From Hydrogenovibrio halophilus DSM 15072 (GTDB lineage Bacteria; Pseudomonadota; Gammaproteobacteria; Thiomicrospirales; Thiomicrospiraceae): a stretch of 64,000 nucleotides of DNA. Below the pieces are notes generated by a model. The model did no database searches. It saw nothing but the letters and a program-made list of their open reading frames with translations, and was not told where the DNA came from. Positions 1 to 64,000 of this stretch are shown here, piece by piece (the stretch's first letter is position 1; each line of letters begins with the position of its first letter). The DNA lies in the NCBI RefSeq assembly GCF_000384235.1, contig NZ_KB913033.1:1805164-1869163 (forward strand), given 5' to 3'. A program made the translations under genes and the position numbers.

Positions 1-751
1 GTGCTTGCATGGCAATCTGGGCCTGCTGTAGAACTTGCTCTCGTGTCTGTTCTGTGACGGCTTTTGCATAATCTGTGTCATTTATTTGTGCACGACTGGC
101 TTGTGTGTTGACGTTTTGGTTCATTAAGTTATCGGCAGCGGTTGTCAGGGCATTTTGCTGTGCTCCCATGGAAGATCGGGTCTCTTGTAATCCTTCCATC
201 ACGGTTGTCAGCATTTCATTGGCTGCTCTGGCGTCATCAGCAGAATTCAAGCTCAGGCCGGAAAGTCCGGTTGACCCATTGGTCATGTCGGCTAATTGCA
301 ATTCGTTTTGACTGCCACCCAAGGCAATATTGACGCTGGCATTTTCGCCATTCAACAGGTTCATGCCATTAAACTGAGTTGTCTGAGCAATTTGGTCAAT
401 GCCTTGCAGGGTTTGGGTGAATTGTTGATTCATAGCCTGACGTTGGCTGTCATTGTAAGTGCCGTTCATTGCTTGCACAGACAACCCCGTCAAGGTTTGA
501 ATTTGAGATTGAATGTTTTCCAAAGCACCGTCAGCAGTTTGCATGAGGTTGACACCGTCATTGGCGTTACGCACTCCCTGATCCTGCACATTGATTTGCG
601 AGGTCATGGCTGTCACAACAGCCTGTCCCGCAGGGTCATCGGCACTGCGGTTAATGCGACTGCCTGATGCCAGTGATTCATTGGTGGAATCCAATTGGCG
701 ATTGTTGAAGTTGGCGTAAGAGTTGTTGGTGCTGATAGAGTCAATAGCCAT
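1..751 (-). CDS. fliC: Flagellin, partial (C-terminus beyond left edge)
   Basis: Main subunit of the flagellar filament, exported through the flagellar type III apparatus and polymerised outside the cell. The reverse strand reads without a stop from ATG at 751 to the window edge (250 codons). The protein starts MAIDSISTNNSYANFNN and contains the conserved flagellin N-terminal features, including LASGSRINRSADDPAG and the later FNGMNLLNG. The last visible part resembles the conserved C-terminal D0/D1 region (SRAQINDTDYAKAVTEQT), so only a short tail is missing and the total would be near 270 residues. That is short for a flagellin and implies a small variable region. A GGGAGG ribosome site lies just before the start. 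I looked for a sigma-28 promoter upstream and found no convincing one. Confidence 0.93.
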   Translation of the reverse strand, partial: MAIDSISTNNSYANFNNRQLDSTNESLASGSRINRSADDPAGQAVVTAMTSQINVQDQGVRNANDGVNLMQTADGALENIQSQIQTLTGLSVQAMNGTYNDSQRQAMNQQFTQTLQGIDQIAQTTQFNGMNLLNGENASVNIALGGSQNELQLADMTNGSTGLSGLSLNSADDARAANEMLTTVMEGLQETRSSMGAQQNALTTAADNLMNQNVNTQASRAQINDTDYAKAVTEQTREQVLQQAQIAMQA

Positions 752-949
752 GGGAACCTCCCGTTTTGGCAGAACTTATGAGTTTTGATCTTGGTTGCAG
801 GCAATTAAGATGACTTCAAGCAAAAAACTCAGCGAAAAAGCATTGCTTTCACTATGTTTATCTTTTATTTTACGGGTTTTAAATAAAAATGGAACCATTA
901 AAAGCTTGAGATGGTTCAAGCCTTTTTCAGAAGGGTTTCAGGAGCATGC

Positions 950-1399
950 ATGAGTTGTTGCGGCAAGCAGTTTTGTCAGTTTGAGTTCCCTCCGGGGCCC
1001 GCTCTGGTCGATGCCCCGGTGGCGAGTCTGGAGGCGCGTTACCTGTTTTTGCCCTATGGCACCTTGCTGGCAGAAGGCGAAGTGATTCGCATCTGGACCG
1101 AGGGCGGCAAAACCAAAAGCGTGGTGCTGGAACACAAGTGGCCCTTGCAGGCGGTCAACGGTCAGTTGGCGATGGACCAGGCATTGATCGGTCGGGAGAC
1201 GGCGGGCGATTCTGTGCCCTGGCAGTTGGTGGCCATGGATTCCGGTATGGAAGAATCCGAGCTTCGGCATTGGCCGCAGCATCCGTTGCACAACCCGGAA
1301 ACCCAGCCGGTCATTCTGGTGTTCAATCATCCGATCACGCCCAAGCCCTCTTTGAAAATGCGCTGGCTGGGGTTTTTGTACTGGCTTCGGAATCTTTGA
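950..1399 (+). CDS. Conserved hypothetical protein, 149 aa
   Basis: I do not recognise this family. The start at 950 is chosen because AGGAG sits 5 bases before it; an in-frame ATG at 911 has no ribosome site. The protein begins MSCCGKQFCQFEF, with three closely spaced cysteines that could bind a metal. It is otherwise a soluble mixed sequence with a Pro-rich, basic C-terminus (ITPKPSLKMRWLGFLYWL) that could be a short amphipathic or membrane-contacting helix. It is transcribed divergently from the flagellin gene and convergently with amtB. The coding character (GC-rich third positions) matches the neighbours, which supports a real gene. Confidence 0.6.
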   Translation: MSCCGKQFCQFEFPPGPALVDAPVASLEARYLFLPYGTLLAEGEVIRIWTEGGKTKSVVLEHKWPLQAVNGQLAMDQALIGRETAGDSVPWQLVAMDSGMEESELRHWPQHPLHNPETQPVILVFNHPITPKPSLKMRWLGFLYWLRNL

Positions 1400-1451
1400 T
1401 TTCGCGATTCTTCCCCTGTTCATTTTTCAGATAACCACGGTTTTCAGACAC

Positions 1452-1476
1452 AAAAAAACCCGGCCGAGGCCGGGTT
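1452..1476 (-). terminator. Intrinsic terminator after amtB
   Basis: Perfect 9-bp inverted repeat AACCCGGCC / GGCCGGGTT (1457-1465 and 1468-1476) followed, in the minus direction, by a run of seven T. It lies 22 bases beyond the amtB stop and probably ends the glnK-amtB transcript. Confidence 0.85.
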
Positions 1477-1497
1477 GTGTTTCAGAGTGATGATCGC

Positions 1498-2742
1498 TTA
1501 CTTGGTAAATTCGGGGTAAGCTTCCATGCCACATTCGGACTGGTCTGCGCCTGCAAACTCATCTTCCTCTGTAATACGGATCCCCATGATCGCTTTGAGG
1601 ATCAACCACACAATCAAGCTGGTGATGAAGACCCAAGCAAAGATCGCCAGTGCGCCCAGTAGCTGAGCACCCAGGGTGGCATCGCCGTTGGAGAAGATCA
1701 CCGCGATCAGGCCGAAGACACCGACCACACCGTGGACCGAAATGGCACCGACCGGATCGTCAATCTTGAACTTGGTGTCCAGGATCAGGATGGAGAAGAC
1801 CACAATCACGCCACCCATCAGGCCGATGAATGAAGCCATCAGCGGGCTTGGTGCCAAAGGTTCGGCCGTGATCGCCACCAGACCGGCCAGAGCACCGTTC
1901 AGCATCATGGTCAAATCCGCTTTGCCGAACTTCAGCTTGGACACGATCAGAGCGCCGACCACACCAGCTGCAGCGGCAAGCAAGGTGTTCACAAAGATCA
2001 TGGCCACCGCATTGGCTTCTTCCACGTTGGAGATTTTCAGCTCCGAGCCGCCGTTAAAGCCGAACCAGCCCAACCACAGGATGAAGGTCCCCAGTGTCGC
2101 CAAAGGCAGGTTGGCACCGGGAATCGCACGGGATTCGCCGTTGGGTCCGTATTTGCCTTTACGGGCACCCAGTACCAGAACACCCGCCAAAGCTGCGGCC
2201 GCACCGGTCATGTGCACAATCCCGGAACCGGCAAAGTCAGAGAAACCAAGCTCGCTGACGAAACCGCCGCCCCAGGTCCAGAAGCCCTGTACCGGATAGA
2301 TAAAGCCGGTCAGAACCACGGCAAAGACCAGAAAGGACATCAGCTTCATACGTTCAGCGACGGCACCCGATACCACAGACATGGCGGTAGCGACGAACAC
2401 GACCTGAAAGAAGAAGTCGGACATGTTGGAGTAGTAAGGCGCGTCGTCCCCACCGGCAATCACAGCAGAGGTGGCATTGTCGCCGCCCAGCAGAAAGCTG
2501 ATGCCCGGAATGACGGAGTTCACCGAGTCGCCGTACATGATGTTGTAACCCACCAGCATGTACATCAAACACGCAATCGAAAACAGGCCGACATTCTTGG
2601 CCAGAATTTCGGTGGTGTTTTTGGTGCGCACCAGACCGGCTTCGAGCATGGTGAAGCCCGCCGCCATCCACATGACCAGCGCCCCGGACATCAAAAAGTA
2701 AAACGTATCTAACGCGTAACTGAGTTCAAGTATTTGTTCCAT
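1498..2742 (-). CDS. amtB: Ammonium transporter AmtB
   Basis: Inner-membrane trimeric channel for ammonium uptake, gated by the PII protein GlnK. The 414-residue product has about eleven hydrophobic segments. It shows the conserved region around DFAGSGIVHMTGA and a later VHGVVGVFGL, which carry the paired pore histidines of the family. The ATG at 2742 is preferred over a TTG at 2751 because AAGGA lies at normal distance. It is the second gene of a glnK-amtB operon with a 45-bp gap, the usual arrangement. The length is typical for the short, non-fused Amt type. A clear terminator follows. Confidence 0.96.
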   Translation of the reverse strand: MEQILELSYALDTFYFLMSGALVMWMAAGFTMLEAGLVRTKNTTEILAKNVGLFSIACLMYMLVGYNIMYGDSVNSVIPGISFLLGGDNATSAVIAGGDDAPYYSNMSDFFFQVVFVATAMSVVSGAVAERMKLMSFLVFAVVLTGFIYPVQGFWTWGGGFVSELGFSDFAGSGIVHMTGAAAALAGVLVLGARKGKYGPNGESRAIPGANLPLATLGTFILWLGWFGFNGGSELKISNVEEANAVAMIFVNTLLAAAAGVVGALIVSKLKFGKADLTMMLNGALAGLVAITAEPLAPSPLMASFIGLMGGVIVVFSILILDTKFKIDDPVGAISVHGVVGVFGLIAVIFSNGDATLGAQLLGALAIFAWVFITSLIVWLILKAIMGIRITEEDEFAGADQSECGMEAYPEFTK

Positions 2743-2787
2743 AATATTCAATCCTTTAGCCGTTATCCGAAAAGAGTTGGGTTTCGG

Positions 2788-3168
<381 letters not shown>

Positions 3169-3173
3169 TTACT

Positions 3174-3189
3174 AGCCTGGAATGTGCCA
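3174..3189 (-). promoter_or_regulatory. Sigma-54 promoter of glnK-amtB
   Basis: Read on the minus strand, TGGCAC-ATTCC-AGGCT has the GG and GC doublets 12 bp apart, as in the sigma-54 consensus TGGCAC-N5-TTGCW. It lies 47 bp before the glnK start. I could not identify a clear NtrC dyad upstream. Confidence 0.72.
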
Positions 3190-3289
3190 CCTTTACAAAA
3201 ACAATGAAAAACAACCAGTTAAATGCTTTTTTTGGCAAGCGATCAAGGCGATATGACTTACTTTGGTGATATGGGGTTCATTTTGGTGC

Positions 3290-4144
3290 ATGGGTAGTTC
3301 CGGGTCGGAATCGGTCGTTTCCGGACAGCTGGCGCCCTGGCGCCGACTGTTGCGCGCTCTGCTGGCACAGGTGCTGGCGCTGCTGTTGCTTGCCGTGGGG
3401 GTGACGCTGGCCCCTGCGCTGATTGCGCCGCCTTACGAATGGTCGGTGCTGGTGTGGATACAGGGCGGACTGGCCTGGTTGCTCAGCCGGTGGCTGGGGC
3501 TGCCACGTTGGTGGGGGCCGATTCAGTTGCTGTTGCCGGTCGGGATTTATTTTGGTGCAGCCTGGTCATTCAGCCCCTGGTGGGCGCTGGGGGCGTTTGC
3601 GTTGATCTATCTGTTTTTCGCCAATGCTCTGACCGAGCGGGTGCCGCTGTATCTGACCAACGCCCGGACCCGCCAGGCCCTGATGGATCTGATTCAGGAG
3701 CGGGCGTCGGTCCGGTTTGTCGATCTGGGCTGTGGGTTCGGTGGCAATGTGGTCGCGATGCACCGTCAGAATAACGTGGCGGTGGCGCATGGGGTGGAGA
3801 CGGCGCCGGTGCCGTTTCTGGTGTCGTGGCTCTTGACGCGTTTGCGCGGCGGACAGGTGTTTGCGCGCAATCTATGGCACTTGGATTTGCGCGATTACAA
3901 TGTGGCCTATGCCTTTTTGTCGACCGAGCCCATGCCGCGTCTGTGGCAGAAAGTGGTGCAGGAAATGCCGGATCAGAGCGTGTTCGTTTCCAACAGTTTT
4001 GCTGTGCCCAATGTCGAGCCGGACGAAGTGCTGACTCTGAACGACCGTCGCCAGACCCAATTGTTTGTGTATTATCCGCAACACCACCGCACCGCGATCG
4101 ATCAGGGGGCACCACCAGGCCTGGTAAAAAATGCAACGGATTGA
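3290..4144 (+). CDS. Membrane-anchored class I SAM-dependent methyltransferase-like protein
   Basis: The first ~110 residues hold three or four hydrophobic segments (LLRALLAQVLALLLLAVGV; further segments follow). A soluble Rossmann-type domain then starts with the SAM-binding motif I, FVDLGCGFGGNVV. The C-terminal half is consistent with a methyltransferase fold, but no substrate motif is recognisable. The start is uncertain: ATG at 3290 or an in-frame TTG at 3263. The 3' end contains an exact ACCAGGCCTGGT palindrome, read as PPGLVK, six codons before the stop. It lies between the nitrogen-sensing operon and glnE, 32 bp before glnE, and may be co-transcribed with it. Confidence 0.75.
   Translation: MGSSGSESVVSGQLAPWRRLLRALLAQVLALLLLAVGVTLAPALIAPPYEWSVLVWIQGGLAWLLSRWLGLPRWWGPIQLLLPVGIYFGAAWSFSPWWALGAFALIYLFFANALTERVPLYLTNARTRQALMDLIQERASVRFVDLGCGFGGNVVAMHRQNNVAVAHGVETAPVPFLVSWLLTRLRGGQVFARNLWHLDLRDYNVAYAFLSTEPMPRLWQKVVQEMPDQSVFVSNSFAVPNVEPDEVLTLNDRRQTQLFVYYPQHHRTAIDQGAPPGLVKNATD
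4114..4125. repeat. Iterated palindrome ACCAGGCCTGGT, copy 1
   Basis: Exact 12-mer inside the 3' end of the methyltransferase gene (encodes PGLV), followed by TAAAAAA's A-run. See the findings for the whole set. Confidence 0.95.
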
Positions 4145-4176
4145 AACATTCGGATTAGAAACAAGGAAGAACAACC

Positions 4177-6954
4177 ATGTCAGACGCCATACGCTTTCCG
4201 CTCACCGATGTTGATCAGCTTCAACGCTGGAGCCGTTTTCTGGTGAATGAAGGCCGACGGGCACCGCATGCGCTGGACGCCTCACTCTGGGAGACGCCTT
4301 ACGAAGACGGGGCCATGATTGCAAAAATCCAGACCGATCTGGCTCAGAGCGATTCGCTGGCGACGCTGAACAAAAAACTGCGCCAGTATCGCCGGGAAGA
4401 GATGATGCGCATTGCCCTGCGCGATTTGAGTGGGCTGGCCGATTTGCCGGAATCGATGCGAGACCTGTCGGACCTGGCCGATGCGCTGGTGGGCGGGGCA
4501 CTGGACTGGCACACTCAGGCATTGACCGAGCGTCACGGTACGCCCATCGGTGAGCATTCGGGCGAGCCACAGAAACTGCTGATCATCGGCATGGGCAAGC
4601 TCGGTGGGCAGGAACTGAATTTCTCTTCCGACATCGATCTGATTTTTGTCTACCCGGAAAAAGGCCAGACTGAAGGGGGCAAGCGCCCGCTGGCCAATGA
4701 CCAGTTTTTTACCCGTCTGGGCCAGGCACTGAACAAATCCCTGACCGAGTTCACCCCGGACGGCACCGTTTACCGTGTGGACATGCGATTGCGTCCGTTT
4801 GGCCAAAGCGGACCTCTGGCGGTGAGCTTTGCGGAAATGGAAAACTATTATCAGGTGCACGGTCGCGCCTGGGAGCGGTATGCGCTGGTCAAAGGACGGA
4901 TTATGGCGGGCGATGTCGAGCAGGGCAAAGAGCTGTTTGATATTTTGCGCCCGTTTGTCTACCGCAAGTATGTGGACTTCACCGCGATCGAATCCCTGCG
5001 TGAACTTAAGCAGATGATCAATGTGGAGGTGCAGAAAAAGGACCGCTTTCACAATATCAAACTGGGGCCGGGTGGCATTCGCGAGATCGAATTCATTGTG
5101 CAGGCGTTTCAGCTGGTGCATGGCGGGCGCGAACCGGCGTTGCAGGGGCGCGCCTTGTTGCCGACGCTGCAAACCCTGGTCGAGCGCCAGTTTATCGAGG
5201 CGGACACGGCGGAAGATCTGAAAGCCGCCTATGTGTTTTTGCGGCGCGCGGAAAACCGTCTGCAGATTTGGAACGACCAGCAAACCCATGATCTGCCGGG
5301 CGACCCGGAGCCACGTCAGGCACTGGCCGAATCCATGGGCTATGCCGATTACGCTGAATTTCACGAGGCGCTGGAAGCCAAACGCGATTTTGTGCAACAG
5401 GAATTCGATGCGGTCTTCGCCCAGAAGGAAGAGGACGCGCGCGAAGAAGACGGTTTTGACCAGGCCTGCATGAACGGCCAGGTGGACCCGGCGTCACTGG
5501 AAGCGTTGAACCTGCCGGACGCGGAAAAACTCAGTCGCCTGCTCAATCATTTTTACACCCAGCGGCCTTACACCCATGCCAGCTCCGAGGCGCTGAACCG
5601 TTTTGACGGGGTCATGCCTTTGCTGCTGCGTCAGCTGGCGCACACCGAACAGCCGGCGTTGGCGCTGGAGCGGGTGCTGCGGGTGCTGACCACGATCATG
5701 GGGCGCAGTGTCTATCTGGTGCTGCTCAAGGAAAACCAGCAGGCGGTCAAGCACCTATTGCAGCTGTGCGAACTCAGCAGTTGGACCACCGACATGCTGG
5801 TCAAATACCCCTCGCTGCTGGATCAGTTGCTGGATGAGCGCATTCTGTACGAACCGCTGCTGGCCGATGCGCTTCTGGCGGAAGCCGTGGAAATCCGTGA
5901 GCGTCATCAGGGCGATGATGAAGTGTTTATGAACGAGTTGCGTCAGTGGAAGCATGCCCAGGTGTTTCGTGTGGCCGCCGCCGACATCACCGGGCATTTG
6001 CCCATTATGAAGGTCAGTGATTATCTGACCTGGATTGCCGAAGCCGTGGTCAAAGTGGCGACCGATTACGCTTGGTATTTCATGCAGGGGCGCAGCGGTC
6101 TGCCCGGTGGTTGTGACAGCCCGGATGCCTGCCCGCTGACGGTGATCGGTTACGGCAAACTCGGCGGCATCGAGCTGGGTTACGGCTCGGATCTGGACAT
6201 CGTGTTTGTCTATGATGCCGACTCGTCATTGAAAAGTCAGGGCGACAAGCCGCTGGAAAACCACGTGTATTTTATGCGTCTGGCACAAAAGATCATCTCG
6301 ATTCTGACCACCTTTATGCCCACGGGCACCTTGTATGAAGTGGATACGCGTTTGCGTCCCAATGGCGAAAGCGGCATGATCGTCACCGACATGGCCGCGT
6401 TTGAAGCCTACCAGCAAAACAAGGCCTGGACCTGGGAACATCAGGCACTGGTGCGCACGCGGGCGATGGCAGGCGATGCGTCGGTGATGGCGCGCTTTGC
6501 CGATTTTCGTAAACAGATATTGGCGCGTGAACGCGACAAGCCGGAGCTCAAGCAGGCCGTGGTGGAAATGCGTGACAAGATGCGGCGCTCGCTCGACAAG
6601 ACCAACGCCGAGGTGTTTGATCTCAAGCAGGGTCGGGGCGGCATTGTCGACATTGAATTCATGGTGCAGTATTTTGTGTTGGGCTATGCCGGTGAGATTG
6701 CAGAGCTGCTCCAATGGTCAGACAACATTCGACTGCTGGAGGCCATCGCGCAGCAGCAATTGCTGCCCGAGTCCGAATCGCAAGCACTGATCGACGCCTA
6801 CCGGCATTACCGGGCGCGTTACCACCGTCTAGCCCTGCAAAACAAAAAAGCCCGCGTCCCGGCGGATGAATACGCCGACGATCGCGAAGCGGTGGCCGCC
6901 ATCTGGGATCGGGTGATGACGGAACAGTGCGATCTGAAAGGTGGGTGTGTTTAA
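4177..6954 (+). CDS. glnE: Bifunctional glutamine synthetase adenylyltransferase / adenylyl-removing enzyme
   Basis: Adds or removes AMP on glutamine synthetase in response to PII and glutamine. The 925 residues show the two-domain plan of the family. The N-terminal adenylyl-removing domain carries GMGKLGG...SSDIDL near residues 137-155. The C-terminal adenylyltransferase domain carries GYGKLGG...GSDLDIVFVYD near residues 657-675. Each copy keeps the G-S-x-(A)DxD metal-binding core. GGIREIEF and GGIVDIEF follow in the two halves. The start has an AAGGAAG ribosome site. Placement next to glnK-amtB makes this a compact nitrogen-control region. A partial palindrome copy (5459-5468) reads as Asp-Gln-Ala-Cys. 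Confidence 0.96.
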   Translation: MSDAIRFPLTDVDQLQRWSRFLVNEGRRAPHALDASLWETPYEDGAMIAKIQTDLAQSDSLATLNKKLRQYRREEMMRIALRDLSGLADLPESMRDLSDLADALVGGALDWHTQALTERHGTPIGEHSGEPQKLLIIGMGKLGGQELNFSSDIDLIFVYPEKGQTEGGKRPLANDQFFTRLGQALNKSLTEFTPDGTVYRVDMRLRPFGQSGPLAVSFAEMENYYQVHGRAWERYALVKGRIMAGDVEQGKELFDILRPFVYRKYVDFTAIESLRELKQMINVEVQKKDRFHNIKLGPGGIREIEFIVQAFQLVHGGREPALQGRALLPTLQTLVERQFIEADTAEDLKAAYVFLRRAENRLQIWNDQQTHDLPGDPEPRQALAESMGYADYAEFHEALEAKRDFVQQEFDAVFAQKEEDAREEDGFDQACMNGQVDPASLEALNLPDAEKLSRLLNHFYTQRPYTHASSEALNRFDGVMPLLLRQLAHTEQPALALERVLRVLTTIMGRSVYLVLLKENQQAVKHLLQLCELSSWTTDMLVKYPSLLDQLLDERILYEPLLADALLAEAVEIRERHQGDDEVFMNELRQWKHAQVFRVAAADITGHLPIMKVSDYLTWIAEAVVKVATDYAWYFMQGRSGLPGGCDSPDACPLTVIGYGKLGGIELGYGSDLDIVFVYDADSSLKSQGDKPLENHVYFMRLAQKIISILTTFMPTGTLYEVDTRLRPNGESGMIVTDMAAFEAYQQNKAWTWEHQALVRTRAMAGDASVMARFADFRKQILARERDKPELKQAVVEMRDKMRRSLDKTNAEVFDLKQGRGGIVDIEFMVQYFVLGYAGEIAELLQWSDNIRLLEAIAQQQLLPESESQALIDAYRHYRARYHRLALQNKKARVPADEYADDREAVAAIWDRVMTEQCDLKGGCV

Positions 6955-6979
6955 CCAACAGATCCTGATAAACAGGTCA

Positions 6980-7984
6980 TCAGATTTCGCAGGTCACGCA
7001 ACGCTCGGGTTTGAGTTGGTTGCGCTGCACATCCTGTAGGTTGTCTAGGGTGGTGGCGGTGATGTTGTCCAGCGCTTCCTGGGTGAAAAACGCCTGATGC
7101 GCGGTGATCAACACATTGGGGAAGGTGATCAGGCGTTCGAACACGTCGTCGTGGATGATTTCTTCGGAATGGTCTTCAAAAAACAGGTTGTCTTCCTGCT
7201 CATACACATCAATCCCCAGATAGCCAATCTGGCCTTTTTTCAGCCCATGAATCAAGTCCTTGGCTTGCATCAAGCCACCGCGACTGGTGTTGATCAGCAT
7301 CACCCCCGGTTTCATTTTGGCAATGGAATCGGCATTGATCATGTGCTCGGTCTGCGGGATCAACGGCACATGCAGGCTGATGATGTCACTTTGCGCGTAC
7401 AGCTCGTCCAGTGACACATATTTCCCGCCCAGTTGGGTCACCCGCTCACTGGGATAAGGGTCGTAGGCCAGCACCTTCAGGCCCAGTCCACGCAGAATGC
7501 GCACGGTTTCCTGACCGATGCGGCCGGTGCCGATGACCCCGGCGGTTTTTTCAAACAGATCAAACCCGAGCAATCCCTCCAGAGTGAAATTGCTGTCGCG
7601 CACGCGATTGAAGGCTTTGTGGGTTTTGCGGTTGAGCGTCATGATCAGTGCCAGCGCATGTTCGGCCACCGCCTGCGGCGAATAGGCCGGTACCCGCAGA
7701 ATCGTGACTTTGTGTTGCTGCGCCGCTTTGGCGTCCACATTGTTGAACCCGGCGCAGCGCAACACAATTGTGTCGATGCCATAGCCCACCAGCTGCTCAA
7801 TCACTTCGGCATCGGCGTGATCGTTCACAAACAGGCAGACCGCATCAAACCCCTTGGCCAGAGGCACGGTTTTGGGCGACAGATGCACATCGAAATAATC
7901 CATTTCAATGCCCATGTCTGGGGTGAGCATCTTCTCAAACTGGCGTTTATCGGTTTTGGTGGTGCTGAAGCAGGCAACTTTCAT
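6980..7984 (-). CDS. ldhA: D-lactate dehydrogenase (2-hydroxyacid dehydrogenase family)
   Basis: NADH-linked reduction of pyruvate to D-lactate is the likely reaction. The 334 residues have the D-2-hydroxyacid dehydrogenase architecture. The nucleotide-binding loop is GVIGTGRIGQETVRIL. The catalytic arginine region (LINTSRGGL), the glutamate region (GIDVYEQE) and the histidine in LITAHQAFFT are visible. The overall sequence (start MKVACFSTTKTDKRQFEKML, and FFEDHSEEIIHDDVFERL) matches the fermentative LdhA type rather than SerA or PdxB. It is convergent with glnE, 25 bp away. It implies mixed-acid or fermentative electron disposal under low oxygen. Confidence 0.92.
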   Translation of the reverse strand: MKVACFSTTKTDKRQFEKMLTPDMGIEMDYFDVHLSPKTVPLAKGFDAVCLFVNDHADAEVIEQLVGYGIDTIVLRCAGFNNVDAKAAQQHKVTILRVPAYSPQAVAEHALALIMTLNRKTHKAFNRVRDSNFTLEGLLGFDLFEKTAGVIGTGRIGQETVRILRGLGLKVLAYDPYPSERVTQLGGKYVSLDELYAQSDIISLHVPLIPQTEHMINADSIAKMKPGVMLINTSRGGLMQAKDLIHGLKKGQIGYLGIDVYEQEDNLFFEDHSEEIIHDDVFERLITFPNVLITAHQAFFTQEALDNITATTLDNLQDVQRNQLKPERCVTCEI

Positions 7985-8192
7985 GGTCTTCCTCGAAAAT
8001 AGTGCGAACAGTGGTAGTCAATCAGTTTTTATCCTAACAAATCCCACACAAAAATAAACGACACCTTTGCGACGTCTGGATGACAAAGCGGGGTCATTGC
8101 CGGAGATGTCGAAGGGGCTTGGCGCAAAGACGGTTTTATTTCATGGCGTTGATGACACGGACTGGCATGGGCACAGGGGCGAAAGCCCCCGG

Positions 8193-8798
8193 TCACGGTT
8201 TGGGTGGGTATTGCTGCAGAATTTCCTGCACCATCTCGTGGATGCGTTCGTCCAGTGTCGTGGTGTCTGGATGGTCCGGTAATACGGTGGTGCCGGTGCC
8301 GCGCCAGATCAGTTGGTGGTTCTGGTCGAGCAGGTCGATTTTCAGAACGCTTTCGTTCTGCGTTTCTATGTCCGGGTTGGTGCGCCAGAGAACGCCACCA
8401 AAGACAGAGCCCGTTCCGGTGCCCATGCCGATGGAGGTGCCAAACGGAGAACTGCCCACGGTTTTTTCGGTGCTGGCATGGTAGGTCATGTAAGCGTCGG
8501 AATCGGTGTCTGCGTCCACCAGCTTCAGGCCTTTGGCCGGGAGCTGATCCTCAATGGCCTGCTCAATGCGTTTGGCGATGAGCGGGTTGTCTTTGGCAAA
8601 GTCGACCGCTTTGGGGGCGGTTTGGTCTTCCGCAGGCAACCAGCTCAGACTCTGGATCTGACTGAAATCGGCCTGACGTTCGTAATCGTGGCTGACTTGC
8701 ACCGTGCTGCAGCCGCTCAGCCACAACAGCCACGGACCGATCAGTCCAAGTGACAGAAAACGAAGCAGATTTTTTGGGTGGCGTTTTTGAGTTGTCAT
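8193..8798 (-). CDS. DUF4136 outer-membrane-type lipoprotein
   Basis: A 201-residue lipoprotein. The N-terminus has a basic stretch, a hydrophobic core and a lipobox LSGC with the lipidated cysteine at residue 30. The mature part starts STVQVSHDYERQADFSQIQSLSWLP, characteristic of DUF4136, a small periplasmic family of unknown function. The C-terminus ends HEMVQEILQQYPPKP. A small GGGGC-GAAA-GCCCC hairpin lies just past the stop (8176-8189), without a T-run. It is probably monocistronic. Confidence 0.85.
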   Translation of the reverse strand: MTTQKRHPKNLLRFLSLGLIGPWLLWLSGCSTVQVSHDYERQADFSQIQSLSWLPAEDQTAPKAVDFAKDNPLIAKRIEQAIEDQLPAKGLKLVDADTDSDAYMTYHASTEKTVGSSPFGTSIGMGTGTGSVFGGVLWRTNPDIETQNESVLKIDLLDQNHQLIWRGTGTTVLPDHPDTTTLDERIHEMVQEILQQYPPKP

Positions 8799-8884
8799 GA
8801 CTTCATTATGTGCTTTTGCCGTCAGCCGTCAATGCTTTTCTTTTGGGGGGGGGATCGGGACAGGGGCGCAAGCCAGGCGTTGAC

Positions 8885-8896
8885 ACCAGGCCTGGT
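8885..8896. repeat. Iterated palindrome ACCAGGCCTGGT, copy 2
   Basis: Exact 12-mer between the DUF4136 gene start and the end of the DMT transporter gene, followed by GGTTTTT. The extended 14-mer CACCAGGCCTGGTG is also palindromic. Confidence 0.95.
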
Positions 8897-8936
8897 GGTT
8901 TTTGGTTCTTCGCAGTTGTGGCTGGCGATTGTATGT

Positions 8937-9815
8937 TCAGGTGGCTTTGCGGGTAATGAAAAAGCCGCCCACCAGTACCGGAAACGCGCCCAGTACCTGG
9001 GTCCAGGTTGGGGCATCCTGCAGAATCCACCAGGCCAGACCCATGGTCAGCAGAGGCGACAGCGCAAACAGGGCGTTCACTTTGGTGATCGGCAGCCGGT
9101 GTAGGGCCTCGATCCAGAAAATCTTGGACACCACAAAGACCCCACCACCGATCAGAAACAGCCACAAAAGCTGTTCTTCGATCGCTGGCCAGGCGGGCGC
9201 CGGTTCAAACAGCTGTGCCAGCAAGTATAAAACAGGCAAGGCGATCAGACTGCGCACCATCAGAATGGTTTCGCTGGAAACGTGGGTGCGGGCTTTTTTC
9301 TGAAACAGGTTGGCAAAGGGCGCGATGATGGCGGCCATGAGCGCCAGCCCATCTCCGGGGTTCAGGGTCAGTTTGCCCGGAAACAGAATGATCAGCGCCC
9401 CTACCGTCATCAGGACCACGCCGATCAGGTGGGTGCGGTCCAGCGTCTCGCCCCAGCGCCGTCCCAGAAACAGGTAGCTGAACAGCACCTGCATAAACAG
9501 GATGATGGCCACATGCGACGGCGAGGTATGGTTCAGCGCCAGAAAAATCAGGCTGAACAGAGTGGTGATGAACAGACTGGTCAAGGCCAGATCCCGCCAG
9601 GCCTGGGTGCGGGTCAGTTCTTTCAGTTTGCCGCGCAGCGCCACCCAGCCGATGAGCAGAACGGTGGCGATGACCAGACTGTAAAAATAGGCATGCAGTG
9701 CGCCCAGTGCGGCGACGGCAAAAAACGCGAAAATCGGAAAGTGGGCTTCGATGACCGACAGGGCAATGGCATAGGCTTCGCCCTGTTTCTGGCTTCGGTG
9801 AGCAGACTGTGACAA
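8937..9815 (-). CDS. EamA/DMT-family inner-membrane transporter
   Basis: About ten hydrophobic helices in two internally similar halves, as in the 10-TMS drug/metabolite transporter superfamily (EamA domains). The second half contains the typical LALSPLLTMGLAWWILQDAPTW stretch, split here only for description. The substrate cannot be told. The start is set at TTG 9815, since GGAG lies about 8 bases upstream and the resulting 292 residues match the family length. An upstream TTG at 9860 has no ribosome site. A 10-bp palindrome variant (9597-9606) is read as Gln-Ala-Trp. Confidence 0.85.
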   Translation of the reverse strand: MSQSAHRSQKQGEAYAIALSVIEAHFPIFAFFAVAALGALHAYFYSLVIATVLLIGWVALRGKLKELTRTQAWRDLALTSLFITTLFSLIFLALNHTSPSHVAIILFMQVLFSYLFLGRRWGETLDRTHLIGVVLMTVGALIILFPGKLTLNPGDGLALMAAIIAPFANLFQKKARTHVSSETILMVRSLIALPVLYLLAQLFEPAPAWPAIEEQLLWLFLIGGGVFVVSKIFWIEALHRLPITKVNALFALSPLLTMGLAWWILQDAPTWTQVLGAFPVLVGGFFITRKAT

Positions 9816-9881
9816 AAATGGACTCCGTATTAAAGCGGTTCTTTCGTGTACGGCTTTCAAAAACCCTTCAAGACCGATTAA

Positions 9882-9942
9882 GATCTTTCAGCTCCGCTCA
9901 GGGTGACACCATCGTCATCCCGACGGAGCGGAGGGATCTTCC
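9882..9942. repeat. Dispersed imperfect-palindrome repeat (MITE-like)
   Basis: AAGATC at 9882 and GGGATCTT ending at 9942 bound two inverted halves. These contain CAGCTCCGCTCAGGGTGA on one side and TCATCCCGACGGAGCGGA on the other, so RNA or single-stranded DNA would form a long hairpin. Half-copies of the same element occur at 13877 and 20823. No coding potential. Confidence 0.7.
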
Positions 9943-10000
9943 TGATTGGGTGACATCCCTGAACACCTTTCAGCGTCACTCAGTGTGACAGCGGTTCAGG

Positions 10001-11143
10001 CTAGGGCCGGTTCAAGTGTTTCTGCTTGAAGGCGGCGAACGATTTTTTGATGTCGTAGTCTAGCATAGGTTTTCGCGCGGAAAGACCCCAATCCAGGCAC
10101 TGGTGGGGCGATTGAATGGCCTCAAGCAGGGCCTGCATCCAGCCGGCCTTGTTCAGGGCGGGCAGAATGCGTCCGGTCTGGTCATCGGTCACCAGCGTTT
10201 GTGGGCCGCCCCGGTCGCTGACCAGACAGCCGAGGCCGCTGGCCTGCGCTTCCATCACCACCTGGCCCAGGGTGTCGGTCACCGACGGAAACACAAACAG
10301 ATCGGCGCTGGCATAGACAATCGACAGGGCTTCACCGCGAATCGGGCCGGTAAAATATACATGGTGTTTTGCCAGACTGGCGGCCTTTTTCCGGTAGCGG
10401 CCTTCGCCCACCAGAATCAGGTCCGCGCCCAGATCTCCGTGGAGGCTTTGCAATGTCTGCCAGACATCCAGCAGAAAGGGAATCCCTTTTTCGATGTTGA
10501 TGCGGCCGACGTACAGCAGCTTTTTGCGTTCGGGGTCAAGCCCGAATTCCCGCCAGACAGAACCGTCCCGGTGACAGGGGTGAAACCGGTCCAGCCGCGT
10601 GCCCGGCGGCAAGGTGGTGATCCGGTCTGCGGGCAGGGCAATGTCGGTTTGCATGATCGATTCATAAGCTTTGGAGCGGGAAAACACCTGGGAAAAAGGC
10701 TGGTAAAAGCGGGCCATGACCTTGTCGGTGCGGCCTTTGACCCAGTGGGAGCGGGTCAGATCCAGCAGGTAGGCCGGAAAATCGGTGTGGTACGTGCCGA
10801 TCAGAGGCAGTGCCATTTTTTCGGCTTCCTGTTTGGCGAGCCAGCCGAAGGGGCCGGGGGTGGAAATGTGCACCGAATCCGGCTTCATCTCCTGCAAAAC
10901 GCCTTTTAAATGCTGTCTGGAAGGCCAGACCAGATCCATTTCCTGATAAAACGGCATCGGCACTCTGGCCCGCCAGGGCAGATTGGTGATCCAGGGCGCG
11001 TCAGGCAAAGGCTTGGCGGTGCTGGTGATCAGTCTCAAATCCAGATCGGGGTCTTCGGCGGCCAGTTCGCCCATGTCCTGAATAAAGCGCGAAACCCCGT
11101 TCAGGTCGCCCAGTGTGTCGGTAAACAAACAAACTTTGTGCAT
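10001..11143 (-). CDS. Glycosyltransferase family 4, putative glycolipid synthesis enzyme
   Basis: A 380-residue GT-B fold retaining glycosyltransferase. The N-terminal domain begins MHKVCLFTDTLGDLNGVSRF. The C-terminal domain carries the GT4 signature LLYVGRINIEKGIPFLL and the donor-binding region VFPSVTDTLGQVVMEAQASGLG. The start at 11143 is chosen because a longer reading to 11260 would overlap the upstream gene and a regulatory array. It is related to the next gene upstream but clearly a separate paralogue. Together with the PlcP-like and DgkA genes, it suggests glycosylation of diacylglycerol. An array of Pho-box-like repeats lies directly upstream. Sugar donor and acceptor are not provable from sequence. 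Confidence 0.85.
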   Translation of the reverse strand: MHKVCLFTDTLGDLNGVSRFIQDMGELAAEDPDLDLRLITSTAKPLPDAPWITNLPWRARVPMPFYQEMDLVWPSRQHLKGVLQEMKPDSVHISTPGPFGWLAKQEAEKMALPLIGTYHTDFPAYLLDLTRSHWVKGRTDKVMARFYQPFSQVFSRSKAYESIMQTDIALPADRITTLPPGTRLDRFHPCHRDGSVWREFGLDPERKKLLYVGRINIEKGIPFLLDVWQTLQSLHGDLGADLILVGEGRYRKKAASLAKHHVYFTGPIRGEALSIVYASADLFVFPSVTDTLGQVVMEAQASGLGCLVSDRGGPQTLVTDDQTGRILPALNKAGWMQALLEAIQSPHQCLDWGLSARKPMLDYDIKKSFAAFKQKHLNRP

Positions 11144-11186
11144 GATCCAGTCTCGTAAATGCCAATGGCTGAGACTAGCGCGTTTT

Positions 11187-11237
11187 CTGACGGCCTGAAT
11201 GAAACCTTTGTGAGGGTTGTGTGACGTTTTGATGAAA
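11187..11237 (-). promoter_or_regulatory. Pho-box-like array (five TGA/TCA repeats at 11-12 bp)
   Basis: On the minus strand, TTTCAT, CGTCAC, CCTCAC, TTTCAT and CGTCAG follow each other. Their TCA cores are spaced 11, 11, 11 and 12 bp. PhoB binds direct repeats of CTGTCA at 11-bp pitch, so this fits a degenerate tandem Pho box before the first glycosyltransferase gene. It fills the gap between the two glycosyltransferase genes. Confidence 0.6.
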
Positions 11238-11241
11238 TGCG

Positions 11242-12306
11242 TCAGTCCTGAGGCATCCACTGTGTCATGGGTTGGGGAATGTAGGCCAGATTGTGCAGGA
11301 ACTGCCGGGATGCGCCACGCCAGGTGTATTCGGGAATGGTTTTGGCCAGATCCGGGTGTTTGAGCGACTGGGCATCGATGATCGCGGTATAGAGGTCGCT
11401 CGAGAGCACGCCATTGAGGTCCGGGGTGATAATGTCTTTGGGACCGGTCACGGGAAAGGCCGCCACGGGGGTGCCGCAGGCAATGGCCTCGATATTGACC
11501 ACGCCGAAGGTGTCGGTCAGCGACGGAAACACAAACGCACGCGCCCCGGCGTAAAGACCGGCCAGATTGGCACCGGATTGAGCTCCGGTAAACAGGGCAT
11601 CGGGGTAATCGGTTTCCAGCGCATCGCGTTCCGGCCCGTCTCCCACCACCACTTTCTGGCCGGGCAGATTCAGGTCCAGAAACGCACGCAGATTTTTTTC
11701 CGGTGCGACCCGTCCGACGTACAGATAATAGGTTTCTGCCAGGCCTGGTGGTTTTTGATAGTCCGGCGATCGGTCGGCGTGGGGATGGAAGTAGCGATTG
11801 TCCACGCCGCGGGTCATGTGGGTCAGGTGTGAGAATCCGGCGCGGCTCAGGGTTTCCCGCATGGAAGCGGTGGGCACAAAGGTGCGCGTGGCCGGGCGGT
11901 GAAAGCGGCGCAGCAGGGCGTAGGTCCAGCTTTCCGGAATGGGTGCGCGGGCACGCACATATTGCGGGTATTGGGTGTGATAAGCCGTGGTAAACGGCCA
12001 GCCCCAGCGCTTGGCCAGCTTACGGGCCTTCCAGCCCAGCGCGCCTTCGGTCGCAATGTGCAGCGCTTCGGGTTCGAATTGGCGCAACCGTTCTGCCAGA
12101 TCCGGTGCCCGCCAGACCCAGGGGATTTCCTTGTAAGTGGGCAGCGGAATGCTGGGGTAATCGCCGGGCTGGATCACATCCACCTCTATGCCCTGATTCT
12201 GCAGTTGCTTCACCAGTTGCGAAAGGGTGGTGACCACGCCATTGACCTGGGGCGACCAGGCATCGGTGACCAGTGTCAGGCGGCGGATAGCGGGGTGTGT
12301 TGTCAT
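11242..12306 (-). CDS. Glycosyltransferase family 4 (Agt/MgtA-like)
   Basis: A 354-residue GT-B enzyme. The N-terminus LVTDAWSPQVNGVV is the typical opening of the MgtA / Agt / SqdX-like GT4 group, followed by HIATEGALG, AYHTQYP and the hallmark YVGRVAPEKNLRAFL. The donor loop is FPSLTDTFGVVNIEAIACG. Known relatives transfer mannose, glucose or glucuronate to diacylglycerol, including Agt of the phosphate-starvation lipid-remodelling pathway in marine and soil bacteria. The start at 12306 is chosen because the Pho-type promoter at 12337-12381 would otherwise lie inside the gene. The partial palindrome at 11739-11749 is read KPPGLAE. Confidence 0.87.
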   Translation of the reverse strand: MTTHPAIRRLTLVTDAWSPQVNGVVTTLSQLVKQLQNQGIEVDVIQPGDYPSIPLPTYKEIPWVWRAPDLAERLRQFEPEALHIATEGALGWKARKLAKRWGWPFTTAYHTQYPQYVRARAPIPESWTYALLRRFHRPATRTFVPTASMRETLSRAGFSHLTHMTRGVDNRYFHPHADRSPDYQKPPGLAETYYLYVGRVAPEKNLRAFLDLNLPGQKVVVGDGPERDALETDYPDALFTGAQSGANLAGLYAGARAFVFPSLTDTFGVVNIEAIACGTPVAAFPVTGPKDIITPDLNGVLSSDLYTAIIDAQSLKHPDLAKTIPEYTWRGASRQFLHNLAYIPQPMTQWMPQD

Positions 12307-12331
12307 AAAGCAGGCTCGGTCATTCAGTAAA

Positions 12332-12346
12332 CAACGATTATCGTTG
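12332..12346. promoter_or_regulatory. Perfect 15-bp dyad over the glycosyltransferase promoter
   Basis: CAACGATTATCGTTG has two perfect 7-bp arms. It covers the -10 hexamer GATAAT (minus strand, 12337-12342). A dyad in this place is where a repressor would bind. No known regulator is recognised. Confidence 0.5.
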
Positions 12347-12352
12347 GTCAAT

Positions 12353-12381
12353 GTGACAGGCGTGAGCAGATTGGATGACAG
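12353..12381 (-). promoter_or_regulatory. Pho box before the Agt-like glycosyltransferase gene
   Basis: Minus strand: CTGTCAT, a degenerate TCTGCTC and CTGTCAC, each at 11-bp pitch. The -10 hexamer GATAAT begins exactly 10 nt after the last repeat, as in PhoB-dependent promoters where the box replaces the -35. Confidence 0.75.
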
Positions 12382-12403
12382 TGAGATGAAAGCGGTGGTC
12401 TGG

Positions 12404-12432
12404 CTGTCATGCAACCGTCATCAAAGCGTCAC
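12404..12432 (+). promoter_or_regulatory. Pho box before the PlcP-like gene
   Basis: CTGTCAT-GCAA-CCGTCAT followed by CAAA-GCGTCAC: three direct repeats at 11-bp pitch, close to the PhoB consensus CTGTCAT-N4-CTGTCAT. It is divergent from the box at 12353-12381. A weak -10 (TAAACT) lies about 22 bp after the last repeat. Confidence 0.78.
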
Positions 12433-12494
12433 GCGGTTGTTGTGTCGGCTTTTTAAACTGGCTGCAAAATCCAAACAGAGCGAACACAAGACTG

Positions 12495-13403
12495 ATGACG
12501 GAGACCGATCAACTGGCGGACAACGCCTTGCCCGACTGGATGGCATCCATTGAATCCGACGATCTGATTGTGGCCGAAAACGACCACCAGACCAATTGGT
12601 ATCGCAGCATTTTCATTTCCGATGTGCATTTGGGGTCCAAAGCGGCCAAGGCCGAATTTCTGGCCGAATTTCTGAAATACCACCAGTGCGATAAATTGTT
12701 TCTGGTCGGCGACATCATCGATGGCTGGCGCTTGAAAAAACGTATTTTTTGGCCGCAGACCCACACCAATGTGATCCGCCGGATTCTGACCAAAGCCAAA
12801 CGCGGTACCGAAGTGGTGTTTGTGACCGGCAACCACGACGACTTTCTGCGCCGCTATTCCGGGATCGATTTCGGCAATATTCAACTGACCGACGAGGCCG
12901 AACACGAAACCCTCAACGGGGATCGGCTGCTGGTGGTGCATGGCGACAAGTACGACAGCGTGATCCAGACTCAGAAATGGTTGGCGGTGGTGGGCGATTG
13001 GGGCTATGAAACCCTGGTGCTGCTCAACCGCCATTTCAACCGTCTGCGCCAGAAATTCGGCATGGGCTACTGGTCTCTGTCGGCGTACGTCAAACACAAG
13101 GTCAAATCCGCGGTGTCGTTTATCACCGCCTACGAAGAAGCCGTGGTCAAAGACTGCCGGGAACAGGGGTATGATGGCGTGGTCTGCGGGCACATCCATC
13201 ACCCGGAAATCCGCAAGATCGACGAGATCGACTATTACAACTGCGGGGACTGGGTGGAGTCCTGCACCGCGATGGTGGAAACCGCCAGCGGCGAACTCAA
13301 ATTGCTGAAATGGGTCGACATCCAGCACGCGCAGAATCGGGAACAGCCCTTGCCAGCAAGCGCTCAGCCAGCGGAGCCGGAGGTGGCGCGTGAGCAAGTT
13401 TGA
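12495..13403 (+). CDS. PlcP-like metallophosphoesterase (LpxH/UDP-diacylglucosamine hydrolase-like fold)
   Basis: A 302-residue calcineurin-like phosphoesterase with all metal-binding blocks: SDVHLGS (D-x-H), GDIIDGW (GDxxD), GNHDD (GNHD), VHGDKYD and GHIHHPEI (GHxH). The sequence type is the one often annotated as UDP-2,3-diacylglucosamine diphosphatase but longer than LpxH. PlcP phospholipases C of phosphate-starved bacteria belong here; they cleave phosphatidyl lipids to diacylglycerol. That role is inferred from the Pho box upstream, the two lipid-type glycosyltransferases, and dgkA overlapping its 3' end. An alternative is a true lipid A enzyme, but LpxH genes rarely have this context. 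Confidence 0.8.
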   Translation: MTETDQLADNALPDWMASIESDDLIVAENDHQTNWYRSIFISDVHLGSKAAKAEFLAEFLKYHQCDKLFLVGDIIDGWRLKKRIFWPQTHTNVIRRILTKAKRGTEVVFVTGNHDDFLRRYSGIDFGNIQLTDEAEHETLNGDRLLVVHGDKYDSVIQTQKWLAVVGDWGYETLVLLNRHFNRLRQKFGMGYWSLSAYVKHKVKSAVSFITAYEEAVVKDCREQGYDGVVCGHIHHPEIRKIDEIDYYNCGDWVESCTAMVETASGELKLLKWVDIQHAQNREQPLPASAQPAEPEVAREQV

Positions 13404-13824
13404 GCAAAGGCCCTCCGGGCTGGCCAATGTGCATTCCCATGCAATGAAACCTGGGCACCGGGGCTTTGTCCGCATCATCAAAGCGGCGGGGTATTCCTGG
13501 CACGGCATCAAGGCCTGTTACAAAAACGAAGCCGCATTCCGCCAGGAGCTGTGGTTGCTGGTGGTGCTGACGCCCTTGTCTATGTGGCTGTCGACCAACG
13601 CGGTCGAGTTTCTGTTGCTGATCGGTTCGGTGGTGTTGCTGCTGGTGGTGGAACTGCTCAATACCGCGATTGAAATGGTGGTGGACCGACACGGCGAAGA
13701 ATGGCACCCGCTGGCCAAACTGGCCAAAGACATGGGCTCGGCCGCGGTGTTTGTGATGATGGCCCTGGCCGGGCTGGTGTGGCTCACCATCGCCATCTCC
13801 CGCTTCGGCTGGCAGTGGTTTTAA
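13390..13824 (+). CDS. dgkA: Diacylglycerol kinase
   Basis: Small inner-membrane kinase that phosphorylates diacylglycerol to phosphatidic acid. The 144 residues have three hydrophobic helices. NEAAFRQE and the catalytic NTAIEMVVDR (family signature E-x-x-N-T/S-A-I-E-x-V-V-D) are present. The GTG start has GGAGG 7 bases upstream and overlaps the preceding phosphoesterase gene by 14 bp, showing translational coupling. In this operon it would recycle the diacylglycerol released by the PlcP-like enzyme or compete with the glycosyltransferases for it. The N-terminal ~20 residues are longer than in E. coli DgkA; ATG at 13444 is an alternative start. Confidence 0.93.
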   Translation: MSKFEQRPSGLANVHSHAMKPGHRGFVRIIKAAGYSWHGIKACYKNEAAFRQELWLLVVLTPLSMWLSTNAVEFLLLIGSVVLLLVVELLNTAIEMVVDRHGEEWHPLAKLAKDMGSAAVFVMMALAGLVWLTIAISRFGWQWF

Positions 13825-13836
13825 GTCCGTAATCGA

Positions 13837-13868
13837 TGCCTTTTTAACCAGGCCTGGTCAAAAAGGCA
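13837..13868. repeat. Iterated palindrome copy 3, extended to a 32-bp dyad
   Basis: The exact 12-mer at 13847-13858 is the centre of a 32-bp inverted repeat with a single mismatched pair. The outer arms are TGCCTTTTT and AAAAAGGCA. It lies 12 bp after the dgkA stop. It might also serve as a terminator-like structure, but there is no T-run after it. Confidence 0.9.
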
Positions 13869-13876
13869 GGAATGCC

Positions 13877-13903
13877 GCTCTTAAAAGACCTTTCGGCTTT
13901 ACT
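13877..13903. repeat. Left boundary repeat of accessory island
   Basis: GCTCTTAAAAGACC then TTTCGGCTTTACT. It matches 25 of 27 bases of the copy at 20823-20849, in the same orientation. Composition shifts to AT-rich just to the right. Confidence 0.75.
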
Positions 13904-13968
13904 AAAAATGCCAGATGAAAAGTTATGTCAACCGTTAGCTCAAATTTCCCATTATAAGCTTCACTTTT

Positions 13969-15018
13969 TTATGAATTCTTGGGGCTGATAAGATCACGTC
14001 GTTTCAGATTAGATTCGTCTGATGTTTTTTGAACAATTTCCAACGCATGCTGCAATATGGCTTTACGCCAGGAAGATGGTTCAAGCACCTCGATTTTCGA
14101 TCCAAAGCCCATTAGCCACCACTGTGTTTGCTGGTCATTCGGAACCATCGCGGTCAGCCGCATTTGGTGAGGGTTATCGGTTTTTTCCAGTGTTTGGTGT
14201 TCGCTCACTGGCGTTTCTTTGAGGTGCCAAGCCGTATCCGCATCTATCAAGGCTTTCAGGGTAATATTCTGTTCATCAACTGGATAGCCAAACGCGCCCG
14301 ATTTTACATAGTCTTCAAGGCAGAAATTTGGTTGTTGTCGGCTGTTTTGATCAAGTATCTCAATCGACTGAAATCGATGTAAAGCAAATTGCCTGACGTT
14401 TTCATAATCGTTGACCATGGCGAGTAAGTATGTACTGCTATGCCTAACGACTAAACCCAAAGGATGCAGGCGGTAAATTTTGCATTCGTTCTTTTTTCGG
14501 CTCAAATACTCAGAATTCAAAACCTTTCCCATTAACAGACCTTCCGTAACACTCCTCCAAATGCATTCGGGTATTTCGGCTGGAATTAAGCTCTTGCCGT
14601 TAGGGACGGCTTTGATTTGATGACGCCAATGCTGAAATAAATTCCGCTTTTGCCCATCTAAAAAATCGCGCGCCTGTTGAAATTGCGGTTGCAGTTTATC
14701 AAAAGCAATCGCGGGTAATAACGGCTGCAAGTGCTCTTCCGCCAAAACCCAGCTTAAGGCGCTGATCGCGTCCAATGCGGGTAGGTTACTTTTGTAGCCT
14801 TCACGAAAACTCCAGCGGTAAGGTTTTTGGCTGCTGTCGCAATCAATCGGGAAATAAGTGGATAACTTCTCAAGGTCGCGCTGCACCATGCGCATAGAGA
14901 CCTCAAAGCCCTCTTCTTCCATGAACGACACCAGGGTCGTCGTGTTCTTGTAAAAAGGTGAGCGTGGAATGGATTGCATTAAAGCAATTAAGCGAAAAAG
15001 TGTTTCAGATTGACTCAT
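13969..15018 (-). CDS. WYL-domain transcriptional regulator
   Basis: A 349-residue regulator. The N-terminal winged helix (about 1-70) contains FEVSMRMVQRDLEKLSTYFPI, the DeoR-like HTH recognition region. The middle holds the WYL-type beta domain (KIYRLHPLGLVVRHSSTYLLA, then HRFQSIEIL), and a WCX-like C-terminus follows (MVPNDQQTQWWLMGFGSKIEV). WYL proteins sense ligands, often nucleic acid or cyclic nucleotides, and many control defence genes. It is the first gene inside the island, on the strand opposite the other island proteins. It may regulate the nearby HEPN-like gene or itself; the inverted repeat at 15091-15113 is a candidate operator. Confidence 0.85.
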   Translation of the reverse strand: MSQSETLFRLIALMQSIPRSPFYKNTTTLVSFMEEEGFEVSMRMVQRDLEKLSTYFPIDCDSSQKPYRWSFREGYKSNLPALDAISALSWVLAEEHLQPLLPAIAFDKLQPQFQQARDFLDGQKRNLFQHWRHQIKAVPNGKSLIPAEIPECIWRSVTEGLLMGKVLNSEYLSRKKNECKIYRLHPLGLVVRHSSTYLLAMVNDYENVRQFALHRFQSIEILDQNSRQQPNFCLEDYVKSGAFGYPVDEQNITLKALIDADTAWHLKETPVSEHQTLEKTDNPHQMRLTAMVPNDQQTQWWLMGFGSKIEVLEPSSWRKAILQHALEIVQKTSDESNLKRRDLISPKNS

Positions 15019-15090
15019 GTCGGATATTGAAACTCCATATGAAAACGTGACAGCAGTGTATCAGAGCGACACTCTATGACGCTGGGAAAT

Positions 15091-15113
15091 GTTAACTTTG
15101 TACGGAAGTTAAC
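15091..15113. promoter_or_regulatory. Inverted repeat GTTAACTT-N7-AAGTTAAC, candidate operator
   Basis: Two perfect 8-bp arms at 15091-15098 and 15106-15113. They span the stop of the zinc-ribbon gene and lie about 75 bp upstream of the WYL regulator start. No T-run follows in the minus direction, so an operator is more likely than a terminator. Confidence 0.45.
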
Positions 15114-15306
15114 GTTTTTCGCCGAATATTTCAGCCAGAGTGCCGAGTAATGGTCCATTAATGACTTCCTGTTTAAGGGCTGCGCTGCCGCACTTGGGGC
15201 AATTTTCGGGTATGGGTTTAAATTGAACATCGGATTGGGGGGCGTAAGTTCTTGACCAACCACAATTTTCGCAAATCAATTTGAAGGGTTTCGGTTTCCA
15301 GGCCAT
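15109..15306 (-). CDS. Small zinc-ribbon protein, 65 aa
   Basis: Two CxxC knuckles are visible: ICENCGW near residue 12 and NCPKCGSAAL near residue 36, spaced as in a rubredoxin-like zinc ribbon. No other domain. Function unknown; such proteins are common partners of DNA- or RNA-binding regulators. It is probably transcribed with the WYL gene (90-bp gap, same strand). Confidence 0.75.
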   Translation of the reverse strand: MAWKPKPFKLICENCGWSRTYAPQSDVQFKPIPENCPKCGSAALKQEVINGPLLGTLAEIFGEKR

Positions 15307-15409
15307 GAATTCACCTATGAGGATATAAAAAATAAGAGATATTTATATTACATAGAAATAAAGATAATTTGGTAAAAGTTTATTGAATAAAACCGTGTAA
15401 AAAACTTGT

Positions 15410-15438
15410 TTGACAAATTAGGAAGCCGCGATTATTAT
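15410..15438 (+). promoter_or_regulatory. Consensus sigma-70 promoter of the HEPN-like gene
   Basis: TTGACA at 15410 and TATTAT at 15433 with a 17-bp spacer. AACTTGT (15403-15409) and ACAAGTT (15451-15457) form an inverted repeat that brackets the promoter, suggesting repression by a looping or dimeric regulator. Confidence 0.7.
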
Positions 15439-15484
15439 TACGTATCTTTGACAAGTTCATAAACGCTCAAGATGATCACCAACT

Positions 15485-16135
15485 ATGAGTCTAACAGCAA
15501 AATCACTAAAAGCACATCATCGAAAAATTCGTGACGAACACCCTGCTCCTCTGAGTTTGAGGGTTCACAGGGCGATCAGTTGGCTTGCAAAAGCCGAACT
15601 GTCGGAAGATCATGATACTCGGTTTATTATGCTTTGGATTGCCTTTAACGCCGCCTACTCTCAAGATACCGGGCTAACTCACATCAGCGACAGTCATAAA
15701 TTCAACCAGTTTCTTGACCGGATGGTTCAACTGGATGACCACAATGCATTACAGCAGCATCTATGGAAAGAATTTACCCAAGCCATTCGCGTACTTCTGG
15801 ACAATCCTTATGTTTATCAACCCTACTGGAACCACCAAAATGGGATTGAGGGTTATGAAGACTGGCAAATGACCTTCACCAAGGCAAAACAAGCTGCGCA
15901 GCATGCACTTATGACTAAAGATACAGCAAAAGTGCTAGGCATAGTGTTTCACCGACTCTACACCCTACGAAACCAAATTATGCACGGAGGCGCAACCTGG
16001 AACGGTCAAACCAACCGCCAACAACTCAAAGATGCGACTCAGATTCTTGGAAAAATCGTACCAATCATAATCAACATCATGATGAGCCACCCAGAACAAA
16101 TCTGGGGTGAAGCATGTTATCCGGTTGTAGAGTAA
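15485..16135 (+). CDS. HEPN-like domain protein
   Basis: A 216-residue, mostly helical protein. Near the C-terminus it has LRNQIMHGGATWN, an R-x4-H motif (R162, H167), as in the HEPN superfamily of ribonucleases and RNA-binding domains. The N-terminal region SLRVHRAISWLAKAEL and RFIMLWIAFNAAYSQ is characteristic of a widespread uncharacterised family that I recall by sequence but cannot name. HEPN proteins commonly act in toxin-antitoxin and anti-phage systems by cutting RNA. No cognate antitoxin is adjacent. It has its own strong promoter, and the WYL regulator and zinc-ribbon genes diverge from it. Confidence 0.7.
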   Translation: MSLTAKSLKAHHRKIRDEHPAPLSLRVHRAISWLAKAELSEDHDTRFIMLWIAFNAAYSQDTGLTHISDSHKFNQFLDRMVQLDDHNALQQHLWKEFTQAIRVLLDNPYVYQPYWNHQNGIEGYEDWQMTFTKAKQAAQHALMTKDTAKVLGIVFHRLYTLRNQIMHGGATWNGQTNRQQLKDATQILGKIVPIIINIMMSHPEQIWGEACYPVVE

Positions 16136-16312
16136 AGAATAAATCAATGGTGCGTAAAGTTTTACTAAATCTAAATTGAATATAAAAAGGAATTAATCAA
16201 GACCTGAATTAAGTATAAAAATTAAAAAATTTTATCACATAGTATCAATAATTATATCTATAGTATCTTTTAACCCGTAGTGTATTTTATAATGAAGTGC
16301 AAGGAAAATATC

Positions 16313-16711
16313 ATGTTTTTACAAAATCTATCTTTAATTGAGAAAAAATCTTTTTTAGCTATTGCACATCACATAGCTAGAAGTGATGGTGATTTTTCTG
16401 AAAAGCAAAAAATGATTATTTCTCAGTATTGTGATGAAATGTTAGTGAGTAATGTTGACTTTGATGAGTCAACTTTTAATTTGGACTCTGAATTAAGTAA
16501 AGTTAAATCTCCAGAATCACAAAAAATTATGCTTCTTGAATTAATGGCATTAGTTTATTCAGATGACCAATTACATGAAAGTGAAAAAGAAGTAATTGAT
16601 GCAATGGTTAAGGATTTTAACCTTTCAGAGGAGGTGATTAACATTTATGCTCAGTGGGGCAAGTCTATGATTGCTCTAATGAGTCAAGCCAATTCTTTAA
16701 TTAAGTTGTAA
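16313..16711 (+). CDS. TerB-like protein
   Basis: A 132-residue acidic helical protein. HHIARSDGDFSEKQKMII and LVYSDDQLHESEKEVIDAM are two copies of the acidic helix pattern seen in TerB/DUF533-type tellurite-resistance folds, which bind metal with Asp/Glu residues. The start at 16313 has AAGGAAA upstream; an ATG at 16280 lacks one. It is AT-rich, unlike the core genome. It is separated by only 13 bp from the next gene, so the two form an operon. TerB-like proteins often sit in stress or phage-response loci at the membrane. Confidence 0.6.
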   Translation: MFLQNLSLIEKKSFLAIAHHIARSDGDFSEKQKMIISQYCDEMLVSNVDFDESTFNLDSELSKVKSPESQKIMLLELMALVYSDDQLHESEKEVIDAMVKDFNLSEEVINIYAQWGKSMIALMSQANSLIKL

Positions 16712-16724
16712 AGGGGTATCTCTT

Positions 16725-17747
16725 ATGCCATTACCATTATTAATTGGTCCAGCAGTTGCAGCAGGAATTTACGGCGCAAAAAAAGGTTACGATGCTAAAA
16801 AAGACTATGATTTAGCAAAAATTTACAATCGCGAAGCGGAAGAGATTTATGAAGAAGCTCAAGAGAGTTTGAATTTTACACGAGAACATGCAAATGAGGC
16901 TTTGGAAAATTTAGGTGAAATCAAGTACAAATTAGCAACAGCCGATTATGTTGATTTTCACAAAACGTGGGATCAATTAACCAAAAATTATCCAGATCTT
17001 TTAAATGAATATTTGAGCGGTGAGCGTGATAAAAATTCCGGTCAGTTAGAAAAAGAATTTTTTGGTGCTGTTGAAACAAGCAGACTAGAGAGTTCAGAAC
17101 TAGTATCTGGTGGTTTTGCAGCTTTGGGCTCAGGTGGAGTTGCTGGGTTAGCTGCATATGGCGGCGTAGGTATGCTTGGTACAGCTTCAACTGGTACTGC
17201 AATTGGTTCATTGAGTGGAGCGGCTGCCACAAATGCGACATTAGCTTGGTTAGGTGGCGGTTCTCTTGCTTCTGGCGGGTTAGGTATGGCAGGAGGTGCA
17301 GCAGTTTTGGGAGGGGTCGTTGCTGGACCAGTTCTTGCTATTGGGGGGGCTGTAATGGCGTCCAAAGCAGAAGAGTCTAAGGAGCGTGCTAAAGAAAATG
17401 TCGCCAAGGCCAAAGTTGCTGCAAAGGAAATGAAGGTTGCAGAAGTAACAACTAATTCGATTAAAAAATCATGTGATTTAACTCAGAAAACTTTAGTAGA
17501 TTTGTCTGAGGTTCTTGAAGCTCAGGTCAAGAATGTGAACACTCTTATATCTCATAATGTTGATTTAGATGCTCTTAGACCGTATGCGATGATTATGTTA
17601 GCAGCATTTGAATCAAGTTTTTCTATCTACATAACAAAAGCTTTAACTGACGAAGGTACTTCTAATCCTCAATTAGAAAAGACTGTCGAGAAACAAGTCG
17701 GCAAATTCAACGATAAATTTGAAGAAATTGAGCCTCAGATTCTTTAA
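16725..17747 (+). CDS. Glycine-rich membrane protein with coiled coils
   Basis: A 340-residue protein of unknown family. It starts with a short hydrophobic segment, then a helical part (about 20-120). A long Gly/Ala/Ser-rich hydrophobic segment follows (about 125-215, including GGFAALGSGGVAGLAAYGG) with repeated GxxxG-like spacing. A charged coiled coil (KAEESKERAKENVAKAK) and a helical tail complete it. A central glycine-zipper hydrophobic region between coiled coils is the design of some pore-forming or membrane-inserting toxins, but this is only an analogy. The ribosome site is AAGGGG. It is co-transcribed with the TerB-like gene. Confidence 0.6.
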   Translation: MPLPLLIGPAVAAGIYGAKKGYDAKKDYDLAKIYNREAEEIYEEAQESLNFTREHANEALENLGEIKYKLATADYVDFHKTWDQLTKNYPDLLNEYLSGERDKNSGQLEKEFFGAVETSRLESSELVSGGFAALGSGGVAGLAAYGGVGMLGTASTGTAIGSLSGAAATNATLAWLGGGSLASGGLGMAGGAAVLGGVVAGPVLAIGGAVMASKAEESKERAKENVAKAKVAAKEMKVAEVTTNSIKKSCDLTQKTLVDLSEVLEAQVKNVNTLISHNVDLDALRPYAMIMLAAFESSFSIYITKALTDEGTSNPQLEKTVEKQVGKFNDKFEEIEPQIL

Positions 17748-17776
17748 GTAAAAATATTTAGATATATTTTAAACTT

Positions 17777-17803
17777 CCTCTCTCTTCTATTGGAAAAGAG
17801 AGG
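17777..17803 (+). terminator. Hairpin after the glycine-rich gene
   Basis: CCTCTCTCTT (17777-17786) pairs with AAAAGAGAGG (17794-17803), with a 7-nt loop, followed by TTTA. It probably terminates or attenuates transcription into the LRAT gene. Confidence 0.55.
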
Positions 17804-17822
17804 TTTAGGTAATTTAAAAAAT

Positions 17823-18833
17823 ATGAATAAAATTGAAACCAATGAAGAAATGATTGAGTTTATTATAAAAACTCATATAGACCATTATCTCAATCAGACT
17901 TTCCCTGACCCCCATCCTCTAGCTGATATCTTAAATAAACCTTTGCCAGGTTCTCATTTAGTGACTCCAAGAGGGCTTTATACGCATCATGGTATTTATA
18001 TTGGTAATGATCGAGTAATACATTATTCTGGGTTAGCTGATGGTTTAAACTCCGGGCCGGTTGAGGAGGTTTCCTTATCGGATTTTTGTAATGGAAAAGG
18101 GGTTAAAGAAAGAGCTCATAATAATTCTGTATACAGTGCACAAGAAATTGTTTCACGGGCAAAATCAAGGTTAAGTGAACAAGATTATAATCTGGCATTT
18201 AATAATTGTGAGCACTTCGTAAACTGGTGTATTTATGATGTTCAAAAAAGTGAGCAAGTTGATGCAGTTATGTCCACGGGGGCGAAAGCTGTTCCTGGTG
18301 CCAAGCATGTTCACGAAGGTTTTCAGGTTACGAGGTCACTGAAGGCTTATAGCGATGGAAAAATTTCTAAAGAAAAACTGCGAGGTGACATTGCGGAAAC
18401 AGCTTTTTCAGCTACATCTGCAGCGTATTATGGTGCATTAGGGCAAGCTGCAATTCCTGTGCCTATAATAGGTTTTATGGTAGGCGCAACTGTGGGTGTA
18501 GTTGTCTCTAATTCAATAAAAAACACAGGTATCTTATCTTTTGGTGCTCACTCTGCTGCGATTGCTGCAAAAAAACGGCGTGAAGAAATTGAAAGGATGT
18601 CACAAAGACTTATTCCAATTTTAGAAGAAGCACGACACAGATTAGAGCAGCACTTTGACCGTGAGCTAGGGAATAAGCAAAAAGTTTTCAATTCGCTTTT
18701 TAGTGACCTCGACTTGGCAATCCAAAATAACGATACTCAATCTAGTGTAAATGCTTTGAATAATATTGCAGGCCTAGCTGGTAGAAAACTTTCCTTTTCT
18801 GATGAAGAGGATTTTAAAAATAAGTATTTCTAA
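17823..18833 (+). CDS. LRAT-fold (NlpC/P60-like) protein with membrane segment
   Basis: The N-terminal domain (about 30-145) is lecithin:retinol acyltransferase-like. THHGIYIGNDRVIHYSG supplies the catalytic histidines (H55 region) and NNCEHFVNWC the nucleophile Cys129. These enzymes form acyl-thioester intermediates and act as lipid acyltransferases, phospholipases or thiol proteases. A hydrophobic glycine-rich region follows (about 200-235, IPVPIIGFMVGATVGVVVS), then a charged helical tail. The start at 17823 is chosen because TTG at 17790 would lie in the hairpin; its ribosome site is weak. Its membrane-attached acyltransferase design next to a TerB-like and a glycine-rich membrane protein suggests a joint action at the membrane. 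Confidence 0.68.
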   Translation: MNKIETNEEMIEFIIKTHIDHYLNQTFPDPHPLADILNKPLPGSHLVTPRGLYTHHGIYIGNDRVIHYSGLADGLNSGPVEEVSLSDFCNGKGVKERAHNNSVYSAQEIVSRAKSRLSEQDYNLAFNNCEHFVNWCIYDVQKSEQVDAVMSTGAKAVPGAKHVHEGFQVTRSLKAYSDGKISKEKLRGDIAETAFSATSAAYYGALGQAAIPVPIIGFMVGATVGVVVSNSIKNTGILSFGAHSAAIAAKKRREEIERMSQRLIPILEEARHRLEQHFDRELGNKQKVFNSLFSDLDLAIQNNDTQSSVNALNNIAGLAGRKLSFSDEEDFKNKYF

Positions 18834-19040
18834 AAGAACTTTATTTTTACTTTTTGTGGGACTGATTAGGTATGATCTACTCAAATAATTAATACCATAT
18901 ATAGGAAAAAATTATGTAATATGTTTTGATTATTTTGATGTTTAAATTTATTTAGTGACTGTTTACACCAAGTGGTCAAAAACAATGCTTTATTTGCAAA
19001 AACAAGGTGTTGCAATAATTAACATTTTAAGTGGTATTAA

Positions 19041-19349
19041 ATGAACTTTCCATGCACGTATTGTGGTCAGTGTTGCAAGCATATTTCTCATATAAAAGAA
19101 TTGTCGTCTTTTGATATTGGTAATGGTGTTTGCAAACACTTAACTGAAGAAAATCTTTGTGCTATTTATGAAGAACGTCCAGAAGTCTGTCAAACAGATG
19201 TAATGTATAAAAAATATTACGCCAAGCAAATGTCGGAAAGTGAATTTCTTCAGCTTAACGCTAAGGCGTGTAATTCAATGCAACATCAAGTCAATTTGCC
19301 GGAAAACTTTAGGGTTAATCTTGGTTTTCCTTCTGTTCATAAGTGTTAG
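19041..19349 (+). CDS. YkgJ-family cysteine-cluster protein
   Basis: A 102-residue protein with the Fe-S/zinc-binding-type cysteine pattern CTYCGQCCKH at the N-terminus, then CKHLTEENLCAIYEERPEVC and a late cysteine. This is the YkgJ/UPF0153 pattern, proposed to bind iron-sulfur or zinc. AT-rich like its neighbours. Its 3' end overlaps the opposite-strand small gene by 35 bp. The 200 bp before it are AT-rich and hold no gene. Confidence 0.75.
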   Translation: MNFPCTYCGQCCKHISHIKELSSFDIGNGVCKHLTEENLCAIYEERPEVCQTDVMYKKYYAKQMSESEFLQLNAKACNSMQHQVNLPENFRVNLGFPSVHKC

Positions 19350-19545
19350 TGATGGTATCTATCATATATTTAAAAATTGCATCATCTAATGGCTCATCTG
19401 GGTATTTTTCCTCAATGTCATCAATGGTGCTTTTGACTTCTGGTTCGAGTGCTTGCATGTCTTGAATAAATTCTTGTCCAATGTTTTGAAAATCCCAGAT
19501 AAGCTCTTGCAAAGCGTCTTTAAGTGGATAACTGAAATTAAGCAT
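19315..19545 (-). CDS. Small acidic protein, 76 aa, unknown
   Basis: Very acidic, helical, no membrane segment and no known motif (MLNFSYPLKDALQELIWDF, then acidic repeats). A perfect AGGAG ribosome site lies before the ATG. Its 3' end runs 35 bp antisense into the YkgJ-like gene. Its size and charge resemble an antitoxin or immunity protein, but no partner is obvious. Reality is supported by the ribosome site and codon use. Confidence 0.5.
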   Translation of the reverse strand: MLNFSYPLKDALQELIWDFQNIGQEFIQDMQALEPEVKSTIDDIEEKYPDEPLDDAIFKYMIDTITNTYEQKENQD

Positions 19546-19620
19546 GGTGTTCTCCTATTGGTTGAGTTCACTGTTAGAATATATCATGTGAGCGTCGTAT
19601 GGTGACGCCTAGGTGTTTTC

Positions 19621-20577
19621 TTGAAGCAATTTGTTTATTTGGTTCATGGGTTTCACAGTGATAGCGCTTCAATGCATTTTTTGGCTAGACGGTTGAAACC
19701 TTTTTATGATGATGTATTCACGATTGATGTCGGTTTAAGTTTTTCGACAATCGACGATGCGGTTGATCGTTTGCTGGAACAAGTCTTAAAAATGGATTTT
19801 TATCAGGCAAATTTTATTGGTCATAGCACAGGTGGTATCGTAGTTCGACATCTGCTTAACAGAGAAGCGACGTTAGCTAAAAAAACATGTTCAGTCATCC
19901 TTTTAGGTGTGCCGAGTCGCGGAACACCTTTGGCAGATTTACATCAGAAATATATCCCTAAATCCATACGAGGTATTCACCCGCTCATCGTGGAACTTAC
20001 TAAAACGCATTATTTTTCATCAGATTTAACTCGGTTTCCTGATTCAATAGCCGTTGGCGGGATTGCTGGTATACAAAGTTGGGAGAGTACCCGGGCTTTT
20101 TTTACGGATTTAAACGATGGTGTTGTTGAGTACAGTTCGGTCTGGCTTCCTGAAATGAAAGATATGGTAGCCTTTCCGTTAGATCATCAAGAGCTGACAC
20201 AAAACGAAAAGGTTGTTAAATCCATCCTCTATTTTTTTGAAAATCAACATTTTCCAATTCATTTATATCGGTTACAAAATATGAATATAGAAGACAAGTT
20301 TGCTTACCTTTACCAGCATTATGTTTTTGATGACTTCTTTGACGTGCTGAAAAATCCAAATATAGAAATTGCGACTATGGGAGGTAAAGTATTTTGGAAA
20401 AGCTTAAAAGAAATAGAAGGCTGGAAATTGCAACAGAACAAAACTACTGGGCATCTGAGAGTTCTAAATCCAAGTAATATCCGAAAAGCATGGGGTTCAA
20501 AGTCTCATTTAGAGCAGGCAATGGATATAGTAATGAGTCGTGTAGCAACCGATCAGCCGTGGTCAGGAAAGAGCTGA
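19621..20577 (+). CDS. Alpha/beta hydrolase, lipase-like, C-terminus replaced by IS remnant
   Basis: A 318-residue serine hydrolase fold. It opens with FVYLVHGFHSDSASMH (oxyanion-hole HG), has the nucleophile elbow GHSTGG (Ser69), LGVPSRGTPLA after it, an Asp in NDGVVEYSS and a His in PLDHQEL. This is the PGAP1/DUF676-like lipase or esterase pattern. There is no signal peptide. The start is TTG with no strong ribosome site. The last dozen codons (SRVATDQPWSGKS) lie antisense to a decayed transposase, so the original C-terminus was probably lost. The catalytic triad is intact. Confidence 0.78.
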   Translation: MKQFVYLVHGFHSDSASMHFLARRLKPFYDDVFTIDVGLSFSTIDDAVDRLLEQVLKMDFYQANFIGHSTGGIVVRHLLNREATLAKKTCSVILLGVPSRGTPLADLHQKYIPKSIRGIHPLIVELTKTHYFSSDLTRFPDSIAVGGIAGIQSWESTRAFFTDLNDGVVEYSSVWLPEMKDMVAFPLDHQELTQNEKVVKSILYFFENQHFPIHLYRLQNMNIEDKFAYLYQHYVFDDFFDVLKNPNIEIATMGGKVFWKSLKEIEGWKLQQNKTTGHLRVLNPSNIRKAWGSKSHLEQAMDIVMSRVATDQPWSGKS

Positions 20578-20721
20578 CCGGATTAACGGGCTTGTTTTCG
20601 CCAGTTAATAAACGGTCGCCTCAGACAAACCTTCTTCCTGGGCAACTTCGGCCACTGTTCGATTGTTGGGTGGCAGCAGTTTTTTCAGTACGGCCTCACG
20701 TCGTTGTTTTGGGTATTTCAT
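20545..20721 (-). pseudogene. IS3-family transposase OrfA remnant
   Basis: From ATG 20721 the minus strand reads MKYPKQRREAVLKKLLPP, then NNRTVAEVAQEEGLSEATVY and a stop at 20605. One base shift continues as NWRKQAR, then SGQLFPDHG after a further stop, as in OrfA of IS3-type elements. The rest of the transposase is gone. The remaining sequence to about 20805 (with CTCTGTCAA on the minus strand) looks like the element's left end. It is a decayed, immobile fragment. Confidence 0.75.
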
Positions 20722-20822
20722 TTGGTCCACTGTCAGCCCCACTTTATTTAGAGAGTGTAACATCTCAAGTGAAGTTCCAACTATCTTGACAGAGGGGAAA
20801 GTGGTCTTTCTGGTAATGCACC

Positions 20823-20858
20823 GCTCTTAAAAGACCCTTCGGCTTTGCTCAGGGTGAC
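20823..20858. repeat. Right boundary repeat of accessory island
   Basis: GCTCTTAAAAGACC, then CTTCGGCTTTGCTCAGGGTGAC. The first 27 bases match the left copy at 13877 with two mismatches, in the same orientation. The final CGCTC/TGCTCAGGGTGAC part matches the fuller element at 9882. Confidence 0.75.
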
Positions 20859-20913
20859 AAGGTTTTATGTAGGATTTCAGCGCCACGCTCTGGTCAAGTG
20901 CTGATCTCTCGGC

Positions 20914-21966
20914 TTATCCCATATGATCGTTCTGGCGGAATTCGTTCAGGCGGTGTAGCAGGAATTCCAGTTCGGCGTGTTTTTCTTCTTTTTCGTGGAC
21001 TTTCTCTTCCAGAAAATCGACCACTTTTTTGTGCAGTTTCAGTTTGTTCAGCGAGTTGATGTTGGTGATCCCGCCGGGGTTGAGCACGTTCACTTCCAGA
21101 ATCTTGTCGCCGATCATGTCCACACCGACAAAATACAGTCCGTCTGCGGCCAGTTTGGGGCCGATTTTGCGGCAGATCGCCATTTGCGATTCGGTCATGG
21201 TGTATTTGTGGGCGGTGCCGCCAATCTGGATGTTGGCACGGACATCGCCTTCTGGCGGTTTGCGGTTGTAGGCACCGATGAATTTTCCGTTGAGCATCAG
21301 TACGCGCACGTCGCCTTCTTCGGCGCCTTCAATGTATTCCTGCACAATCACGTAGCTTTTGTCGGTGCTGTGAATGTAGAAGTCCAGAATCGAGTTGATG
21401 CTGGTCTGGGCGTTTTTTTCCAGCACAATCACGCCATGCCCGCCAGAGGCATTGAGCGGCTTGAGGATGACCTTGTCGCCGGGCATGTCATCGATCATCT
21501 GGCGGATGTAGTCCTTGTTTTTGGACACATGGGTGATCGGTAAAAAGCTGTTGTGCGGGTCGTTGAAGGTGGTGGTGTAGAGTTTGTTGTTGGCTTTGCG
21601 AATGCCGTCGACGTCGTTGACGATCACGGTCTGGTTTTTGACCGAATCCAGAAAGTTGAACACCATCGGGTCAATCGGCGGATCGCGGCGGATCATGATG
21701 CAGTCCAGCCCGTGCAGCGGCATCATCTGCAACTGAAATTTGACCTTTTTGTAGAATTGGGTCATGTTCTCGGGGATTTTGTCCATCGGTTCGATGCGGC
21801 GCATGTAGCCGTGGGTGACGTTGTTGCGCACGGTCAGATTGCTGGGGGTCAGAATGGCGATTTTGTGGCCACGCTGCAGGCATTCTTTGATGATGCGCAG
21901 GGTGGAATTTTTGGTTGGCGTAATCTGATCCCAATCTTCCAGAATAAACCCGATGTTCATGTACAT
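20914..21966 (-). CDS. Glutathione synthase-like ATP-grasp ligase
   Basis: A 350-residue ATP-grasp enzyme of the GshB type. N-terminal IGFILEDWDQITPTKNSTLRI, the central KPLNASGGHGVIVL (ATP lid) and the late metal-binding VGVDMIGDKILEVNVLNPGG match glutathione synthetase. It is about 35 residues longer than E. coli GshB, with a charged helical tail (EEKVHEKEEKHAELEF). Start ATG 21966 has GGAGG 9 bases upstream. The likely reaction joins gamma-glutamylcysteine and glycine; another peptide ligase role is possible. It is followed upstream by an unusual partner gene, not the normal gshA. Confidence 0.75.
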   Translation of the reverse strand: MYMNIGFILEDWDQITPTKNSTLRIIKECLQRGHKIAILTPSNLTVRNNVTHGYMRRIEPMDKIPENMTQFYKKVKFQLQMMPLHGLDCIMIRRDPPIDPMVFNFLDSVKNQTVIVNDVDGIRKANNKLYTTTFNDPHNSFLPITHVSKNKDYIRQMIDDMPGDKVILKPLNASGGHGVIVLEKNAQTSINSILDFYIHSTDKSYVIVQEYIEGAEEGDVRVLMLNGKFIGAYNRKPPEGDVRANIQIGGTAHKYTMTESQMAICRKIGPKLAADGLYFVGVDMIGDKILEVNVLNPGGITNINSLNKLKLHKKVVDFLEEKVHEKEEKHAELEFLLHRLNEFRQNDHMG

Positions 21967-22088
21967 GCCCAATATCCTCCGGCGTGCTTTGGAAAGGTTT
22001 CATTTTGCGGCTTTTGCAGCAAAATGCAAATGAAAGTTGTGATGGTGTTCGCCTTTGCCTGGGGCTGGCCAGAGCATCGGATCAGGTG

Positions 22089-22985
22089 TTACAGCGTCCG
22101 TTCGGTGGCACTCTGGCAGATGTCCTGGGTCAGGATCACGGCGTCATCGCATTCGTCCTCTTCCCGGCGCACCAGTTCGACCAGATCTTCGTGGCTCAGT
22201 TTTTGCGGGGAGTAAGCGAAGATGGCGATCTGGTCGCCCGGTTGCAGGTAGGTTTGCTCGCCCTGTGGGGTGTAACGGGTCGCGCCCAGTGAGACGATGA
22301 TCTGTTGTGGGCAGCCCTGAGCTTGCAGCAGGCCTGGCAGTTTTTCCAGTGGCCCTTGTTCGGGCTGGGTATTGAACTGATGCACCAGCCAGTCACACAC
22401 TTTCTGATAAAAATACTGGTAGCTGTTGACCGGGCAGTCGACGCCATAGGGCACAATCTCATCGCCGCGTTTGAGAAAAGACGCCAGATGGTAATGGTCG
22501 AGCACGCCCTGGGCGGCGAAGGCATCAATCGGTTGCCATTGGCGGGCGATGCCGGTGCTGGCATGGCCCCAGTTTTTCTTGGCGCTGAGTTTCTGTGCCG
22601 GATGGCAGCGCTGGGTGCAGTCGTTGAACACGCTGAACGCGGTGGGGGTACAGTCCCGGACCAGTCCTTGGGCATCGTAACTCAGATCGCAGAGCACGCA
22701 GATTTCCGCTTCCAGTTGCAGGCCGCAATCGTCCCCGTCAAAATCGGCTTCGATCACGTCGTGCGACAAGGGATAAACCCCCAGATACGAATCGTCGCCC
22801 GGCAGATAGATCGGAAACACGCCTTTGGGCGCTTTGGGATCGGCGGTCACGATCTGGTCGAAACCGCTTTCCTTGGCTTGAGACAAGTGGTCGGCGAAAT
22901 TTCCGGCAATGCCGAAAACGGGCAGCTCGAACAATTGGGTATGGCTCAAGGTGTTGCGCTGTTGCGTCGCGTTGTGTTCGGTCAT
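22089..22985 (-). CDS. DUF5718-like protein, FAH-related
   Basis: A 298-residue soluble protein. [36 protein letters not shown] and [16 protein letters not shown] resemble the family I know as DUF5718, which looks related to fumarylacetoacetate hydrolase folds (a metal-binding E-x-E near LEAEI). Function unknown. Its start overlaps the mutS stop by 4 bp (ATGA), and the gshB-like gene follows 120 bp downstream on the same strand. A core palindrome (22329-22337) is read PGLL. Confidence 0.6.
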
Positions 22986-25660
22986 GCGGGGTCCTTTTTT
23001 GCGGAGGCCTCTTGTGCAGTGGTATCCAGAAGCCGTTGCAGTTGATACAGGGTGTCCAGTGCCTGTTTTGGGGTCAGATTGTCGGGGTCGCAGGTTGTGA
23101 CGGCGTCGGCCAGTTCGGTCAGTTCCGCCGGAATCGGCTGGGTCGCAAACAGATCATACTGGCCTACCGGTTCGGCGGTTTTCGTCGGTTCTGAGGTCGG
23201 CATCGAGGCCGCCGTGGGAAGCAAATTCTGGTCGTCCACTGCGTTCTGTTCCAGCCGCCGCAGGTGGGTTTTGGCCGAATCAATGATGGATTTGGGAATG
23301 CCCGCCAGTGCCGCCACCTGTAAACCGTAACTTTGTGACGCCGGGCCGTCTTCGACCTGGTGCATGAACACGATTCTGTCCTGATGCTCGATTGCGCTCA
23401 GATGCACATTGACGGTGTTGGCAAACTGTTCGGCCAGCGTGGTCAGCTCGAAATAATGGGTGGCAAACAGGCAGAACCCGCGCACGTTCTGCGCCAGATG
23501 TTCGGCAATGGCCCAGGCCAGCGCCAGCCCGTCAAAGGTGGAGGTGCCGCGCCCGATTTCGTCCACCAGTATCAAGGACTGATCGGTGGCGTGATGCAGT
23601 ATGTGCGCGGTTTCGGTCATTTCCACCATAAAGGTCGAGCGGCCCGAGGTCAGATCGTCCGATGCGCCGATGCGGGTGAAAATCCGGTCAATCGGACCGA
23701 GCTTTGCCGACACCGCTGGCACATAACTGCCCATATACGCCATGATCGCAATCAACGCCGTCTGGCGCATGTAGGTCGATTTACCGCCCATATTGGGGCC
23801 GGTGATCATGTGCAGGCGGCGCTCGTCGTTGAACACGGCGTCATTGGGGATGAAAGGGCTGTCCGACAACGCTTCCACGGTCAGATGGCGGCCCTGCTCA
23901 ATCACCAGGCCTGGTGAATCTGTCAGTTGCGGGCGGCTCAGATTGAGCGATTCGGCCAGCAAGGCCAGATTGACCAGCACGTCGGTCTGCGCCAGTGCGG
24001 CGGCGGTGGCCTGAAGCTGCGGCAGTTGTTGGTTGAGGGTTTCCAGCAGCTGCTGGTACAGGTGTTTTTCCCGCGCCAGCGCCTTTTCATTGGCGCTGAG
24101 CACCTTGTCTTCAAAGGTTTTCAATTCGGGGGTGATGTAGCGTTCCTGCGCTTTCAGGGTCTGGCGACGCACATAGTCCACCGGCACCTTGTCGCTCTGG
24201 GCCTTGCTCACCTCAATGTAATAGCCGTGAACGCGGTTGTAGCCGACTTTGAGCGTGCTGATTCCAGTTTTGTCGCGCTCGCGCGCTTCCAGATCCAGCA
24301 GAAAACCGCCCGCCTCGTTCTGCAGATTGCGCAGTTCGTCCAGCTCGGAATCATAGCCTTCGGCAAACACGCCGCCATCGCGCGCCAGCATCGGCGGGTT
24401 TTCAACCAGCGCCGCATCCAGTTTGGTTGCCAGTTCCGGCCAGGGTTGCAGGGCCGGTTTCAGTGCGGCCCATTTTTCGCCTTCCAGTGACTGAATCCGT
24501 TCGCTGATCGCTTCCAGTTGCATCAGGCTGCGACCCAGTTGCAGCAGATCGCGCGGCCGCGCCGAATACAGCGACACCCGGCTGAGAATCCGTTCCAGAT
24601 CGCCGATGGGCTTCAGCAACGCCTTCAGCGGTTCGGCCGCGTTTTGGGTCAGCAGCCATTCAATCGCATCCAGCCGCGCATTGACGGGCCCGTGTTCGCG
24701 CAACGGCTGGTTGAGCCAGCGCCGCAACAGACGCGAGCCCATGGCGGTGGCGGTGTGATCCATGATCGAAAGCAAGGTGTGTTCACGCCCGCCCTGCAAA
24801 TTGGTGTCCAGCTCCAGATTGCGGCGGCTGACCGCGTCCAGCACCAGTGTCTGGTCAATCCGGTAACTCTGCAGACTCAAAACGTGTGAGAGCGAGGTCT
24901 GGAGCATGCTTTGCGCGTAATGCAAAATCGCGCCACAGGCACCGACGGCTAAGGGCTGATCATCGCAACCGAAGGCTTTGAGGTCCTGGGTTTTGAACAA
25001 CTGCAACAGCCGATCACGGCCACTGTCGGCATCAAAATGCCAGGGATCGATTTTTACCAGGCCTGGTAAGTTTTGGATCGGCTCGGGCAGGCGTTCAAAG
25101 TCGGATTTGGCCACCAGCAATTCCGCTGGCTGCAAACGTTCAATTTCGCTCAACAGCGCCGCCGGGCCAGTCAGTTGTGTGGTTTCAAAGCGGCCGCTGG
25201 CCACGTCCAGAAACGCCAGCCCGGTTTTCTGGCTGGCCTCCGACCCCAGCGAGATCGCCGCCAGCAAATTGTCGCGGCGCTCTTCCAGCAAAGCGTCTTC
25301 CACCAGCGTGCCGGGCGTGATTACCCGCACCACCTTGCGTTCCACCGGGCCTTTGGACGTGGCCGGGTCGCCGGTCTGCTCACAGATCGCCACCGACTCG
25401 CCCAGCTTGACCAGACGTGCCAGATAGCCTTCGGAAGAATGATGCGGAATGCCCGCCATCGGAATCGGCTCGCCCGCCGACTTGCCGCGCGCGGTCAGGG
25501 TAATGTCGAGCAGCTCCGCAGCGCGTTTGGCGTCGTCATAAAACAACTCGTAAAAGTCGCCCATACGATAAAACAGCAACTGGTCCGGGTAATCAGCCTT
25601 GACCTTCAGGTACTGCGTCATCATCGGCGTGTGGGCGTTTGGGGAAGCGGTTTTGGCCAT
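22982..25660 (-). CDS. mutS: DNA mismatch repair protein MutS
   Basis: Recognises mismatches and starts methyl-directed or nick-directed repair with MutL. About 892 residues with the mismatch-binding Phe-x-Glu motif in [15 protein letters not shown]. Walker A is [13 protein letters not shown], Walker [16 protein letters not shown], and a C-terminal Trp/Leu-rich dimerisation tail follows. ATG 25660 (MAKTAS...) is chosen; a TTG at 25681 is in frame upstream. Two exact 12-mer palindromes lie within (23904 and 25056), each read as PGLV, an unusual density for one gene. Confidence 0.97.
23904..23915. repeat. Iterated palindrome, copy 4
   Basis: Exact 12-mer within mutS, extended to CACCAGGCCTGGTG. 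Confidence 0.95.
25056..25067. repeat. Iterated palindrome, copy 5
   Basis: Exact 12-mer within mutS, extended to TACCAGGCCTGGTA and preceded by a T-run. Confidence 0.95.
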
Positions 25661-25707
25661 AGCAGAAAATCGAATGCTCAATAGGAATAAGCGGGCATTC
25701 TAACAAA

Positions 25708-26175
25708 TTAGCCCCCGTTCGATGAGGCGTTCCGATGGTTGATGAGTCTGTTTGAATCCAGTCTGTAAAAAACATACGGCATCACCGCAATCCAGATCAG
25801 AAACAGCAACCAGATTCGTCCGTCCAGTAACTGATAGTCTGCCAGCAATTTGCCCCAGGTGTGCCCAGCGATATAATGGCCAAATCCGAATTCGAAGGCG
25901 ATGGTGGCCAGTAGCCAGATAAGGCCTATTCTCCAGGCCTGTTTGCTCGATTCGATCGGCCAGCGCTGGTTGAGTTTCCACACAAGAAGTCCGGTAAACA
26001 GTATGCCGGTTCCGGTGGAGATTTGGTGAGCGGCCAGTTCGGACAGGTGGTGGCCGTAGATGGTTTCTCGGAGGACACCGTTCAGGGTGGCGACAATGGC
26101 CAAAAGAAACCAGAAAAGCATGTATCGTATGAGCATAAAATTCGCCGCCTGCGCTTGTCTGATATTGAGCGTCAT
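25708..26175 (-). CDS. Four-helix integral membrane protein, unknown
   Basis: A 155-residue protein with four hydrophobic segments (FMLIRYMLFWFLLAIVATL; GTGILFTGLLVW; RIGLIWLLATIAFEFGFG; IWLLFLIWIAVMPYVFY). The conserved-looking polar residues RETIYGHHLSE and GHYIAGHTWGKLL could be functional. Not recognised. Start may be at the internal Met near residue 14. The 280 bp between it and pncC hold no clear gene. Confidence 0.7.
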   Translation of the reverse strand: MTLNIRQAQAANFMLIRYMLFWFLLAIVATLNGVLRETIYGHHLSELAAHQISTGTGILFTGLLVWKLNQRWPIESSKQAWRIGLIWLLATIAFEFGFGHYIAGHTWGKLLADYQLLDGRIWLLFLIWIAVMPYVFYRLDSNRLINHRNASSNGG

Positions 26176-26457
26176 GCCATGATGGTGGTTTTTACGAATG
26201 CTACTTCAAACATATCTGTTTTGCCAGTTCTGTTTTGTCAGCTTTGGGTTCACGGTTGGTTCTCATACGATTGAGCACGCTTGAACCCGAAAATGTTGCT
26301 TTGGCTGTCGGTTCCCTCCTGCGCGTGGGTGTCATCTGGCGCTGTCAAAATGGGCAAAAAAACGTTATCCTTTGATCAGATAGAAGTTGATAGCAACATA
26401 AAAATGTTTGCGGGCGTGGTGGGTTTTGGCGTCTGCATCGCAATGGAAGGAGTGGGC

Positions 26458-26958
26458 ATGCGCAGTCGATCTGAATTGGACGCCCTGGTGGCAAAAGTCG
26501 GTGCGGCTCTGGTGGCTGATGACAAAATGATTGTGACCGCCGAGTCTTGTACGGGCGGGCTGATTGCCGAGTGCCTGACGCGTGTTTCAGGCAGTCGTTC
26601 CTGGTTTGATCGGGCTTATATTACTTACAGTTATGAGTCCAAACGGGAAATGCTGGGGGTCAGAGAGACCACCATCCAGAAAAAAGGCGCGGTCTCCCGG
26701 GAGTGCGTTGAGGAAATGGTGGTTGGTGCTTTGCAACAGTCGCACGCCAAAGTGAGCGTGGCCTGCAGCGGCATTGCCGGTCCCACAGGCGGCACGCCGG
26801 ACAAGCCGGTGGGCACGGTTTGGATTGCCTGGGCGAAACAGGGGCATGACAAGGTGGAAACCCGACTGTATCACTTTGATGGCGACCGCGATCAGGTGCG
26901 CCAGGCCTGTGTGGAAGCCTCGCTGGAAGGGGTGCTGGCGCTGCTGGATTGCGACTGA
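26458..26958 (+). CDS. pncC: Nicotinamide-nucleotide amidohydrolase (CinA C-terminal family)
   Basis: Converts NMN to nicotinic acid mononucleotide in NAD recycling. The 166 residues have the signature TAESCTGGLIAECLT, then SVACSGIAGPTGGTPDKPVGTVWIA. The start at 26458 has GGAG upstream and gives the normal length; the longer reading from 26281 adds an unlikely tail. It precedes recA, as in many gammaproteobacteria. Confidence 0.92.
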   Translation: MRSRSELDALVAKVGAALVADDKMIVTAESCTGGLIAECLTRVSGSRSWFDRAYITYSYESKREMLGVRETTIQKKGAVSRECVEEMVVGALQQSHAKVSVACSGIAGPTGGTPDKPVGTVWIAWAKQGHDKVETRLYHFDGDRDQVRQACVEASLEGVLALLDCD

Positions 26959-26987
26959 CCGCCCTCCCGGAAAAAGACTTTTAAATC

Positions 26988-27012
26988 GGCGCAATTATGG
27001 GATAATTGCGCC
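26988..27012. promoter_or_regulatory. Perfect inverted repeat before recA
   Basis: GGCGCAATTAT (26988-26998), loop GGG, ATAATTGCGCC (27002-27012). The right arm contains GATAAT, a possible -10 of recA. There is no T-run, so an operator is more likely than a terminator. No E. coli-type LexA box (CTGT-N8-ACAG) was found here. Confidence 0.5.
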
Positions 27013-27108
27013 CCGAAATTATCAGTCCTGTCGTTATGCGTGTGAGCGGTCTTGTCTGAGACCGGGCACGAGGCTGGCAGGCGGAAACGGAATCAATGGT
27101 GGAAAAAC

Positions 27109-28137
27109 ATGGATGAAAACAAACGCAAAGCTCTGGACGCAGCCCTGGGTCAGATTGAAAAGCAGTTTGGCAAAGGCTCGATCATGCGTATGGGCGATGC
27201 CGGCGTGGTGCGTGACATTGCTTCGGTGTCAACCGGTTCGATAGGTCTGGACATTGCACTGGGCATTGGCGGGCTGCCACGAGGGCGCGTGGTGGAAATC
27301 TATGGCCCGGAGTCGTCCGGGAAAACCACTCTGACGTTGCATGCCATTGCCGAGATGCAGAAGCTGGGCGGCACGGCGGCGTTTGTGGACGCCGAACACG
27401 CCTTGGATCCGCAATATGCCCAAAAGCTGGGTGTGGACGTGGACAATCTGTTGGTGTCGCAGCCGGACACGGGCGAGCAGGCGCTGGAAATCACCGATTC
27501 ACTGGTGCGTTCCGGGGCCGTGGACATTGTGGTCGTGGATTCGGTGGCGGCGCTGACGCCCAAAGCCGAAATCGAAGGCGATATGGGCGACTCGCACATG
27601 GGGCTACAGGCCCGTCTGATGTCTCAGGCTCTGCGCAAACTGACCGCCAACATCAAGCGCACCAACACGCTGGTGATTTTCATCAACCAGATTCGAATGA
27701 AAATCGGGGTGATGTTCGGCAACCCGGAAACCACCACCGGTGGCAATGCGCTGAAGTTTTACGCCTCGGTGCGCCTGGACATCCGCCGTATCGGCGCGAT
27801 CAAGAAAGGCGAAGAAATTCTGGGCAACGAAACCCGGGTGAAAGTGGTCAAAAACAAGGTTTCACCGCCATTCAAACAGGTCGAGTTCGATATTCTGTAC
27901 GGACAGGGCATTTCGCGTGAAGGCGAAGTGATCGATCTGGGCGTCAAGGAAAAACTGATCGACAAGGCCGGTGCCTGGTATTCCTACAATGGCGAAAAAA
28001 TCGGCCAGGGCAAGGACAATGTGCGCCAGTTTCTGAAAGACAACCCGGAAACCTACGAAACCCTGCAGACGCAACTGATGGAAAAGCTGTTGCCCAAGCC
28101 GAAAAAAGACAAGGACGAGGCGTCTTCGGAGGCGTAA
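27109..28137 (+). CDS. recA: Recombinase RecA
   Basis: ATP-dependent strand exchange and SOS co-protease. The 342 residues contain Walker [10 protein letters not shown], the L1/L2 loops and [25 protein letters not shown] 27109 gives the normal N-terminus [13 protein letters not shown]; an upstream in-frame TTG adds 19 unlikely residues. The C-terminus is acidic and Lys-rich. recX follows with no gap. Confidence 0.98.
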
Positions 28138-28635
28138 TTGCTGGATTCTGATGACCAGGCAGACACCCCGGAGCTGCGCACCCAGACTCAGGAAAAGGCG
28201 GTGCAGCTGCTGGCCCGGCGTGAGCACGGGCGGCGTGAACTGAGTCGTAAGCTGATGCAGAAACTGCCGGCCCTGCAAAACTTACCAGGCCTGGTAGAAA
28301 GTGTGCTGGACCATTGCCAGCAACAGGGTTGGCAGAGCGACGAGCGTTTTGTCGAAGCGGCAGTGCGTGAGCAGATGCAACGGCATCAGGGGCCGTTCAA
28401 GATCCGTCACTGGTTGCGCCAGCGTTGCGACCGGGACGACCTGATCGATGCGTATCTGACTTACGACAACGAGGTCTGGGTGGCGATCGCACAGGAAGCG
28501 CTGGCGAAAAAGTTCGGCGAGGATTTTGCCGACTTGACCGGGGATCGCAAGCAACAGCAGCGGGCCCAGCGGTTTTTGCATTCGCGCGGCTTTGAGGGCG
28601 ACCAGATTCGCCGCGCAATGAACACGGATTTTTAA
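28138..28635 (+). CDS. recX: RecA regulator RecX
   Basis: Small helical protein that limits RecA filament growth. 165 residues of three-helix repeats (VQLLARREHGRRELSRKLM; the terminal ALAKKFGED, FLHSRGFEGDQIRRAMN). The start is TTG immediately after the recA stop, with GGAGG inside the recA end, so the pair is translationally coupled. An exact palindrome is inserted in a loop, read LPGLVE. Confidence 0.92.
   Translation: MLDSDDQADTPELRTQTQEKAVQLLARREHGRRELSRKLMQKLPALQNLPGLVESVLDHCQQQGWQSDERFVEAAVREQMQRHQGPFKIRHWLRQRCDRDDLIDAYLTYDNEVWVAIAQEALAKKFGEDFADLTGDRKQQQRAQRFLHSRGFEGDQIRRAMNTDF
28284..28295. repeat. Iterated palindrome, copy 6
   Basis: Exact 12-mer within recX, extended to TACCAGGCCTGGTA. 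Confidence 0.95.
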
Positions 28636-28665
28636 AATTTAAAACTTAGAGACGGACGTTAGATC

Positions 28666-31260
28666 ATGACCAGCGCAGAACTGAGAAAGGCGTTTTTGGA
28701 CTTTTTTGCCGAGCGTGGCCACGAAGTGGTGCATTCGAGCCCGGTGGTCCCGGCCAATGACCCGACATTGCTTTTTACCAACGCCGGAATGGTGCCGTTC
28801 AAGGAAACCTTTCTGGGGCAGGAAAAACGTCCGTATCAGCGGGCGACCAGTGTGCAGCGCTGCATTCGTGCCGGTGGCAAGCACAACGATCTGGAAAACG
28901 TCGGTTACACCGCACGCCACCATACCTTCTTTGAAATGCTGGGCAATTTCAGCTTTGGCGATTACTTCAAGCGCGAAGCCATCCAATACGGCTGGGAATT
29001 TCTGACCAAAACGCTGGGTCTGCCCGAAGACAAGCTTTGGGTGACGGTGTTTGAGGAAGACGCCGATGCGGAAAAAATCTGGCTGGAAGAAATGGGCGTC
29101 AGCCCGGAGCGCTTTTCTCGCTGTGGTGCCAAGGACAATTTCTGGTCCATGGGCGAAACCGGTCCCTGCGGTCCCTGTTCCGAGATTTTTTACGATCACG
29201 GCCCGGATGTGGCCGGTGGCCCCCCAGGTACGCCCGATGAAGACGGCGATCGTTACATTGAGATCTGGAATCTGGTGTTCATGCAGTTTGATCGCGCCAG
29301 CGACGGCACTCTGACGCCATTGCCGAAACCGTCTGTGGACACCGGCATGGGGCTGGAGCGCCTGGCGGCGGTGATGCAGCACCAGCACAACAATTACGAT
29401 ATCGATCTGTTCAAAGCCATTGTCGCCAAAGCGGGCGAACTGACGGGCGAAAAAGACCTGTCGCATGCCTCGCTGCGCGTGATTGCCGACCACATCCGTT
29501 CCTGCGCCTTTATGATTGTGGACGGCGTCTTGCCGTCCAACGAAGGCCGTGGCTATGTGCTGCGCCGGATCATTCGCCGTGCGATTCGTCACGGCTACAA
29601 GCTGGGGCAGGAGTCACCATTTTTTCACAAGCTGGTGCCGGTGCTGGTCGAACAGATGGGCGAAGCCTATCCCGAATTGACCGAGGCCGCGGACAAGGCG
29701 ACCAAGGCATTGGCGCAGGAAGAAAACCGGTTTGCGGAAACGCTGGATCACGGCATGAAAATTCTGGAAGCCGACATTGCCGAATTGTCCGGCAAGACGA
29801 TTTCCGGGCAAACCGCTTTCAAGCTTTACGACACCTACGGGTTTCCGCTGGATTTGACCGCCGATGTGGCGCGTGAACGCGGTTTGAGCGTGGATGAGGC
29901 CGGGTTCGAAGCGGCCATGGCCGAACAGCGTGCCCGGGCGCGCGAAGCCAGTCAGTTTTCCGCTCAGGGCAGTGTGTCGGTGGATTTTGATGAACCGACG
30001 GCGTTTGTGGGTTACCACGCCGATCAGGCCGATGCCGAAATCCGCGCCTTGTTTGTGGACGGTCAGCCAGTGGATGCGTTGGAGGAAGGGCAGGAAGGCA
30101 TTGTGGTGCTGGACCGCACACCCTTCTACGCCGAGTCCGGCGGCCAGGTCGGCGATTGCGGCAGCCTGACCGAAGGCATGCACAGTTTTCATGTGAATCA
30201 GTGTTACAAACAGGGGCAGACTTGGCTGCACATTGGCCAGGCCACAGCCGGTCAGTTGCGCGTGGGTCAGCCCGTGCAGGCACGCATCGACGTGGAGGCG
30301 CGGCGCGCCAGCGAGCGCAATCACTCGGCCACGCATCTGTTGCACGCCTCTCTCAGAAGCATTCTGGGCACGCACGTGGCGCAGAAAGGTTCGCTGGTCG
30401 CGCCGGACCGCCTGCGTTTTGACTTTTCGCACCCGGAGCCGATTGCGCCCCAGCAGTTGCTGGAAATTGAAAAACGGGTCAACGATCACATCATGCACAA
30501 CCGTCAGGTTGAAACCGAAGAAATGGACATCGAAGCCGCCAAAGCCAAAGGCGCGATGGCGCTGTTCGGCGAAAAGTACGGCGATGTGGTGCGTGTGGTC
30601 GACATGGGCGAGTTTTCGATTGAGCTTTGTGGCGGCACCCATGTGTGTGCCACCGGGGAAATCGGGCCTTTCCGCATTGTCGGCGAAACGGGCATCGCCT
30701 CGGGTGTGCGTCGGATTGAGGCGGTCACCGGTCAGGCGGCCTGGGACGCCATTTATCGGGCCGACGAGACTCTGCTGGCCACCGCACAGCGGTTGAAAAC
30801 CGACCCGGATCAGCTGGTGGCCAAGGCCGATCAGTTGGTGGCGGAGCAGAAAGAACTGGAAAAACAGCTCAAGCAGCTTCAAGGCAAGCTGGCGTCCAGT
30901 CAGGGGGACGACCTGGCCAGCCAGGCGGTCGAGCTGGATGGGATCAAGGTGCTGGCGGCGCAGCTGGAAGGCGCGGGCACCAATACCTTGCGTGAGACAC
31001 TGGACAAGCTCAAGGATAAACTGGCTCCGGCGGCGGTGGTTCTGGCAGCGGTCAAGGGCGAAAAAGTCACGCTGGTGGCCGGGGTCAGCAAGGAAGCGAC
31101 CGACCGGGTTCAGGCCGGGCCTCTGGTCAATCATGTGGCGCAGCAGGTGGGCGGCAAAGGCGGCGGTCGTCCGGACATGGCTCAGGCGGGTGGCAAGGAT
31201 CCTTCGGGGTTGCCTCAAGCACTGGCGTCCGTGGCCGACTGGGTGAAAACACAGTTGTAA
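28666..31260 (+). CDS. alaS: Alanine--tRNA ligase
   Basis: Class II synthetase that charges tRNA-Ala and clears mischarged Ser/Gly. The 864 residues start [19 protein letters not shown]. Class II motif 2 lies around [13 protein letters not shown] and motif 3 around [12 protein letters not shown]. The editing domain zinc site is HSATHLLH with CGGTHV. The C-terminal oligomerisation part ends [12 protein letters not shown]. Length is normal. Weak ribosome site. The order recA-recX-alaS-lysC is typical of gammaproteobacteria. Confidence 0.97.
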
Positions 31261-31274
31261 TGAAACCACTCCGG

Positions 31275-31307
31275 CCCCGGCACTTGGAGCGGGTGCCGGG
31301 GTTTTTT
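31275..31307 (+). terminator. Intrinsic terminator after alaS
   Basis: CCCCGGCAC (31275-31283) pairs with GTGCCGGGG (31293-31301), followed by TTTTTT. Confidence 0.92.
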
Positions 31308-31330
31308 GTGTCTGAAAGGAAGAAACACAG

Positions 31331-32557
31331 ATGGCGCTGATTGTTCAAAAATATGGCGGCACCTCGGTTGGCAGCATCGAGCGCATTCAGAAGGTGGCGG
31401 AAAAAGTCCGCCGTGCGGTGTCCAGCGGAGATCAGGTGGTGGTGACGGTTTCGGCTATGAGCGGGGAGACCAATCGTCTGACCGCCATGGCGCAGGAAAT
31501 CCAGTCCAGTCCCAACCGTCGGGAAATGGACGTGTTGCTGACCACCGGCGAACAGGTCACCATTGCTCTGTTGGCCATGGCTCTGGAGTCGCAGGGTCAG
31601 CCAGCGGTGTCGTATACGGGCTGGCAGGTGCCGATTCACACTAATGATGTGCATGCCAAGGCCCGGATTGAATCGATTGAAGCCGACAAGATTCACTGGC
31701 AGTTGGGACAGGGCAAAGTGGTGGTCATCGCCGGGTTTCAGGGGGTCACCGATCAGGGCGACATTTCCACTCTGGGCCGCGGCGGTTCAGACACCACGGC
31801 GGTGGCGCTGGCGGCGGCATTGAATGCTGATGAATGTCAGATTTACACCGATGTGGACGGCGTGTACACCACCGATCCACGCGTGGTGCCCGAAGCCAGA
31901 CGCCTGGAAACGATCACTTACGACGAAATGCTGGAGCTGGCGAGTCTGGGAGCCAAGGTGCTCCAGATCCGTTCGGTGGAGTTTGCCAGTAAGTACCATG
32001 TCCCTTTGCGTGTTTTGTCTTCGATGCAGGAAGGCGGTGGGACTTTGTTAATCAGCGAAGAAGAATTTGAGGAACGGGCCATGGAAAAACCCTTGATATC
32101 GGGCATTGCGTTCAGTCGGGACGAGGCCAAACTGATGGTGCTGGGTGTGCCGGACGAACCGGGCATCGCGTACCAGTTGCTGGGGCCTGTGTCGGACGCC
32201 AACATTGAAATCGACATGATCATCCAGAACCAGAGTGTGGACGGCACCACGGATTTTACCTTTACCGTGACCCGAAACGATCTGGCTCAGGCCAAGGCGC
32301 TGATGGAAGCGACGGCCAAGCGATTGAATGCACGGCAGGTGCTCAGTGATGACAGCATTGCCAAACTGTCCATGGTCGGGATCGGGATGAAATCCCATTC
32401 CGGCATTGCCAGTACCATGTTCAAAACACTGGCCGATCATGAGATCAATATTCAAATGATCGGCACCACCGAAATCAAAATTTCGGTGGTGATAGACGAG
32501 GGCCGGCTGGACGAAGCCGTTCGGGCGTTGCACAGTGCGTTTGAACTTGATCAGTAG
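31331..32557 (+). CDS. lysC: Aspartate kinase
   Basis: First step of Lys/Thr/Met/diaminopimelate synthesis. 408 residues: the kinase domain has LIVQKYGGTSVGSIERI and GRGGSDTTAVALAAAL, then two ACT domains (LMVLGVPDEPGIAYQLLGP; KLSMVGIGMKSHSGIASTMF). This is the monofunctional, lysine/threonine-inhibited type. Good ribosome site (AAGGAAG). No csrA follows, although alaS-lysC-csrA is common in related genomes. Confidence 0.96.
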   Translation: MALIVQKYGGTSVGSIERIQKVAEKVRRAVSSGDQVVVTVSAMSGETNRLTAMAQEIQSSPNRREMDVLLTTGEQVTIALLAMALESQGQPAVSYTGWQVPIHTNDVHAKARIESIEADKIHWQLGQGKVVVIAGFQGVTDQGDISTLGRGGSDTTAVALAAALNADECQIYTDVDGVYTTDPRVVPEARRLETITYDEMLELASLGAKVLQIRSVEFASKYHVPLRVLSSMQEGGGTLLISEEEFEERAMEKPLISGIAFSRDEAKLMVLGVPDEPGIAYQLLGPVSDANIEIDMIIQNQSVDGTTDFTFTVTRNDLAQAKALMEATAKRLNARQVLSDDSIAKLSMVGIGMKSHSGIASTMFKTLADHEINIQMIGTTEIKISVVIDEGRLDEAVRALHSAFELDQ

Positions 32558-32577
32558 AGGCTCCGTTGTCCGAATTT

Positions 32578-32606
32578 TTGTCAAAGACCCTGTTGCAGGG
32601 TATACT
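32578..32606 (+). promoter_or_regulatory. Sigma-70 promoter of thrS operon
   Basis: TTGTCA at 32578 and TATACT at 32601 with a 17-bp spacer. ACCCTGTTGCAGGGT, a small dyad, sits in the spacer. Confidence 0.8.
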
Positions 32607-32647
32607 ATCGCGTCTTTTCAGACCCCAAACATTAAATGAGTTGTGCT

Positions 32648-34573
32648 ATGCCTAACATCACCTTACCGGATGCGTCCGTCAAATCCTATTCCGAGCCAGT
32701 GACCGTCGAGCAGGTTGCCCAGGACATTGGGGCAGGCCTGGCAAAAGCGACGTTGGCCGGTCGCGTCAATGGGCAACTGGTCGATGCCTGTGACCGGATT
32801 GAGCAGGATGCGTCGGTGGAAATGGTGACGCTCAAGGACGAGGATGGCTTGCACATCATGCGCCATTCCTGTGCGCACTTGTTGGGCCATGCGCTCAAGC
32901 AGCTGTATCCGCAGGCACAGATGGCCATCGGCCCGGTGATTGACAATGGCTTTTATTACGACATCGATCTGGACGAGAAGATCACCCCGGAAGACTTGGG
33001 TGTCATCCAGAAGCGCATGAAAGAACTGGCCAAAACCAAGTACCCGGTCATCAAAAAAATGACCCCGCGTGCCGAAGCACTGGCGATTTTTCGCGAGCGC
33101 GGCGAAGACTACAAAATCGAATTGATCGAAGACCTGCCGGATGAAACCGAGTTTGGCCTGTATCATCACGAAGAGTATATTGATATGTGTCGTGGGCCGC
33201 ATGTGCCGAACATGGGCTTTATCAAGGCCTTCGCCCTGACCCATGTGGCCGGGGCCTATTGGCGCGGTGACTCGGACAACAAAATGCTGCAGCGCATTTA
33301 CGGGGTAGCCTTTGCCGACAAGCAGGCGCTGAAAGAGTATCAGCGGATGATGGAAGAGGCGGAAAAGCGCGATCATCGCAAGCTGGGCAAGCAACTGGAT
33401 TTGTTTCATGTCGACGAACTGGCACCGGGCATGGCCTTCTGGCATCCCAAAGGCAGCACTCTGTACCGCGTGGTGGAAGATTACATGCGTCAGCAGTTGC
33501 GCCTGAACGGGTATGAAGAAATTCGTACACCGCTGATCATGGACCGTTCGCTCTGGGAAAAATCCGGGCATTGGGACAAATTTCAGGACAATATGTTCAC
33601 CACTGAGACCGAAAACCGCGATTACGCGGTCAAGCCGATGAACTGTCCCGGCCACATTCAGGTCTATAACCGTCATCTGAGCAGTTATCGGGACTTGCCG
33701 ATCCGTCTGGCCGAGTTCGGTCTGGTGCACCGCAACGAACCTTCCGGGACACTGCACGGTCTGATGCGGGTGCGCTCCTTTACTCAGGATGACGCCCATA
33801 TTTTCTGTACCCCGGAGCAGATCGAACAGGAAGTTCAGGACTGCATCAACCTGGTGTTTGAAACCTATCAGGATTTCGGCTTTGACAAGATCGAAGTCAA
33901 ATTCTCCACCCGCCCGGAAAAACGGGTGGGAGACGACGCGGTCTGGGATCAGTCCGAGGCCGCGCTGGAAGCGACATTGAAAAATGCCGGGCTGGATTAC
34001 ACGCTTCAGTCGGGGGAAGGCGCGTTTTATGGCCCCAAAATCGAATTTCAGCTGAAAGACTGCATCGGTCGTGTCTGGCAGTGCGGCACCATTCAGCTGG
34101 ACTTTTCCATGACTCAGGCCGAGCGTCTGAATGCGGTCTATGTGGGCGCAGACAACGAAAAGCATCATCCGGTGATGATTCACCGCGCGATCCTGGGCTC
34201 ACTGGAGCGGTTCGTCGGCATTTTGATCGAACACTATGAAGGCAAGTTCCCGACCTGGCTGGCACCGGTGCAACTGGTGCTGGCCTCCATTTCCGATGTG
34301 CACAACGAATATGTCACCCGGTTTGCCAAAAAATTGCAAAAACATGGATTTAGAGTGGAAACGGACTTGAGAAATGAGAAGGTTGGGTTTAAAATCCGCG
34401 AACACACTTTGAATCGCGTGCCCTATATTCTGGTCGTGGGTGACAAAGAGATGGAAAATGACACCATCAATGTCCGCGCCAGAGGCGGGGAAAACCTGGG
34501 CAGTATGGCGTTTGACGAGCTGCTGGACATGCTCGACAACGACATTGCCCGACTGGGACGCGCCAGTGAATGA
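32648..34573 (+). CDS. thrS: Threonine--tRNA ligase
   Basis: Class II synthetase. About 641 residues: TGS domain ([13 protein letters not shown]), editing domain with [14 protein letters not shown] (zinc/editing His), catalytic core with [10 protein letters not shown] (zinc Cys) and [20 protein letters not shown], and anticodon-binding tail. ATG 32648 gives the usual MPNITLP start; ATG 32636 adds four residues and neither has a clear ribosome site. First gene of the thrS-infC-rpmI-rplT transcript. Confidence 0.96.
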
Positions 34574-34597
34574 TTTGTAAACAGGAGGAGAGACGCT

Positions 34598-35149
34598 ATC
34601 GCAGTTAGAAGAGGTCGTGGCCGACCACAAAAACCAGAAGCCCCGAAAGACAATGTCAACGATCGTATTCGAGCCAAAGAAGTTCGGCTGATTGCGGCGG
34701 ATGGCGAGCAGGTCGGTGTGGTACCGATCGAAGAAGCCTTGGAAGCCGCACGCGATGCGGAACTGGACCTGGTTGAGATTTCTGCAAAAACCAATCCACC
34801 TGTTTGCCGTATCATGGATTATGGTAAGCACCTGTACCAGCAGCAGAAGAAAAAGCACGAAGCCAAGAAAAAACAAAAGCAAGTACAGGTTAAGGAAGTC
34901 AAATTTCGCCCTGGAACCGAAGAAGGGGACTATCAGGTCAAGTTGAAAAAACTGATCAAGTTTCTGGAAAACGGGGACCGTACCAAGGTCACCATCTGGT
35001 TCCGAGGCCGTGAAATTACCCATAAAGAATTGGGTATGAAGGTACTGGAACGCGTGCGCGAAGATCTAGCGGATCTGGCGGTCGTGGAACAGATGCCGAA
35101 AATGGAAGGTCGTGCCATGCAAATGATGATGGCACCGATCAAGCGCTGA
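34598..35149 (+). CDS. infC: Translation initiation factor IF-3, AUC start
   Basis: Binds the 30S subunit and rejects non-standard start codons. The homology begins right after ATC at 34598 ([28 protein letters not shown]...), preceded by AGGAGGAG at a 7-bp spacing. No ATG, GTG or TTG is in frame before it: the frame is closed by TGA at 34571. The first internal ATG, at 34718, would delete about 40 conserved residues. So the gene starts at AUC, giving 183 residues, the right length. Rare infC starts (AUU, AUC) let IF-3 repress its own translation. Confidence 0.93.
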
Positions 35150-35243
35150 TGGGCGCTGATTGCCTTTCTTGAACGATGACAATAACTGGGGGTTCGGCTT
35201 GGCCGTCCTACCGGTGCAGCTCTTCAGTGCTGTGGATTGTCGA

Positions 35244-35268
35244 GTGCAGGCCTTGTCTGCACCTTTTT
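35244..35268 (+). terminator. Hairpin and T-run in the infC-rpmI leader
   Basis: GTGCAG (35244-35249) pairs with CTGCAC (35257-35262), followed by C and TTTTT. It lies between infC and rpmI, so it may be a partial terminator or attenuator, perhaps linked to L20 autoregulation. A second hairpin (CCTGTC / GACGGG) follows before the rpmI ribosome site. Confidence 0.6.
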
Positions 35269-35322
35269 AAACTGATGGCCTGTCTGGTCTGAAGCGGACG
35301 GGTCCTAGATGGAGTTTTAGCC

Positions 35323-35520
35323 ATGCCTAAAATGAAAACCAATAAAAGCGCGCAGAAGCGTTTTAAAAAGACCGGTTCCGGTCGCTACAAGTGCAAGAAT
35401 GCTAACTTGCGCCACATCCTCACCAAGAAGTCGACCAAGCGTAAGCGTCAGCTACGTGCGCCCAGCATGATCCATGATCGTGATGTGGCAATGGTTCGTC
35501 GCATGCTGCCCTACGCATAA
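35323..35520 (+). CDS. rpmI: Ribosomal protein bL35
   Basis: 65 residues: [19 protein letters not shown], then the basic [14 protein letters not shown] stretch. GGAG ribosome site. Normal length. Confidence 0.97.
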
Positions 35521-35531
35521 GGAGAAGGATA

Positions 35532-35888
35532 ATGGCAAGAGTAAAACGAGGCGTGGTTGCACGCAAACGACACAACAAAGTTCTTAAACAGGCCAAAGGC
35601 TATTACGGCGCACGTCGCAAAGTCTTTCGTGTTGCCAAGCAGGCGGTGATCAAAGCGGGTCAGTACGCATACCGTGACCGTCGCCAGAAAAAACGTCAAT
35701 TCCGTCGGTTGTGGATTGCGCGGATCAATGCCGCGTCACGCGCCAATGGCATGACGTACAGCCGCTTTATTTCCGGCCTGAACAAAGCCGGTATTGAAGT
35801 GGATCGCAAGGTTCTGTCAGACATCGCCATTCACGATGCTCCGGCATTTTCAGCCATTGTGGAAAAAGCCAAAGCGGCTTTGGCCTGA
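35532..35888 (+). CDS. rplT: Ribosomal protein bL20
   Basis: 118 residues with the long basic N-terminal helix ([17 protein letters not shown]) and the conserved [28 protein letters not shown] before the start. L20 often represses rpmI-rplT by binding the leader RNA. Confidence 0.97.
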
Positions 35889-35933
35889 TTGCTGAACTCT
35901 GACGCACGATTGTGCTCAGTGTAAGCTTTGTTA

Positions 35934-35959
35934 GAAAAACCGCCTTAGTGCGGTTTTTC
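35934..35959 (+). terminator. Intrinsic terminator after rplT
   Basis: GAAAAACCGC / GCGGTTTTTC arms with a 6-nt loop; the right arm ends in a T-run. It separates rplT from pheS, so pheST has its own promoter or reads through. Two further small hairpins (GGCCTT-TTC-AAGGCC near 36025 and TCCCG...CGGGA near 36063) lie in the pheS leader. Confidence 0.9.
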
Positions 35960-36044
35960 TGATTTAGAGTCAATGAAATTTTCAACAAAAGACGCAGTCT
36001 TTTAAAAAGTCCGATTAGATCACAGGCCTTTTCAAGGCCGGTGA

Positions 36045-37097
<1,053 letters not shown>

Positions 37098-37115
37098 GCA
37101 GATGAGTGGTAACCA

Positions 37116-39515
37116 ATGAAAGTAAGTGAACGCTGGTTGAGAGAGTGGACGAATCCCGATCTGGACACACAAGCACTGGCCGAATTATTGAGTCTGACCG
37201 GGTTGGAAGTGGACGGGGTGGAACCGGTTGCCCCGGCTTTTGATCAGGTGGTTGTCGGTGTGGTGACATCGGTCGACAAACACCCGGACGCCGACAAATT
37301 GAATGTGACCCAGGTGGATGTGGGCGAAGACGCACCGCTGCAGATTGTGTGCGGTGCCCCCAATGTGGTGGCCGGTATGAAAGCCTGTTGCGCCAAGGTC
37401 GGTGCCACCTTGCCCGGAGACTTTAAAATCAAAAAAGCCAAGCTGCGTGGTGTGCCTTCGCACGGCATGCTGTGCGGTGCCACCGAGCTGGGGCTGCCCG
37501 ACGATGGCAGTGGCGGTCTGATGGTCTTGCCTGAGGACGCACCGGTCGGGGAAGATGTCCGTCGCTATCTGGCGCTGGACGATCAAGTGATCGACATCGA
37601 CCTGACCCCCAACCGTGCCGACTGTTTGAGTGTGGCCGGTCTTTCGCGTGATCTGGCGGCCATGGCCAACACGGCCTGGAAACAGCCGTTTGAGATGGTT
37701 CAGCTAGAAGGACAGGGCGCGTGTCCGCAGGCGGTGACCGTGTCCGAACCCAGTGCCTGTCCCAAGTATCTGGGCTGTCTGTATCAGGATTTTGATGCAG
37801 AGGCACAGACGCCTTTGTGGATGAAGCAGCGTCTGGAGCGTGGCGGCGTGAGCCCCAAAGCTCTGATCGTCGATGTGACCAATTATGTGATGCTGGAATT
37901 GGGGCAGCCATTGCATGCCTTTGATGCCGATCGTTTGCAGGGCACGGTGGATGTGCGTCTGGCCGTGGCTGACGAGACGCTGGTCACGCTGGAAGACAAA
38001 GACATTACCCTGTCGCCGAACACCCTGGTGATTGCCGACGATCAGGGGCCACTGGCATTGGCCGGTATCATGGGCGGGCGCGATTCGGCCGTTCATGATG
38101 GCACACAACGGGTGTTTTTCGAATCGGCGCATTTCACGCCGCAGGCCATCATCGGTCAGGCCCGTCGCTACGGTTTGCACACCGATGCCTCGCACCGGTT
38201 TGAGCGGGGCGTGGACCCGGCTCTGCCCGAGGTCGCACTGAATCGGGTCAAACAGTTGCTGCAGTCCATTGCCGGTGGCCGTTTTTCCGAGCAGGTCGCC
38301 TGCGTCGATTCAGCGCAACTGTCGGCACCCGTGACCATTGCCATGCGTCCGGCGCTGATCAATCAACGTCTGGGCACGCAGATTTCGCCCATGACCATGC
38401 ACGCGATTCTGGAACGATTGCAGTTTGCTGTCTCAGGCGGAGAAGCGGACGATGTCTGGCAGGTCACCAGCCCCAGCTGGCGTTTTGACATGCAGATTGA
38501 AGCCGATTTGATGGAAGAAATCGGGCGCATTCATGGCTACAACCAACTGCCGGAAACCCCGGTGACGGCCCCGATGCGATTGCCGCATGTGCCCGAAACC
38601 GAACAGGAAATGAGCCTGTTGCGACGCGCATTGGTGCAGCGTGGTTATTACGAAGTGATTACCTACTCCTTCATTTCCGAGGAACAGCACCGACAGATCA
38701 CGCCCGATGTGACGCCGCTGATGCTGCAGAATCCGATCTCGGACGACATGAAAGCCATGCGGGCTTCGCTTTTGCCAGGCCTGCTGTCCACGCTTGGCTA
38801 CAATCAGGCGCGTCAGCAGTCGCGCATTCGTCTGTTTGAATCCGGCCGGGTGTTTATCCCGCATGGCGATCAGTTGCAGCAGATCGATCGTCTGGGCGGT
38901 GCCTTGACCGGTCTTGCTCAGCCGCGAGGCTGGGAAGGGCAGGATCGGCCATTGGATTTTTATGATCTGAAAGGCGATGTGGAAACCTTGCTGAGCATGA
39001 ATGGTATGCTGGATCAGGTCCGATTTGTGGCGACGGACACCGAAACGCTGCATCCGGGTCAGTCGGCGGAGATTTACCGAGGCGACCAGTGCATCGGTTA
39101 TTTGGGGCAATTGCACCCCAAACTGACCAATGAGCTGGACTTGAATGGCCGCATTTTTGTGTTCGAACTGGAGCTGGATGCATTGCGTGAAAAACCGCTG
39201 CCCCAAGCCGAGACCATTTCACGTTACCCGGCGGTTCAGCGGGATCTGGCGTTTGTGATGCCGGTACAGCAGCCGGTGCAGTCGATCAAAGAAGCGATTG
39301 CGCTGGTGCCGACCGATTGGTTGCGCCAGGTTGAGGTGTTTGACGTCTATCAGGGCGAAGGCCTGGCCGCAGACGAAAAAAGTGTGGCGCTGTCATTGCA
39401 TATGCAGCGTGTGGACCGGACACTGGAAGATGCCGAGGTGGAAACGCTGGTGCAGTCGGTGATTCAAAAGGTCGCTGAAACGGCTGGCGCACGTCTTCGT
39501 GATGATGCCCATTGA
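37116..39515 (+). CDS. pheT: Phenylalanine--tRNA ligase beta subunit
   Basis: 799 residues: N-terminal tRNA-binding OB fold ([23 protein letters not shown]), B3/B4 editing region ([20 protein letters not shown]), B5 domain and a C-terminal ferredoxin-like anticodon domain ([15 protein letters not shown]). 18 bp after pheS. A partial palindrome (38775) is read LPGLLS. Confidence 0.97.
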
Positions 39516-39539
39516 TTTTGTGAAGAAAAGGGAACTAAA

Positions 39540-39833
39540 ATGGCTCTGACCAAAGCGGAAATTTCTCAAACGCTGAGTGACACTTTCGGTTTTAATAAAC
39601 GTGAATCGAAAGAGTTGGTGGAAGAGTTTTATCTGGAAATGTCGGACGTGTTGGCCCGTGGAGAGCAGGTCAAATTGTCCGGTTTCGGAAACTTTGAACT
39701 CAAGGACAAAAACGCCCGTCCCGGACGTAACCCCCGCACCGGTGAAGATGTGCCCATTTCCGCCAGACGGGTCGTCACTTTCAAACCCGGTCAGAAGTTG
39801 CGGGCGCAAGTGGATAATTATGCCGAAAATTAA
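39540..39833 (+). CDS. ihfA: Integration host factor alpha subunit
   Basis: 97-residue DNA-bending HU/IHF protein. The DNA-intercalating beta arm is [21 protein letters not shown] (key Pro in RNPRTGE). The order pheT-ihfA is the standard gammaproteobacterial arrangement. Confidence 0.96.
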
Positions 39834-40200
39834 GGCCTATCACAGCTTTGAACAGCTGGAAACCGATCTGCCGGAGAAGAAGTATTTTACCATCGGAGAG
39901 GTCAGTGAGTTTTGTCAGCTGAAATCGCATGTGCTGCGTTATTGGGAACAGGTGTTTCCGCAACTGGAACCCAACAAGCGTCGTGGTCGGCGTTATTACC
40001 AGCGTGGCGATGTGGCGCTGGTGTTTGAGATCAAAAACCTGTTGCATCAGGAAGGCTTTACCATACCCGGTGCCAAGGCCAAACTCGAAGAGGCCAGAAA
40101 ACAGCCCCGTCAATCCACTTCAACCCCCGCTCTGAAAACCCTCTATCAAATCAAAGAAGAACTGCAGATTTTTCGAACCTATCTGAATCAGCGTTATTGA
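39820..40200 (+). CDS. MerR-family regulator
   Basis: 126 residues. The MerR HTH ([23 protein letters not shown], then [22 protein letters not shown]) is complete, but the C-terminus is short and has no metal-binding cysteines. This short MerR homologue after ihfA is conserved in gammaproteobacteria; its target is unknown. ATG 39820 overlaps the ihfA end by 14 bp. Confidence 0.88.
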
Positions 40201-40223
40201 TTCCCAGCTTTTTGCCCTCCCTG

Positions 40224-40496
40224 TCAGTGTCTGGTCTGGTCGAGCAACAGATTGCGAATCATTTCGTCCAATGCGTGGTCAAAAGGCTGGTCTCGATTGG
40301 TCTGGGTAAACACATTGTGCGAGGAAACCACCTTGTAGGTGCGATACTGGGAATGCGGATCGCTGACCAGATATTTGCCCAGTCCTTCCAGATAGTGTTC
40401 ACTCAAATGAATGGTTTTGAAGGTGGGGTGACCATGCTGGCCCAGAACGATCAAAACGTGATCATTCAAATTATGGGGGCGTGTTTTCAGGTGCAT
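40224..40496 (-). CDS. Small hypothetical protein, 90 aa
   Basis: HLKTRPHNLNDHVLIVLGQ and a His-rich soluble sequence; no known motif. AAGGAT sits 6 bases before the ATG, supporting a real start. An exact palindrome copy lies 18-29 bp upstream of the start, in the likely promoter. Convergent with the MerR-type gene. Not recognised. Confidence 0.5.
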   Translation of the reverse strand: MHLKTRPHNLNDHVLIVLGQHGHPTFKTIHLSEHYLEGLGKYLVSDPHSQYRTYKVVSSHNVFTQTNRDQPFDHALDEMIRNLLLDQTRH

Positions 40497-40513
40497 GCAA
40501 ATCCTTTTTATTT

Positions 40514-40525
40514 ACCAGGCCTGGT
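40514..40525. repeat. Iterated palindrome, copy 7
   Basis: Exact 12-mer in the gap before the small 40224-40496 gene, with TTTTTATTT on the left and TAAAAA on the right. Confidence 0.95.
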
Positions 40526-40557
40526 TAAAAATGGCTTTTCCAGAAACATTTTTTGTT

Positions 40558-41184
40558 TTATTCCGTTCTGTCATTGATCTCGTTGTACTCGCCGTATTCG
40601 TCGTACTCATAATCGGGCGCGGTTTCAGGGTATTTCAGTCGCCACACGCGAATGAATTTATCAGGATCAAGCCGTTGTTGCAATAAACGTATTGCGGCGA
40701 TGTATTGATCAATATAGGCGTAATTATAGCGCCTCAGGCTCTGCCATAAATGACGATATTTTTTCGGCAGGAAATCACGAAAATGCGGCAGCAGGCCAAA
40801 TTCTCCCTCCGCCTTGCGAATGCGATCCATGACCTCCAGCCGGGCCTGATAGCGAAATTTCTGTTCGTACTGGTCAATGACCTTGCCGATGCCGTAAACC
40901 AGAAGCGCCGTGAACAGAAAACTCAGCACAAAATGGTCGGTCAGAAAGGTGCCCAGCAATGTCAGCACCACCAGCAAAAACGCGCTCATCGGCAATGTCA
41001 GCACAAACAACCAGGCCTGGTTGCCCTTGACTTCGTCGGTCACGGTTTTCAGATCGAAATCGTCCACATTGACACTCTGCAGACGTTCCAGCATGGTCTC
41101 GGCCGTGGGAATATCATAATGGTCTTCAGAGGTGGCTTCCGAAGATTCTGGGCTGGGTTGTTGCCGTTGGGTTGCTTCCGCCAT
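40558..41184 (-). CDS. Two-helix membrane protein, unknown
   Basis: 208 residues. An acidic N-terminus (about 1-55), two adjacent hydrophobic helices (AWLFVLTLPMSAFLLVVL and FVLSFLFTALLVYGIG), then a basic cytoplasmic-type helical region ending in an acidic tail (EYDEYGEYNEINDRTE). The palindrome copy at 41010 encodes the NQAWLF junction of the first helix. Not recognised. Confidence 0.75.
   Translation of the reverse strand: MAEATQRQQPSPESSEATSEDHYDIPTAETMLERLQSVNVDDFDLKTVTDEVKGNQAWLFVLTLPMSAFLLVVLTLLGTFLTDHFVLSFLFTALLVYGIGKVIDQYEQKFRYQARLEVMDRIRKAEGEFGLLPHFRDFLPKKYRHLWQSLRRYNYAYIDQYIAAIRLLQQRLDPDKFIRVWRLKYPETAPDYEYDEYGEYNEINDRTE
41010..41021. repeat. Iterated palindrome, copy 8
   Basis: Exact 12-mer within the membrane-protein gene, extended to AACCAGGCCTGGTT, only 0.5 kb from copy 7. 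Confidence 0.95.
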
Positions 41185-41198
41185 GATTTGCGCTCAGT

Positions 41199-42056
41199 TT
41201 AAGGGGTTTTTTTGGGTTTTGCGGTTTGCGGGCAGTCGACTTCATGGCGCCGGTCGCTCTCAATGCAGTATGCGCTCAGTTGACCGCCCCACAGACAGCC
41301 GGTGTCGGTGGCATGCACATTGAAAGCGTCCATCGCGCCCAGCGTGGACCAGTGGCCGAAAAAAATCGGTATGTCACGGGTTTGGCGTTGGGCAAACGCG
41401 AACCAGGGCGCACTGCCCGAGCCTTTTGCCGGAGGCACCGGGTGCGATGGCGCGGACTTTTTGGCAAAATCCAGTGTGCCCGCCGCATCGCAATAGCGCA
41501 TGCGCACGAACGCATTGACAATGTAGCGCTGGCGTTCGATCCCTTGCAGGGACGGCGACCAGTATTGGCCCTTTTTGCTGAACAGCTCGACAATGAAATC
41601 CTGCCAGTCCGGTTGCTGCAACGCGGTTTCGATTTCCTGCGCGTAGGCCTTGGCCTGAGCCAGAGACCACTGGGGCGGAATGCCTGCATGCACCATGACC
41701 TGATCAAGAACGTGGTCGTGGATCAGAAGTGGCTGTTGACGCAACCAGTTCACATGGTCTTGCACGTGATCCGAGGTCAGGATGTCACTGAGGGTATCGG
41801 ACTTGGAACGGTAGCGGGTCAGGCCGGCGTAGGCTGCCAGCAGGTGAAAGTCATGGTTGCCCAGCACCATGCGTGCATGACCGGCCTGGCAGGCCTGTTT
41901 GACGTATTCCAGACAGGCCAGGGACTCGGGACCGCGATTGACAATGTCGCCGGCAAACCACAGACGATCCTGACCGGGGTCAAACTCAATCCGGTCCAGC
42001 AGGGTTCCCAGGGGACGGAAACAGCCTTGCAGGTCGCCAATCACATAGGTCGCCAT
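41199..42056 (-). CDS. apaH: Diadenosine tetraphosphatase (symmetrical)
   Basis: Hydrolyses Ap4A to two ADP and removes NpnN caps from RNA. 285 residues with GDLQGC (family GDxHG variant), GDIVNRGPES, GNHDFHLLA and the later HAGIPPQW. Normal length and the standard lptD-surA-pdxA-rsmA-apaH order. Confidence 0.95.
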   Translation of the reverse strand: MATYVIGDLQGCFRPLGTLLDRIEFDPGQDRLWFAGDIVNRGPESLACLEYVKQACQAGHARMVLGNHDFHLLAAYAGLTRYRSKSDTLSDILTSDHVQDHVNWLRQQPLLIHDHVLDQVMVHAGIPPQWSLAQAKAYAQEIETALQQPDWQDFIVELFSKKGQYWSPSLQGIERQRYIVNAFVRMRYCDAAGTLDFAKKSAPSHPVPPAKGSGSAPWFAFAQRQTRDIPIFFGHWSTLGAMDAFNVHATDTGCLWGGQLSAYCIESDRRHEVDCPQTAKPKKTP

Positions 42057-42065
42057 GCGCTCTCC

Positions 42066-42917
42066 CTATTGGTTTTCATTCGTCTGGTTCGCATTCTGTG
42101 TGTTCGGTTGCTTTGCGCCATCTTGCCCCGAGACGGCCAACCGGTTGCTGATGCGCACAAACGCTTCCACGTCCAGTTGTTCCGCTCTCATGGATGGATC
42201 GATCCCCAACTCCGACAAGGCGGCCGCGTTGATAAGCGGTTTCAGGTTGTTGCGCAGCGTTTTGCGTTTCTGGGCAAAGGCCTGTTTCACCACTTTCGAC
42301 AGCAGCGCCGGGTCCTCGGCGTTCAGGGTACGGGTCCGTCTGGGTTTGAGCCGGACAATCGCCGAATTCACTTTGGGCGGCGGGGTAAAGTTGTCCGGGC
42401 CCACATCAAACAGGTGTTCGGTCTCACAGGCGTACTGCATCATCACGCTCAGCCGTCCGAAGGTTTTGCTGCCGGGACACGCACAGATGCGTTCGACCAC
42501 CTCTTTCTGCAACATGAAATGCATGTCGATGATGGCGGATTCAAACGTCATCAGGTGAAACAGCAATGGACTGGAAATATTGTAAGGCAGATTGCCCACC
42601 ACGCGCAAAGAAGGGGATGGCGCATCGTTTTTGACCAGGCCTGCGTAATCAAAGCGCAAGGCGTCCGCGGAATGGAGATGAAAGGCCGGATGCTGGCCAA
42701 AAGCCTGCGTCAGCCTGGGGATCAGGTCCCGGTCAATCTCAATGATGTCGAGGCGCTCGACCCGGTCCAGCAACGGACCGGTCAGCGCGGCTTCCCCCGG
42801 CCCGATTTCCACCAGGTGGTCATCCGCTCTGGGAGCAATGGCCTTGACAATGCGGTCAACCACGGCCTGATTGTTGAGAAAGTTCTGTCCGAACTGTTTT
42901 TTGTGTTGATGGCTCAT
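42066..42917 (-). CDS. rsmA: 16S rRNA dimethyladenosine methyltransferase
   Basis: Dimethylates A1518/A1519 of 16S rRNA. 283 residues: [14 protein letters not shown] motif [14 protein letters not shown] and the catalytic [10 protein letters not shown]. The start overlaps the pdxA stop by 4 bp (ATGA). A Gln/Asn-rich tail of ~15 residues is extra. A partial palindrome (42634) is read AGLVKND. Confidence 0.96.
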
Positions 42918-43918
42918 GAAACGGATGCCCGATGGTGGCTCATCTGCCCGGCCACCTGCAACGCGTATTCAAAACTGTTGATGTCGGCCTGGCCTTTCCC
43001 GGCCAGATCCAGCGCGGTACCGTGATCGACCGAGGTGCGGACAAAAGGCAGTCCCAGGGTGACGTTGACCGCATTGCCAAATCCGACGTATTTCAGCACC
43101 GGCAATCCCTGGTCGTGGTACATGGCCAGAAACGCATCGGCGTCCTTGAGGTTGTCCGGATGAAAAATGGTGTCGGCCGGCAAGGGGCCGATCAGTTGCA
43201 TGCCTTCATTCTGGCGCAGTTGCTGCAGAACCGGTTCAATCACATCGATTTCCTCTCGCCCCATGTGCCCGTTTTCACCGGCATGCGGGTTCAGCCCCAT
43301 GACATAAATTCTGGGCGATTTCAGTCCGAAATCGGTGGTCAGGCTTCGGTGCAGAATCGATGTCACCGTGTGCAGGCGTTGGGGGGTAATGGCATCCGCC
43401 ACGTCTCTGAGAGGCAGATGGGTGGTGACCAGCGGCACCCGCAGACCCGGTGTGGCCAGCATCATCACCACCTGATCCACCCCGGCACGTTCGGCCAGAA
43501 ACTCGGTGTGGCCGGTAAACGGCTGTCCGGCATCGTTGATGACCCCTTTGTGAATCGGGCCGGTGACCATGGCATCAAACTCGCCGCTGAGGCAGCCATC
43601 GGTGGCGCGACCCAGCAGATTCAGCACGTAATCCGCATTGGCCGGATCCAGTTGCCCTGGGGTAATCCGAGCCTGAGCGGGGGTGTGGAGAACCGTCAGT
43701 GTGCCCGCGCGATGCGGCCTTGCCGGACGGGAAGGGTCGTATTCCTGCAACGCAACCGGCAACTTCAGCCAGGCCGCAGTCTGTTCGAATAATTGACGAT
43801 CGCCCACCGCCACCCATTCGTAGTCACGGGGTTTCTGCGCCAGTTTGATCACCTGTTCCGGCCCGATTCCGGCCGGTTCGCCGGAGGTGACGACCAGTCG
43901 GCGGCATTCAGCTGTCAC
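42914..43918 (-). CDS. pdxA: 4-hydroxythreonine-4-phosphate dehydrogenase
   Basis: Pyridoxal phosphate synthesis. 334 residues: [36 protein letters not shown], the metal histidines in [21 protein letters not shown] and [12 protein letters not shown]. Normal length. Confidence 0.96.
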
Positions 43919-45308
43919 TCGCGTCCTCCGAAGTGCGCAGCTTGTCCAGACGGATGTCGATAATGGCCTGGTCTTTCATGCGGCGCAGCCAGACATCAAA
44001 GCTTTCATTGGCTTTTTGTCGGCGCAGCGTTTCCGTGGCCTGTTTGCGTTTGTCCTGTTCCGCCGGATCCCTCTGGCGCTGCTGGTCCAGATAGAGAATC
44101 ACCCAGCCTTCATCGGTGGCATAAGGACGCGCCGCTTCGCCGGGGGAGAGTTGTTCGATCAGGCGGGCGTGGGTGACCGACATGTCGTCCAGTGTCTGCC
44201 ACCCCAGATCGGAACGGGCATTGGTGCTCTCCGGCATGTCCGAATATTCGGTTTTCAGGGCCTCGAAGGCATGGATGGAATCGATGCTTTCGCTCAAATC
44301 AACCAGTGACTGCGGCGGTTCCGAAGCCTTTTCGGCGTCTTGTGACAGCAACAGGAAGCGGTGCAGGCGGTATTCGTCCACCAGCGCTTTTTCATCGGTG
44401 CGGCGCTTGTCTTCGAGTTTGATCAGGTGATAGCCGACCGGGCTGCGAATGACGTCGGAGACTTCGCCCGGTTGCAGTTGTGTGGCCACCGCACTGAAAA
44501 AGGTTGGAATCTGGTCCTGGGTCAGCCAGCCCAGATCGCCGCCCTGCAATGCTTTTTGCCCATCGGACGCCTTGGCGGCCACAGATTGAAAACTTTGGCC
44601 GTCCGTGACCTGTTGACGCAGACGCTCGATTTTCTGCCGAGCTTCGTCACGCTGTTCCGCGGTCGGCCCTTCAGACAGACTGACCAGCAGGTGACGCAGA
44701 CGATATTCGTAGGCGGTGTCGGTCAGGGCCTGGCGCTGTAGGTAACGGTCGACTTCGCTTTCGGTCACCTGGGTTCTGGCCAGAACCTCGGTTTCCTGCA
44801 GCTTTTGAAACAGCAGTTGTTCGCGGATTTGTTCGCGGAACTGGGTAAAACCGTCGCTCTGTTGACGGTTGAGGTTGTCACGCAACTGGTCCAGGGTCAG
44901 ATTGTTGCGGCTGGCAATCTGTTGCATCCGTTCAAACACTTCCTGGTCACTGGCGCGCAGACCGAGCTGTTTTACCCGTTGCATCTGCAGGCGCTGCATC
45001 ACCATCTGGTCCAGAACCTTTTCCACCAGTTCGTCCTGATCGGGAATGCGGATGTTCTGGCCGCGCAACTCCTGCTCTGCCTGACGCACCCGCTGAGCCA
45101 ACTCACTCTGCAGAATGATGTCGTCGTTGACCACCGCAATGATCTGGTCCAGAAGCTGGGCATTCGGGGTTTGCGCCGCCACGGGTCCCGGCATCATCCA
45201 GGCCAGAGACAGGCTCGTCAGAACGGCCGACAGCCAGCGTCGTGAGGTGGGTCGCGTCGTTGAAAAAGCGTTGCGTGGTTGAAGTTCGGAGGCGGTTGAT
45301 TGTGTCAT
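43908..45308 (-). CDS. surA: Periplasmic chaperone/peptidyl-prolyl isomerase SurA
   Basis: Escorts outer-membrane proteins to the BAM complex. 466 residues: twin-basic-like N-terminus and signal peptide ending GPVAAQ, SurA N-domain ([19 protein letters not shown]), and two parvulin domains ([11 protein letters not shown]...[19 protein letters not shown]). It overlaps pdxA by 11 bp. The N-terminal part before the signal is longer than usual. Confidence 0.94.
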
Positions 45309-45351
45309 GCGGATTCTCTTATGTTGGTGCCATCAATAAAGGGCCCGGTGA

Positions 45352-47724
45352 TCAGAAGTTCAGTTCGTCTTCCAGAAACTGGTTGAAAGGCGTGCCCATG
45401 CCGCTTAGGCCTTTGAGTTCAATCAGATACATTATGCTGTAATTATACAAGCCGTTGTCAAGTTCTGTCTGCTTGATCGACAGTTCCGACGCCCAGCAGC
45501 AATCGTCGTAGCGCAGGGCATAACGGGATTCGGTATTGCGGTCGGCGGCAAAGTCGTAATTCAGGTAACCGCCGGCCGACCAGGTGTCGGTCACTTGCCA
45601 GAAAGCCCCGGCGACCAGGTCCTGACGCTCGTTTGCCCGACCCTGATTGGTGAGATTGTGTGCCATCAAAAATTCAAACCGGTCATGGTAATGGTATTTG
45701 AAGCGGTTGCTGGCACTGACCAGCCCCATGTTCGTCCGGTCGTACTGGCTGGTGGACGCCAGGCTGAGCGGTCCGGCCTGCAGTCCCAGCTTGATGAAAT
45801 AGTCGGACGAGGTGACCGTGTTGGCTTCTTCTTCGGCGGTCGAATCGTTCAGAGTGACTTTGCGGTCCTGCAGATAATAAATCTGACCGATGGCGGCTTC
45901 GGCCAACGGCCGTCCGTCACGGGTCAAAAAACGGGTGGTCAAGGCCGCGGTCACCTGCTGGGTGTCGCCGATGCGGTCCGAGCCGGTAAAGCGGTTGGCG
46001 CTGAACAGATTGCTGAAGTGCAAGGCGCGGCGCCCGGTGTCAAACAAAGGTTGCTGGCTCTGATTGACGTAGGGCACGTACAGATATTGCAGTTCCGGCT
46101 CCAGTGTCTGCACCAGCGGCGTATCGCCCAGACTCAGTGGCCGTTCGAAAATCAGATTGCCGCGCAAGGCGTATTGCCCTGCCTGGGTCTGGTGGGTTTG
46201 GGTGCGGGAAACCCCCGGTTCGGTAACATGGTAGCTGACCTGATGCCAGCGCGCTTCGGCTTTTAACCGGCCGTAGGGTCGGAACACTTCGTAACGCAGG
46301 CCGGGAGAAAGGTGGTCCCGACGACCTTCCGGGCGGTTATGGCCGCTCTGGCTGATCGCAAATTCGGTGGTGTTGGCGCTCAGGTCAAAACTCAGGCCGG
46401 GCAGGGCGTCGCTGAGCGAGGAAGGGCGGTAATTCACGGTGATCTGTGGGCGTTTTTCGTAATTGTAGACGTTGCTGTCGCGCAGGCTCAGGTAATCCTG
46501 CAGGCGTATGCCTGCGCTGAGATCGCCCCGGCTGGCACTGAGCTGAAGGTGACGCGGGGCATAGGTGGCGGTGTCCAGCCCTGTGTCCAGAGGAATGTCG
46601 TTGTAAAAATAGTCGTCTGAGACTTCCTGCCAATCAATGTGACTGCGGACGCCTTTGGTCCATTGCTGGCCACCGACGAATTTGGCGCGCCAGCGGGTGT
46701 CGATTTTGTCGCCATAGACCACGTCGCCCTGATCGTTGAGTTTGGCCAGCCCCTCGCTGGCAGTCAATTGATCGTTGAGCGCACTGACGGACAATATCCC
46801 CTGATGACCGGGCTGGCGGTAACGGAATTCGTTGTCCAGCACCAGGCCGCGTTCTTCCATCGCGATGACGGTCAGGGTGTCATCATAATGAGGGGCCAGA
46901 TTGAAATAATAGGGCACGGCCAGATACGAGTGACTGTCGTTCTGGGTCAGGGATTGGTGGCCGCCGAAGCGTGGGAATAGAAACCCGCTGGCGCGTTCAT
47001 CCATTGGAAAATTGATGTAAGGCGTGTAAAACACCGGCACTTCCTGAAAATGCAACCAGGTGTTCCAGCCATAAATCCGGCGCTCGGCGTTGTTGACTTC
47101 CAGCTCGCCAAAGGTCATTTCCCAGTCGTATTTGCCGTTGTCAGCGCTCAGGGGAGTGGACTGAAACAGGCGCTTTTCCAATTTGCAGGTGGTGAAGCTG
47201 GCCTGGTTCAGGGTGGCAACGTCTGCTTTCTGGTCAAACTGGGCCTGATCGGCTGCGCCATGTGCACGGGACGATTTGAATTGAAAACGCACATCGGTCA
47301 GTTGCGCCGTTTCCGCCTGTTGGTCCAGATCCACCCGGGTGCCAGTGGCCAACAGGTCTGGACGTTGTAACACCACCTGACCGAACAGTTGGGCGGTTTG
47401 GGTGTCACGTTGAATGCGGGCCCGGTCGGCCAGAATGACCAGGCCTGGTTGGGACAGTCTGACTTGACCGGAAAGGTCGTATTCCAGCGGCCGAGGCTGC
47501 GACAACACATCGGCTTCCACCTGGTTGGGCGCGGGTTGTTCGCTCACTTCCATCGGCGGGGCGATCCAATCCGGCGCACAGATGGATGCGGTTTGCGCTA
47601 AAATAGCCGGACTGAACAGGCCGCTGCCACTGAGGACAAAGGCAAGTATCCGCCCCTGTAATCGCTTGCGCGGAAAAGGTGGCAGACCAACGGTAAACGG
47701 TTTTGCGTGACAGGACTGAGCCAT
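45352..47724 (-). CDS. lptD: LPS assembly protein LptD
   Basis: Outer-membrane translocon for lipopolysaccharide. About 790 residues: signal peptide (RILAFVLSGSGLFSPAILAQ), periplasmic OstA-type beta-jellyroll (about 60-200), and a large C-terminal beta-barrel with alternating aromatic strands. Cysteines near the N-terminus (SICAPDW), in FTTCKLEKR and a late DDCCWAS may form the inter-domain disulfides known for LptD. Start ATG 47724 is preferred over TTG 47790. It is immediately upstream of surA. Confidence 0.95.
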   Translation of the reverse strand: MAQSCHAKPFTVGLPPFPRKRLQGRILAFVLSGSGLFSPAILAQTASICAPDWIAPPMEVSEQPAPNQVEADVLSQPRPLEYDLSGQVRLSQPGLVILADRARIQRDTQTAQLFGQVVLQRPDLLATGTRVDLDQQAETAQLTDVRFQFKSSRAHGAADQAQFDQKADVATLNQASFTTCKLEKRLFQSTPLSADNGKYDWEMTFGELEVNNAERRIYGWNTWLHFQEVPVFYTPYINFPMDERASGFLFPRFGGHQSLTQNDSHSYLAVPYYFNLAPHYDDTLTVIAMEERGLVLDNEFRYRQPGHQGILSVSALNDQLTASEGLAKLNDQGDVVYGDKIDTRWRAKFVGGQQWTKGVRSHIDWQEVSDDYFYNDIPLDTGLDTATYAPRHLQLSASRGDLSAGIRLQDYLSLRDSNVYNYEKRPQITVNYRPSSLSDALPGLSFDLSANTTEFAISQSGHNRPEGRRDHLSPGLRYEVFRPYGRLKAEARWHQVSYHVTEPGVSRTQTHQTQAGQYALRGNLIFERPLSLGDTPLVQTLEPELQYLYVPYVNQSQQPLFDTGRRALHFSNLFSANRFTGSDRIGDTQQVTAALTTRFLTRDGRPLAEAAIGQIYYLQDRKVTLNDSTAEEEANTVTSSDYFIKLGLQAGPLSLASTSQYDRTNMGLVSASNRFKYHYHDRFEFLMAHNLTNQGRANERQDLVAGAFWQVTDTWSAGGYLNYDFAADRNTESRYALRYDDCCWASELSIKQTELDNGLYNYSIMYLIELKGLSGMGTPFNQFLEDELNF
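47438..47449. repeat. Iterated palindrome, copy 9
   Basis: Exact 12-mer in the 5' part of lptD, read QPGLVI. Confidence 0.95.
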
Positions 47725-47946
47725 GGCCTCGGCAACGGAATTCAACTGAAAAAACGCTATTCTATCAGCAGAGCCTTTGCATGAGGTCAAAAACGGCGAT
47801 CATTTTGCCGATTTCTGTTCAAAATGTCGCTTCCATGTGGCATAAATGCGATTTGCGCCATAACGCGCACTGTTTTGACGGGAGTCTGAACAGAACATGA
47901 TTGACCAAAATCACCTTAACCAACTATAAAACCAGACAGACACTTT

Positions 47947-49026
47947 ATGACTTCAACGGCGACGAGCGCACCGCATTCTGCATTCACCGATCCCAGCGAC
48001 CCACGTTTGTGTGAGTTGGAGCAATGGTTGGCCCGTTCCGGGCGCATTCAAAACCCGGTGGGACTGGTGCCGGCCTCGGCCGATGCCAGCTTTCGGCGTT
48101 ATTTCCGGGTCTTTGACGGCGAAAACGGTCCTTCCTATATTGTGATGGACGCGCCGCCACAAAAAGAAGACACCGGGCCGTTTGTGCAAATCAGCCAACA
48201 GCTTGATGCGATTGGGCTGAAGGTGCCCAGAGTGCTTGACGCTGACCGTGAACGCGGTTTTTTGCTGCTGAGCGATCTGGGCAATACCACGTTTTTGAGC
48301 GCCGTGACCCCGGATAATGCCGACACCCTCTATCGTTCGGCTTTGCAGACGCTGGTGCGTTTTCAGGCACAGGGCCAGGCCCTGTCGCAAACCCTGCCGC
48401 CTTATGATGACGCGTTGCTGGACCGGGAAATGGATCTGTTTTCCGATTGGTTGCTGGGCGAACATCTGCAGCGACCCCTTGATGGTCGTGATCACCAGGC
48501 CTGGCAAAAAGTGAAACAGACCCTGGCGATGTCGGCTCTGGCACAGCCGCAGGTGGCGGTTCACCGGGACTATCACAGTCGCAATCTGATGATCGGTGCG
48601 GCGTTGCCGGACGCACCGGGCGTACTGGATTTTCAGGACGCGGTGCGCGGCCCCTTGACCTACGATGCGGTCTCATTGCTGCGTGACTGTTATGTGCGCT
48701 GGCCGCTGGAGGCGGTGCACGATTGGCGTCGTTTTTATTTTCTGGCGCTGGTGGCGTCGGGCTTGCAACAGCGCACCGATTGGGACGGATTTGTTCGGGC
48801 GTTTGATCTGATGGGGATGCAGCGCCATCTGAAAGCGTCCGGCATTTTTGCGCGTCTGTGGCATCGCGACGGCAAAGACGGCTATTTGCCGGATGTGCCC
48901 AACACGCTTCAGTATCTGTATGAGGCGGCGGCGCTTTATCCCGATCTGCCGGGGATGCCCTGGCTGCTGGATTTGCTGGAAAACCGGGTGCTGCCCGATT
49001 GTGCGTCCTTGCAGGAGGTCGGGTGA
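47947..49026 (+). CDS. amgK: N-acetylmuramate/N-acetylglucosamine kinase
   Basis: Anomeric sugar kinase of the peptidoglycan recycling bypass that leads to UDP-MurNAc. 359 residues of the aminoglycoside-phosphotransferase fold, with FLLLSDLGNTTF, catalytic HRDYHSRNLM and VLDFQDAVRGPLTYDAV. Divergent from lptD and overlapping murU, the usual context. An 11-bp palindrome (48494) is read HQAWQK. Confidence 0.93.
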   Translation: MTSTATSAPHSAFTDPSDPRLCELEQWLARSGRIQNPVGLVPASADASFRRYFRVFDGENGPSYIVMDAPPQKEDTGPFVQISQQLDAIGLKVPRVLDADRERGFLLLSDLGNTTFLSAVTPDNADTLYRSALQTLVRFQAQGQALSQTLPPYDDALLDREMDLFSDWLLGEHLQRPLDGRDHQAWQKVKQTLAMSALAQPQVAVHRDYHSRNLMIGAALPDAPGVLDFQDAVRGPLTYDAVSLLRDCYVRWPLEAVHDWRRFYFLALVASGLQQRTDWDGFVRAFDLMGMQRHLKASGIFARLWHRDGKDGYLPDVPNTLQYLYEAAALYPDLPGMPWLLDLLENRVLPDCASLQEVG

Positions 49027-49778
49027 GCGAAACCAACGCTTTGACCACGGCGATGATTCTGGCGGCCGGGCGCGGCGAGCGCCTGCGCCCGATCACCGAC
49101 ACCTGCCCCAAGCCTCTGGTCGAGGTCGGCGGTCAGCCGCTGATTGCATGGCATTTGCAGGCATTGGCCAAAGCCGGAATCCAACAGGTGGTGATCAACC
49201 ATGCCTGGCTGGGCGAACAGATCGAGCAGACACTGGGCAATGGCGAGCGCTGGGGGCTGCGCATTCATTATTCGCCCGAACCGGAAGGGGGGTTGGAAAC
49301 CGCGGGCGGGGTGATTCAGGCCCTGCCGACGATTGAATCGGTCAACCATTCTCCCCAGGCACCGTTTGTTCTGGTCAATGGCGATGTGTTTTGCGAATTC
49401 GACTTTGCCCATTGGCAGGCCCAATGCCCGTTGGACCAAGCTGATCTGGCGCATCTGGTCGTTGTGCCCAAGCCGCCGGAAAAGGCCCAGGGCGATTTCG
49501 GGCTGGCTGAGTCCGGTTCGCAGCGCCAACGCCTGACCCCTCAGGGGGCCTGGACCTTTTCGGGGCTGAGCGTGTTGCGTCCGGCCCTGTTTGCTGGGGT
49601 GCGCGAACAGAAGGCACGACGTGCACTGGCCCCGTTGCTGCGTGAACAGATGGCCCAAGGCCGGGTCAGCGGCGAAGTCTTTCGCGGTCGCTGGCTTGAT
49701 GTGGGCACCCCGGAGCGTCTTGCGCACTTGCGTGCTTTGATCGCCAATAAAACCACAAAGGAGAACAATCGATGTTGA
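49023..49778 (+). CDS. murU: N-acetylmuramate 1-phosphate uridylyltransferase
   Basis: Makes UDP-MurNAc from MurNAc-1-phosphate; partner of AmgK. 251 residues: [26 protein letters not shown] (nucleotide signature), [23 protein letters not shown]. The GTG start (AGGAGG upstream) overlaps the amgK stop. This recycling route confers fosfomycin tolerance in organisms that have it. Confidence 0.93.
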
Positions 49779-50548
49779 TGCTGGTGTCCCCGGCCAAGAA
49801 GCTGGACGAATCCCCCGCCCCGAAGAAACTGACGGCCACGCAGCCACCGCTTCTGGATCAGGCCGAAACTTTGATGGAGACGCTCAAACCTCTGGGGCCG
49901 GTGGACATTGCCCAGTTAATGAAGCTGAGTGATGCCCTGGCGGAATTGAATTACGAACGTTTTCAGGCCTGGCACACGCCGTTTGATCCCAAGGTGGCCA
50001 AACAGGCGGCGCTGATGTTTCAGGGCGATGTGTATCAGGGCTTGGGTGCCGGAGATTTGTCCGAAACCGAACTGACGTATCTGCAGCGGCATTTGCGCAT
50101 TCTGTCCGGGTTGTACGGGGTGCTGCGGCCATTGGACCAGATGCTGCCATACCGGCTGGAGATGGGCACCAAACTGGCCACGGAGCGCGGCAAGGACCTG
50201 TATCGGTTTTGGGGAGATCGCATCACCGATGTGATCAATGATGCCCTGTCCGATCTCGACAGTCGGGTGCTGGTCAATCTTGCCTCCAATGAGTATTTCA
50301 AAGCGGTGCAGAAAAAACGCTTGAATGCCAGTGTGATGACTCCGCAGTTCAAGGATTGGAAAAACGGCCAATACAAAATGATCAGTTTCTATGCCAAAAA
50401 AGCGCGGGGGCTGATGGCGCGCTATGCTGCCCAGAACCGGATCGAGCAGGTCGAAGACTTGAAGTATTTTGATCTGGACGGCTATGGGTTTGCGCCCGAG
50501 TTGTCGAATGACAACAACTGGGTCTTTACTCGTCGTCAGGACGGATGA
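49772..50548 (+). CDS. yaaA: Peroxide stress protein YaaA
   Basis: 258 residues of the YaaA/DUF328 family, which lowers free iron and DNA damage under peroxide stress. [14 protein letters not shown], the [26 protein letters not shown] block and [18 protein letters not shown] are the family signatures. Overlaps murU by 7 bp, suggesting one operon. Normal length. Confidence 0.95.
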
Positions 50549-51153
50549 GTCGACCCAGATGCGTGCGCTGTCGGCGGTTACAGGCGCAATGCCTGTGTGC
50601 GTCGTTGGTGACACTGAGTTCACGGGTTCGAGTGCTGTTTTTGCAACACCCGCTGGAGCGTGATCACCCCAAAAACACGGCGCAGTTGACTCAGGCCTGT
50701 TTGCCCAACAGTCGGCTGGAAGTAGGGGAGCGTTTTGACCCGGACCAATTGCAGGCCTGGTTAAAACCGCAACCGTCGGTGCAAAGCCTGTTGCTGTATC
50801 CGCCCAATGCGGCCGGAGGCGGTCAGGCCATTGCTGCCGAAACCTGCCGTCGTCAGGCCGAGCCGGAACACTGGCAACTGGTGGTCCTGGACGGCACCTG
50901 GAAGAAAACCGTGCGCATGCTTTACCGGAATCCGGCGCTGCAGGCTTTGCCGCGTCTGGCTCTGCCAGTAAGCTCTTCCGATTATTGGGTGCGCAAGGCC
51001 AGAGGGCCTCACCAGTTATCGACTCTGGAGGCAACCCAGTTGGCCCTGGGAGAACTGGAAGCGCGCCCGGATGATTATGCCGGTTTGACTCAGGTGCTGG
51101 CCGCGTTGCAGGCTCAGCTGCAAACCCGCTTGCCAACTGTTTTTTCTGATTAA
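50545..51153 (+). CDS. tapT: DTW-domain tRNA-uridine aminocarboxypropyltransferase
   Basis: 202 residues: a zinc-knuckle-like [13 protein letters not shown] at the N-terminus and the DxTW motif in [12 protein letters not shown], followed by [20 protein letters not shown]. The family (E. coli TapT/YfiP) makes acp3U47 in tRNA. The ATGA overlap with yaaA shows coupling. Two partial palindromes are read TQAC and LQAW. Confidence 0.88.
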
Positions 51154-51197
51154 TGGCCTCTGACTGACTGGACGCGTGCCTGAAAAGCGTCAGGGGC

Positions 51198-52865
51198 TCA
51201 GGCGCTTTGTTGCGCCAGAGACAGCATTTCTTCGGCGTGTTTGCGGGTTTGTTCGGTCAGAGTCATGCCGCCGAGCATGCGGGCCAGTTCCTCAATGCGT
51301 TGCGGTTGGTCGAGAGGGCAGACCTGCGTCTGGGTCACGTTGTTTTTGACCGCTTTGTGGATGGACAGCTGGGTTTGAGCGCAGGCCGCTACCTGCGCCA
51401 GATGCGTGATCGCCAGCACCTGACGGTGACCACCCAGTTGCTGCATGGTGCGTCCCACCACTTCGGCGATGCCGCCGCCGATGCCCACATCCACTTCGTC
51501 GAAAATCATGGTCGGCAGGCTGGCGACTTCGGCGCTGGCCACCTGAATCGCCAGACTGATGCGCGACAGTTCACCGCCCGACGCGACTTTGCTCAAAGGT
51601 TGCGGCGGTTGCCCCGGGTTGGTGGTGACGTCAAAGGTCGCTTTGTCCTGGCCTTGGGGCGAAGGCGTTTGCGCCACTTCGAGCTGGATGCCGAACCGGC
51701 CTTTGGCCATGCCCAGCGATTGCATGCGCTCGGTGACCGATTTGGCCAGACGTGTGGCTGCTTTGCGCCGGGAGCTTGACAGGGTATCGGCGGCTTTCTG
51801 ATAAGCCTGCCAGGCTTCGGCGACCTTGGCTTCCAGCGCTTCCAGTGACGCGCCATCCCCGGTCAGTTCGCTGAGTTCGTTTTCAATCTGCTGGTGTCGG
51901 GCTTCCAGCGATTCGGGATCAATCTGGTATTTTTTGGCCAGCGCAAACAGTTCGCCCAGCCGCGCGTCCACAAAGGCCAGCCGCTCCGGGTCCAGCGTGA
52001 CCTGATGGTCCTGATGCTGCAGGTCGTTGGCCGCTTCACTGCAATCGATCTGCACCGAGCGCAACTGGGCCAGCAGTGGCTCAATCGGTGCATGCACACT
52101 CTGGATCGCTTCCAGGGCGCTCACGGCCGCACTGATCCGTTCCGATGCGCCGCCTTCGCCATCCAGTTGTTCGTAACCGCTGATCAGCGCCTGTTTGATG
52201 TCGTGCGCATGCGACAGGGTCTGTTGTTCGTCGGACAGCTGGGCATATTCTTCGGCCTGTGGGGCCACTTTTTCGAATTCGCTCAATTGAAACCGAAGCA
52301 GTTCAATCCGGCTTTGAAGGTCGGCCTGATTTTCCTGATGACGTTGCAGGGCCTGTTGCTGTTTTGACCAGGCCTGGTAGGTTTCGCGTGTGTCGGCCAG
52401 AAGCGGCGGGTGCTGGGCAAACGCATCGACCAGCGCGAGCTGTTCGCCGGCCTGGGTCAGGCTCTGGTGCTGGTGTTGACCGTGGATGTCGATCAACAGG
52501 GCGCTGAGTTCTTTCAGTTGTGCGACCGTGGCGGGCAGGCCATTGATGTAGGCTTTGGAACGGCCTTCCTTGCTGAGGGTGCGCCGGAGCAGGCAGTCGC
52601 CGTCGGCTTCAAGTTCCTGCTGATTTAACCAGGCCTGGGCAGCGGGCACGGCCGCAATGTCGAAGTCGGCGGTGACATCGGCTTTGTCGGTGCCGTGGCG
52701 CACCAGTGTGGCATCGGCCCGGTTGCCGAGGGTCAGCCCCAGTGCGTCGAGCAGAATCGATTTGCCTGCCCCGGTTTCGCCGGTCAGAGTGGTAAAGCCC
52801 CGATCAAATTCCAGATGCAACCGGCTGATCAGGGCCAGATTTTGAATGGTCAAGGCTTGCAACAT
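51198..52865 (-). CDS. recN: DNA repair protein RecN
   Basis: SMC-like ATPase for double-strand-break repair. 555 residues: Walker A TGETGAGKSIL, long coiled coils, signature ASGGELSRISLAIQV and Walker B MIFDEVDVGIGGGIAE. The start ATG abuts the nadK stop with no gap. Copies of the palindrome at 52367 (exact) and 52628 (11 bp) lie in the coiled-coil and N-terminal regions, both as Gln-Ala-Trp. Confidence 0.97.
   Translation of the reverse strand: MLQALTIQNLALISRLHLEFDRGFTTLTGETGAGKSILLDALGLTLGNRADATLVRHGTDKADVTADFDIAAVPAAQAWLNQQELEADGDCLLRRTLSKEGRSKAYINGLPATVAQLKELSALLIDIHGQHQHQSLTQAGEQLALVDAFAQHPPLLADTRETYQAWSKQQQALQRHQENQADLQSRIELLRFQLSEFEKVAPQAEEYAQLSDEQQTLSHAHDIKQALISGYEQLDGEGGASERISAAVSALEAIQSVHAPIEPLLAQLRSVQIDCSEAANDLQHQDHQVTLDPERLAFVDARLGELFALAKKYQIDPESLEARHQQIENELSELTGDGASLEALEAKVAEAWQAYQKAADTLSSSRRKAATRLAKSVTERMQSLGMAKGRFGIQLEVAQTPSPQGQDKATFDVTTNPGQPPQPLSKVASGGELSRISLAIQVASAEVASLPTMIFDEVDVGIGGGIAEVVGRTMQQLGGHRQVLAITHLAQVAACAQTQLSIHKAVKNNVTQTQVCPLDQPQRIEELARMLGGMTLTEQTRKHAEEMLSLAQQSA
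52367..52378. repeat. Iterated palindrome, copy 10
   Basis: Exact 12-mer within recN with TTTTG on the left. Confidence 0.95.
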
Positions 52866-53741
52866 TTAAAACTTCTGTCCCCAGTTGAGTTTGGCGCGCA
52901 GTAATTTGTAGTGATCGTGCTCTTTGGGATGCACCATCTTGATGAATTTGGGGTGCCGGGTGACGTGGGTTTCGGTGCCGGCACTGAACTGGTAGGTCAC
53001 CTGACCGTCACAGATGATCGAGGCGGTGCCGCAGCAGTTTTCATGCGGGCGTATCAGTATCTGGCTGTCGCCCGAGGTGACAATCGGACGGTTGCTCATG
53101 GTGTGCGGGTTGATCGAGACCAGGGTGACCACATTCAGGTCCGGTTCGATGATGGGGCCGCCAGCGGACAACGCGTAGGCGGTGGAGCCGGTCGGTGTGG
53201 CAATGATCAATCCATCGGAGCGCTGGCTGTTGAGGAAACGCCCGTCGATGAAGGTTTCGAATTCGATCATGCGCGGTGAGTCGTTTTTGTGCAGCACCAC
53301 GTCGTTGAAGGCCACGTCGCGATACAGGGCCTTGCCGTCTTTTTTGATCAGAACTTCCAGCAGGGTGCGTTCTTCGCATTTGTAGTTGTCGGCCAGCACT
53401 TCATCCAGCGTGATCATCATGCATTCCGGCGACACATCGGTCAGAAACCCCAAACGTCCGAGGTTGACGCCCAGTATCGGCACGTCGTAATCGATCAGGG
53501 CTCTGGCCACATCCAGAAAGGTGCCATCGCCGCCAACGACCACGGCAAAATCGATTTTTTCCAGCAATTCGGAGCGTGGGACTAACTGAATGTTGTAACG
53601 GTCCACCGGAAAGTCCTTGCAGGAAGAGGCGTCAAGCAGAACGTCTTTCTTTCGACTCTGTAAATACAATACCAGCTTGTCGATCAGTTCCCAGGATTGT
53701 ATGCCGTTGTATTTGCCAAAAATGCCAATGGTCTGAAACAT
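52866..53741 (-). CDS. nadK: NAD kinase
   Basis: Phosphorylates NAD to NADP. 291 residues: VVVGGDGTFLDVAR (GGDGT), LGVNLGRLGFLTDV, TPTGSTAYALSAGGPI and the NE/D-type region NRPIVTSGDSQI. ATG 53741 (MFQTIGIFG) is chosen over 53768. nadK-recN order is conserved in gammaproteobacteria; divergent from hrcA. Confidence 0.95.
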   Translation of the reverse strand: MFQTIGIFGKYNGIQSWELIDKLVLYLQSRKKDVLLDASSCKDFPVDRYNIQLVPRSELLEKIDFAVVVGGDGTFLDVARALIDYDVPILGVNLGRLGFLTDVSPECMMITLDEVLADNYKCEERTLLEVLIKKDGKALYRDVAFNDVVLHKNDSPRMIEFETFIDGRFLNSQRSDGLIIATPTGSTAYALSAGGPIIEPDLNVVTLVSINPHTMSNRPIVTSGDSQILIRPHENCCGTASIICDGQVTYQFSAGTETHVTRHPKFIKMVHPKEHDHYKLLRAKLNWGQKF

Positions 53742-53872
53742 GTCGGTCCCGAAGTTGAAAAATGCCAAAACGCATCCATAATAACGCTTCAGCCTGGGTT
53801 TGCAATGATGTTTGCAATGACGGTCGTGTCGGTCACGATCGGATCATTTGGCCCAATAGTCAGGAAACCGAT

Positions 53873-54913
53873 ATGAAAGACCCTTTTAACGATCGCGCGC
53901 AACTGCTGTTCAAACATCTGATGGCATTATACCTGAATCAGGGCCGTCCGGTCGGTTCGACCGCGCTGGCAAAAATGCCGGATGTCGGTGTCAGCCCTGC
54001 CACAGTGCGCAATGTGATGGTGGATCTGGAAAAGCTGGGTCTGGTGCATGCGCCCCATACCTCGGCGGGGCGTGTGCCCACCGATCAGGGGTTTCGGGTG
54101 TTTGTCGATTCGATCCTGACTTTGCAGCCGCTGGACAGGCATTTGACCGAACGCATTGAGCAAGGGTTTGGTCAGGCGCAAACTCAGGACGAACTGCTGG
54201 GCTCGGCCTCCAGCATCCTTTCCGGTCTGACCGGCATGGCCAGCCTGGTGATGGTCCCCCGCAAAGAGCAGGAAGTGCTGCGTCACATCGATTTTGTGCG
54301 TTTGAGCGAAACCCGGGCGCTGGTGGTGCTGGTGCTCAATGATCAGGACATTCAAAACCGGATCATCGAGTTCGATTCGCCTGTGTCCGAAAGCCATCTG
54401 ATTCGCACCGCCAATTACCTCAATCAGCATTTTCGGGGCCTGGCGCTGTCTGAAGTCAAGCATCACATGGTCGGACGCCTCGATACCCTGCGCCAGAACA
54501 TGGATCAACTGATGCTGGCGATTGTCGAGGCCACCGATCAGGTGATCGAGCAGAAAATGCAGCAGGATCTGCCGTATTTTGTTTCCGGCCAATCCAATCT
54601 GCTCAATTACGAAGAACTGGCGCAATCGGACAAACTCAAAGCGCTGTTTTCATCGTTTGACGAACATTCCCACATGCTGCAATTGCTCAACAAAAGCATG
54701 CAGGCCAAAGGGGTGCAGGTGTTTATCGGCAAGGAGTGTGGTGCGGATTCGTATCAGGATTGCAGCGTGATCACCACACCCTACGAACGCGACGGACAGG
54801 TGCTGGGCGTGTTGGGTGTGATCGGCCCCAGTCGCATGCCGTATGACCGCATCGTGCCCCGCGTCGACATGACCGCAAAAATTCTCAGCTCACTGCTGCG
54901 TCAGGACACCTGA
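53873..54913 (+). CDS. hrcA: Heat-inducible transcription repressor HrcA
   Basis: Repressor of groE/dnaK operons at CIRCE elements. 346 residues: N-terminal winged helix (VSPATVRNVMVDLEKLGLVHAPHTSAGRVPTDQGFRVFVD) and a GAF-like domain ending GVIGPSRMPYDRIVPRVDMTA. AGGAAA ribosome site; a longer reading from 53762 lacks one. No CIRCE sequence is visible in the window. Confidence 0.95.
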   Translation: MKDPFNDRAQLLFKHLMALYLNQGRPVGSTALAKMPDVGVSPATVRNVMVDLEKLGLVHAPHTSAGRVPTDQGFRVFVDSILTLQPLDRHLTERIEQGFGQAQTQDELLGSASSILSGLTGMASLVMVPRKEQEVLRHIDFVRLSETRALVVLVLNDQDIQNRIIEFDSPVSESHLIRTANYLNQHFRGLALSEVKHHMVGRLDTLRQNMDQLMLAIVEATDQVIEQKMQQDLPYFVSGQSNLLNYEELAQSDKLKALFSSFDEHSHMLQLLNKSMQAKGVQVFIGKECGADSYQDCSVITTPYERDGQVLGVLGVIGPSRMPYDRIVPRVDMTAKILSSLLRQDT

Positions 54914-54938
54914 CACGTTAAATCGGGCTGCCTTTTTG

Positions 54939-54950
54939 ACCAGGCCTGGT
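54939..54950. repeat. Iterated palindrome, copy 11
   Basis: Exact 12-mer in the hrcA-outer-membrane-protein gap, preceded by CTTTTTG. Extended GACCAGGCCTGGTC. Confidence 0.95.
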
Positions 54951-55124
54951 CTGATTCTGTGTCACCTTCTCTTTCGAATCTCGAAGAAATAAATTTTTCT
55001 TATCGGGTTATTTTTCTATGTATTTGTGCTAGTATCATCTTCCTGTCACAAGCAGGCTTGGATCTCTGGTTTTATCTTTGAGGTCAGGACTGAAATTCAG
55101 AGTGTTTAACAAAACGGAGACTGT

Positions 55125-55769
55125 GTGAAATTCATTAACCAACCAAAAAATATCACAAAATTTGTGGTCACTATGGCATTGGCTGCGGCCATCCCGATGC
55201 AATCAAATGCAGCCGAACCCGGTTCACTGGATGGTGTTTATGCCGGTTTGACTTTGAATGGGTCGCAACTGGATGGCGACATTACCAGTAAAACCACGTC
55301 GAACAAAACCGATTTCGACAGCAATGGGCTGGAAGCTGGCATCGGCTTTGAAGCCGGTCTGGGCCGAAGCTTTCATGGTTTTTACATTGGTGCCAGTTAT
55401 CAGTATCTGGACAATGGTCTGGGGGACGCCGATCTGGGCAGCTCTGGCAACTGGGCCGGGAAGGTCGAAGCGGATAAAATCTGGAACGCATCGGTGATTC
55501 CAGGTTATTACGTTACCCGAAATCTTTTGGCTTATGGCCGATTCGGCATCGGTCAGATTGAAGTTTCGACCAACCCCGGCAGTGGTTCTGAAGACATTGA
55601 TACCGTGACTTACGGTCTGGGCATGAAGTATGCGATGACCGATATGCTGTCCGCTTCCCTTGAATACAAGCGCTCGACCGGTGATGAGGTGTTTGGATCA
55701 AATGAATGGGATGTCGACAGCCAGAGTGTTCTGTTCGGCATTCAATATCGTTACTGCATGATGAAGTAA
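55125..55769 (+). CDS. Outer-membrane beta-barrel protein
   Basis: 214 residues. Signal peptide with cleavage after SNA-AEP (about residue 29), then alternating strands of the OmpA/Omp_b-brl small-barrel type (GVYAGLTLNGS, GFYIGASYQYLD, YGLGMKYAMTDMLSASLEYKR) ending in an aromatic/Lys tail. The start is GTG. Ligand unknown. A hairpin terminator follows. Confidence 0.8.
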   Translation: MKFINQPKNITKFVVTMALAAAIPMQSNAAEPGSLDGVYAGLTLNGSQLDGDITSKTTSNKTDFDSNGLEAGIGFEAGLGRSFHGFYIGASYQYLDNGLGDADLGSSGNWAGKVEADKIWNASVIPGYYVTRNLLAYGRFGIGQIEVSTNPGSGSEDIDTVTYGLGMKYAMTDMLSASLEYKRSTGDEVFGSNEWDVDSQSVLFGIQYRYCMMK

Positions 55770-55792
55770 TCTCGGTCCATATCCGGTTATTT

Positions 55793-55818
55793 GGTCGAGC
55801 TTTGTATTTGGCTCGACC
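55793..55818 (+). terminator. Hairpin after the barrel-protein gene
   Basis: GGTCGAGC (55793-55800) pairs with GCTCGACC (55811-55818), with a 10-nt loop; a T-rich stretch follows. Confidence 0.6.
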
Positions 55819-55937
55819 ATCTTGATTGATTTTCTGCGTCACGTCCTTCTGATGACGTTTTTGTTTGCCTTCCCTTTTTTCCGACAGCGTTTTTTATTCC
55901 ATTGTCACTCTGATTCGGTGTTTTTCACCAAGCCTGG

Positions 55938-56813
55938 TCATTGATTGCTCTGGTTGTTGGTCAACAGGTGGGTCAAGGCGGCTTCCGGGGTTGGCCAGTT
56001 GAAGACAAAGCCGGCTTCTTGCAGTCGGGTGGGAAGCACGGCGTGACTGAGCATCAGCACTTGGGCGCCGCGTCCGAACATCAGCTTGAGCTGCCAGGCC
56101 GGTAACGGCAGGCCAAACGGGCGTTTCAATGTTTTGGCCAGTGTTTGGCCGAATTCGCGCTGACGGACGGGCGTGGGCGCGGTCAGGTTGATGCAGCCGC
56201 TCAACTCTGGATGAGAGAGGGCAAAGTCAAAGCCACGCACCAGGTCATCCAAAGCGATCCAGCTGAAGCACTGGTTCCCTCCGGCAACCGGGCCGCCCAG
56301 GCCCAGCCTGAAGGCCGGCAGCATTTTGGCCAATGCGCCGCCTTTGGCGTCAAGCACCACACCAAAACGGAAGATGAGTACGTCGTCGCTGAGTTGCCGG
56401 GCCGCTTCTTCCCAGGCCTGGCTGAGTCTGGCCAGAAAATGGGTGCCGGGTTGGGTTTGTCGTTCGTCCTGCGGTTGGTCGCAGGTATTTTCGGGGTAAA
56501 ACCCGATGGCCGAAGTGCTGATAATGCGTTGAGGCCGTTGTTCCGGGTCGAGCGTATTCAGTGCGCTTGTCAGGGCATGCGTGGTGTCAATGCGGCTGTG
56601 CCAGAGTTCGTCTTCATACCCTTTGTGCCAGCGTTTTCCGATATTGGCGCCGGACAAATGGATCAGCACATCGGCGCCGCTCAGGGCGTCTGCCAGATCA
56701 AACCCCACGTCAAAGGCGTCGCGTCCGTAAGCGGTGACTTGATGCTGACTGGAAAAATGACGGGCCAGTGCCTGACCCACCAGCCCGGTTCCGCCTGTGA
56801 TCACCATTTTCAT
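55938..56813 (-). CDS. TIGR01777-type SDR epimerase-like protein
   Basis: 291 residues of the NAD-binding Rossmann family often named YfcH/SDR39U1: VITGGTGLVGQALARHF, LIHLSGANIGKRW, STSAIGFYP, then DVLIFRFGVVLDAKGGALAKMLP. Activity unknown. Its start overlaps the msr stop by 4 bp. A near-palindrome ACCAAGCCTGGT (one mismatch) lies at its stop (55927-55938), and a 10-bp copy (56412) is read SQAWEE. Confidence 0.88.
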   Translation of the reverse strand: MKMVITGGTGLVGQALARHFSSQHQVTAYGRDAFDVGFDLADALSGADVLIHLSGANIGKRWHKGYEDELWHSRIDTTHALTSALNTLDPEQRPQRIISTSAIGFYPENTCDQPQDERQTQPGTHFLARLSQAWEEAARQLSDDVLIFRFGVVLDAKGGALAKMLPAFRLGLGGPVAGGNQCFSWIALDDLVRGFDFALSHPELSGCINLTAPTPVRQREFGQTLAKTLKRPFGLPLPAWQLKLMFGRGAQVLMLSHAVLPTRLQEAGFVFNWPTPEAALTHLLTNNQSNQ

Positions 56814-58141
56814 GAGCCGACCTCGTCCGCATCGGGCACAAATTTGAGAACATTGCCATTGATGCAGTAACGTTTGCCTGTTGGTGGCGGGCCGTCGTTG
56901 AAAACGTGGCCCAGATGAATCCCGGAGCTGGCACTGCGCACTTCAATGCGGGTCATGCCATGTGACACATCCTGGTGTTCGGTGATGGCACCGGGCACCG
57001 GGTTGAAAAAACTGGGCCAGCCGGAACCGCTGTCGAATTTGGTGTCGGTGCGAAACAGTGGCGCGCCGGTGATGGGGTCGACAAAGGTACCGGGACGTTT
57101 TTCGTCCAGATGCGAGCCGGTGAAAGCGCTCTCGGTGCCACTTTCAAAGGCAATGCGCTGTTGTTCCGGGGTGAGAATCTGAAAGCCCAGCCATTCCCAG
57201 AACCGTGTTTTTTCGCCTTTGTAGCCGGTAAATCGCGACACTTCACGTCCGTTCTTGAACAGCACCATGGTCGGTGTGGCAAACAGTGGTTTGGCCAGTT
57301 CCCAGCCGGTCGGCGCTTCGGGGGTGAGGGTGGTGGTGACCGCCACCTCGGACTGCCAGTCGCTCAGGATTTCCTGTTTGAATTGATCGCAGAAGGCACA
57401 ATCCCTGGCTTCAAAGACCACCAGTTGCTGTTCAAAGTTCAGGGCCTCGCCATCCAGAGCCGGGGCCGCATCGTCCGCTTTTTCCTGGCTGGCCAATCCG
57501 GGGTAAGACACGCCTGTGCCGCCGAGGCCGCAATAGCCATCGGGGTTTTTGGCCAGATAGTTCTGATGATAATCTTCGGCGGTAATGTAATTTTTCAGTG
57601 GCGCAACTTCGGTTTGGATGTCGCCTTTTCCGGCGTCATTCAGCGCGGTCTGGTAACGTTGCAGAGACTGCCTGGCGATTTGGGCCTGAGCTTCGTTCTG
57701 GGTGTAAATCGCGCTGCGGTAATTGGTGCCGACATCATTGCCCTGGCGGTTTTTCTGGGTGGGGTCGTGGTTTTCCCAGAACCCGGCCAGCACGCGTTCC
57801 AGACTGACGGCTTCCGGGTCGAAAAACACCCGCACCACTTCGGCGTGGTTGCGTTGGTCGCTCACCCCCATGCGGATTTGTTTTTCCAGTCCCAGCACAT
57901 CGTAGTAGCCAGCCTCCGGGTCGTCGCCTCCGGCATAGCCGCTTTCGACGCGCAACACCCCGGGGATGTCCCCCATGCGTTTTTCCGCGCCCCAGAAACA
58001 GCCCATGCCCAGGACAATGGATTCGGTGTTTTCAGGCAGTTGATTGGAGGTGGGTTCGGTCATGTTGGTCTCCTTGGCGCAGGCCGAAATGGTCAGGCTC
58101 AGCGTAAACACCGCGGCGAGGGTTTTCAATAGCGTTTGCAT
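56810..58141 (-). CDS. msrAB: Lipoprotein MsrA-thioredoxin-MsrB fusion
   Basis: Repairs both stereoisomers of methionine sulfoxide in the periplasm. 443 residues: lipobox ISAC (Cys21), MsrA domain (about 40-205, catalytic GCFWGAE and HAEVV), a thioredoxin-like module (about 230-330, redox CAFC), then a full MsrB (about 325-440) with WPSFF, HLGHVFNDGP and catalytic RYCING. The MsrB lacks the zinc CxxC pairs (PITGAPLF). The domain order MsrA-Trx-MsrB differs from the Trx-MsrA-MsrB PilB type. The start follows the peroxiredoxin stop directly. Confidence 0.9.
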   Translation of the reverse strand: MQTLLKTLAAVFTLSLTISACAKETNMTEPTSNQLPENTESIVLGMGCFWGAEKRMGDIPGVLRVESGYAGGDDPEAGYYDVLGLEKQIRMGVSDQRNHAEVVRVFFDPEAVSLERVLAGFWENHDPTQKNRQGNDVGTNYRSAIYTQNEAQAQIARQSLQRYQTALNDAGKGDIQTEVAPLKNYITAEDYHQNYLAKNPDGYCGLGGTGVSYPGLASQEKADDAAPALDGEALNFEQQLVVFEARDCAFCDQFKQEILSDWQSEVAVTTTLTPEAPTGWELAKPLFATPTMVLFKNGREVSRFTGYKGEKTRFWEWLGFQILTPEQQRIAFESGTESAFTGSHLDEKRPGTFVDPITGAPLFRTDTKFDSGSGWPSFFNPVPGAITEHQDVSHGMTRIEVRSASSGIHLGHVFNDGPPPTGKRYCINGNVLKFVPDADEVGS

Positions 58142-58142
58142 G

Positions 58143-58718
58143 TCAGGCCTCTTTCCCGTTCCGGGTTTGCGCTTGCAGCCGTTTCAGGTCGGACAGCACT
58201 TGTTGTACGTGGGTGGCCGGGTTCACTTTCCGGTAAATTTTAACCAGCTTACCATCTGGGTGGATGATAAACGTCATCCGTTTGGCAAATTGCATCACAA
58301 TCAGGTCCCGCAGGGCGCCATAACGTTTTGTGACCTGGCCCTTTTCATCGGCCAGCAGGGAAAAGGGCAGGCGGTGTTTTTTGGCAAAGGCGGCGTGACT
58401 GGCTTGGGAGTCAAGGCTGATGCCCAGTACGGCGGCGTTTTGCTGAATCAGGCGATTCATGTTGTCACGAAAGCTGCAGGCTTCGGTGGTGCATCCGGGG
58501 GTGTCGTTTTTGGGGTAAAAGTACAGCACCAGCCACTGTCCACGGTAATCGGCCAGCTGGTGCATCCGGTTATGCTGGTCGGGCAGACGGAAGTCCGGCG
58601 CTGGCTGGTTGATGGCCAGTTCCGTGTCGGCCGAGACGGGCAGCCATAAAAGGAGGCCTGTCAGGGCAATGAGCCAAGTCCGGGGCTGGAGCCCGTTTGA
58701 TCGTAAGCGACTGAGCAT
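58143..58718 (-). CDS. Exported peroxiredoxin (AhpC/TSA, Bcp-like)
   Basis: 191 residues. Signal peptide (TWLIALTGLLLWLPVSAD), then a PrxQ/Bcp-type domain: APDFRLPDQHNRMHQLAD, FYPKNDTPGCTTEACSF with peroxidatic and resolving cysteines five apart. Start ATG 58718 has AGGGGG upstream. Exported Bcp-like proteins are uncommon; with the Msr fusion it makes a periplasmic peroxide and Met-SO repair unit. Confidence 0.88.
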   Translation of the reverse strand: MLSRLRSNGLQPRTWLIALTGLLLWLPVSADTELAINQPAPDFRLPDQHNRMHQLADYRGQWLVLYFYPKNDTPGCTTEACSFRDNMNRLIQQNAAVLGISLDSQASHAAFAKKHRLPFSLLADEKGQVTKRYGALRDLIVMQFAKRMTFIIHPDGKLVKIYRKVNPATHVQQVLSDLKRLQAQTRNGKEA

Positions 58719-58878
58719 GGCAACCCCCTGGGTTTGTTTTGCGCAGGTAAAAAAGCGTGAAAAGCTGTGTCTCATAACACCCCCTTTTCTTCATTATTCA
58801 TTTTCGCACCGGGGCTGTCCATGCTTATTTATCGTGATGGCCGGTCTGAGTGTAGTGGGGACAAGGGGTCGAGTACGG

Positions 58879-59574
58879 TCAGCTTTCTTTGGAGGTCTCG
58901 ATCTGAACGTTGTGGTGAAGCTGGCTGTCCTGGGATTTTTTCTTGAGCCAGGTGGACGCGGCATGCTGGGCAGAGCGCTCGATCCGGGCACGTTTGCCGT
59001 CCTGCGGCTGTTTTTGCGAAGGTTGGCGTTCCAGGGTGTTGCTGACCCAGAAGCGCCAATAGGCCACAAGGTCGGCGTTCCAGAAGCGATCCGGATCGGC
59101 GCTGACATAATGCAAAAACTTGTCGAGGGTGGTTTTGGCGGTGGCTTCGGTCAGGCCTTCTTCCAGTGCATAGTCAATCAATTGCTGGCTGTGCTGGTGA
59201 ATCAGTTCCGACAGCTTCTGGTGCAGCAGGTTATCGGTCGCCTGAAAACGTTTGAGATGGCGTTTGAGGTTGTCATCCATCAGGGGTTGGTCTGAGCGAA
59301 CCGGGCAGGGGCAGCCGGTCTGAGCCTGATAGGCGTTGGCGTTTAGGGTAAGACGGCAAAAACCATTGGCATCACGCTGAACACGCAGAATGTCCCGTTC
59401 TTCCAGACGCAATAATACCTTGTAGACCAGCTCGGCTTTCCAGAAATGAAAGATTTCGACCAGTTCCGGGGTTTTCAGGGGGCGTTGGTCATAATGTTCG
59501 CTTAGCCAGCCCAGAAAAACCGCTTCGTGCATCGACAGCGATTGCGCAACCTGGGTGTCAAAGGTGATTTGCAT
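58879..59574 (-). CDS. DnaT-like / winged-helix protein, possible replication role
   Basis: 231 residues. The N-terminus (ITFDTQVAQSLSMHEAVFLGWL) resembles a winged helix, with PLKTPELVEIFHFWKAELVYKVL. A later helical part, LDKFLHYVSADPDRFWNADLVAYWRFWVSN, recalls the DnaT single-stranded-DNA-binding domain. Basic C-terminus. In an operon-like pair with the DUF6475 gene. Uncertain. Confidence 0.5.
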   Translation of the reverse strand: MQITFDTQVAQSLSMHEAVFLGWLSEHYDQRPLKTPELVEIFHFWKAELVYKVLLRLEERDILRVQRDANGFCRLTLNANAYQAQTGCPCPVRSDQPLMDDNLKRHLKRFQATDNLLHQKLSELIHQHSQQLIDYALEEGLTEATAKTTLDKFLHYVSADPDRFWNADLVAYWRFWVSNTLERQPSQKQPQDGKRARIERSAQHAASTWLKKKSQDSQLHHNVQIETSKES

Positions 59575-59630
59575 AATAAAACGGGTTCTCCTGAAAAAGT
59601 GTTGGCGAGCTGGGCAAAGGGCACGGGCCC

Positions 59631-60287
59631 TTACGATTGTTTTTCCGTTGGTGGCGTTTGTTTGGCCAGCCAGTTCTGACCGGCCTTGGCCACCTCAATC
59701 GGTGCCTGAGGTGTTTGCAATTGTGCGGCCACCTGACGTGCCTGATCCGGGTCGCCGATGTAGACGGGCGGTTGCAGGCGCGCGCCTTTGATTTTGGCGT
59801 TTTGCTGGTTGACGATGCCGGTCAATGCTTCGGGCGGATGCTGCGCGGCAGGGGAACCATACAGGCCCCGATAGGTGTTTTTGAATTCATTGGCTTTGAA
59901 TGTCAGAGAGCGTTCATCCGGCAGGTCGCACAAGGCAATCCAGCCGCCCATGCGATGGATGATGTGGTGAATCAGCGGATCGGAAAACACCACATCCTGA
60001 TACGCACCGACTCGGCGAATCGCGTTTTCAACCAGATTCCAGGCCACCAGGGCCCGATCCTGGCTGCCGCCTTTGCAGTGTTTGATGATGTCGGAAATTT
60101 TGGGCCACCAGCGGCCTTCTTCCGGGTGCTGCATGTGGGCATTGAACGCCTGTTGAACCTGTTCGATCGAGTAGTGTTTCAACCCGTTCCAATAGAGTTC
60201 AAAGGTCATTTCCGTCAGGTCTTTTTCATAATAGGCAAAGACGGTGGTCAGTATCTGCGAAAATTTTTCCAAATCTTGCTGTTGCAT
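59631..60287 (-). CDS. DUF6475 replication-type protein
   Basis: 218 residues. FSQILTTVFAYYEKDLTEMTFELYW, HPEEGRWWPKISDIIKHCKGG and RALVAWNLVENAIRRVGAYQDVVF, VYIGDPDQARQV match DUF6475, a family typical of phage and plasmid replication modules. ATG 60287 has AAGGA. With the DnaT-like gene it looks like a chromosomal accessory primosome module. Confidence 0.7.
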   Translation of the reverse strand: MQQQDLEKFSQILTTVFAYYEKDLTEMTFELYWNGLKHYSIEQVQQAFNAHMQHPEEGRWWPKISDIIKHCKGGSQDRALVAWNLVENAIRRVGAYQDVVFSDPLIHHIIHRMGGWIALCDLPDERSLTFKANEFKNTYRGLYGSPAAQHPPEALTGIVNQQNAKIKGARLQPPVYIGDPDQARQVAAQLQTPQAPIEVAKAGQNWLAKQTPPTEKQS

Positions 60288-60409
60288 GGCATCCTTGATC
60301 GGGCGATAACATGTTTGGCGCACTCAGGAGCAAAGTCATTGCATTATGGTGCCAAAGCAGTATTTAATAATGAGAGTCCTTTGTGCAAAACGCAAAATTG
60401 TTGGGCGCA

Positions 60410-60455
60410 GGACGGATGGAAGGCGTCACTTTTTCCATCCCTGTTCCGTCCTTTT
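60410..60455 (+). ncRNA. Stem-loop, candidate leader or small RNA end
   Basis: GGACGGATGGAA pairs with TTCCATCC and TCCGTCC (a 4-nt bulge), followed by TTTT. It lies 85 bp upstream of dacB. It could be a dacB leader structure or the terminator of a short transcript. No promoter shown. Confidence 0.35.
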
Positions 60456-60539
60456 GGTTCACGTCCTCCCGGTTCTGGAAAGTTGGCCGGATTCGGGTTT
60501 TGGGCATAAGACTCTGTTTGAGGAAAGTATAGCATTTTG

Positions 60540-61865
60540 ATGTGTCAAATTTGGTGGTTCATTCACGCAGGTGTTCAGGGTTGGATTCGGACCGGGCAGG
60601 TCGGGTTGGCAGGCCTGATGCTGTGTTTGCTCAGCCCGGTGCAGGCCGATCCGCAGTCTGTGAGTTGGACGAATCCGACACACTTGTCCGAGCTGTCGGT
60701 TTGGGCCGGATCGACCCCTGAGAGCCAGATGACGCTGACGGTGCAGGACAATGTGCCCCGGATTCCCGCCTCCACGGTAAAGCTGGTCACCGCGTTGCTG
60801 GCGCTCGAAACCTGGTCACCGCAAACGCGGTTTCATACCGATGTGTTTGCGCGGCAGACGGCCTCTGGCTGGTCGCTGAAAGTCAAAGGGTATGGCGATC
60901 CGTTTCTGGTTTCGGAAACCCTTCAGCAGTTGGCCGAGTCACTGGCGGACCAGTTAACAGGGCGTGGCATCGGCCGGATTGAACGGCTGGTAATGGACGA
61001 TCACTACTTTGCGGTGGCGTCTGAGACGGTGCGTGGCCTGTCGACCACGGACAATCCTTACGATGCCCTGCCCACCGCACTGATGGCCAACTTCAATACC
61101 CTGAATCTGAAGCGCGTCAACGGTCGGATCGAAAGCGCGGAAGCGCAAACGCCTTTGACACCATTGGCCCGAAAAGTGGGCGCAGAACGATTGCCGAGAG
61201 GACCGAAATCCGCTCGGATCAATCTGGGGCAGAGGCCGGAGCGGGCGGCACGGTATGTTGGTGAGTTGCTGCAGGCTTTTCTGGCAGAAGCCGGGATCAG
61301 CGTGGACCAGGTGGTCAGGGCAGGCAGAGAACCGGAGCAGGGCGAAAATCACCAGGCCTGGTCAAAAACCCCTTTTCTGCGTTTTGAAAACCCCAAGCCT
61401 GTGGCGGAACAGGTTCGGGCGATGCTGAAATATTCCACCAACCTGATTGCGCACCATCTGGTGTTGAAATTGAGCGCCGAGCGTTATGGTGCTCCGGCGA
61501 CCATGGACAAGGTGGCGCGTTATCTGTCTGAAACCCTGTCAACACGGTTTGGCTGGTCGCAAGAGACCTTGGTGGAGGGGTCAGGGCTGGCCAGAGAAAA
61601 CCGTTTGACCGCCCGTCAGTTGGGGCAGGTGTTGGCGGCGTTTGCGCCCTGGCGTTCGCTGTTGCCCGAAGAAAGAGAAGGGGTCTGGGCCAAAACCGGC
61701 ACCTTGCACAACGTCAGCACACTGGCCGGATATGTCTGCCCTGAGCGTTGCGAGGCCGGTGCGGTGCCGTTTGTGTGGATGGCCAATGAGACGGTGCCCT
61801 GGGATTTGCGCTGGCGTTTTGCCCAGAGCCTGCGCCAACGTTTGCAGGCTTCGCAAGCACCTTAA
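60540..61865 (+). CDS. dacB: D-alanyl-D-alanine carboxypeptidase/endopeptidase (PBP4)
   Basis: Class C penicillin-binding protein acting on periplasmic peptidoglycan. 441 residues: N-terminal hydrophobic signal, ASTVK active-site SxxK, YSTN (SxN) and KTGT (KTG). Normal length. An exact palindrome is read HQAWSK. The AGGAAAG ribosome site is 12-13 bases upstream. Confidence 0.93.
   Translation: MCQIWWFIHAGVQGWIRTGQVGLAGLMLCLLSPVQADPQSVSWTNPTHLSELSVWAGSTPESQMTLTVQDNVPRIPASTVKLVTALLALETWSPQTRFHTDVFARQTASGWSLKVKGYGDPFLVSETLQQLAESLADQLTGRGIGRIERLVMDDHYFAVASETVRGLSTTDNPYDALPTALMANFNTLNLKRVNGRIESAEAQTPLTPLARKVGAERLPRGPKSARINLGQRPERAARYVGELLQAFLAEAGISVDQVVRAGREPEQGENHQAWSKTPFLRFENPKPVAEQVRAMLKYSTNLIAHHLVLKLSAERYGAPATMDKVARYLSETLSTRFGWSQETLVEGSGLARENRLTARQLGQVLAAFAPWRSLLPEEREGVWAKTGTLHNVSTLAGYVCPERCEAGAVPFVWMANETVPWDLRWRFAQSLRQRLQASQAP
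61351..61362. repeat. Iterated palindrome, copy 12
   Basis: Exact 12-mer within dacB, followed by TCAAAAA. Confidence 0.95.
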
Positions 61866-61922
61866 AACCCAGTCTTCGCTCTTGTGGCGTTTGCCCTTTT
61901 GCGTTGTCGTATCGCAGCCGCG

Positions 61923-62576
61923 TCAGTCAATGCCCAGCAGTTTGTGCGTTTGCAGGCTCAGTCGCCATTGCGGGTGATTTAGGCAGTAGTCAAGTGTTTG
62001 TTTGAGAAGGGTTTTTCCGGCCGGTCCCGGGTCTTCCGGATCGGCCATGGGCTGCAGGTAGAAAAAATCAAACTGGAGTCCGGCCAGGGTTTCGGGCAGC
62101 AGTTCGGTTTGCGGGTAAACCAGCTTGAGTTCATGGCCGTGATCTTGAATGAGCGGGGCACCGGCTTTGGGGCTGACGCAGAGCCAGTCAATGCCCGGCG
62201 GCGCTTTCTGGGTGCCGTTGGTTTCCACTGCGGTTTCAAAGCCTTGCTGGTGAAACGCGTCGATCAGGGTCGCATCGACCTGAAGCAGCGGTTCGCCCCC
62301 GGTCAACACCACAAACGGTGCGATTGCGCCGGGTTCTGCCGGCCAAAGCCGTTGCAGGTGGGTGACCAGTGCCTGTGCCGAAGCAAAGCGTCCGCCATTC
62401 TGGCCGTCAGTGCCCACAAAGTCGGTGTCGCAGAACTGGCACACGGCGTTGGCGCGATCGGCTTCGATGCCGGTCCAGAGGTTGCAGTGGGCGAAACGGC
62501 AGAAGATCGCCGGCCGACCGGAATGAAATCCTTCGCCCTGCAGAGAGTAAAACGCTTCTTTGATGCGATAAGCCAT
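61923..62576 (-). CDS. queE: 7-carboxy-7-deazaguanine synthase
   Basis: Radical SAM step of queuosine synthesis. 217 residues: [19 protein letters not shown], and a CX14CX2C cluster (CNLW...CQFCDTDF), the form known from Burkholderia QueE rather than CX3CX2C. TGGEPLL binds SAM. Divergent from leuC. Confidence 0.93.
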
Positions 62577-62740
62577 GTTTGAAAGGTTCCTGTGAACCGG
62601 TCGCGTGGCAGGCGAAATTTTGCCCTGATCAACCGGTGAAAATGCTACAATATCGGACCATTTTAACAGGCTCGAGCTTAAAAATCGCTCGCCTGATTCA
62701 AGGATCGATCAGTTCAAATCATGGCCGGAGAAAACAGCGC

Positions 62741-64000
62741 ATGACAGAAACGACCACGCCACAAACCCTTTATGACAAATTGTGGCAATCACACCGGATT
62801 CGAGAGGACGCAGATGGCACGGCGTTGATTTACATTGACCGTCAGCTTCTGCATGAAGTGACCTCGCCCCAGGCGTTTGAAGGCCTGCGGCTGGCCGGGC
62901 GCAAGCCCTGGCGGGTGGACGCCAATGTGGCGACATGTGATCACAATGTGCCGACCACCTCACTGGAAGGCGGCGTGTCTTCGATTGTGGACCCGGTTTC
63001 ACGGATTCAGGTGCAAACGCTGGACAGGAATGCCGCGGAGTTCGGCATTCTCGAATTCCCAATGGGCGATCCGCGTCAGGGCATTGTGCATGTGGTCGGT
63101 CCGGAAGAGGGGATTACCTTGCCTGGCATGACGCTGGTCTGCGGCGACTCGCATACGGCGACACATGGCGCACTGGGCGCGCTGGCGCATGGTGTGGGCA
63201 CCTCGGAAGTGGAGCATGTGCTGGCCACGCAATGCCTGATTCAGAAAAAAATGAAAAACATGCTGGTCAAGGTTGACGGGCAGTTGGCGCCGGGCGTGAC
63301 CCCCAAGGATGTGATTCTGGCCGTCATCGGTCAGATCGGCACCGCCGGCGGAAACGGCTATGCGATCGAGTTTGGCGGTCAGGTGTTTCGCGACATGACG
63401 GTAGAGGGTCGCATGACCGTCTGCAATATGGCCATTGAAGCTGGTGCCCGCGTTGGGCTGGTGGCCGTGGATGACAAAACCATCGAGTATGTCAAAGGTC
63501 GGCCTTATGCGCCCAAAGGCGAGCTCTGGGAGCAGGCGGTCGAATCCTGGCAGTCGCTGGTGTCGGACGAAGGCGCGGTGTTTGACAAGGTGGTGGAGAT
63601 CGATGGCAGCGCCATCGAACCACAGGTCTCTTGGGGCACGTCGCCGGAAATGGTCGGACCGATTAACGGTTGTGTGCCCGATCCGGACAAGCAGGCCGAT
63701 TCGGTCAAGGCCGAAAGCATTCGCCATGCATTGCAGTACATGGGGTTGACGCCGGGCACGCCGTTTGTGGATATCGGCGTGGATTACATTTTCATCGGTT
63801 CCTGTACCAATTCCCGAATCGAAGATTTGCGCGCGGCGGCAGAAGTGGTCAAGGGGCGGAAAGTGGCCGACTCGGTAGAGTTGGCCATGGTGGTGCCCGG
63901 ATCAGGCCTGGTCAAACAACAGGCCGAAGCCGAGGGGCTGGACCGGATTTTTCTGGATGCCGGTTTTGAATGGCGCAACCCGGGTTGCTCCATGTGTCTG
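62741..64000 (+). CDS. leuC: 3-isopropylmalate dehydratase large subunit, partial (right edge)
   Basis: Leucine synthesis, aconitase-type. 420 codons without stop, cut at the window edge. [21 protein letters not shown] (SHT), the cluster Cys in GSCTNSR and NPGCSMC are present. The start has GGAG upstream. A partial palindrome (63903) is read GSGLVK. Confidence 0.96.

What the first reader, a model, noticed from the sequence alone, without database searches (positions are those of the whole stretch)
10001..13824. Pho-box-controlled lipid-remodelling cassette: two glycosyltransferases, PlcP-like esterase and DgkA
In some marine and soil bacteria, phosphate starvation induces PlcP (phospholipid to diacylglycerol) and Agt (diacylglycerol to glycolipid). 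Here a PlcP-like metallophosphoesterase, an Agt/MgtA-like GT4, a second GT4 and a diacylglycerol kinase are adjacent. Pho-box repeats lie upstream of all three transcripts. The second glycosyltransferase suggests a two-sugar head group. DgkA in the same operon could return diacylglycerol to phospholipid when phosphate returns.
Basis: partly seen in the sequence, partly recalled or inferred. Interest (0 to 1): 0.75.

Follow-up and report, generated by a model that had tools for sequence, protein, structure and literature searches.

The report
Phosphate-starvation membrane-lipid swap gene cluster
This gene cluster most likely lets a bacterium replace phosphorus-containing membrane lipids with sugar lipids when phosphate is scarce, a known strategy; its less ordinary part is a diacylglycerol kinase that turns up beside the same genes in several other bacterial families.

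Summary
At 10001-13824 lie a GT4 glycosyltransferase (GTdist), an Agt-type GT4 (GTprox), a PlcP-type metallophosphoesterase and a DgkA. Pho-box-like 11-bp repeat arrays precede all three transcripts. The esterase groups with PlcP, not LpxH (100/100), and the genome has a separate LpxH. The same motif precedes the genome's pst-phoU-phoB operon and an OlsF-type ornithine-lipid synthase. It is very probably a PlcP-Agt lipid-remodelling locus, a known kind. The two-sugar head group is neither shown nor excluded: GTdist is an orphan clade, found beside GTprox only in the window's genus.

The newer part is DgkA. Of 249 genomes drawn from the phylum, 49 have both PlcP and DgkA; the two lie within 5 kb in 6 (4 families, window included), against 0.13 expected. 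Burkholderia-group loci also have plcP-agt-dgkA, and one uncultured alphaproteobacterial contig encodes a single Agt-DgkA protein beside plcP. In the window's genus the cassette DgkA differs from the housekeeping copy, which the window genome lacks. DgkA most likely returns surplus diacylglycerol to phosphatidic acid. Activities, regulation and lipids were not measured.

The parts
10001..11143 (-). GTdist: GT4 glycosyltransferase of an orphan clade, probably a lipid glycosyltransferase; sugar and acceptor unknown (longest ORF runs to 11260)
   Evidence: Pfam Glyco_trans_1_4 and Glyco_transf_4; best NCBIfam match is a lipid GT, far below its cut-off; own clade 100/100; 1 weak match in 248 other genomes
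11199..11238 (-). Pho-box-like array before GTdist (four units, 11-bp period)
   Evidence: own array also before GTdist in the 4 relatives that have a long gap there
11242..12306 (-). GTprox: Agt-type GT4 glycosyltransferase (longest ORF runs to 12414)
   Evidence: Agt clade of 23 rows, 100/99; 46-47% identity to the plcP-adjacent GT of three Pseudomonas genomes
12353..12392 (-). Pho-box-like array before GTprox (one unit degenerate)
12404..12432 (+). Pho-box-like array before plcP (three units, 11-bp period)
12495..13403 (+). PlcP-type metallophosphoesterase (phospholipase C)
13390..13824 (+). DgkA-type diacylglycerol kinase, GTG start, overlaps plcP by 14 bp; the only PF01219 gene found in the genome
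   Evidence: alignment to E. coli DgkA keeps the residues recalled as catalytic

Best explanation
A PhoB-controlled PlcP-Agt lipid-remodelling cassette with a built-in diacylglycerol (DAG) kinase. When phosphate is short, PhoB binds three Pho-box arrays and switches on plcP-dgkA, GTprox and GTdist. PlcP cuts the phosphorylated head group off membrane phospholipids and leaves DAG. GTprox (Agt type) puts a sugar on DAG and makes a phosphorus-free glycolipid. DgkA competes for the same DAG and re-phosphorylates the surplus to phosphatidic acid, so that DAG does not build up and the cell can swing back to phospholipids. GTdist probably also glycosylates lipid; sugar and acceptor are unknown. Shown by sequence: gene families, repeat arrays, PlcP and Agt membership, a separate LpxH, recurrent plcP-dgkA linkage and one Agt-DgkA fusion frame. 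Inferred: enzyme activities, PhoB binding, one plcP-dgkA transcript, direction and purpose of the DgkA flux, the sugars.
For: PlcP: 37-row group apart from 5 LpxH-like rows, 100/100; weak to LpxH models; separate LpxH. Agt. Pho boxes; before plcP in 14 of the 16 family loci scanned (of 25 held) at p about 0.01 or less. The motif also precedes the pst-phoU-phoB operon and an OlsF over its cut-off, 837.8 against 620 bits. PhoB present, 332.8 against 296.2 bits. Linkage of DgkA: 6 of 49 genomes with both genes within 5 kb, 0.13 expected; 8 of 30 relatives' loci and 6 of 80 named loci. Fusion frame in L110. Published parallels, passages only: PlcP and a DagK both PhoBR-dependent in P. putida BIRD-1 (PMC5082522); eptA, an enzyme that leaves DAG behind, co-regulated with dgkA (PMC7559476).
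Against: No expression, binding, enzyme or lipid data. DgkA uses ATP phosphate, so making it in starvation saves no phosphate by itself. Most plcP loci have no DgkA nearby: 22 of 30 and 74 of 80, some of them cut short by contig ends. In G048, G054 and G167 the GT directly after plcP is not in the Agt clade. In G116 and G140 dgkA lies before plcP and no Pho-box array stands out before dgkA. L043 has no array on the plcP strand and L044 is at p 0.03; of 6 relatives' GTprox, 2 miss p 0.01. One origin of all linked DgkAs is not rejected (p 0.09). The Pseudomonas PlcP rows are genus relatives; no experimentally tested PlcP or Agt sequence was in the trees.
Confidence: 0.72

Rival explanations
1. 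PlcP-Agt remodelling as above, but DgkA is only a passenger: the cell needs one DgkA for ordinary DAG recycling, and its place behind plcP is an accident of gene order.
For: It is the only DgkA found in the genome; 74 of 80 named and 22 of 30 relatives' plcP loci have none nearby; only 6 of 49 genomes of the phylum draw with both genes have them within 5 kb.
Against: 6 against 0.13 expected; without the window 5 of 48 against 0.128, in 3 families. Several gene orders, and one fusion with the GT. G002, G005 and G009 keep an unlinked DgkA besides the linked one, and the linked ones form their own clade.
Confidence: 0.22
2. The cassette DgkA is for recovery: the enzyme laid in during starvation turns DAG back into phospholipid when phosphate returns.
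For: Same gene data as the best explanation; the two differ only in when flux runs through DgkA.
Against: No datum here favours it. Transcription from a Pho box would fall when phosphate returns.
Confidence: 0.25
3. The two glycosyltransferases act in series and make a two-sugar lipid.
For: Two Pho-controlled GT4s side by side; in 7 of 10 PlcP-bearing genomes of the genus they occur together, and GTdist is missing from the stretch in the other 3. Two-step glycosylation of ceramide by a Pho-regulated GT pair is published for Caulobacter (PMC6445935, passages).
Against: GTdist resembles neither clade compared and has no closer named family. Two GTs can make two one-sugar lipids (PMC8528852, passages). 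A UDP-glucose dehydrogenase gene between plcP and dgkA in G006 hints instead at a glucuronic-acid lipid.
Confidence: 0.25
4. The esterase is a second LpxH and the locus serves lipid A.
For: Its best NCBIfam and PDB matches are LpxH, and the listed plasmid-borne relatives are annotated UDP-2,3-diacylglucosamine diphosphatase.
Against: 60 and 43.7 bits against cut-offs of 134 and 190.35; PlcP group at 100/100; GNHD where the genome's own LpxH has GNRD; that LpxH passes both cut-offs.
Confidence: 0.03

Closest known systems
PlcP-Agt lipid remodelling of marine heterotrophs, plcP with a downstream agt (Sebastian et al., PMC4796936; passages)
   Same: PlcP, an Agt-type GT4 and Pho boxes at one locus
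   Different: GTprox is divergent from plcP; a second GT4 of another clade and a dgkA are added. The words kinase and dgk do not occur in the main text
PlcP, Agt1 and Agt2 of Pseudomonas aeruginosa (Jones et al., PMC8528852; passages)
   Same: One phospholipase and two Pho-boxed GT4s; GTprox falls with plcP-adjacent GTs of other Pseudomonas species
   Different: GTdist is not in the clade of the second Pseudomonas GT4 (taken as Agt2 by inference). No dgkA in the description: kinase and DgkA do not occur in the main text
plcP-agt operon of Methylosinus trichosporium OB3b (PMC9239053; passages)
   Same: PlcP and Agt; the mutant lacks the glucuronic-acid lipid
   Different: The word kinase does not occur in the main text
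Pho-dependent PlcP and DagK of Pseudomonas putida BIRD-1 (PMC5082522; passages)
   Same: A DAG kinase and PlcP both made under PhoBR control
   Different: Proteome data; gene linkage is not described in the passages seen, and DagK may be of another DAG-kinase family than DgkA
Phosphate islands of HIMB59 alphaproteobacteria (PMC10734472; passages)
   Same: DGK, a gene called LpxH and a glycosyltransferase in one phosphate island
   Different: In the passages seen, DGK and the glycosyltransferase are called genes without direct phosphorus function and LpxH is read as lipid A synthesis
eptA with dgkA, and mcr-3-dgkA (PMC7559476; passages)
   Same: A DAG kinase co-regulated or linked with an enzyme that leaves DAG behind
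   Different: Lipid A modification, not phosphate saving; the DAG source is another enzyme

Membership tests
PlcP | Groups with PlcP-type proteins, apart from LpxH | tested here: met
   37 rows against 5 LpxH-like rows, 100/100; no experimentally tested PlcP was among the rows
PlcP | Calcineurin-like metal-site motifs (DxH, GD, GNHD, GHIH; motif roles recalled) | tested here: met
   Invariant D43, H45, D73, N113, H114, H149, H233, H235 in 14 sequences; Metallophos
PlcP | A separate LpxH in the genome | tested here: met
PlcP | Phospholipase C activity on PE or PG | not testable with these tools
   enzyme assay needed
Agt (GTprox) | Member of the Agt clade next to plcP | tested here: met
   23-row clade, 100/99; adjacent and divergent
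Agt (GTdist) | Member of the Agt or Agt2-like clade | tested here: not met
   Own clade, 100/100, midpoint root, long branch
[quoted passage not shown]
   expression and mass spectrometry needed
DgkA | Prokaryotic DAG kinase domain with conserved active-site residues (roles recalled) | tested here: met
   PF01219, 119.9 bits against 22.3; alignment with E. coli DgkA
DgkA | DAG rather than another lipid alcohol as substrate | not testable with these tools
   enzyme assay needed
Pho regulon | Direct repeats of 11-bp period before the transcripts, shared with a pst operon | tested here: met
Pho regulon | PhoB binding and induction by phosphate starvation | not testable with these tools
   no expression data; a PhoB over the cut-off is present

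The most novel reading that the evidence does not exclude
DAG kinase is an unrecognised third enzyme of PlcP-Agt remodelling in several proteobacterial lineages. PlcP, Agt and DgkA form a branch-point module, in one lineage with Agt and DgkA in a single protein, in which the two enzymes share or compete for PlcP-made DAG and so set how much phospholipid is replaced. Removing dgkA would change the glycolipid to phospholipid ratio of starved cells.
Probability: 0.45. Interest if true: 0.65.

Novelty: new variant of a known kind. Interest (0 to 1): 0.48.

Why it matters
PlcP-Agt remodelling is a widespread way for bacteria to save phosphorus. DAG, the intermediate between the two enzymes, disturbs membranes, and its fate is not treated in the passages I read. 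A DAG kinase that recurs at these loci, once fused to the sugar-adding enzyme, gives a testable answer: a built-in way to put surplus DAG back. It also gives a rule for annotation: a gene called LpxH beside a GT4 and dgkA behind a Pho box is probably a lipid-remodelling unit, not lipid A synthesis.

Tried and rejected
LpxH reading of the esterase: rejected. LpxI was not searched. Second-sugar reading of GTdist: neither shown nor excluded. Further DgkA fusions: five DgkA hits with long open frames were checked; none carried a GT or PlcP match, and the extra length looks like out-of-frame reading. Burkholderia-group dgkA frames also looked long, but agt and dgkA are in different frames there, so these are not fusions. 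One origin of all plcP-linked DgkAs: not rejected for all 19 rows (AU p 0.09), borderline for 17 (p 0.036); parsimony gives 3 changes. Independent recruitment is therefore likely, not proven. Five long-branch DgkA rows (M30B68LINK, G007a, G054un1, G017un, G050un) were left out of the second DgkA tree; they are in the first, where the family's unlinked DgkA clade has only 81/88. Structure prediction was not run. Pho-box scan before plcP: 16 of the 25 family loci held were scanned, 9 were not.

Literature: (listings; some showed 25 of 71 and 20 of 59) gave no title or abstract on a plcP-dgkA linkage or an Agt-DgkA fusion. No paper was read whole; subscription papers are not held; the HIMB59 paper comes closest. 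(passages) added nothing decisive. One search found nothing on lipids of the host group among the 10 titles shown. The host is placed by family only: the contig length of G025 (2441997) equals that of Thiomicrorhabdus chilensis DSM 12352, so the family is probably that of Thiomicrorhabdus; the window's genus is unnamed.

Gene names glycogen phosphorylase, PhoR and lipoprotein-like were given by eye from the translations, not by a family search.
Full report
What is there. The stretch 10001-13824 encodes, on the minus strand, two GT4 glycosyltransferases (GTdist 10001-11143, GTprox 11242-12306) and, on the plus strand, a metallophosphoesterase (12495-13403) and a prokaryotic diacylglycerol kinase (13390-13824). 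GTprox and the esterase gene are divergent and share 188 bp. The kinase gene overlaps the esterase gene by 14 bp and has a GGAGG before its GTG.

Esterase. It scores 60 and 43.7 bits against two LpxH models with cut-offs of 134 and 190.35. The genome (2.36 Mb, one contig) holds another gene that passes both, with 227.1 and 197 bits. In a tree of 42 rows the window protein lies in a PlcP group of 37, apart from 5 LpxH-like rows that include E. coli LpxH and the genome's own (100/100). The tree holds PlcP-type rows from named Pseudomonas, Mesorhizobium, Burkholderia and others, but no experimentally tested PlcP.

Glycosyltransferases. In a 40-row tree GTprox is in a 23-row Agt clade (100/99) with plcP-adjacent GTs of Pseudomonas, Mesorhizobium, Acidocella and Burkholderia. 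GTdist and its four included relatives form their own clade (100/100). An 8-row clade (99/99) holds the second GT4 of Pseudomonas genomes, which I take to be Agt2 by inference, and the last GT of the G048 operon. A further 3-row clade (100/99) holds the GTs that directly follow plcP in G048, G054 and G167; so these are not Agt in the strict sense. GTdist is rare: 1 weak match (29%) in the 248 other genomes drawn from the phylum. It lies beside GTprox in the 6 same-genus relatives that have a plcP-linked DgkA and not in the stretches of the other 3 PlcP-bearing ones. In G003 and G006 it follows GTprox directly. In G002, G005, G008 and G009 it has its own array (p 0.002 each) after a gap of 442-561 bp that also encodes a small, hydrophobic protein absent from the window's 98-bp gap. 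So GTdist belongs to the cassette, but its sugar and acceptor are open. In G006 a UDP-glucose dehydrogenase gene lies between plcP and dgkA, a hint at a glucuronic-acid lipid in that species.

Pho boxes. Three arrays with 11-bp period precede the three transcripts. The triple TCAY repeat has 8 matches at 6 places in the genome and none for the reversed pattern. Two places are here; the others precede an OlsF-type synthase (837.8 bits, cut-off 620), a SulP transporter, a HAMP-domain protein and a lipoprotein-like ORF. The two-repeat pattern has 8 matches and none reversed: the GTprox site, the pst-phoU-phoB operon, a gene that looks like glycogen phosphorylase, the lipoprotein-like site again, and four others without a clear meaning, three of them inside longer open frames. 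Before plcP the array reaches p about 0.01 or less in 14 of 16 family loci scanned (of 25 held); L043 fails (0.79) and L044 is at 0.03. For GTprox 4 of 6 relatives reach 0.01; L034 is at 0.04 and L036 at 0.40. Among distant linked loci, plcP is preceded by clear arrays (three-unit score, p 0.002-0.004) in 4 of 4 Burkholderia-group loci, G201, G253 and L100; the score is weaker for G116 (0.006), L110 (0.016) and G048 (0.017), and not significant for G140 (0.10), G167 (0.12) and G054 (0.30). In G116 and G140 dgkA lies before plcP and has no clear array of its own.

DgkA in the genus. It is the only PF01219 gene found in the genome. G003, G006 and G008 also have only the plcP-linked copy. G002, G005 and G009 have a linked and an unlinked copy. 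G001, G004 and G010 have only an unlinked one. G007 has no PlcP match and two DgkAs. The 7 linked copies of the genus form one clade (100/99) apart from 13 unlinked copies of the family (97/96; 81/88 in the larger set). So the cassette copy is a second DgkA and the window strain lost the housekeeping one (inference).

How far the linkage reaches. Of 30 PlcP loci from relatives, 8 have DgkA within the stretch held: six of the genus and two other gammaproteobacterial families, with plcP-GT-dgkA-GT (G048) and plcP-GT-dgkA (G054). Of 80 named loci, 6 do: four Burkholderia-group loci (plcP-agt-dgkA), a divergent case (L100), and L110, an uncultured alphaproteobacterium (isolate AG-359-F09), where one open frame carries GT4 domains and DAGK_prokar (102.7 bits). 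The fusion was seen once, in one contig, so an assembly error is possible. 36 of the 80 have a GT of the GTprox profile directly downstream of plcP, two of them cut by the contig end. These 80 are the best of 587 from a capped scan and rich in Pseudomonas. In 249 genomes drawn from the phylum, 79 have PlcP (E up to 1e-40) and 122 have DgkA; 49 have both, and in 6 of these (4 families) the two lie within 5 kb, against 0.13 expected. Without the window it is 5 of 48 in 3 families against 0.128. Genomes of one family are not independent, and pairs on different contigs cannot be measured. Five genomes of one genus have the genes 11-15 kb apart and were not counted.

History. Ten distant linked DgkAs, the fusion included, form one clade (98/94). 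Within it the Burkholderia-group, G201, G253 and L110 members also group in the PlcP tree (93/82) and the Agt tree (94/86), as if plcP-agt-dgkA were passed on together. G048 and G054 do not follow: their PlcPs group elsewhere and the GT after plcP is of another clade. G116 and G140 form a third group of linked DgkAs. Separate origins are likely but not proven: one clade of all linked DgkAs has AU p 0.09.

How it most likely works. PlcP makes DAG from phospholipid, GTprox adds a sugar, and DgkA returns surplus DAG to phosphatidic acid. The eptA-dgkA pairing is a published parallel (PMC7559476, passages), and PlcP and a DagK are both PhoBR-dependent in P. putida BIRD-1 (PMC5082522, passages). 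Nothing measured here separates recycling during starvation from repair afterwards, or either from a passenger gene.

Novelty. The PlcP-Agt pathway, versions with two GTs and Pho control are known (PMC4796936, PMC8528852, PMC9239053; passages). HIMB59 phosphate islands list DGK, LpxH and a GT without calling them one unit in the passages seen (PMC10734472). The recurrent DgkA linkage and the Agt-DgkA fusion were not seen in the listings. Verdict: a new variant of a known kind.

Noticed in passing
own genome C1:1351950-1351986 (-), L161:1668-3473: A bifunctional OlsF-type ornithine-lipid synthase (837.8 bits, cut-off 620) has a four-unit Pho-box-like array just before its likely start; it suggests a second phosphorus-free lipid under the same control.
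   Followed up: partly
L110:6707-8179: One open frame joins an Agt-type GT4 and a DgkA domain next to plcP in an uncultured alphaproteobacterium.
   Followed up: partly
L038:8361-9692: A UDP-glucose dehydrogenase gene is inserted between plcP and dgkA in the same-genus genome G006.
   Followed up: partly
L035:9567-10031 and matching gaps of L034, L036, L039: A conserved small hydrophobic protein without a Pfam match is encoded between GTprox and GTdist in four relatives but not in the window.
   Followed up: partly
own genome C1:874308 (+), 1919486 (-), 593258 (-), 453690 (-): Pho-box-like repeats also precede a SulP transporter, a HAMP-domain protein, a glycogen-phosphorylase-like gene and a lipoprotein-like ORF.
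   Followed up: no
L040, L041, L042: In the three same-genus genomes without the linked DgkA, a weak PlcP-profile match on the other strand, LpxH-like where placed in the tree (L040, L041), lies about 0.5 kb beyond plcP.
   Followed up: partly
G103, G123, G174, G245, G248: PlcP and DgkA lie 11-15 kb apart in five genomes of one genus, near but not adjacent.
   Followed up: no
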